Source: a virus
Strand: one strand, 5' to 3'
DNA: 27,519 bases
Virus record (IMG/VR): IMGVR_UViG_3300006923_000098
Location: 1-27,519 of that record
Shown: positions 1 through 27,519 of the stretch, piece by piece
How positions within the stretch are numbered: position 1 is the stretch's first letter
Layout: each line of letters begins with the position of its first letter
Program-made: the position numbers and the translations under genes
Notes under the pieces: model-generated
What the model was told of the DNA's origin: nothing
Databases searched by the model: none
The model's input: only the letters and a program-made list of their open reading frames with translations

Positions 1-3000
1 GTCTCTCAAGACAATGGTGCTGACCTTCCCTACGAAGTGCAAGAACCTAAAAACGGCATTGAGGCTGTAAGCATTCAAGGGACAAGAAACAGATTTTTTA
101 ACAGGGCGTCTAAGACAAACAAGTACCAGCCCGATACTTCGCAAGCACTTGCGTCTGAAAGAGGATTCACACCAGATTCAACTAACTTAGACTTTCCAAG
201 CACTTCAACAGTTCGACTCGGCGCATTGATGAAAAAGGGCTTGCCGGGACGAAGAACAACAGATCAATCGCCAGGCGGCAAGAGTGACCTCAAAGAGATT
301 TACGACCTCATGGATCAAAATACAGAATTTGATGCTGTTGTTCCTCATGCTAGGTATTTTAATGCTGACAATACTTCGGCACAAGGAGGCCCCGTCAGCT
401 CAAATGATCCACTATCAACTCAAATTCAACACGGGGTGTTATCTCAAAATCGATTTTCTGTGATCGGCACCGACAACAAGCCAAATATTTTTCGCGGGCA
501 TGAAACTAATATTGACGATCAGGTTTTTACAACACTGCAACCCCAGCTAGGCGCATATAACCCTGCATCACCATCTCGGTTGACGATGGACGAACTAAAG
601 AACGTGTCTACTGAGATGATAAAGAGAGTAGTTGAAAAATCTGGGCCAACAGGCGGAAACGCTTCAAGTGAGTTTAGTAAGGTCACGTCCAATTACACGT
701 CAGCATATGAGTCTTCTACCAATGAGAACATCGATATCAAGGCTGGCACAAAAGGATCAAGGGGCGCATTTACAGAAACAGGCACGATTGATTCATACGG
801 CAATATGAATAGCCCAGACAATAAGTTTGATGGCATGAATAGTATCACCGCAATCAATACTGCACTAAGTCTAATAGCAGCAACAGTTGCAATCATAAAT
901 GAAAAAGTTAAGAACTCCGCCGGTAAAACCCCGCAAGGTGCAAAACCTACAAGAAATGATTTTAATAAAGCAGTAAATAGAGGGATAGAAATATTCACAG
1001 GAATGAACCTCAAGGGTGCAGTTTCAAACTCAGCACAGATAATATCAGCTCAAGAAGGCTCACAAGTTTCTCAGATAAACATCAAGGAAAACCCAGGTTT
1101 CTATACAGTCTTCGCACGCTCTATTATAAGGGATTCTATAGATATCACATCCCAGTTCAATGACGACATCCCTGGTGGTTCTTCATCTAATACCCAGGGC
1201 GCTAACAACCTCCTAGAGGCTTTGTACGGCTCCAAAACAATGTCGGCAATCAATGTTTTTTCTGCGATCGGCGACATTGCGCTAGATCAAGAAAAAGGAA
1301 TCTACGACATAAACAGGATACGAGGAAGTCTAGCAGGATTCTTAGATCTAGCATCTGCGGCATCACATAAGAGTAAAAGAGATTCTTCTAACGTGGTCTT
1401 TGGTGACTCTACAGATATGCCCAATCCTAATGATCGAAGACTTGCCTGGCGCGGCAGCTCTACCCCTTCTTTGTTTTTGCTTCCTTCTTCTGTGGAGTTT
1501 GCTCATACAAATACTGGTCAAAGTAGTTTGATTTCTACAGCACACTCAAATTTACAATCAACAACGATCGTCAAATCTAAAAAGATTTCTAAAGAAGACG
1601 TTATACGGCACGAGCGCAGGCTTGATGCTGAATATATGCCTTTTTACTTTCAAGATCTTCGAACCAACGAAATTGTTTCCTTTCACGCATTTTTATCACA
1701 GCTAGATGAGACTTATCGCCCTTCTTATAGTGATAGTCGAATGGTGGGAAGGGCAGACCCAGTTAGAATTTATCAAAACACAAGCCGAGATATCAACTTA
1801 AGGTTTATTCTTACAGCAACTTCCAGAGAAGATTTCAATGAGATGTGGATGAAGTTCAATAAGATGATAACACTTCTATATCCCCAGTATTCTAAAGGAA
1901 GAACAGTAAAAAATGCAAACGGATCAAAAATCGTAATGCCTTTTTCTCAAGTAATGTCTGCATCCCCTATGATTCGCTTAAGGGTTGGAGACGTGATTAG
2001 ATCTAATTACAGCAGGTTTAATCTGGGCCGCCTCTTCGGCGCCGGAACAAAGGATTTCAATCCAGGGAAGATAGCGCTAGCAGAACAGTTTTCATCTACG
2101 CACAGCATCGATCTATTTTCCTCACCCAAAGTCGCTGATGCTCTTCTTGAGTCCCTGCTCAGTGTGAATAAATCGTGGATGGAATTTCCCGCCCTTGCAG
2201 GTGCAGCCAATTTTGTTGATGCACTTAAAGTTATTGTCCTCGGCGCTCGAACAAGACCCACTAGTGAAAATGATCATGTCAAAGGCCTCACTTTCGGGGA
2301 TGTTGTTAGAATTCCGTATCCGGAGGTCCGATCTCTTAAAAAAGCTGATGTCACAGATCAGTTTATAAGCATATCCGCCACGCATGGAGCAGATAAAGCA
2401 GATACGTTTTACTTGCCCTATCGAGATGTTTACGCTCGTGTTTTGGGGAAAGTAACTGTAGATGGATCTGTCAAATACAAAGTAGCCCTCTTTGCTGATG
2501 CTAGTATTTTCACACCCCTTGCAGGGACAGTTGGAAATATTTACCTTCTCGATCACGGAGATATGCAAGTTTTCGCCTCAGGGTTAATTCTTGCAAAGGC
2601 TGCATTGCTTGGATTAAAAGGGTTTACCGGCGCCGTTTCTGCAAAGATCCCAGGGAACGGAACAATAGCCATCGGCGCGGGAGCTGACTACTTTAAAAGA
2701 GCAACTAATTTTCTAAAGCCAGAAAATAACGCAGTTGTTAGATCTTTCGAAGAAGTAGGGGGAAAAGGCTTAGCTGGATTTATCACAAACATGCATATGG
2801 GATGGATCAACGATCGAATTGTTTGGGAAACAGATTTAGATTCCCGCGCCCCAAAGACGTTCGAAGTCCAGATAAACTTCGCACCAATACACGACATCGC
2901 CCCAGGATTAGATCACGAAGGTTATACACGAGCAGTTAGTTATCCCGTGGAGGATTCATCTAACATCGTCGCCGGAGATCAAAGAAGAGTTGATGAAGTT

Positions 3001-3156
3001 GCTCAAATAGCTAAAGGTGACTTCTCGGGCGCGCGTTATCTTCTCGATGCAGATTATGTAGATGAAACGAGAGAGCTCGGTCTAAGACAAGAACAATCCG
3101 CTGCAGATGAAGTATCTCTCGCCGCAATGCGATTATTAGGCAGGGCAGTGAGGTAA
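1..3156 (+). CDS. Large tail/baseplate structural protein, 5' truncated by window edge
   Basis: The reading frame is open from base 1 with no stop upstream of the first possible start (GTG at 37), so the gene very probably begins outside the window; about 1051 residues are visible. The first third is polar and low in hydrophobic residues. The section at about nt 1600-2050 is the most family-like: it contains 'MPFYFQDLRTNEIVSFHAFL', 'DINLRFILTATSREDF' and 'MITLLYPQYS', followed by a predicted beta-rich stretch with 'PMIRLRVGDVIRSNY'. This combination resembles proteins at the tail-tube/baseplate junction of contractile-tailed phages. The C-terminus (nt 2760-2920) is again beta-rich. The next two genes are a LysM-type baseplate protein and a hub-like protein, which supports a baseplate role. 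The exact T4 counterpart (gp48/gp54-like or other) cannot be settled by eye. Tail/baseplate protein is likely; the precise role is inferred. Confidence 0.6.
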   Translation, partial: VSQDNGADLPYEVQEPKNGIEAVSIQGTRNRFFNRASKTNKYQPDTSQALASERGFTPDSTNLDFPSTSTVRLGALMKKGLPGRRTTDQSPGGKSDLKEIYDLMDQNTEFDAVVPHARYFNADNTSAQGGPVSSNDPLSTQIQHGVLSQNRFSVIGTDNKPNIFRGHETNIDDQVFTTLQPQLGAYNPASPSRLTMDELKNVSTEMIKRVVEKSGPTGGNASSEFSKVTSNYTSAYESSTNENIDIKAGTKGSRGAFTETGTIDSYGNMNSPDNKFDGMNSITAINTALSLIAATVAIINEKVKNSAGKTPQGAKPTRNDFNKAVNRGIEIFTGMNLKGAVSNSAQIISAQEGSQVSQINIKENPGFYTVFARSIIRDSIDITSQFNDDIPGGSSSNTQGANNLLEALYGSKTMSAINVFSAIGDIALDQEKGIYDINRIRGSLAGFLDLASAASHKSKRDSSNVVFGDSTDMPNPNDRRLAWRGSSTPSLFLLPSSVEFAHTNTGQSSLISTAHSNLQSTTIVKSKKISKEDVIRHERRLDAEYMPFYFQDLRTNEIVSFHAFLSQLDETYRPSYSDSRMVGRADPVRIYQNTSRDINLRFILTATSREDFNEMWMKFNKMITLLYPQYSKGRTVKNANGSKIVMPFSQVMSASPMIRLRVGDVIRSNYSRFNLGRLFGAGTKDFNPGKIALAEQFSSTHSIDLFSSPKVADALLESLLSVNKSWMEFPALAGAANFVDALKVIVLGARTRPTSENDHVKGLTFGDVVRIPYPEVRSLKKADVTDQFISISATHGADKADTFYLPYRDVYARVLGKVTVDGSVKYKVALFADASIFTPLAGTVGNIYLLDHGDMQVFASGLILAKAALLGLKGFTGAVSAKIPGNGTIAIGAGADYFKRATNFLKPENNAVVRSFEEVGGKGLAGFITNMHMGWINDRIVWETDLDSRAPKTFEVQINFAPIHDIAPGLDHEGYTRAVSYPVEDSSNIVAGDQRRVDEVAQIAKGDFSGARYLLDADYVDETRELGLRQEQSAADEVSLAAMRLLGRAVR

Positions 3157-3160
3157 AATC

Positions 3161-3457
3161 ATGACAATCAGAAGATACGTTAGAGATGGCACAGTCCTCG
3201 CAGGAAAAGGCTTTGGAACAGCAACAGCTGTTAACGCTATACGACGTGCGGTACGCCAAGGAAACATTTCATTTGCAGTAAAGAACTTACAAGAATCACA
3301 ACGTCTAGATGTTCTTGCCGGAGAAGTTTACGGTGACTCATCAATGTGGTGGGTAATCGCAGCAGCTAGTGATATTGGATGGGGATTACAAGTACCGCCA
3401 GGAACTTTCTTGAGAATCCCCACAGATCTTAGTGAGATCGGGGATCTGGTGTCATGA
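3161..3457 (+). CDS. LysM-like baseplate wedge protein (T4 gp53-type)
   Basis: 98 residues, started by ATG with the Shine-Dalgarno GAGGT at 3150-3154, six bases away. The second half carries the pattern 'QRLDVLAGEVYGDSSMWWVI' followed by 'VPPGTFLRIP'. In the LysM-like module of gp53-type baseplate proteins and tail LysM proteins, an 'RLD.iA...YGD...WW.Ia' motif is followed by a Gly and a closing 'L.IP' strand, and that match is good. T4 gp53 is about twice as long, so this is a minimal version that is mostly the LysM-like domain. The stop codon overlaps the ATG of the following hub gene (ATGA), so the two are translationally coupled. Such proteins join baseplate wedges during assembly. Alternative: a tail-tube LysM protein of the gpX type. 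Confidence 0.72.
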   Translation: MTIRRYVRDGTVLAGKGFGTATAVNAIRRAVRQGNISFAVKNLQESQRLDVLAGEVYGDSSMWWVIAAASDIGWGLQVPPGTFLRIPTDLSEIGDLVS

Positions 3458-6400
3458 GCGGCGTCAAATTTAATGTCGTCGGCGGCCTAAATCATCGAAA
3501 GATGAAAGAAGCACTATCAAAACTTAGCAGAGTAACAGGTTACGGCGGCATGATTGCTGGCGACGGAGTCAATTTAACGGGAACAAAATCTATTGCACTT
3601 ACTGAAGGGAGATCTGATGATCAAAACCTCGAGGCAATGGAAGATCTTCTTGCATTTGATATCGACGGCGCCCGCGGAATAGATCAGATAATAAGCCAGA
3701 TAAAAGATAATGGCGCAAATACTGATTTTGAAAAAGACTTTGTCCGAAATAATTTTGCATTCTATACAGAGAAACAGAATAGTCTAAAAGATAATCAATC
3801 TCGCCCAGATGAGCCAGACAAACAATTCGAAATGTCCACCGTCGCCCCAAAAATTCTAGTTCAAGATCTTGGGCAAGAATTTACGGCAAGGAGCACTGAG
3901 CATTTTAAAGAAGGTGGGCCAAAACTAAGCGTCGTCAATGTCTTAAATGGTAACTTTACCCCAACAAGTAAAAACATAGATGCTATTGAACTGTTTATGA
4001 ATGCTATCCCTACACATGAATTTTCAAGATGCACTCCTTATTTAGACGTCGTATTTGAAGTAAACACACCGCAAAAAGATGCCAAAAATCAGAGATACGG
4101 GCTAAGCCTCCACAGTGTTACTGAGGGAGGAAAATCTCCTATCAAAGGATCTGGAGATGATGTTCTGGCTAATAATGTTCCTGCAGGATTAGGCGAAGAC
4201 ACCGACAACGACGACAAGAGACATACATTTGGTATGGAGATGTTCACAACGCCCCAGACCTTTGCACCGTTATCAACTGAGGCAGGGGAACTTAGAATCG
4301 AACCCGTACTAGATCCGTTCCGACCTTTTATGTCTATAAAAAGCTTTGATGTAAATTTAACGCCCGTCGCCGGGGGCTATTATCAAAAAGCATGGGCATC
4401 TCTAAAAATAGTCTTGCATGACAGATCTAGAATGCATGAGATTGCTCACTTAGTTCGACCAGATAACTTTAGCTCTAACAAGATTTATATTGAATACGGG
4501 TGGTCACATCCCGACGGTGAACTTCCAGGAAAAAAGAATCCTTACGGGGACTTTCTCAACAGCTTAAGAAAAAAAGAAAAGTGGAAGCTTTATAATAGCA
4601 GTTTTAATTTTAGGCAAAACGGTGAAGTAGAAATTTCTCTTGACTTGATGGCCCTAGGAAATAAAGCCGCCGAAAACATGACCATTGACGGAAATGAGTA
4701 CATATCAGACCTGGGTACAAATATGATGAAGATTGAAAGCGCTGTTATAACAATAGCCAGAAAGTCAGGCCTAGGAAAGGAGATATCTCCAGAGTACGTT
4801 GAAAAAGGGTCATTGGGAAAAGCACTAAGCTCTTTTACACCTGCAGCTGTCAAGGAAGTCTTAGATAAAATTGAGAAAATGGGGACAAAGAATAAAAGCG
4901 AATACATGCCAGCTGCTAAAGAATTAAAATCAAAATTAATCGAATTCTTAGCTGTGCAAAAAGAATTTAGTGATGCTGCCTCATTAATTATCGACGTGAT
5001 CGAGCAAGACGTATTGAAACCAAAGCCAGGATCTGATCCATTCCTTCTTGAAGCACTCAACCAAAGCAATATGATGTCCCTTCATGAGGACTTCTTTCAT
5101 AGCCCACCAACGCTAGAACAACGGATCTCAGGTCATCAAGAAGACGGTACTTATTCCGAAAAAAAGGCCGCGGGGGCGGGCGCAGATATGACGTCAACCG
5201 ATCCAGAGGTCTTATACGATAAGGTTCCTTACGTTTCCCTGGGAAAAGCAATGTCAGTTTTTGTGGGCCGCCCACTATCAGCTACAGGAAAGTTTCAAGA
5301 AGTTCAAATGTTCTTCTATCCCTTCGCCCTTCGCCACGGCGGGCCAATGAGCATGAATGAGCTGACCACCGGAGAGTTCTTAATAAAAAAGGATGAGCTT
5401 ATGGAGGGAATCAGGCACATGATGACCACGTATAGAACATCCAGCATTCCAATTGAAGCCTTCATCGGTTTCGTTATTCAAAATTTTGTTAATTTTATCG
5501 GTGCTCCACAGTACGGAATGATGAACGATCTCGAGATATATCAAAAAATTGAGAACGGAAAAAGGCAATCACTATCCGAAGGAGCAGCACAACAACAAGG
5601 TGTCGACGATGTTAAAAAACTAAATGCTGAGCAGAAGAAGAAAATCAATACAATGAATGACAAGCTGGCTGATTTTATTTTTCCAAAGATCGCAGTTGAG
5701 CTCGAAGCTGTCCCAAGAATTCCAGGAAAAGACGATTCAAAGAAAAGTGCAGAACAAGATACAATTTTAAGGATCCACGTATATGACACACACGCAGGTA
5801 AACAAGAGCCTTATGAAAACTTGATCGAAGCATCTGTTAATAATATTGCAACTTTAAAACAAATAAAGAGTACGCTTGCCGGAAGATCTAAAGAAGAAAA
5901 GGGTACAAAAGATGAAAATCAAAGGCCTGCTGCACGAGCCAAAGTTCTCAATAAGCTTATAGAGGAACTAGCAGCCGAGAACCCCAAAGGCCTTAAAGCA
6001 CATCGAGAAGGGGTAGACTCTCGTGTTAAGGAATTTACTATAAATCTTCCTTACGAAACTGTCAAGAATAAAATTGCAGGGCAGTACCCTTTTATTACTT
6101 ACGGTACTGAGGCAACGTCAATACGCAGCGCCAATTTCAGAACTATACAAAATCGCCATCATAAAAATGTTATTTTATCGCAGCTAGGAAGAAGCCCAGA
6201 AACAGCGGCAAATGGTCTTGGTAGCGACGGCCTTCCCATTTGGACTACACCAACGAGTCTCTCTTTAAGCTCTATGGGTTGTCCTCTTTTTAGATATAGA
6301 ACCGCCCTGTTCTTTGATTTTAAAACTGGAACTACAATAGATAATGTCTATTATGCAAAAAGTGTCCGGCATAGCATAACACCCGGGCAGTTCACTACAA

Positions 6401-6507
6401 ACTTAGAGATGGCAACACGCCTTGCAGATGGAAAATATCGAAGCCTGTACAGTTTGCTTAAAAACTCCATCGAATACATTGATAATAATACAGATGAAGC
6501 TCCATGA
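3454..6507 (+). CDS. Baseplate hub-like virion structural protein
   Basis: 1017 residues; the ATG overlaps the stop of the LysM gene by four bases. Around residues 300-400 there is a beta-rich stretch with 'ASLKIVLHDRSRMHEIAHLV' and then 'IYIEYGWSHPDG', typical in style of tail-hub (gp27/VgrG-like) domains of large myophages. Charged helical segments follow, then a long middle region rich in Lys/Glu/Gln (about residues 690-830). The C-terminus ends with 'VYYAKSVRHSITPGQFTTNL', which resembles the closing strand of hub barrels ('sV.Hsi.pG.f.T.l'). No lysozyme or peptidase active-site motif was seen. The context (LysM/gp53-type gene just before, large tail protein before that) fits the baseplate. 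Hub is an inference from local sequence character; structural protein of the tail end is fairly safe. Confidence 0.6.
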   Translation: MSGVKFNVVGGLNHRKMKEALSKLSRVTGYGGMIAGDGVNLTGTKSIALTEGRSDDQNLEAMEDLLAFDIDGARGIDQIISQIKDNGANTDFEKDFVRNNFAFYTEKQNSLKDNQSRPDEPDKQFEMSTVAPKILVQDLGQEFTARSTEHFKEGGPKLSVVNVLNGNFTPTSKNIDAIELFMNAIPTHEFSRCTPYLDVVFEVNTPQKDAKNQRYGLSLHSVTEGGKSPIKGSGDDVLANNVPAGLGEDTDNDDKRHTFGMEMFTTPQTFAPLSTEAGELRIEPVLDPFRPFMSIKSFDVNLTPVAGGYYQKAWASLKIVLHDRSRMHEIAHLVRPDNFSSNKIYIEYGWSHPDGELPGKKNPYGDFLNSLRKKEKWKLYNSSFNFRQNGEVEISLDLMALGNKAAENMTIDGNEYISDLGTNMMKIESAVITIARKSGLGKEISPEYVEKGSLGKALSSFTPAAVKEVLDKIEKMGTKNKSEYMPAAKELKSKLIEFLAVQKEFSDAASLIIDVIEQDVLKPKPGSDPFLLEALNQSNMMSLHEDFFHSPPTLEQRISGHQEDGTYSEKKAAGAGADMTSTDPEVLYDKVPYVSLGKAMSVFVGRPLSATGKFQEVQMFFYPFALRHGGPMSMNELTTGEFLIKKDELMEGIRHMMTTYRTSSIPIEAFIGFVIQNFVNFIGAPQYGMMNDLEIYQKIENGKRQSLSEGAAQQQGVDDVKKLNAEQKKKINTMNDKLADFIFPKIAVELEAVPRIPGKDDSKKSAEQDTILRIHVYDTHAGKQEPYENLIEASVNNIATLKQIKSTLAGRSKEEKGTKDENQRPAARAKVLNKLIEELAAENPKGLKAHREGVDSRVKEFTINLPYETVKNKIAGQYPFITYGTEATSIRSANFRTIQNRHHKNVILSQLGRSPETAANGLGSDGLPIWTTPTSLSLSSMGCPLFRYRTALFFDFKTGTTIDNVYYAKSVRHSITPGQFTTNLEMATRLADGKYRSLYSLLKNSIEYIDNNTDEAP

Positions 6508-6522
6508 CACCCTCGGTGGAGC
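6499..6522 (+). terminator. Weak hairpin at the end of the baseplate operon
   Basis: GCTCCA (6499-6504) and TGGAGC (6517-6522) are exact inverted repeats around a 12-base loop, overlapping the stop codon of the hub gene. No T-run follows directly, only TTTTCC about 25 bases later. It could help end or attenuate transcription before the replication promoter, but it is not a classical intrinsic terminator. Confidence 0.25.
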
Positions 6523-6551
6523 AACACCAATTAATCTCAACTAAATTTTCC

Positions 6552-6584
6552 TTAAATGTAAACTTGACAAGCATATAATATAAT
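6552..6584 (+). promoter_or_regulatory. Candidate sigma-70-like promoter of the replication module
   Basis: Two overlapping perfect TATAAT hexamers lie at 6574-6579 and 6579-6584, just before the ATG at 6591. TTAAAT at 6552-6557 with a 16-base spacer to the first box is the best -35 candidate. A perfect TTGACA at 6564-6569 is too close (4 or 9 bases) to serve either box in the usual way. Initiation seven bases after either box would give a leader of at most about six bases. This is the switch from structural to replication genes, an expected place for a promoter. Confidence 0.5.
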
Positions 6585-6590
6585 GTCTAC

Positions 6591-7787
6591 ATGAACGTTT
6601 GCATCAGCAAAAAAGTCCTTGGGACTACCTTGCATCTACTGTCTAAGACCGACGGCTCAATTACATGGACTTCTAAGCTTTCTGGTAATTGTTTTCCGGT
6701 AGGATTTTCAGAGCATGATTCATTTGCAACGATCAATAACTTGCTTGGAAAAGAAGTATCTCTTGTCCCGGATAAGAAGTATGTTGACATGATGAGCTAT
6801 CTTCAGGTCGAGGATAATATTCCGTGGCACCAAGTTGTTCCTAATCAAGTCTTTAAGGAGTTCATCCAGAGGATCGTAGATGACTCTAGAACGATTTCTA
6901 ATAGTAGCCAGTATGTATACTATCAAAACTATCTAATTAAAGCACAGAGATCATCCCAGCAGTTAGCTCCAGTCAAGATTGACGAGAACGAGTACAAGAG
7001 ATTGATGATGGATCCCAAGACGATGAACAAGAATGTCATCCAGTCTTTCACCCCCACCGCCGGCTATGCTGGCAGATCTATCTACGGATTTACATCTACG
7101 AATACAGGCAGATTAACTGTGAGGAAAGGTCCTCAAATTCTTACGCTTAAGAAGGAACATAGATCCATATTGAAATCTAGGTTTCCTAAGGGTAGAATAA
7201 TCCAGCTTGATTATACAAGCTTAGAGCCTCGCGTTGCTTTATCAATGATTGGCCACAATCCTCCCAAGGATATCTACAACTTTGTCGCAGAGAATATATT
7301 AGATAATCAGGTCGGGCGAGAATCTGCTAAGCTTCTAACGATTGCGCTTCTTTATGGGATGGGTCAAAAGAGAGTAAAAGATATCTTGTCCGGTACTTAT
7401 CTAGATCCAAGAGAGACAATGTCGAAGATGGATGAGTTCTTTGGTGCCCAGATTATCCGAGAAGAATTATCTAAACAGGCACCCGCTGGATTTATCCAGA
7501 ATTATTACGGCCGAAATATAAAAGTTAGAAGTGATTCAGAGCATGTTCTTTATAATAATCTTATTCAATCTACTGCGGTCGATGTCGCCTTACAAGGATT
7601 CACGAAGATGATAGATAAGATCTACGAAGAAGAAAAGAAGATGCGACCTATTTTTATCTTACATGACGCTTTGCTTATAGATTGCCCACCAGAAGAGGTA
7701 GGATTCTTAGATGCGCTTTGTAGCCTTGGAAGCAAAGCCGAGAACTTAGAAGCGCATTTTTACATCAAGAAAGAGCTAGTAAATTGA
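6591..7787 (+). CDS. Short family A DNA polymerase (polymerase domain only)
   Basis: 398 residues with the family A (Pol I-like) palm and fingers motifs: 'TGRL' at about 172-175; motif A 'LDYTSLEPRV' (206-215, metal ligand D207, E212); motif B 'RESAKLLTIALLYG' (R243, K247, Y255); a 'NNLIQSTAVDVAL' helix (322-334); motif C 'LHDALLID' (H358, D359). No 3'-5' exonuclease and no 5'-3' nuclease domain precede it, and the protein is much shorter than Klenow (about 600 residues). The 5' nuclease is encoded separately at 11667. Two oddities: the position of Pol I Glu883 is Ala360, and the position of Phe762 is Ile251. No Shine-Dalgarno precedes the ATG; a -10 box ends six bases upstream. The stop overlaps the TTG of the next gene. 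It is probably the replicative or gap-filling polymerase; which one cannot be told. Confidence 0.88.
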   Translation: MNVCISKKVLGTTLHLLSKTDGSITWTSKLSGNCFPVGFSEHDSFATINNLLGKEVSLVPDKKYVDMMSYLQVEDNIPWHQVVPNQVFKEFIQRIVDDSRTISNSSQYVYYQNYLIKAQRSSQQLAPVKIDENEYKRLMMDPKTMNKNVIQSFTPTAGYAGRSIYGFTSTNTGRLTVRKGPQILTLKKEHRSILKSRFPKGRIIQLDYTSLEPRVALSMIGHNPPKDIYNFVAENILDNQVGRESAKLLTIALLYGMGQKRVKDILSGTYLDPRETMSKMDEFFGAQIIREELSKQAPAGFIQNYYGRNIKVRSDSEHVLYNNLIQSTAVDVALQGFTKMIDKIYEEEKKMRPIFILHDALLIDCPPEEVGFLDALCSLGSKAENLEAHFYIKKELVN

Positions 7788-8374
7788 CTATTGAAATGAA
7801 TATTGAGAAGATGCAACACGATTACGAGATGTTTAAATCTCTTTGCGAAAAGCTGGGACATAGATCGAAGCCTGTAATGGAGCTTCTAAATCATGTTGAG
7901 GAGCGCCTAGTAACATGCCCGTCCGCCGAACGGACCGAGTATTTTAATTCTTTTCCCGGCGGTCTATTGGATCATGCTCTAAAGATTCTTGACTCTTCTT
8001 ACAAGCTGGTAAAAGCACACGATGCTAAACTCCCGAGGGAGTCCATCATCCTGTGCTCTCTGTTTTGTCTCATTGGGAAAGTCGGAGATGAGAATCACGA
8101 CCTCTATGTGCCCCAAGATAATGAGTGGCGCCGCAATAATCTCGGTGAGAATTACAAGTTCAATCCAGAACTACGTCACATGAGGGCTACCCATCGCTCC
8201 CTTTATCTTCTTCAAAAGTTTGGAGTTGACTTATCCCAAGAGGAGTGGCTCGCGATCTTATTGGCAGACGGCTTGACCGACGATACTCGTCTTTATTCCA
8301 TGCGAGAACCGACCCTCGCTCTGGTGATCTCCTCTGCTAATAAGCTAGTAATGGCCACAGCAAGAGAGTCTTAG
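7784..8374 (+). CDS. HD-domain-like protein with degenerate metal site
   Basis: 196 residues from a TTG that overlaps the polymerase stop (TTGA); an in-frame ATG four codons on (7796) is an alternative. 'FPGGLLDHALKIL' (57-69, H64) looks like the first helix of HD-domain phosphohydrolases. 'CLIGKVGDE' (95-103) sits where the family has 'HDIGKvGD', so the His-Asp pair that names the family is replaced by Leu-Ile. A later 'LLADG' (159-163) and conserved-looking 'EWRRNNLGE' follow. Known HD proteins hydrolyse (d)NTPs or cyclic nucleotides; here the loss of two ligands makes catalysis doubtful, and a structural or regulatory role beside the polymerase is possible. The fold assignment is moderately sure; the function is unknown. 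Confidence 0.55.
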   Translation: MTIEMNIEKMQHDYEMFKSLCEKLGHRSKPVMELLNHVEERLVTCPSAERTEYFNSFPGGLLDHALKILDSSYKLVKAHDAKLPRESIILCSLFCLIGKVGDENHDLYVPQDNEWRRNNLGENYKFNPELRHMRATHRSLYLLQKFGVDLSQEEWLAILLADGLTDDTRLYSMREPTLALVISSANKLVMATARES

Positions 8375-8402
8375 ACAGCTCTTTCTCTCGCTGGTGTATA
8401 TT
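8371..8402 (+). promoter_or_regulatory. Candidate promoter before the acidic unknown gene
   Basis: TTAGACA (8371-8377) precedes CTGGTGTATATTTATAA (8391-8407), with TATATT at 8397-8402. The spacing (19-20 bases) is longer than ideal. The CTGGTGT part recurs at 21465-21471, and CTAGTGT occurs at 9143-9149, both directly before promoter-like sites. The ATG of the next gene is only ten bases after the -10 box. Confidence 0.4.
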
Positions 8403-8412
8403 TATAACCGCT

Positions 8413-9108
8413 ATGAAGAAACGTTTCACACCCAAGTATATTAAACGCTCCACTGATCGTCCTTCTGGGATCGGGCAGACTGGAGCACATGGCATGTCTG
8501 CCAAAGCCGCACCCCCCGATGCTCACCGACTTGGTAACCTACCACAGGACTGGCCCAGATCCGGGCAGTCAGGACAGTACACCGCGTCGATCATGGGTCG
8601 AATGGGGGATGGAAGTTTAGCTTACTATACAGACGAGGACATCGAGGAATTTAGGGCTCAAGATGGCCCACCTGGAAAAGCTGGAAACTTTAAGTCTGAT
8701 ATGAAGCGTGTATATATTAAGAAAGGCGGAGGCAAAGGAATGATCGGCGCCGCCGGAATTCACGAGTCCGAGGAGAAAAATATGCAAGAGAAATCCCTGA
8801 GAGAATTAATTCGGGAAATGATTCTAAGCGAGTTGGCAGAGTCAAAGAAGAAATTACCTGCTGATATTGCCGCATACTCAGCTGAACTCATGAGAGCCTC
8901 TGATGGAGAAGACGAAGAGGATGAGAAAGAGGATCGTCCCGACATGGACGAGTTCTCTGGCGCCGGCGCAGTCGCAGGCTTCTCCTTGCCCTTGGGAGCT
9001 TCCAATGAGCCTTCCACACTGAAATCTCGTGGAGATTTCTCTTCTCGGATGTTCGGCGGCGGCCCAATCCGTCTAAATGCCCGCATTCTGTCCCGCGGAA
9101 AAAAATAA
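8413..9108 (+). CDS. Unknown protein with basic start and acidic tail region
   Basis: 231 residues, not recognised. The first 110 residues are rich in Gly, Pro, Lys and Arg ('KKRFTPKYIKRSTDRPSGIG') and look disordered. A single strongly predicted helix, 'KSLRELIREMILSELAE' (127-143), follows; helices of this 'LR.LIReml' type recur in small proteins of marine and T4-like phages. An acidic cluster (about 164-175, Asp/Glu) and a Gly/Ser-rich end complete it. No enzyme motif was seen. There is no Shine-Dalgarno before the ATG and a -10-like box ends ten bases upstream, so the message may be nearly leaderless. It sits alone between two promoter-like sites, inside the replication module. It could be a virion-packaged or DNA-associated protein, but this is only a guess. 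Confidence 0.7.
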   Translation: MKKRFTPKYIKRSTDRPSGIGQTGAHGMSAKAAPPDAHRLGNLPQDWPRSGQSGQYTASIMGRMGDGSLAYYTDEDIEEFRAQDGPPGKAGNFKSDMKRVYIKKGGGKGMIGAAGIHESEEKNMQEKSLRELIREMILSELAESKKKLPADIAAYSAELMRASDGEDEEDEKEDRPDMDEFSGAGAVAGFSLPLGASNEPSTLKSRGDFSSRMFGGGPIRLNARILSRGKK

Positions 9109-9125
9109 AAAATACTCAATATTGA

Positions 9126-9154
9126 TTGAACATCTCCTCTGGCTAGTGTAGATT
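9126..9154 (+). promoter_or_regulatory. Sigma-70-like promoter of the SSB-helicase operon
   Basis: TTGAAC (9126-9131), a 17-base spacer, then TAGATT (9149-9154). The spacer ends with CTAGTGT, which resembles the CTGGTGT seen before other promoter-like sites here. A perfect 10-base palindrome TCAATATTGA (9116-9125) abuts the -35 box and could be an operator. A strong ribosome site AAGGAG (9180-9185) follows, seven bases before the SSB ATG. Confidence 0.55.
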
Positions 9155-9192
9155 AAACACGTATCTAAAACTGCCAACTAAGGAGATATAAG

Positions 9193-10008
9193 ATGGCACT
9201 TGATTTTGACGCAATTCGACGTAAGGTCCAACAGCTTTCCGGTAATGGACCCCGGAAGAGTTCTATTTTCTGGCGTCCAGATGAGGGCGAATATACTGTC
9301 CGCTTGCTTCCGTGGAAGGACAGCGATGGTCAACCGTTCAAGGAGCGCTGGTTCTACTACAATATTGGTGAGAATCGTGGAATTCTTGCTCCTAAGCAAT
9401 TTAGTAAGCCTGATCCAATTCAAGAGCTGATTAACAAGCTTCGTGATGATGGTTCTGCTGAGTCCGCTGAGCTTTGCAAGCGACTTTATCCCAAGATGCG
9501 CGCCTATGCACCTGTCGTGGTTCGAGGCGAGGAAGATAAGGGCACGCAGCTCTGGTCTTTCGGCAAGCGCGTCTACCAAGATTTGCTTTCTATTATGCTT
9601 GATCCAGACTATGGAGACATCACCGATCCTTCGGAGGGGCGTGATGTGAAGGTTACTATCTCTAAGCAACCGGGCCAGAACTGGGCAACTACTACGGTAA
9701 TGCCCCGCGGCAAAACGACTAACCTGTCTGAAGACGATGCAACTGCAACGTCTTTGCTTGATAATCTTCCCGACTTGGAAGATTTGTATACTCTTGAATC
9801 CTACGAGGAGATCGAGAAGAAGGTTAATGATTGGCTTAACGGAGAATCTGCCTCAGACGGTACTTCGCAGACTAACACTACGAACAATAATAGTTCGGCC
9901 ACTACAACGACCACGTCAACAACCACCGGTACCACTAAAACGACTCAAGAGGATGGTAAGCAATACACTTCTCTCGATGAAGCTTTCGCTGACCTGTTGA
10001 ACGACTGA
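9193..10008 (+). CDS. Single-stranded DNA-binding protein, T4 gp32-like
   Basis: 271 residues with the gp32 layout: an N-terminal segment 'DFDAIRRKVQQL' (4-15), a core with 'EGEYTVRLLPWKD' (31-43) and 'WFYYNIGE' (53-60), a second core part 'LWSFGKRVYQDLLSIM' (120-135), a flexible Thr/Asn/Ser-rich linker (about 213-243) and an acidic C-terminal tip 'SLDEAFADLLND'. Such tips recruit partner replication proteins in gp32. The T4 zinc site (one His, three Cys) is missing; only one Cys (C95) occurs in the whole protein. It should coat ssDNA during replication and present it to UvsX. It has its own promoter-like site and a very strong ribosome site, fitting the high amounts needed. It leads the uvsX-dut-exonuclease-helicase run. 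Confidence 0.85.
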   Translation: MALDFDAIRRKVQQLSGNGPRKSSIFWRPDEGEYTVRLLPWKDSDGQPFKERWFYYNIGENRGILAPKQFSKPDPIQELINKLRDDGSAESAELCKRLYPKMRAYAPVVVRGEEDKGTQLWSFGKRVYQDLLSIMLDPDYGDITDPSEGRDVKVTISKQPGQNWATTTVMPRGKTTNLSEDDATATSLLDNLPDLEDLYTLESYEEIEKKVNDWLNGESASDGTSQTNTTNNNSSATTTTTSTTTGTTKTTQEDGKQYTSLDEAFADLLND

Positions 10009-10016
10009 GGGAACCA

Positions 10017-11204
10017 ATGGCTGGGAAGAAGAAGTCTCAAAAGGGCCCGGAAACCGACGATTTTACATCTGATCTAATCAAGTCTTTAAACAAGGATCAT
10101 GGAAGTAGAATTGCCTATAATCTCAGCGTTGATGAATCACCTACGCACGTGAAGGCCTGGGTCTCCACTGGAATTCGACAGCTTGATTACCTCACTTCCA
10201 ATAGGAAGAATGGAGGCCTACCATGCGGTCGAATTGTGGAGATCTTTGGCCCTCCGTCTATTGGAAAGTCACATATTGCCCTGCAGATCGCACGCAGTAC
10301 CCAGAAAATGGGAGGCATTGTAGTCTATATTGATACAGAAAATGGAACTTCAGTTGAGAATCTAGGGCTCCTAGGCGTCGACGTTTCAAAGAGATTTGTG
10401 TTTATTGAGACTGCTTGTACAGAAGAAGTTTTTGCGGTCGCTGAGTCTACTATTATGAAGGCCCGGGGCCTGAACAAAAACGTTCCAATAACCATTATTT
10501 GGGATTCCGTTGCTGCATCTTCTCCGAAGGCTGAGCTTACCGGAGACTATGACAAGGATACGATCGGTCTCCAGGCTAGATCTATTTCTAGGGGTATGAG
10601 AAAGATTACGCAAGTGATCGGAAATACTAATACACTTTTCATCGCCCTGAACCAGACGAGAACGAAGATTGGTGTCATGTACGGCGACCCCACCACGACT
10701 CCAGGTGGCATGGCTATTCCTTTTCATGCATCAACACGAATTAAGCTCGGCGCAGGATCACCTATCAAAAACAAAGATGGGGAAGTCGTAGGAATTAACG
10801 TGTCAGCCAAGACAATTAAGAATAAAGTTGCACCACCCTTCCGTTCCTGCCAGTTTGAAATTCACTTCGGTGTGGGCGTCAAGGAGCACGAACAGATTAC
10901 AGATCTTCTTCGATCTTCCGAAGACGTGTCTGTCAACGGAAAGACATATTCTGTTACCGGCGCCGGGGCATGGAAAACTCTCCAGGTGTCAAATGCCAAA
11001 ACAGGTGAAGTAGAATTAGAAAAGAAATTTACTAAGAGCGGAATGGAAGACTTGCTTCGTGATGACATGTATTCACCGCATATTGAACTTATGCTTGAGG
11101 AGATTCTTGTGAAGCAGCTCCAGGGAAATCCTGATTTTGACACTGAGTCTTATGAAGAAGTTCGAGCAGTTGCAATGGATCTAGCAGAGGATGACCTTAA
11201 ATGA
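10017..11204 (+). CDS. uvsX: RecA/UvsX-family recombinase
   Basis: 395 residues. Walker A is 'GPPSIGKS' (78-85), a RecA-type 'YIDTENG' follows (104-110), Walker B is 'ITIIWDS' (158-164) and the L2-like DNA-binding loop is 'LNQTRTKIGVMYGD' (211-224) with 'TTTPGG' after it. It would form filaments on ssDNA, displace SSB and drive strand exchange for recombination-dependent replication. The basic N-terminus ('AGKKKSQKG') and acidic C-terminus ('DLAEDDLK') are typical of the family. The start is supported by GAGGGA at 10007-10012. Its last codon overlaps the dut ATG (ATGA). It lies eight bases after the SSB, its functional partner. UvsX rather than bacterial RecA is favoured by the phage context; sequence alone shows the RecA family. 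Confidence 0.92.
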   Translation: MAGKKKSQKGPETDDFTSDLIKSLNKDHGSRIAYNLSVDESPTHVKAWVSTGIRQLDYLTSNRKNGGLPCGRIVEIFGPPSIGKSHIALQIARSTQKMGGIVVYIDTENGTSVENLGLLGVDVSKRFVFIETACTEEVFAVAESTIMKARGLNKNVPITIIWDSVAASSPKAELTGDYDKDTIGLQARSISRGMRKITQVIGNTNTLFIALNQTRTKIGVMYGDPTTTPGGMAIPFHASTRIKLGAGSPIKNKDGEVVGINVSAKTIKNKVAPPFRSCQFEIHFGVGVKEHEQITDLLRSSEDVSVNGKTYSVTGAGAWKTLQVSNAKTGEVELEKKFTKSGMEDLLRDDMYSPHIELMLEEILVKQLQGNPDFDTESYEEVRAVAMDLAEDDLK

Positions 11205-11665
11205 CATGTGTAGTCAAAGTAAAGAAAATACACCCGGCTGCAGTGATCCCAACCCAGAAAAAGGGAGACGCCGGATGGGATATCTATTCGATTGAATCTG
11301 GTTCGATCCCAGCCGGCTCGACCGGGCTGGTAAAGACAGGATTGCTTCTGGCAGAAACGCCATATGAGACAGACCCATATAAAAGTATTTTAATTAAAAT
11401 AGAAGGTCGGTCTGGTCTTGCTTTTAAAAAGTCTGTCTTTCCAATCGGCGGAATTGTCGATCCTTACTATCGGGGTGAACTCTGTGCACTTCTATACAAT
11501 GGCGGTACAGAGAATTTTCAATACGAGCCCGGGGATAGGGTGGCTCAAATTGTCTTGTATCCTGTGCATGCAAAAACGAATGGTAACGGAACCAGCTTTA
11601 TAGAAGCAGAAGAAGCTTATCCAACAGATAGAGGAATCAAAGGATTCGGTTCGTCTGGAAGATAA
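11201..11665 (+). CDS. dut: dUTPase (trimeric type)
   Basis: 154 residues with all five motifs of trimeric dUTPases: motif 1 'DAGWDIYS' (23-30), motif 2 'EGRSGLAFK' (68-76), motif 3 'GGIVDPYYRGEL' (83-94, with the catalytic Asp and the uracil-stacking Tyr), motif 4 'GDRVAQIV' (111-118) and motif 5 'RGIKGFGSSG' (144-153). It hydrolyses dUTP to dUMP and pyrophosphate, keeping uracil out of DNA and feeding the thymidylate synthase encoded at 21510. Length and motif spacing are normal, so it should be active. Its ATG overlaps the uvsX stop by four bases, showing translational coupling to the replication operon. Confidence 0.95.
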   Translation: MTCVVKVKKIHPAAVIPTQKKGDAGWDIYSIESGSIPAGSTGLVKTGLLLAETPYETDPYKSILIKIEGRSGLAFKKSVFPIGGIVDPYYRGELCALLYNGGTENFQYEPGDRVAQIVLYPVHAKTNGNGTSFIEAEEAYPTDRGIKGFGSSGR

Positions 11666-11666
11666 G

Positions 11667-12614
11667 ATGAAAAATCCAACCCTGGTTCTCGATTGCATGA
11701 ATATCTTTATTAGGTGCTATGCAGCCAATCCAAAAATGTCAGCGCAAGGCTTCCATGTTGGAGGAGTTGTAGGATTTCTCAAAACGCTTAGAGGCGTGTG
11801 TAATAAGTTTTCCCCCGGGCAGATAGTTGCTGTTTGGGAAGGCGGAGGTTCATCCCGCCGGCGATCAATCTACTCAGAGTACAAAAGAGGCAAAAAGCCC
11901 AAAAGGATGAATCGTTTTTACGAAGATGACATTCCTGATAGTGAAAAAAATAAGAATTTCCAGATTGCAACGTTGATTTCTCTTCTTAAACATCTACCCA
12001 TATGTCAAGTATATGTGAGCGACTGTGAGTGCGATGACGTAATCGGCTATCTGTGCCAGTACACATTAAAAGATAAGCAAAAGATGATTATTTCGTCTGA
12101 TCAAGATTATTACCAGCTTTTGAATCAGAATACCCAGATATATCGCCTTGGAAAAAAAGAGATAGTTTCTGCTGAAGACGTCCTAGGCTTGACAGGTGTG
12201 ACTGCATCTAATTACTGTCTCGCCAAGTGTCTAGTTGGAGATAGTTCTGACAACATCAAAGGAATCAAGGGGGCAGGATTTAAAAGCGTATCAAAGAGAT
12301 TTCCAGATCTTGCAAGTGAAAAAGAGTGCAATTTAAATGAAATCCTCAAGACAGCTTCTGAGAAATACGATGAAAAGATCAAGCTGTATCGAGAAGTGGC
12401 AGATAACTTTGATATCGTGAAGAGAAATTGGCGATTAATATACTTGAACACGAAAAATCTTGCTGCAAACCAGATGTCTCAAATTAATCATATAATAGAT
12501 ACATTTGAGGTCCGGAGAAATAAGATTAGTTTGATGAGAGGGTTGATCAAGATCGGCGTTCAAAGCTTAGATGTTGAAGCTCTCATGTTAAGTATGATCT
12601 ACATAGAAGAATAA
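11667..12614 (+). CDS. 5'-3' exonuclease / flap nuclease (Pol I N-domain type)
   Basis: 315 residues with the metal-binding motifs of the Pol I 5' nuclease / T4 RNase H / FEN family: 'LVLDCMNIFIR' (6-16), 'SRRRSIYSEYKRGKK' (63-77), 'ECDDVIGYL' (121-129), 'ISSDQDYYQLL' (142-152) and 'GDSSDNIKGIKGAG' (191-204, helix-hairpin-helix region). It would remove RNA primers and 5' flaps. In E. coli this domain is fused to Pol I; here the polymerase is a separate gene at 6591. The start is supported by GGAAG five bases upstream. It lies between dut and the helicase. All acidic clusters are present, so activity is expected. Confidence 0.88.
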   Translation: MKNPTLVLDCMNIFIRCYAANPKMSAQGFHVGGVVGFLKTLRGVCNKFSPGQIVAVWEGGGSSRRRSIYSEYKRGKKPKRMNRFYEDDIPDSEKNKNFQIATLISLLKHLPICQVYVSDCECDDVIGYLCQYTLKDKQKMIISSDQDYYQLLNQNTQIYRLGKKEIVSAEDVLGLTGVTASNYCLAKCLVGDSSDNIKGIKGAGFKSVSKRFPDLASEKECNLNEILKTASEKYDEKIKLYREVADNFDIVKRNWRLIYLNTKNLAANQMSQINHIIDTFEVRRNKISLMRGLIKIGVQSLDVEALMLSMIYIEE

Positions 12615-12626
12615 GGGGTAAGATAC

Positions 12627-14033
12627 GTGTCTTACGATGAATCGTCCGCCTCTTTTGGAAGTTACGGTAAGTCCTTCCAAGAGAAGATAGTCCAGAGTTT
12701 GTTAACAGATCGCCTGTGGGCTGAGCAGATGTCAGAAGTTATTGATATTGACTTCTTTGATTTGAAATATCTTAAATTTTTAGCTGATCGATACTTTAAG
12801 TACCACGGAAAATATAAAGATTTTCCTACGCTCCCACTTTTAGTCTCTATTATTCGAGATGATCTTAAGACAGGTAATGATACTGTTCTTCGAGACCAGA
12901 TTATCGATTATCTCCAGAGAATACGCCACAATCCAGACATGGGCGATCTTGAATATGTTAAGGACAAAGCTCTAGATTTCTGTCGAAAACAGGCGTTCAA
13001 GGGAGCCCTAGAACAAGCAGTAGATTTAATTCAAACAGACAAGTTCGACTCAGTCATGGATCTCATGCGTCACGCACTATCTGTAGGTACAACCCCGTCA
13101 ATAGGACATGACCTCTTTGAAGATATGGACGCACGTTTTACAAGAATTAGCCGCCACCCGGTTGCAACTGGGATCGATGTTCTCGATCAAAAAGGTGTCT
13201 TAAACGGTGGTTTGGGCCGAGGAGAGATTGGGGTTATTACAGCACCAACCGGGGTAGGAAAATCTCATATGCTCGTAAATCTTGGCGCTGCTGCAGTAAA
13301 GAAAGGCAAGAATGTCGTTCATTACACGTTTGAGCTTACCGAGAACTCAACAGGTCTTCGTTATGATTCTAACATTTGTATGATTCCCTCTAATGAAGTA
13401 CCAGAAAGAAGCGATGAAGTAAAAGAAGCATATGAGGGTATGGAAAATCTTGGTCGACTTATGATCAAGGAATATCCTACAGGAACAGCAACAGTTCAAA
13501 CCCTGCGTTCCCATATTGAAAAACTATCTCTTAAAGGGTTTGTTCCTGATTTGCTCGTTATTGACTATGCAGATATCATGAGATCTTCTCGACAATATGA
13601 ATCTATGCGACACGAACTCAAGAAGGTATACGAAGATCTTCGAAATCTAGCAATGGAAAAAAACTTACCAATTTGGACTGCCTCTCAAAGCAATCGCGAA
13701 AGTGCAACCTCAGATATTGTCGGCCTTGAAAGCATGGCTGAGTCATACGGAAAAGCTCAAGTTGCTGATGTTGTTATTTCTATTTCCAGAAAGCCAGTTG
13801 AGAAAGCATCCGGAATGGGGAGACTTTTTGTTGCCAAAAATAGAGCAGGTCGAGATGGAATTGTATTTCCAGTAAAGCTTAATACTGCGATGTCAATATT
13901 CTCTGTAGTTGAAAACACAGAAGAGATGACTCTGGCACAGGCGCAAGACAAAAATGAAAACGATATAAAGAAAGTTTTGCAACAAAAGTGGAAGCAAGTC
14001 AGCAAAAGAGAAAACATTAAAGAAGAAAAGTAA
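12627..14033 (+). CDS. Replicative DNA helicase, DnaB/T4 gp41 type
   Basis: 468 residues from a GTG; the ribosome site AAGGGGTAAG (12612-12621) supports it. The N-terminal domain (1-150) is helical, as in DnaB-like helicases. The RecA-like motor has Walker A 'APTGVGKS' (206-213), 'HYTFELTE' (231-238, motif H1a), Walker B 'LLVIDYADIM' (308-317), 'WTASQSNR' (motif H3, sensor Gln) and 'AKNRAGRDG' (motif H4). It would form a hexameric ring, move 5'-3' on the lagging strand and work with a primase not seen in this window. The C-terminus is a charged Lys/Glu tail. It closes the SSB-led operon, with 36 bases to the RNR start. Confidence 0.92.
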   Translation: MSYDESSASFGSYGKSFQEKIVQSLLTDRLWAEQMSEVIDIDFFDLKYLKFLADRYFKYHGKYKDFPTLPLLVSIIRDDLKTGNDTVLRDQIIDYLQRIRHNPDMGDLEYVKDKALDFCRKQAFKGALEQAVDLIQTDKFDSVMDLMRHALSVGTTPSIGHDLFEDMDARFTRISRHPVATGIDVLDQKGVLNGGLGRGEIGVITAPTGVGKSHMLVNLGAAAVKKGKNVVHYTFELTENSTGLRYDSNICMIPSNEVPERSDEVKEAYEGMENLGRLMIKEYPTGTATVQTLRSHIEKLSLKGFVPDLLVIDYADIMRSSRQYESMRHELKKVYEDLRNLAMEKNLPIWTASQSNRESATSDIVGLESMAESYGKAQVADVVISISRKPVEKASGMGRLFVAKNRAGRDGIVFPVKLNTAMSIFSVVENTEEMTLAQAQDKNENDIKKVLQQKWKQVSKRENIKEEK

Positions 14034-14069
14034 TAGAATCTCTTAGACATGATAAGAAAAAAGGATAAA

Positions 14070-16541
14070 ATGAAAACATATAATGAAGTTTTTGAAAGAT
14101 CCGTTGAATATTTCAAAGGGGACGAGTTAGCCGCCTCCGTATTCGCGACTAAGTATGCACTTCAAGACAAGCAAGGCAATTTCTTAGAGGCATCTCCGGA
14201 TCAAATGCATCGCCGTCTAGCAAAAGAGTTTGCTAGGATTGAGGAAAAATATCCCAATCCTATGTCTGAAGAGACAATTTATGATCTTTTGGCGGATTTT
14301 AAGTATGTTGTCCCACAAGGTTCCCCCATGTCTGGTATCGGAAATCCTCACCAAGTCCAGTCATTATCAAACTGTTTTGTAGTTGATTCTCCAACAGATT
14401 CTTATGGTGGGATTCTCAAGGCTGATCAAGAGCAAGTCCAGATTATGAAACGCCGCGGCGGTGTCGGATTTGATATTTCTACTATTCGCCCGAAGGGGAT
14501 GAATACATCCAATGCTGCTAAAACTACCGATGGTATTGGTGTCTTCATGGAGAGATTTTCTAATTCTTGCCGAGAGGTAGCGCAGGGTGGTCGCCGCGGG
14601 GCACTGATGCTTACAATATCGGTCCACCATCCAGATATTGAGACGTTTATTAAAATTAAGCGTGATTTGTCTAAAGTAACCGGGGCAAATATTTCCATTC
14701 GGCTCTCTGATGAGTTTATGAATGCTGTGGAAAATGACGAGAACTATGAAATGAGATTTCCCGTAGATTCTCCAAAAGAAGATCGCATGTATACAGCACA
14801 TGCTTCTGCAAAAGAAATATGGGACCAGATAATCGAGTCAGCGCACGGGTCAGCGGAGCCCGGGCTTTTGTTTTGGGACAATGTTCTTAAGTACACACCT
14901 GCTCAAATCTATAAAGATGAAGGTTTCGATACGATTAGTACAAATCCTTGCAGTGAGATAACTCTGTCTGCTTATGATAGTTGTCGACTTCTTCTTTTAA
15001 ATACTACATCTTTTGTAAAGAATCCATTCCAGAAAAATTCTGAATTTGATTTTGAATTATTTAAAAGTGTGACATCTCAAGCCCAGCGTCTAATGGATGA
15101 CCTCGTGGATCTTGAAATCGAGTGCGTGGAAAAGATAATCTCAAAGATAAAGTCAGACCCAGAAGACGTATCTGTCAAAAGAATAGAGCTGGAGCTTTGG
15201 GAAAAGGTCAAAGCTATTGCCCTTAAAGGGCGAAGAACGGGATTAGGCGTCACCGGAATCGGGGATACACTTGCCATGCTCGGTCATACATACGGATCAA
15301 AGAAGTCTATTTTTGCAACTGAAGACATTTATAGAACGATGGCAATCGGAGCTTTCGAATCTTCGTGCCAGATGGCGACTGAGCGTGGTTCTTTTCCTGC
15401 CTACGACTTTGACAAGGAAGTGGGCCACCCGTTTATCGAACGGCTATTTGAAGTCTCTCCAGAGTTACGAGATTTACACAGAGATCATGGTCGAAGGAAT
15501 ATTGCATTAACCACAACCGCACCATGCGGAAGTGTCTCTACGTTAACACAGACTACGTCCGGGATCGAGCCTGCTTTTATGTTAAAATATACTCGGCGCA
15601 AAAAGATCAATTTAAACGACCCAGACGCAAAGCCTGACTTTGTTGATGATCTAGGCGATCAATGGCAAGAGTTCGACGTGTATCATCACGGATTTAAGAT
15701 GTGGATGGATGAAACGGGCGAAACAGAGATCGAGAAAAGCCCATACAATAATGCCACGGCAAATGAAATTGTGTGGGAGTCAGCTGTAGATTTGCAGGCA
15801 GCAGCCCAGCGGTGGGTATGCCATGCAATTAGCAAGACTATTAATCTACCCAACGATGCAACAGTAGATGACGTTAAGAAGGTATATTGGCGCGGATGGA
15901 AGCAGAACCTTAAAGGAGTAACCGTGTACCGTGACGGCTGCCGAGCAGGTGTTCTTGTTTCTACAGACAGCAACAGAAAAGAAGATGTTAGATTTATGGA
16001 GACTCCGGCGCCTACAAGAGAAGATGTGCTAAGCTGTGATATCCATCACGCCTCTATCAAGGGTGAAAAGTGGACGATCTTGATCGGGCTAATGGACGGA
16101 AAACCATATGAAGTGTTCGGCGGTCTAGCAAATAAGATTGAGATTCCAAGGTATTATAAAGCCGGAAGTTTGACAAAGAGAAAAAGAAAGACGCGGAATT
16201 CTATCTATGATCTAAGATTCGGCCACAAGACAGATGAGTTTTGCATAAAAGATGTTGTTGAGGTCTTCGATAATCCCAACTATTCAGCTTTTACTCGAAC
16301 TATCTCTCTTGCTTTGCGCCACGGCGCCCCGGTTTCTTTTATGGTCGAACAATTGCACAAAGATCGTGATACTGATTTCTCTTCTTTCTCACGTGTGATC
16401 GCGCGAGTTCTTAAAAATTATATTGAAAATGGTACAGCCGCGGGCCGCAGGGTATGTGATAGCTGCGGAGCCGAAGATTCTCTTGTTTATCAAGAGGGGT
16501 GTGTGACATGTAAATCTTGCGGAATTGGCAAGTGCGGATAG
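14070..16541 (+). CDS. nrdJ: Class II (adenosylcobalamin-dependent) ribonucleotide reductase
   Basis: 823 residues from the ATG at 14070, chosen because AAGGA (14061-14065) lies just before it; an in-frame ATG at 14049 has no ribosome site. Redox Cys C102 is in 'SLSNCFV', the thiyl-radical Cys C294 in 'TNPCSEI' with E296, and the partner C305 follows exactly eleven residues later in 'SCRLLLL'. 'TTAPCGSVSTL' and 'GIEPAFML' are the conserved substrate loops. The end holds 'CDSCG...CVTCKSCGIGKCG', a zinc-ribbon-like CxxC pair plus C-terminal cysteines used for thiol exchange. It reduces ribonucleotides without oxygen but needs cobalamin, which the phage must take from its host. No small radical-generating subunit is needed or seen. 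Confidence 0.93.
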   Translation: MKTYNEVFERSVEYFKGDELAASVFATKYALQDKQGNFLEASPDQMHRRLAKEFARIEEKYPNPMSEETIYDLLADFKYVVPQGSPMSGIGNPHQVQSLSNCFVVDSPTDSYGGILKADQEQVQIMKRRGGVGFDISTIRPKGMNTSNAAKTTDGIGVFMERFSNSCREVAQGGRRGALMLTISVHHPDIETFIKIKRDLSKVTGANISIRLSDEFMNAVENDENYEMRFPVDSPKEDRMYTAHASAKEIWDQIIESAHGSAEPGLLFWDNVLKYTPAQIYKDEGFDTISTNPCSEITLSAYDSCRLLLLNTTSFVKNPFQKNSEFDFELFKSVTSQAQRLMDDLVDLEIECVEKIISKIKSDPEDVSVKRIELELWEKVKAIALKGRRTGLGVTGIGDTLAMLGHTYGSKKSIFATEDIYRTMAIGAFESSCQMATERGSFPAYDFDKEVGHPFIERLFEVSPELRDLHRDHGRRNIALTTTAPCGSVSTLTQTTSGIEPAFMLKYTRRKKINLNDPDAKPDFVDDLGDQWQEFDVYHHGFKMWMDETGETEIEKSPYNNATANEIVWESAVDLQAAAQRWVCHAISKTINLPNDATVDDVKKVYWRGWKQNLKGVTVYRDGCRAGVLVSTDSNRKEDVRFMETPAPTREDVLSCDIHHASIKGEKWTILIGLMDGKPYEVFGGLANKIEIPRYYKAGSLTKRKRKTRNSIYDLRFGHKTDEFCIKDVVEVFDNPNYSAFTRTISLALRHGAPVSFMVEQLHKDRDTDFSSFSRVIARVLKNYIENGTAAGRRVCDSCGAEDSLVYQEGCVTCKSCGIGKCG

Positions 16542-16562
16542 TTATAAGGGGGGAGAACTATT

Positions 16563-17168
16563 ATGCGTAAGACAATCGAAATAGACAAAAGAATTAGTGA
16601 GATCAAACTGAGGTATAATCCAATTATTATCACAGTAAATAAGTTTGATGAAGATGCTGCTCGAAAGTTCCGCGCAGAGATAAATGCTGCGCATAATACA
16701 GGTCAACCGATCATACCTGTGGTAATTGCGTCGTATGGCGGGGCTGTTTATTCTCTTCTCAGTATGATTGATACAATCGATAGCGCAACATTGCCTATCA
16801 TGACCATCGCAGAAGGAAAAGCTATGTCTTGCGGTGCTGTCCTTCTTTCTTGCGGGACAAAAGGATATCGGTACGCTACGCCAAATGCTACGATTATGAT
16901 CCACGACGTCAGTTCTATGAGCAGTCGACAAAAAGTCGAAGAACTTAAAGCAGATGCAAACGAATCAGATCGTCTAAATAATAAGATTATGCGCCTCATG
17001 TCCTCCAGCTGCGGAAAGAGGCCAGATTATTTCCTCAAAGAGATTCATAAGCGCGGGAGAGCAGACTGGTTTCTCGAAGCTGATGAATGCCTTGAGATCG
17101 GCTTGGTCGATCACGTTGGAACACCTCAAATGAAAATTTCTGTTGACGTAGGAATTGAAATCGAATAG
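16563..17168 (+). CDS. ClpP-like serine protease (family S14)
   Basis: 201 residues, the size of mature ClpP. 'IPVVIASYGGAVYS' (51-64) matches the substrate-binding Gly-rich loop, 'GKAMSCGAVLLSCG' (85-98) carries the nucleophile S89, 'NATIMIHD' (108-115) carries H114, and 'DWFLEADECLEIGLVDHVG' aligns the third residue as D168. The catalytic triad therefore looks complete. ClpP forms barrels that need an unfoldase for large substrates; no Clp ATPase is seen, so it may pair with a host ATPase or act on small or phage proteins. In many phages ClpP-like enzymes are prohead proteases beside capsid genes; here it lies between RNR and an aminotransferase, far from any capsid gene in view. A strong GGGGGGAG (about 16548-16554) precedes the ATG. 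Confidence 0.85.
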   Translation: MRKTIEIDKRISEIKLRYNPIIITVNKFDEDAARKFRAEINAAHNTGQPIIPVVIASYGGAVYSLLSMIDTIDSATLPIMTIAEGKAMSCGAVLLSCGTKGYRYATPNATIMIHDVSSMSSRQKVEELKADANESDRLNNKIMRLMSSSCGKRPDYFLKEIHKRGRADWFLEADECLEIGLVDHVGTPQMKISVDVGIEIE

Positions 17169-17199
17169 TTAATAGATGTACCCTTAAAGGAGTTCATCT

Positions 17200-18444
17200 A
17201 TGAGCAATACAGTTTTTCGTCAAGTTCCAAAAACCGGAGTTATCTTCACCACAGCTGAAGCAATGAAGCTGGGTTTCTATCGAGGTCATCCTGATTGGTG
17301 TAATTTTGGCCAGGGGCAACCTGAGACTGGGCACTTGTCCGGTGGTCTTGAGCGAATTTCTAGTATTCATATCGACGAAGGTGATCATGAGTATGCCCCC
17401 GTCGCCGGACTTCTTGAGTTACGAGAAGCTATCGCTAATTTATACAATGATCTTTACAGGAAAAATAAGAAGTCTAAATATACTGCAGAGAATGTTTCCG
17501 TCGCCGGCGGAGGTCGAACTATTCTTACAAGAACAGTTGCAGCTCTAGACAATATTAATCTTGGGCATTTCCTCCCAGACTACACAGCGTATGAAGAACT
17601 CCTTTCTACCTTCAAGGGGTTTAATACTATCCCGATTATGCTAGATCCAGACAATGGATACGTGTTTTCGGCGCATGATTTAGAGAAAGAGATTCAAGGT
17701 CGAGGTCTAGGGGCAATTCTTGTATCTAACCCATGCAACCCCACTGGAAAAATAATCTCAGGTCGCCATTTAAGATCTTGGGTTAAAGTAGGAAGAGATA
17801 CTGGCTGCTCTCTTATCATGGATGAGTTTTACAGCTCTTACATCTGGGAGGGTGTTCCTTCCGGAGAGACTTTAAGTTGCAGCACCTATATCAACGATGT
17901 TAACAAAGACAGCGTTTTAATCGTCAACGGGCTTGGTAAAAATCAAAGATATCCCGGATGGAGAATAGGATGGGTGATCGGACCAAAGGATGTAATTAAA
18001 TCTATTAATAGCGCCGGAAGTTTTTTGGATGGAGGAGCACCAAGACCTATCCAGAGAGCCGCAGTGCCCCTACTCAGTCCAGAATCTGTAACACAAGAGA
18101 CAGAATCTATTCAAAGAGAGTTTAGGCAAAAACGTCAAGTGATGATGGATGGTCTTCGAAAGATCGGAGTAACCTTTGACTGTGAGCCTGGAGGATCGTT
18201 CTATCTGTGGGGAAACGTGTCAGCACTTCCTGATGGATTAAATACTGGAATGGACTTCTTCAAAGCATGTCTTGAAAGAAAAGTAATTGCAGTTCCGGGC
18301 GAGTTCTTTGATGTTAATCCAGGAAAGAGGATGAAGAACGCGGGATCAAGATTTAAAAATTATTTAAGATTTTCATACGGCCCTGACATGAATACGATTA
18401 AAAAAGGGTTGTCTCGCCTAGAAGTCATGATTCGAGAACTATAA
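17200..18444 (+). CDS. PLP-dependent class I/II aminotransferase
   Basis: 414 residues, the normal length for fold-type I aminotransferases. The cofactor and substrate residues are visible: 'YAPVAGLLELREAI' (65-78), 'NPCNPTGK' (177-184), 'MDEFYSSY' (207-214, D208, Y211), the Schiff-base Lys K247 in 'NGLGKNQRYPGWRIGW' with R255, and the carboxylate-binding R390 in 'YLRFSYG'. The usual 'SxSK' before the Lys is 'GLGK', so the phosphate-binding Ser is lost while the rest is intact. It should transfer amino groups between an amino acid and an oxo acid; the substrate cannot be told. The start has a strong AAAGGAG (17186-17192). Aminotransferases are rare in phages. It could make an amino sugar, an amino acid or a DNA-base substituent. 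Confidence 0.88.
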   Translation: MSNTVFRQVPKTGVIFTTAEAMKLGFYRGHPDWCNFGQGQPETGHLSGGLERISSIHIDEGDHEYAPVAGLLELREAIANLYNDLYRKNKKSKYTAENVSVAGGGRTILTRTVAALDNINLGHFLPDYTAYEELLSTFKGFNTIPIMLDPDNGYVFSAHDLEKEIQGRGLGAILVSNPCNPTGKIISGRHLRSWVKVGRDTGCSLIMDEFYSSYIWEGVPSGETLSCSTYINDVNKDSVLIVNGLGKNQRYPGWRIGWVIGPKDVIKSINSAGSFLDGGAPRPIQRAAVPLLSPESVTQETESIQREFRQKRQVMMDGLRKIGVTFDCEPGGSFYLWGNVSALPDGLNTGMDFFKACLERKVIAVPGEFFDVNPGKRMKNAGSRFKNYLRFSYGPDMNTIKKGLSRLEVMIREL

Positions 18445-18559
18445 AAGAACTGATTATCAGTGCGAAGAAATCATTCATGCAGGCCAGACATATCGTCGAG
18501 CATTCGTTGGTGTAACACATCACTGCGGATAATATTTAGATCAATTATCAATATTGCTT

Positions 18560-18587
18560 TTTCGGGGACTCCTTGCAGTCCCCGAAA
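18560..18587 (+). terminator. Strong hairpin, probable transcription terminator
   Basis: TTTCGGGGACT (18560-18570) and AGTCCCCGAAA (18577-18587) pair perfectly over eleven bases around the loop CCTTGC. The following TTGTATTTGTG is only moderately T-rich, so ending may be partial. It closes the RNR-ClpP-aminotransferase run and lies directly before a promoter. Confidence 0.7.
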
Positions 18588-18600
18588 TTGTATTTGTGTA

Positions 18601-18628
18601 TAAACATTTTCCCAAGATTCAATATAAT
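18601..18628 (+). promoter_or_regulatory. Candidate promoter of the MazG/HAD gene run
   Basis: TAAACA (18601-18606), a 16-base spacer and a perfect TATAAT (18623-18628). The block TAAACATTTTC at the -35 side occurs again at 21452-21462, the same distance before the -10 of the thyX promoter. The ribosome site AGGGAGGT (18643-18650) follows, eight bases before the ATG at 18659. Confidence 0.55.
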
Positions 18629-18658
18629 AATTTATGAATACCAGGGAGGTACATATAA

Positions 18659-18901
18659 ATGGCTAAGAAAACCTATAAGTTACACGACGAAGTGATCGGT
18701 GAAGTTGCGCGTTCTTTGCAGCGTGCGTTGCTGACTGGGACAGATATCGTTGATCATCTACGTCAGATTGAGCTGAATGTCCAGAGAGGGGAGTCTTGTG
18801 TGACGCTCTCAGAGGAATTCGTCCGTCGTCAATCTGAAAATGATGAGAGACTAGTCGAAGAAGCTGAGACACTAAAGCTTGAGACTGAAACGCTGGATTA
18901 A
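18659..18901 (+). CDS. Small unknown protein
   Basis: 80 residues, not recognised. It has a helical look: 'KLHDEVIGEVARSLQRALLTGTDIVDHLRQIEL' spans residues 7-39 (given here only as landmarks: LHDEVIGEVA, ALLTGTDIVD), then a Leu/Glu-rich coiled-coil-like tail (about 58-80, 'ERLVEEAETLKLE'). There are no cysteine pairs or catalytic motifs. The ATG is well supported by AGGGAGGT eight bases upstream, and it is the first gene after a promoter and terminator. Two bases separate it from the MazG-like gene, so it may belong to the same nucleotide-pool operon. No function is proposed. Confidence 0.75.
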   Translation: MAKKTYKLHDEVIGEVARSLQRALLTGTDIVDHLRQIELNVQRGESCVTLSEEFVRRQSENDERLVEEAETLKLETETLD

Positions 18902-18903
18902 AG

Positions 18904-19278
18904 ATGTCTTCTGATAGATTAGATGCTATTTTCTTTCTTCAAGAGAGATTTATGGAAAATTTGTCCAAGCACAAAGAGCCACTTCCTGAGTGGCCTGTAG
19001 ATCCGTCTGATAAAAAAGCACAGCAGTTTATTAGGGATATTATTCATCGAGGAACAGAAGAAGCTTTTGAAGCACTTTTGCATCTCAAGAACTGGAAGCC
19101 TCACAAGCACACCGAAAATAAAGAATTTAATCGAGATGCATTTCTCGAGGAGATGATCGACGACTTCACTTACAAGCTTGAAGCGTTGATCTTAATGGGT
19201 TATGAGCCACAAGAATTTTTTGACGCATTTTGCAAAAAGAATAGAAGGAATCTGGACAGGGTCAAAGGAGAGTACTGA
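18904..19278 (+). CDS. MazG-like / all-alpha dUTPase-like NTP pyrophosphohydrolase
   Basis: 124 residues, all helical by appearance. 'FFLQERFMENL' (10-20), 'HRGTEEAFEALLHLKNWKPH' (48-67), 'LEEMIDDFTYKLEALILMGY' (81-100) and 'FFDAFCKKNRRNLDRVKGEY' (105-124) follow the pattern of the all-alpha NTP-PPase superfamily (dUTPase type 2/MazG): an EE..E helix, an EE..D helix, then 'K...N..R'. These enzymes hydrolyse (d)NTPs to monophosphates with pyrophosphate release using Mg2+. All expected acidic positions are present. The substrate could be dUTP or another dNTP; since a trimeric dUTPase is already encoded at 11201, another substrate seems likely. A second, diverged copy of the domain follows immediately in the next gene. 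Confidence 0.72.
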   Translation: MSSDRLDAIFFLQERFMENLSKHKEPLPEWPVDPSDKKAQQFIRDIIHRGTEEAFEALLHLKNWKPHKHTENKEFNRDAFLEEMIDDFTYKLEALILMGYEPQEFFDAFCKKNRRNLDRVKGEY

Positions 19279-20209
19279 GTTACTCGAGCATCTGTTCAGC
19301 ACGCAGGCTAATTTCTCTTCTAAGTTTATAGATCAAGAAAATCTTTCCCTCGAAGAGAAGGAAAGACTGACGCAAGAGTTTTCTTTAGCGCTTCACAACG
19401 AAGTCTCTTCTCTTGTCCGAGAAATTAACTTTAAGCATCACGCAAATGAGCGCAAAGATATCGTGAAGAACTCGATTCTATTTGAAGGAATCGACTGTTT
19501 TCGATATCTACTTGCTATTATGAATCTATGGGGCTTCACCCCAGAAGAGTTCCTAGAGGCGTTTAATGACAAAGCTGCTTACTTAGATATAAAGTATGAC
19601 AACGACCAGAAATGGGAAGGCCAACCGGTAATTTTAGTTGACGTCGATGATGTTATTGCTAGCTTTAGAGAAGGCTATGCTGACTATTTAAACTCTCTTG
19701 AGGGAATTAACGTCGATGTGAATGCCAAAGAGTACTACTTTACAGAGGGAATACCAAGAGACAAGTATAATCCCGAACTAGTATTCCAAGACTTTATTGA
19801 GTCACGAGGATTAAGAACCCTTGCACCCATAAAAGACATGATTGACGCAATAAATAATCTACATGATCAAGGGTACTGGATTCATGTTCTTACTGCCAGG
19901 CCTGACGGGAATCAAACTTGCAAGTACGACTCTTACACATGGCTGGCAAACTCAGGTCTCAAGTTTCACAAGGTTTCATTTTCTCCAGAAAAGATGATCT
20001 GGGCAGCAAAATCTAAATATTATGACCACGATTCAATCGTTTGCGCAATAGATGACTCGCCAAAACATGCGAGAGAGTATGCTAAACATGGCATACCTGT
20101 AATCTCTCCAGCTAAATCTTACAACAAAGAGCTTCAAAATGTGGAGAATGTCCATGTAGTAGAGAGAGGCCCAGAGGTTCAATCCGTTATATTAAAGTTT
20201 GGAAGTTAG
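19202..20209 (+). CDS. MazG-like domain fused to HAD 5'-deoxynucleotidase-like domain; true start uncertain
   Basis: The open frame is 335 residues. Residues 1-23 overlap the previous gene and look like shadow translation. From 'STELLEHLFSTQ' on, it aligns residue for residue with the start of the previous MazG-like protein ('SSDRLDAIFFLQ'), so the real protein begins near 19268-19292, yet no ATG, GTG or TTG lies there. Domain 1 (about 25-130) is a diverged MazG-like helix bundle ('LHNEVSSLVREINFKHH', 'LFEGIDCFRYLLAIMNLWGF'). Domain 2 (140-330) is a HAD phosphatase of the 5'(3')-deoxyribonucleotidase type: 'ILVDVDDVIASF' (D147, D149), 'VLTARP' (229-234), 'AIDDSP' (282-287). One chain could thus take a dNTP to dNMP and then to the nucleoside. 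The acidic set of the MazG part is weaker than in the first copy. Confidence 0.75.
   Translation: MSHKNFLTHFAKRIEGIWTGSKESTELLEHLFSTQANFSSKFIDQENLSLEEKERLTQEFSLALHNEVSSLVREINFKHHANERKDIVKNSILFEGIDCFRYLLAIMNLWGFTPEEFLEAFNDKAAYLDIKYDNDQKWEGQPVILVDVDDVIASFREGYADYLNSLEGINVDVNAKEYYFTEGIPRDKYNPELVFQDFIESRGLRTLAPIKDMIDAINNLHDQGYWIHVLTARPDGNQTCKYDSYTWLANSGLKFHKVSFSPEKMIWAAKSKYYDHDSIVCAIDDSPKHAREYAKHGIPVISPAKSYNKELQNVENVHVVERGPEVQSVILKFGS
19264..19278 (+). promoter_or_regulatory. Shine-Dalgarno directly before a stop: initiation or possible +1 recoding site
   Basis: AAAGGAG (19264-19270) is followed two bases later by TAC TGA, the last sense codon and stop of the first MazG-like gene. The downstream MazG-HAD frame is +1 relative to it. 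The arrangement (internal SD, short gap, codon, TGA) recalls the prfB (RF2) +1 frameshift site, though TAC re-pairs poorly with ACT. The simpler reading is a ribosome site for the next gene whose start codon is noncanonical or altered. Confidence 0.35.
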
Positions 20210-20236
20210 TGCATATTTAGTTTCGAAAGGAATTTC

Positions 20237-20530
20237 ATGTACAAGCTTCCGTATCTAACAGATATCAGAGAAAAGATAGACAAGAAAGTAAAGTCAGATC
20301 CAGACTTTTACGACAATGTCAGAGTCAAAGGTCTAAGATCAGATATTATAGATTTATTAGAAGACATGAAAAAGTGGGTAAACAACAAAGATAGAAATCA
20401 GGTTTTAGCTAAGAATAAATCATACTTGCCTGCAAAAGGTTCAAACCATCAAATAAATGATTTTATTCAAAGGCATTCTGATATAGTTGACACAGCTAAA
20501 AGATTGGGAATTCATGAAGACAAAACTTAA
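20237..20530 (+). CDS. Small unknown basic protein
   Basis: 97 residues, rich in Lys and Asp, helical in appearance ('YLTDIREKIDKKVKSD', 'LRSDIIDLLEDMKKW', 'INDFIQRHSDIVDTAKRLGI'). No known motif, cysteines or membrane segment were seen. The ATG has AAAGGAA a few bases upstream. The last 17 bases overlap the following HAD gene, which suggests translational coupling and a shared operon. No function is proposed. Confidence 0.7.
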   Translation: MYKLPYLTDIREKIDKKVKSDPDFYDNVRVKGLRSDIIDLLEDMKKWVNNKDRNQVLAKNKSYLPAKGSNHQINDFIQRHSDIVDTAKRLGIHEDKT

Positions 20531-21449
20531 AATTAAAAAAAATATCAATGAGGTGTTTCCGGATGCCTCTGCAGGAGACTGTGACGTTTTCGCAGTTTTT
20601 GACTTTGATGAGACAATTGCCATTACAGATTCTCTTATTCATGTCATCGACATCGAAACAAAAGAAAGATTACGCTCTTACACTCCAGATCAATACGCAG
20701 TTCAATTTGGCAGCGGCGAATCAAGCCTCGCCGCCAACGAAGCGTTCGACTATTCAGAATTTGATGATGTTCCAGATGCTACAAAGACAACTGAGATTTT
20801 TGAGATTCTTAAAAGCGTAGTAAGATGCGGAGTAACCTCCGCGGCAATTTTAACTGCTCGAGGTTCTGAGGCCCAAAAGCCCATCAAGGATTTCTTGGCT
20901 AAGCTAGGTGTAAGATTGCAAGTTGTGCACGGAGTTGACAGCCCGCTAGGATCAGCCAAGGCACAGAAATTTAGAGGATATGCTAGACAATTCAATCCAT
21001 CAACAATGCACTTTTATGAGGATTCAGATTCTAATAGAGCTGCCGTCGAGAATATGGTTAGAAACTCTAAGGAGTTCGAAGGGGTTGACGTGTATCTTCA
21101 CAATGTTAAAAAGGGAATGAAGCAATCTTCCGGGCATGTTCACGTTACTTATGAGACCCCAGCTGAGCCAGACAATCCAATGGTTCAAGAAGCTAGAGAA
21201 AAAACGGCAGATCTTATCGTTGAAGCCCTTACAGATACTGACATACGTCGAATCGAAGCCGTTGCTCGTCGAGAAATTAGAGATTTTTTACGTCAAAACC
21301 TTGAAAAGAAAGTAACAGACTTTATTCAAAAAGAACTCAAGGGAAAAGAAAATGAAAAGATCATTAAGAACATCGCGTCTAAGATGATCGTTGATCTTTA
21401 TAGATCCCTTTGGACTAAGCGATCTTTTTGGGAAAGTGACATAAAGTAG
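20514..21449 (+). CDS. HAD-superfamily phosphatase with helical C-terminal extension
   Basis: 311 residues from the ATG at 20514, preferred over the upstream TTG at 20487 because the latter lies deeper in the previous gene and adds only nine residues. HAD motifs: 'FAVFDFDETIA' (motif I, D30, D32, T34), 'AAILTARGSEAQ' (motif II, T114) and 'HFYEDSDSN' (motif IV, D170, D172). HAD enzymes of this type remove phosphate from small molecules or nucleic-acid ends. After about residue 215 there is a charged helical tail ending in 'IVDLYRSLWTKRSFWESDIK', an unusual aromatic-rich basic segment that may bind another protein or nucleic acid. This is the second HAD domain within 1.5 kb. The substrate is unknown. 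Confidence 0.75.
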   Translation: MKTKLKIKKNINEVFPDASAGDCDVFAVFDFDETIAITDSLIHVIDIETKERLRSYTPDQYAVQFGSGESSLAANEAFDYSEFDDVPDATKTTEIFEILKSVVRCGVTSAAILTARGSEAQKPIKDFLAKLGVRLQVVHGVDSPLGSAKAQKFRGYARQFNPSTMHFYEDSDSNRAAVENMVRNSKEFEGVDVYLHNVKKGMKQSSGHVHVTYETPAEPDNPMVQEAREKTADLIVEALTDTDIRRIEAVARREIRDFLRQNLEKKVTDFIQKELKGKENEKIIKNIASKMIVDLYRSLWTKRSFWESDIK

Positions 21450-21451
21450 CT

Positions 21452-21479
21452 TAAACATTTTCATCTGGTGTGATAATAT
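21452..21479 (+). promoter_or_regulatory. Candidate promoter of thyX
   Basis: TAAACA (21452-21457), a 16-base spacer and TAATAT (21474-21479); an alternative extended -10 is TGTGATAAT. The block TAAACATTTTC matches the one at 18601-18611 exactly, and CTGGTGT (21465-21471) matches the site at 8391-8397. TAGGAGA (21494-21500) is the ribosome site before the ATG at 21510. Confidence 0.5.
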
Positions 21480-21509
21480 CTTTTATGCTTACATAGGAGA
21501 TAATATAGC

Positions 21510-22493
21510 ATGCCACAGAATCCGAATCTTGAACCTGTTACTTTGCCCATGCCGCTACGGTTTGGAGAAGAACCTGAAACTGAATTTATAAATGATCTCG
21601 ATGCTCTTTCAGTTCAGTTAGTCGACAGCCCTACAGGAGACCAGATTCGAAACGTCGCCTACCGTTATGTGAAGGCGACCTGGGCAGACTCTCCTGACCA
21701 AACTGATCCCTTGAATGCCACTCAACAAGAACTGAGCGAAACCCTTGAGGACGTGATGCAGTTTCGAGCTCTTCCTGCAGGAATGGAGGCAATGTCCTTC
21801 ACATTTCTGGTAGGGGGAATCGATCTGCAAACCGTCACTCACTTGATTCGCCATCGAGCAGGTACTTTCGCCGCCCAGTGTACCGGCGATCGCTGGCAAT
21901 CACACAGCCGAGCTTTAGTTCCTGCCGCTGTTCAGAACAGCCCTGAAATCCATGATCGCTGGAAGGCTCACGTTGAAGCAGGTAAGAAACTATATGCAGA
22001 TATGATCGATACTAGACAGATCAGCATTATGGATGCACGCACTGTTCTACCACGCGCCATTGAGACATTCTATTACGCACGATTCAACCTCAAAGATTTA
22101 ATTGGGTTTATTCGCCAGCGCTGTGACAAACAGATCCAGCCCGCTATAGACAATCTTATGGCGGCCAAAATGGCGCTTGAGGTTTGCAAAGTAATTCCAG
22201 AAGCCGCAGCAGTAATCGGGACTCGAACTCTTACAGGTCCTGCTATGCATTATGTTCGAAACCTCCGATCTGGAACGGGAACCAATCTTTATTGGCCTGA
22301 TGCAGATACTGATGAAAAGATCGAATATCATCCCAATGACACAATCTATCAGGCTGAACGTGATGATGTGAATGGTACTAATCCTCCTAATAATGAAACG
22401 GGAGAAAATAGTAAGTTCCGGCAGCACTGGAATGATCTTCTTCGTCAAATTAGCGATATTGAGATGGAATATCGAGATCACATGAGTCGCTAA
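21510..22493 (+). CDS. thyX: Divergent flavin-dependent thymidylate synthase (ThyX family)
   Basis: 327 residues. The ThyX hallmark 'RHR' is at 114-116 in 'THLIRHRAGTF', and further on 'NLKDLIGFIRQRCDKQIQPA' resembles the helix where ThyX has 'R...AQ.EIR', followed by 'VIPEAAAVI' (family '...P'). The signature 'RHRxxSxNxxSxR' is altered to 'RHRAGTFAAQCTGDRW', with a two-residue longer spacing and Cys/Thr where the Ser is expected. ThyX methylates dUMP using FAD and methylenetetrahydrofolate. It is longer than a typical ThyX (about 220-250), with a 35-residue N-terminal extension and a C-terminal part of about 80 residues ('YWPDADTDEKIEYHPND'). The altered site could mean a different acceptor or transferred group. 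Family likely; exact reaction uncertain. Confidence 0.7.
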   Translation: MPQNPNLEPVTLPMPLRFGEEPETEFINDLDALSVQLVDSPTGDQIRNVAYRYVKATWADSPDQTDPLNATQQELSETLEDVMQFRALPAGMEAMSFTFLVGGIDLQTVTHLIRHRAGTFAAQCTGDRWQSHSRALVPAAVQNSPEIHDRWKAHVEAGKKLYADMIDTRQISIMDARTVLPRAIETFYYARFNLKDLIGFIRQRCDKQIQPAIDNLMAAKMALEVCKVIPEAAAVIGTRTLTGPAMHYVRNLRSGTGTNLYWPDADTDEKIEYHPNDTIYQAERDDVNGTNPPNNETGENSKFRQHWNDLLRQISDIEMEYRDHMSR

Positions 22494-22494
22494 G

Positions 22495-22767
22495 GTGGCT
22501 TTTCAAAATCAGCAATCTCTTCGTCGCAGAAAAATTATTTTTGACGCTCTTGACAATGATAAAAATTTTTATGAGACAAATCTAATTTTAAAGAGAAGCG
22601 ACGAAAAGACTTTGAACAACTTAGATTATTTGACATGGAAGCAATTTCTTTTCCCAATATCAAAGAAAGATATCCAGATCTACAAGGATATTGTTGAAGA
22701 TGGAAAAGATCTTTCCTGGGTTGCAAGAAAGCTTAAAATAAATTTTTCCAAAAGGACAATTTCATGA
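22495..22767 (+). CDS. Small unknown protein
   Basis: 90 residues from a GTG one base after the thyX stop; no ATG occurs anywhere in the frame and no clear Shine-Dalgarno is present, so translation probably relies on coupling to thyX. The protein is basic and helical-looking ('QQSLRRRKIIFDALDND', 'YKDIVEDGKDLSWVARKL'). The 'DLSWVARKL' end resembles a helix-turn-helix recognition segment, but this is weak. The stop overlaps the next ATG (ATGA). Function unknown. Confidence 0.6.
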   Translation: MAFQNQQSLRRRKIIFDALDNDKNFYETNLILKRSDEKTLNNLDYLTWKQFLFPISKKDIQIYKDIVEDGKDLSWVARKLKINFSKRTIS

Positions 22768-23108
22768 ATTCACTTATTTTCTCTTCGATAATTTTATTTG
22801 CAGGAATAACCTCAAAAGAAATCAAGGAATTTGATAGAACCTTAGCAGAAAAAGAGCATAGCTTAGTCCAGCTAGCAAAAGCAGTAAAAGAACCAAGCGT
22901 TCTTGAAGCTGTTAGCAGCTTTAGAAAAAATTGCGCTGTAATGTTTGCGTATGCCAAGATAACTGAGGAAAAAATGGCATACTCAGCGCTAGGATCATGC
23001 ATAGCAGGATATCAAATTTTTATTAATGTCTCTACAAGATTATTGATGGAAAGTATCGCAGCAAACGATATCTTGAAAAACAATTCAATTTGTAAAAAAA
23101 ATCCTTGA
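22764..23108 (+). CDS. Unknown protein with hydrophobic N-terminus
   Basis: 114 residues. The first 15 residues ('MNSLIFSSIILFAGI') are hydrophobic and could be a signal peptide or membrane anchor, though a positively charged n-region is lacking. The rest is helical, with 'EFDRTLAEKEHSLVQLAKAV' and three cysteines (about residues 57, 79 and 109). AAAGGA lies seven bases before the ATG, which overlaps the previous stop by four bases. If exported, it could be a periplasmic or envelope-directed phage protein. No family recognised. Confidence 0.6.
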   Translation: MNSLIFSSIILFAGITSKEIKEFDRTLAEKEHSLVQLAKAVKEPSVLEAVSSFRKNCAVMFAYAKITEEKMAYSALGSCIAGYQIFINVSTRLLMESIAANDILKNNSICKKNP

Positions 23109-23111
23109 TAT

Positions 23112-23366
23112 ATGCACCCAAACACAACAAAAAAAAGCAAGTGGATTATGACGAAACTGAAGGAGCTTGATCTTCACGGCTTAGATCATTCTTGGGCAAG
23201 AAAAGTTATCAAGTCTTGGACTAAAGAAAATATACCCCCGTATAAGATCATTACAGGCAACTCTCCGATTATGCAAAAAATAGTTAGAGAAACGCTTGGA
23301 TCAAAATATAATCTCAATTATGAGAGCGAATACAATTTAGGAGCATTAATTGTTACACCCAGATAA
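23112..23366 (+). CDS. Smr-like small protein
   Basis: 84 residues, or 72 from the ATG at 23148, which starts right before the domain; neither ATG has a good ribosome site. 'ELDLHGLDHSWARKVIKSW' (18-36) is the Smr 'LDLHGL...A...v..w' helix start, and 'YKIITGNSPIMQKIVRETLG' (44-63) fits the strand-loop-helix that follows, with 'GNSPIM' in place of the usual 'H/T-GkG.G.LR'. The end 'GALIVT' matches the last strand. Smr domains bind or cut branched DNA or RNA; the missing Gly-rich loop makes nuclease activity uncertain. Compact Smr-like genes occur in many phages. Confidence 0.6.
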   Translation: MHPNTTKKSKWIMTKLKELDLHGLDHSWARKVIKSWTKENIPPYKIITGNSPIMQKIVRETLGSKYNLNYESEYNLGALIVTPR

Positions 23367-23514
23367 AAATAACCCAGAAATTATGCAGCTTATGTTTATG
23401 GCTGCAATGATTGAACTAGAAGAACTCAGAAGGAAGAATAGTTTATACGCTATTCTTTTGCCCATTATGTTAATTGTAGGCGTCGGTATTGGTTATACCG
23501 TCGCCCGAATATAA
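23350..23514 (+). CDS. Small membrane protein (54 residues)
   Basis: A short gene starting with TTG at 23350, six bases after AGGAG (23339-23343), inside the end of the Smr-like gene. It ends in TAA at 23512-23514, just before the ribosome site of the next gene. After a short polar start and a helix 'MIELEELRRKNSLYAI' comes one clear membrane segment 'YAILLPIMLIVGVGIGYTVA' (33-52), with an 'RI' end. Position of charges suggests the N-terminus is inside the cell. It could be a small inner-membrane phage protein such as an inhibitor or exclusion factor; the sequence gives no more. Confidence 0.7.
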   Translation: MLHPDKNNPEIMQLMFMAAMIELEELRRKNSLYAILLPIMLIVGVGIGYTVARI

Positions 23515-23528
23515 ATCCAGGAGAAACA

Positions 23529-23966
23529 ATGAAAGTTTATATCGCATCACCGTTTTTTAACCCGAAACAAGTAGAACAAGTAGAGTTTATTAAATCTACG
23601 CTTACAGAGACTGGACATGAATATTTTAGCCCCAAGGACTATTTTGTTTTAAATCCTAATGCAACTCAAGAAGATAGAACGAGAATCTTTGACGTCAATT
23701 GCCAGAAGATCCAGTGGGCAGATTTTGTTCTTTGCAATACTGAAGCCAAGGATCTTGGCACGATTTGGGAAGCAGGATATGCTCATGGAATTAATAAGCC
23801 AGTAGTTTTCTTTGCAGAGGGTCTCCCAGACGGAAAGTTCAACGTAATGCTCAGTGAAGCAGGTCAATCTGTCAACACATCACGTGAACAATTGACTGAA
23901 TATCTAAATCGTGTAAGTGACGCAGGTGAGCTTATAATTGAACAGTACACGGGATTTACGCAGTAA
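23529..23966 (+). CDS. Nucleoside 2-deoxyribosyltransferase-like enzyme
   Basis: 145 residues, near the usual family size (about 150). 'MKVYIASPFFNPKQVEQV' is the typical first strand and loop, 'DVNCQKIQWADFVLCN' (55-70) the central helix-strand, and 'DLGTIWEAGYAHGINKPVV' (75-93) carries the catalytic Glu E81 in the 'D.GT.wE.GyA' motif. These enzymes exchange bases between deoxynucleosides, or hydrolyse deoxynucleoside monophosphates in related subfamilies. AGGAG (23519-23523) lies five bases before the ATG. Beside MazG, HAD phosphatase and deaminase genes it fits salvage or remodelling of deoxynucleosides. The substrate cannot be told from sequence. Confidence 0.82.
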   Translation: MKVYIASPFFNPKQVEQVEFIKSTLTETGHEYFSPKDYFVLNPNATQEDRTRIFDVNCQKIQWADFVLCNTEAKDLGTIWEAGYAHGINKPVVFFAEGLPDGKFNVMLSEAGQSVNTSREQLTEYLNRVSDAGELIIEQYTGFTQ

Positions 23967-23968
23967 AA

Positions 23969-24295
23969 ATGAAGCACGAGCTTATCACAGAAGAAAATGT
24001 TGATAGATTCGATTCCCAAAAAGGATTGCCCAATCTTCTTGCGTATCCGATAAAGAAAATATCTGAAAACGTGTTTCAAGTTGAAAAAAAAGAGACAGTT
24101 ATTTTCTGGGGAGACGAATCTGGCCAGAGCATCAAATCTAAGACTATGGCGCTTAAGCCTATCGGTAAGTTTGATCACTCTCTCAAAGAAGCACTTGTAG
24201 TTCTAAAATCTGCTCTCCCCCCGTCACAAGCCTTTTTGATTCATATCGAGGGCAATAATATTAGCAGGGCGATGGTGCCCTTATTGAGGAAATAA
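23969..24295 (+). CDS. Unknown small protein
   Basis: 108 residues, not recognised. It begins two bases after the deoxyribosyltransferase stop with no clear ribosome site, so it is probably translated by coupling. It looks mixed alpha/beta: 'NVFQVEKKETVIFWGDESG' in the first half, then 'GKFDHSLKEALVVLKSAL' and a final 'AFLIHIEGNNISRAMVPLL'. No cysteines, membrane segments or catalytic motifs were seen. Function unknown. Confidence 0.65.
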   Translation: MKHELITEENVDRFDSQKGLPNLLAYPIKKISENVFQVEKKETVIFWGDESGQSIKSKTMALKPIGKFDHSLKEALVVLKSALPPSQAFLIHIEGNNISRAMVPLLRK

Positions 24296-24299
24296 TAAC

Positions 24300-24662
24300 A
24301 TGGATATTCCAAAGACAAAATCTGTTTTAATTGAAGCATACGACCAGCTGTCATCGTTTTCTAAGTCTATGCATTCGCTCGGCTTAGCCAATGATGATTT
24401 AAGTTTTGAATTTGACTGGATTGAGACGTGTATTGGGTTGTGCGAAATCCATGAAAAGTCAGATGACGAATTTATTCGATCGAGAGCTCTCAAAAAGATT
24501 CGGCTTTTCATGGAAGAAGAGCAGGATGAAAACGCGCAGCTTTCTTTCGTTTATGAGAAGCAGAAAAATTCAGTAGTAAAGTCAATCAACAAAAATAATG
24601 ATCCTAATGTCTTTGATTTAACGAAACTAGCAGAGATTGAATTCGAGGATGTTAGCTTTTGA
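24300..24662 (+). CDS. Unknown acidic helical protein
   Basis: 120 residues, strongly acidic and helical in look ('IEAYDQLSSFSKSMHSLG', 'FEFDWIETCIGLCEI', 'IRSRALKKIRLFMEEEQDE'). GAGGA (24286-24290) lies nine bases before the ATG, which is an acceptable distance. The stop overlaps the TTG of the SH3-like gene (TTGA), so they are coupled. No family recognised; acidic small phage proteins are sometimes DNA mimics, but nothing specific supports that here. Confidence 0.68.
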   Translation: MDIPKTKSVLIEAYDQLSSFSKSMHSLGLANDDLSFEFDWIETCIGLCEIHEKSDDEFIRSRALKKIRLFMEEEQDENAQLSFVYEKQKNSVVKSINKNNDPNVFDLTKLAEIEFEDVSF

Positions 24663-24856
24663 CACAGAAGAATACTCGAAATCCAATCTTGGGCGATCCA
24701 GAAATTATCTGGCCTGGAACTCGAGTAAAGATCAGTGGGCTTCCTGGAGAAGGTGTGATTTTGAATTCAAATGGATTCGGAACGACGTATACAGTAAGAT
24801 TAAACAATAGAGCTGAAGTCACAGTTCATAAATCAGAAGTGAAAGAGCTTAAATGA
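24659..24856 (+). CDS. Small SH3/KOW-like protein
   Basis: 65 residues from a TTG overlapping the previous stop. 'IIWPGTRVKISGLPGEGVIL' (16-35) followed by 'GTTYTVRLNNRAEVTVHKSE' (41-60) has the alternating strand-turn pattern of SH3-like/KOW barrels, where 'pG..V.v.g..geG.I' leads into 'Y.Vrl..g.e..v...ev'. Such small barrels bind nucleic acid or proteins. The last codon overlaps the ATG of the epimerase gene (ATGA). No defined role. Confidence 0.62.
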   Translation: MTQKNTRNPILGDPEIIWPGTRVKISGLPGEGVILNSNGFGTTYTVRLNNRAEVTVHKSEVKELK

Positions 24857-25824
24857 AAGTTGCAATTACAGGTGAGGCGGGTTTCATCGGAAAAAATCTT
24901 CCTGCATCTTTTGAAAACCTAGGTCATGAATTTGTATCCTTATCTAATCATAGAAGTTTGACTTGTCTGGAAACAGGCGAGCCATGCGTTCATAGAAATA
25001 CAGAGCAGGATTGGCAAGATGAGCTTAAGGCTGCAGCCATAGACCTTGTTGTTCATAATGCTGCTTTAGTAGGGACAGATGTCGTAGCTCTAAACGCAGA
25101 AGAATCTACACTTTCTAATGTCATGGGAACATATAATATTTGCCGCGCTGCTGACAAACTAGACATACCAGTATGTTATATTGGAACGACAGTAATTTAT
25201 AATACAGCGTCGTATCAATACCAGAAAATACAAGAGTATTCAGATCGCCGACCAAAGACTCTGTACGGAATTCAAAAATTAGCTGCGGAGAATATTGTCA
25301 CATCTACTTGTCGGCATCATAATATTATTCGACCATTGTTTGCCTATGGTGGAATAGGTGATATGAACAGCTTAATTTCAAAAACTTTCTACGCCGCTAC
25401 TAAGGGCGTGAGAGTTATCGACATGTTTTTAAATCCCGAGAAGATTAAGGACTATATGCATGTTGAGGATTTTTGTGATGCAGTTGCTCTAGCATGTCAT
25501 CATCAATGCTGGGGCGAAGATTTTAATGTCGCCGCGGAAAATCCCCAAAACACGCTTGAGATCGTCGAGATAATGGAAAAAGTGTCAGGATTAGATCTCA
25601 AGTCATACGTTAAGTGGCACCCGCAGACTGATTATCTCGGCAACCACCGCATAGATTCTTCTAAGTTTAGAGATAAATTTGGATGGCATCCTAAGTATAC
25701 CCTAGAAGAAGGAATTAAAGATGCCTGGGAGTCAATCTCATCATCGCAGAATACTTCTTACAATCCGCTTAGGCATCTAGACGAAGCCAAAGAAAAAGGC
25801 GTAGATCTAACCCAGTTCTACTGA
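24853..25824 (+). CDS. NAD-dependent sugar-nucleotide epimerase/dehydratase-like (extended SDR)
   Basis: 323 residues, the usual size. The Rossmann nucleotide-binding loop is 'GEAGFIG' (7-13), the active-site 'YGIQK' gives Y138 and K142, and 'GTTVIY' (111-116) supplies the serine/threonine position of the triad. 'KDYMHVEDFCDAVALA' and 'FNVAAENP' are typical of the C-terminal substrate domain, as is 'FGWHPKYTLEEGIKDAW'. It probably acts on a GDP- or dTDP-sugar, as 4-epimerase, 4,6-dehydratase or fucose-synthase-like reductase. In a phage it could decorate DNA, virion proteins or host surface sugars. No glycosyltransferase is visible in this window. It is coupled by ATGA to the gene before it. 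Confidence 0.85.
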   Translation: MKVAITGEAGFIGKNLPASFENLGHEFVSLSNHRSLTCLETGEPCVHRNTEQDWQDELKAAAIDLVVHNAALVGTDVVALNAEESTLSNVMGTYNICRAADKLDIPVCYIGTTVIYNTASYQYQKIQEYSDRRPKTLYGIQKLAAENIVTSTCRHHNIIRPLFAYGGIGDMNSLISKTFYAATKGVRVIDMFLNPEKIKDYMHVEDFCDAVALACHHQCWGEDFNVAAENPQNTLEIVEIMEKVSGLDLKSYVKWHPQTDYLGNHRIDSSKFRDKFGWHPKYTLEEGIKDAWESISSSQNTSYNPLRHLDEAKEKGVDLTQFY

Positions 25825-25836
25825 TTGGAGTGACGT

Positions 25837-25860
25837 ATGTCGAGTGTACTACCAGCTTAA
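25837..25860 (+). other. Seven-codon minigene overlapping the deaminase start
   Basis: ATG at 25837 lies seven bases after GGAG (25826-25829), the best-placed start here, but it encodes only MSSVLPA before TAA. The deaminase frame starts from a GTG at 25844 inside it, 14 bases from the same ribosome site. It may be a leader peptide, a translational regulator, or the trace of a frameshift at the deaminase 5' end. Confidence 0.3.
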
Positions 25861-26269
25861 AAATATCGCCCTAACAAAATCTAAAAACAGGCACAATTAT
25901 CATGTTTCTGCATGTATTATAATTGGAAAAACTCGTTATTTTGGATGGAATAGTTATAAAACTTCTCCTCGCGCAAAAAGACGACTTTACTGTAAGACGC
26001 TCGAAAAATATGTATTTTCAAGTTGTATGCATGCAGAAATGCACGCAATGCTAAGGGCAGTATCCCGGCATGAAGATCTCTCTAGAGCAAAGATGAAAAT
26101 CGTAAGAGTTCGAAAAGATGGTGAGTTTACTATGTCTAAGCCGTGTAAACACTGCCAGAAAATGATGAGGGAGTCTTCTATGAGCCCAAAGAATATTTCT
26201 TATACTGACTGGGACGGCTCTGTCCAGAATTTAATTTCGTGGGATGAAGATGACGAAAAAACCGCTTGA
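25844..26269 (+). CDS. Zinc-dependent cytidine/dCMP deaminase-like protein
   Basis: 141 residues from a GTG. The zinc site is clear: 'CMHAEMHAML' (61-70, H63 and catalytic E65) and 'SKPCKHCQKMM' (98-108, C101 and C104). This is the cytidine deaminase superfamily; substrates include cytidine, dCMP and nucleic-acid cytosines. The basic N-terminal half (several Lys/Arg) could contact nucleic acid or nucleotides. Deamination of dCMP would give dUMP for ThyX. The start is uncertain because the well-placed ATG at 25837 is in another frame. The gene overlaps the next by 26 bases. Confidence 0.82.
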   Translation: MYYQLKNIALTKSKNRHNYHVSACIIIGKTRYFGWNSYKTSPRAKRRLYCKTLEKYVFSSCMHAEMHAMLRAVSRHEDLSRAKMKIVRVRKDGEFTMSKPCKHCQKMMRESSMSPKNISYTDWDGSVQNLISWDEDDEKTA

Positions 26270-27368
26270 CAATCTGATTCCTTTCCCAATGGAGAAAGTA
26301 AATCCAGAGCCCCCGCCAATGTCTTATCATGAGATAGTTCATGGCACTGCGCCTGAAGATCTTACAGACAAAGAATTAGTTTTTTGTATCAACAATACAG
26401 CACTTGCTATGCTTGGAGATGCTTACGATGAGAAGTTTTGGTCCAGAAGAATATCTGCGATATTAAAGCTAGGTGTATCTTTAGGGCACCCAGAAATCTG
26501 TGATGTATTTTCAGAAATAAAGCCCGATCATACAATTCTATTTGAAAAAGATCGCTTTGATGTATGCGCAATGTCCGGAAATAGATTTACAACTGTGATT
26601 GAGCTTAAGTGCATGTCAGCTCTCGGTCCACAACAGCTTTCCAGATACAGCGAAAAGCTCGTAAAGAAAAAATCTGAAGATGCCCCTCGATTTGTAGTGT
26701 CAATGTTCGATCTTGACATTGATCAAATTCCCTCGCCGTGGTATGAGATAGGTTTGACATTTTTTTCAAGCCCGTTTGCAGAGATTTCTGATATTCTTAT
26801 AGGTAACCCAGAGATTGCAAATGATTTCAATAACTGTCACGACTTCTTAGTCTTGATAGATGAGCTAGTTTATAGGTTTAATTCTGCGATGTCTGGCTTT
26901 ACCGAGAGTGACAAAGATATCGATGAAATGAAAGCAATGGCAATCAAAACAGGCTTCTTTAAACCCTTGGATCGAATTGTTAAAAGCATTACATCCGCCC
27001 AAGCTATGAAAATTTTAAAACAGGATAGCCAACGGTGTAAGCTCTTGTCGGGCAATACTAACGGAAACAACTTCTTTAATGTAAGCACTGATTTATCCGG
27101 TGTAGAAGTAGGAATCCAGTACCAGAATGATTCTGTGAAATTATATAGAAACTCCGCTAAGAGCACACCCTACATTGATGAAAAAGTACGTCAAATTGCT
27201 GAGGATATCACAGGAAAGAAAGTGAAATTTACTTCCGACCGGGGTAAAGGATTTAGATCTATTCGGCTCAATGAAAGAGGTTCTCCTGCAGATGCATGGT
27301 CTGTAGAGGGAAAACTAACAATAACTGATTTGATATCAAGGTCGATCCGGTGTCTCAACGAAGCTTAG
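26244..27368 (+). CDS. PD-(D/E)XK nuclease-like protein
   Basis: 374 residues (372 from the alternative ATG at 26250). 'DRFDVCAMSGNRFTTVIELK' (103-122) presents D106 and, 14 residues on, 'ELK' (E120, K122), then 'GPQQLSRYSEKL' (128-139): the D...ExK...QL.rY pattern of PD-(D/E)XK nucleases. It is followed by 'RFVVSMFDL', a strand typical of this fold. The C-terminal half (about 215-374) is unrecognised and beta-rich in places ('VEVGIQYQNDSVKLY'). Similar domains are found in repair nucleases and in restriction or defence-type proteins. In a phage it could degrade host DNA, exclude rival phages or process its own DNA. The fold is moderately sure; the role is unknown. Confidence 0.65.
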   Translation: MKMTKKPLDNLIPFPMEKVNPEPPPMSYHEIVHGTAPEDLTDKELVFCINNTALAMLGDAYDEKFWSRRISAILKLGVSLGHPEICDVFSEIKPDHTILFEKDRFDVCAMSGNRFTTVIELKCMSALGPQQLSRYSEKLVKKKSEDAPRFVVSMFDLDIDQIPSPWYEIGLTFFSSPFAEISDILIGNPEIANDFNNCHDFLVLIDELVYRFNSAMSGFTESDKDIDEMKAMAIKTGFFKPLDRIVKSITSAQAMKILKQDSQRCKLLSGNTNGNNFFNVSTDLSGVEVGIQYQNDSVKLYRNSAKSTPYIDEKVRQIAEDITGKKVKFTSDRGKGFRSIRLNERGSPADAWSVEGKLTITDLISRSIRCLNEA

Positions 27369-27373
27369 TTCTG

Positions 27374-27402
27374 TTATAAACTATTCTAAAATAAGTTAAA
27401 AT
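27374..27402 (+). promoter_or_regulatory. Candidate promoter before the helicase gene
   Basis: TTATAA (27374-27379), 17 bases, then TAAAAT (27397-27402). The ATG at 27410 follows after only seven bases, and no Shine-Dalgarno lies between, so transcription would begin at or next to the start codon. AT-rich by composition, so chance cannot be excluded. Confidence 0.35.
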
Positions 27403-27409
27403 CTAAAAT

Positions 27410-27519
27410 ATGATTACGCAAGATTCCTGGATCCAATATTTTCCATACGAGACGCCTCGCCCTGTGCAGATTGATGCCATCAATCGCGTTTTAAACACAT
27501 TTTTAAACACAAAAAAGAA
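27410..27519 (+). CDS. Helicase, N-terminus only (cut by window end)
   Basis: Thirty-six codons are visible before the edge. 'YFPYETPRPVQIDAINRVLN' (10-29) resembles the entry motif of superfamily 2 helicases of the DinG/Rad3/XPD type ('fPye.pRp.Q...i'), which unwind DNA or remove proteins from it. No Walker A is visible because the sequence ends first. There is no ribosome site before the ATG; a -10-like box ends seven bases upstream. Other SF2 helicases or nuclease-helicases share this beginning, so the subfamily is open. Confidence 0.55.
   Translation, partial: MITQDSWIQYFPYETPRPVQIDAINRVLNTFLNTKK

Follow-up and report, generated by a model that had tools for sequence, protein, structure and literature searches.

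The window, a 27,519-bp IMG/VR virus fragment from a virus of bacteria, contains two overlapping genes, ORF1 and ORF2, which code for a stand-alone MazG-like protein (MazG1) and for a fusion of another MazG-like domain (MazG2) with a HAD domain. Both reading frames were found exactly where a preliminary description had placed tandem MazG-like genes, the second of them fused to HAD, and the family matches agree with that description. The features of this region are:

18659..18901, plus strand: conserved protein of 80 amino acids with no assigned function (67 of 72 loci), immediately 5' of MazG1
18904..19278, plus strand: ORF1, MazG1, predicted stand-alone all-alpha NTP pyrophosphohydrolase of 124 amino acids; metal ligands E53, E56, E83 and D86 intact
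19202..19278, plus strand: overlap of ORF1 and ORF2, 77 nt, frame +1; dual coding is supported, with synonymous changes of ORF1 depressed there
19202..20209, plus strand: ORF2, MazG2-HAD fusion of 335 amino acids; ATG start at 19202
19277..19603, plus strand: MazG2 domain, ORF2 residues 26-134, dUTPase_2-like; Ser70 at the position of the second Glu in ExxE; E67, E95 and D98 kept
19619..20164, plus strand: HAD domain, ORF2 residues 140-321, predicted NT5C-like 5'-nucleotidase; D147, D149, T231, K264, D284 and D285
21510..22493, plus strand: divergent ThyX-like protein of 327 amino acids, in which RHRAGTFAAQCTGDR replaces the canonical RHRTWSYNEISRRY type; accompanies every fusion locus with enough flank
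23529..23966, plus strand: nucleoside 2'-deoxyribosyltransferase-like protein; PF05014; closest PDB entry 6evs

The overlapping genes and their domains

ORF1 was matched by phrog_12184 (1.3e-9) and phrog_173 (1.6e-8), both of which are families of NTP pyrophosphohydrolases, and the Pfam family dUTPase_2 was matched by 29 of 35 ORF1 relatives. The AF2 model is a four-helix protein (pLDDT 93.5, pTM 0.82), whose best matches in the PDB were to DR2231 of Deinococcus, a MazG-like pyrophosphohydrolase, with weak E-values and a probability of up to 0.97. The EXXE...EXXD motif of the MazG1 family (E53, E56, E83, D86) was complete in 72 of 73 distinct proteins. Judged by its sequence, MazG1 is very likely to be catalytic.

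ORF2 begins inside ORF1, in the +1 frame. Synonymous changes in ORF1 were counted for the window and three sister sequences in five pairwise comparisons. Four of these showed changes in 33-40 of 98 codons outside the overlap versus 1-2 of 25 inside (p 0.0002-0.007); the fifth, the window versus L011, was not significant (p 0.22). The changes remaining within the overlap were mostly at third codon positions of ORF2. Translation of the overlap in both frames is supported by this pattern, which points to the ATG at 19202 as the start of ORF2; it is the only usual start codon which yields the full N-terminal domain and is also conserved in the sisters. A programmed frameshift joining ORF1 and ORF2, suggested by AAAGGAG near the ORF1 stop, was rejected because of the poor-looking tRNA re-pairing at UAC-UGA, the presence of a TAA stop in a sister, and the dual-coding overlap starting from a conserved ATG. 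A non-canonical Leu start codon 3' of AAAGGAG was rejected on the same grounds.

The AF2 model of ORF2 (pLDDT 91.7, pTM 0.84) contains a confident helical N-domain and a HAD domain, in agreement with the MazG-like bundle which had been proposed for the N-terminal part. The HAD motifs DVDDV, LTARP and IDDSP, which had been read from the letters alone, were located at residues 147-151, 230-234 and 283-287, respectively, with catalytic residues which do not vary among the relatives. All six HAD catalytic residues (motifs I-IV: DxD, T/S, K, DD) were present in 46 of 47 proteins, the 47th being cut by the end of its contig. Residues 131-332 of ORF2 matched the HAD families phrog_420 (2.5e-21), phrog_415 and phrog_2643. 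PF06941 (NT5C) was matched by 35 of 45 relatives, with 2.9e-11 as the best value; the window's own ORF2 gave no NT5C match at E 1 in the Pfam profile search, so the membership of its HAD in NT5C is based on the relatives, phrog_2643 and the fold matches. The nearest solved structure by profile was 3bwv, a putative 5'(3')-deoxyribonucleotidase, which was also first in the fold search with the ORF2 model; human mitochondrial deoxyribonucleotidase (mdN, 6g2m) ranked 10. The HAD is predicted to be a dNMP 5'-nucleotidase, and this assignment is likely to be correct. A polynucleotide 3'-phosphatase, or another small-molecule phosphatase, could be proposed from the match of phrog_415 ("polynucleotide kinase") at 5e-15, from tblastn matches which include phage PNK phosphatase domains, and from the poor predictability of HAD substrates by sequence, yet it is improbable, since a kinase domain is absent from ORF2, the family matches mainly NT5C in Pfam, deoxyribonucleotidases are the top PDB matches by sequence and fold with T4 PNK at rank 44 only, and the partner of the HAD is a nucleotide pyrophosphohydrolase.

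PF08761 (dUTPase_2) matched ORF2 residues 28-117 at 6.5e-5, above the curated cut-off, and MazG1 and MazG2 are homologous according to hhalign (E 7.5e-12, probability 97.5). When both were aligned as a joined single chain, the MazG1 rows fell onto MazG2. The profile match of MazG2 to the dUTPase of C. jejuni (1w2y) was weak (E 0.006). The metal ligands of that enzyme are Glu46, Glu49, Glu74 and Asp77 (PMC2954211); alignment onto these positions gave E67, S70, E95 and D98 for the window, with Ser70 corresponding to Glu49. The diverged MazG copy of the preliminary description was thus recovered, with one ligand exchanged: MazG2 belongs to the family by sequence and fold, but lacks the complete EXXE...EXXD motif of an active pyrophosphohydrolase. 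A complete metal site was found in only two of 47 relatives (L068, L097) and the site is degenerate in 45, including the window; 32 proteins retain three of the four ligands. Position 70 is Glu in only 4/47 and another residue in 43/47, at position 95 Lys, Ser or Asn occurs in 15/47, and position 67 is lost in 4/47, while D98, R101, Y102 and N108 are invariant.

MazG2 is quite likely non-catalytic; weak catalysis may persist, because L068 and L097 keep all four ligands and 32 relatives keep three. The simplest reading is that selection maintains catalysis in MazG1 and HAD, and maintains MazG2 for another role. The working pyrophosphohydrolase of the pair is then, most likely, the predicted product of the separate upstream gene, ORF1. 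Since four-helix bundles of the MazG type often form on dimerisation, being built in this superfamily either within a protomer or on dimerisation (PMC2954211), MazG2 could perhaps dock on MazG1, a proposal for which we consider the chances to be even.

For one relative, L011 (IMGVR_UViG_3300002242_000001), a frameshift was noted which interrupts the MazG2 part of ORF2; its sisters have intact copies.

Distribution of the pair and its neighbouring genes

From viral contigs, distinct proteins of both types were collected by searching, 47 of MazG2-HAD and 73 of MazG1; no relatives were found in the cellular genome contigs which were scanned. The fusion is conserved down to about 36% identity across the 47 virus proteins, and the homologues found keep both domains joined, as would be expected from the preliminary description. 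Every locus which was found with ORF2 as query has MazG1 within 6 kb, usually as the adjacent gene. In 38 of 47 cases the spacing lies between an overlap of 77 nt and a gap of 251 nt; in the other nine the two genes are 0.7 to 3.7 kb apart. Loci L023 and L026-L030 had been regarded as ORF1-only relatives; this grouping was abandoned, with ORF2 situated 3.2-3.7 kb further downstream in L023 and L027. A "polynucleotide kinase" beside MazG in Gordonia phages was also discarded, being a kinase-like P-loop protein and no HAD.

Salinibacter phage M8CC-19 encodes a protein annotated as hypothetical (AUO78964; L155 28207-29121), which, like ORF2 of the window, consists of a MazG-type domain followed by an NT5C-like HAD, although its NT5C match is below the curated cut-off. 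Its MazG-type domain belongs to a different subfamily, PF18909 (dGTP_diPhyd_N, MazZ-type), and this fusion apparently arose independently of the one in the window.

The ThyX-like gene at 21510-22493 matched PF02511 at 5.9e-20; its NCBIfam ThyX score was 54.7, versus a cut-off of 87.9, and it falls outside the ThyX signature and equivalog. The divergent ThyX mostly retains RHR, and FAAQCTGDR stands where canonical phage ThyX has YNEISRRY. A still more diverged form was present in four loci, and several of the records with divergent ThyX encode canonical ThyX as well. For the PF05014 gene, a DNPH1-like identity was considered and found unsupported, an N-deoxyribosyltransferase being the closest PDB entry.

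Enough flanking sequence was available for 59 distinct MazG1 loci, 41 with the fusion and 18 without. Divergent ThyX was nearby in 41/41 fusion loci versus 4/18 loci without fusion, and the PF05014 deoxyribosyltransferase in 36/41 versus 5/18; p-values from these locus counts overstate the association, since the counts are not phylogenetically independent and only two of the seven changes of the fusion on the best MazG1 tree are forced by well-supported (starred) branches. A set of 28 long IMG/VR records (G001-G028; e.g., L156-L163) comprised 19 with the fusion and nine without. All 19 fusion records carry divergent ThyX, 18 carry the deoxyribosyltransferase, and none carries a gene of the ThyA family. 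Eight of the nine records without fusion possess a ThyA-family gene and neither of the two partners; the ninth possesses divergent ThyX and the deoxyribosyltransferase. Fusion and ThyA-family gene thus never occur together in the 28 long records.

The ThyA-family proteins contain YDIPA or YDVPA together with DVPC in 8/8 cases and therewith the signature of dCMP hydroxymethylases, which are marked by an Asp (Asp179 in T4) replacing the Asn of thymidylate synthase and by an acidic residue three positions before the catalytic Cys (PMC6400193). One of them was compared with the PDB and gave CMP 5-hydroxymethylase as the best match (5e-42). Phages with MazG1 appear to be of two kinds, those with a predicted hydroxymethylase and those with divergent ThyX and deoxyribosyltransferase, the latter usually with MazG2-HAD. 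In four loci divergent ThyX and deoxyribosyltransferase were present and the fusion was undetected; no NT5C or YfbR nucleotidase was found in their records, which suggests that the HAD is helpful, but not indispensable. A search of the 28 records for T4 beta-glucosyltransferase gave no match, with the control equally silent.

Several further genes of the window were noted. It encodes a class II ribonucleotide reductase, a trimeric dUTPase and a deaminase; a cytidine/dCMP-deaminase-like protein with HAE and PCxxC motifs is located at 25844-26269. Another HAD-like protein is encoded shortly 3' of the fusion, at 20487-21449; its C-terminal part is long and probably helical, and its family matches are all weak. 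At 6591-7787 a short family A DNA polymerase-like protein of 398 amino acids was found, with a partial PolA match only. A class I/II aminotransferase (17200-18444), related to GntC and aspartate aminotransferases, occupies a place which in many relatives is taken by an Fpg-like or MBD4-like gene.

These glycosylase genes are situated just upstream of MazG1, Fpg-like ones in 39/72 loci and MBD4-like ones in 23/72 (E about 1e-48 to human MBD4); in L066 an MBD4-like glycosylase is fused to an Fpg-like domain, at offsets -1466 to -228 from MazG1. Their occurrence does not follow that of the fusion (Fpg-like, 26/47 with versus 13/25 without; MBD4-like, 17/47 versus 6/25). Deamination of modified cytosine leads to T or hmU opposite G. 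The MBD4-like genes would fit modified cytosine, yet they occur in both kinds of phages and do not discriminate between them.

Possible roles of the pair

The sequences support the families, the intact and lost active-site residues, the conserved fusion and the gene association, from which we infer docking, substrate and a role in base substitution. The best explanation, which in our estimation has about an equal chance of being right or wrong, would be a two-protein device for the stripping of nucleotides, made up of MazG1 and of the HAD with MazG2 as its docking part, and serving base substitution. MazG1 would convert a dNTP, probably of a pyrimidine, to the dNMP. The HAD of ORF2 would remove the remaining phosphate, giving the nucleoside, so that kinases could not rebuild the triphosphate. 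MazG2, as a putative docking copy, would hold the nucleotidase beside MazG1. The nearby deoxyribosyltransferase may take over the nucleoside, with base exchange as a possible third step.

The order of reactions from dNTP over dNMP to nucleoside, as well as the family assignments behind it, had been put forward in the preliminary description and is upheld by the family matches. Its further suggestion that one polypeptide could carry out both steps did not hold, since the position of the second Glu of its ExxE motif is taken by Ser70 in MazG2 of the window, and the domain has degenerated in 45 of the 47 relatives. The proposed removal of a normal base draws its support from the genomic context and from the precedent of the dTMP phosphatases (PMC12697855).

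The device may serve a phage module for base substitution, in which divergent ThyX would occupy the position taken in sister phages by a dCMP-hydroxymethylase-like enzyme; this role seems slightly more probable than not. A pyrimidine is the probable target, for two reasons: the known phage member of the NT5C family has dTMP as its substrate, and it is pyrimidines which the alternative modules modify. It could be dC, dT or a by-product; a dCMP nucleotidase would compete with a dCMP-modifying enzyme.

More tentatively, and with the balance of probability somewhat against it, a wider proposal can be made. Divergent ThyX could be a flavin-dependent enzyme modifying pyrimidines at C5, possibly a hydroxymethylase or methylase of dCMP or dUMP; it would have taken the place of the ThyA-type hydroxymethylase across a large group of uncultured phages, and Geobacillus phage GR1 has it as well. 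MazG1, the nucleotidase tethered by MazG2, and the deoxyribosyltransferase would then act in line, three steps in all, and break the competing nucleotide, a canonical one, down into base and sugar; MazG2 would be the docking module for hand-over of the substrate, and the DNA would contain a non-canonical pyrimidine.

Ordinary recycling, which would balance the dNTP pool and convert host nucleotides to nucleosides for the phage deoxyribosyltransferase and for salvage, with no modified base, is rather unlikely. The ribonucleotide reductase, trimeric dUTPase, deaminase and deoxyribosyltransferase of the window would suit such a function; it does not, however, predict the mutual exclusion with the gene bearing the hydroxymethylase signature, nor the constant company of divergent ThyX. 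Only marginally less probable is a sanitation of the nucleotide pool, in which the pair would destroy damaged or deaminated nucleotides (e.g., oxidised dNTPs or 5-hydroxymethyl-dUMP) and no canonical dNTP. MazG enzymes are reported to remove oxidised nucleotides, 5-OH-dCTP for example (PMC3855555), and the Fpg-like and MBD4-like genes just upstream of MazG1 point in the same direction, but it is divergent ThyX, and not the glycosylase genes, which tracks the fusion. Still less probable is a bifunctional ORF2, with a catalytic MazG2 and conversion of dNTP to nucleoside by ORF2 alone, MazG1 being a paralogue of other specificity. The three ligands kept in the window, the two relatives with all four, and the independent fusion in phage M8CC-19 would be compatible with it; against it stand the variation at positions 70, 95 and 67 of MazG2 next to an invariant set of HAD residues, and the constant presence of MazG1.

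Phages which replace a letter of their DNA must make the new nucleotide and also destroy the old one. With the stripping device as the preferred explanation, the family described here would represent a way to couple two steps of destruction, by means of an intact pyrophosphohydrolase and a nucleotidase fused to its degenerate copy. The viruses bearing the fusion may, as far as their gene content indicates, replace one of the four normal letters, and the set of uncultured phages, together with the cultivable GR1, is marked as a source of candidates for modified pyrimidines.

Comparison with phage GR1 and with known systems

The isolated and unrelated Geobacillus phage GR1 (L164; OK896991.1 16752-41693) has a ThyX which is 46.5% identical to that of the window over its length. 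Its neighbourhood contains a PF05014 deoxyribosyltransferase, a YfbR-like 5'-deoxynucleotidase (PF12917, 1.7e-19) and a dUTPase_2 protein (1.3e-9), besides a thymidylate-kinase-like gene and an annotated glycosyltransferase which matched no Pfam family. Going by these predicted gene products, GR1 carries the set of functions seen in the window, a YfbR-type nucleotidase taking the place of the HAD, and is a candidate for modified DNA.

T4 possesses a pyrophosphohydrolase, the dCTPase/dUTPase gp56, which is coupled to the pyrimidine C5-modifying dCMP hydroxymethylase gp42. The sister phages without fusion resemble this arrangement, since in them MazG1 is accompanied by a gene of the ThyA family which has the signature residues of gp42; the fusion phages differ from it by having divergent ThyX and a nucleotidase instead of a hydroxymethylase.

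Among phages with dU-DNA, dTMP phosphatases serve to exclude thymidine, that of PBS1 belonging to PF06941 and that of DSS3_VP1 to PF12917 (PMC12697855). Dtm_PBS1, of the NT5C family, and Dtm_DSS3_VP1 are phage dNMP 5'-nucleotidases, as is predicted for the HAD of the window; they were described as lone enzymes (PMC12697855), whereas in the window a degenerate MazG domain is attached to the nucleotidase, which has an intact MazG as its partner. Plain dU-DNA in these viruses does not fit well with the trimeric dUTPase genes which the window and 8 of the 28 long records contain. The MazZ/DatZ/PurZ cluster of S-2L (PMC8342488) is similar in that a diphosphohydrolase of the MazG-HisE fold and a dNTP-destroying enzyme serve base replacement. 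It differs by its purine substrates, by a dATP triphosphohydrolase, and by having neither a pseudoenzyme fusion nor a ThyX-like partner. Phage enzymes which destroy a canonical nucleotide are therefore already known; the gene associations suggest that they are tied here specifically to divergent ThyX.

A further parallel to the pair is found in the dimeric dUTPases, which are thought to be derived from MazG by duplication (PMC2954211). MazG2 aligns with the catalytic half of the C. jejuni dUTPase (1w2y), and the dimeric dUTPases and MazG proteins (1w2y; S. solfataricus MazG, 1vmg; PMC2954211) share the four-helix bundle, which in some members is formed on dimerisation. In contrast to the dimeric dUTPase, the two duplicated MazG copies of the window remain on different polypeptides, with the HAD attached to the degenerate one.
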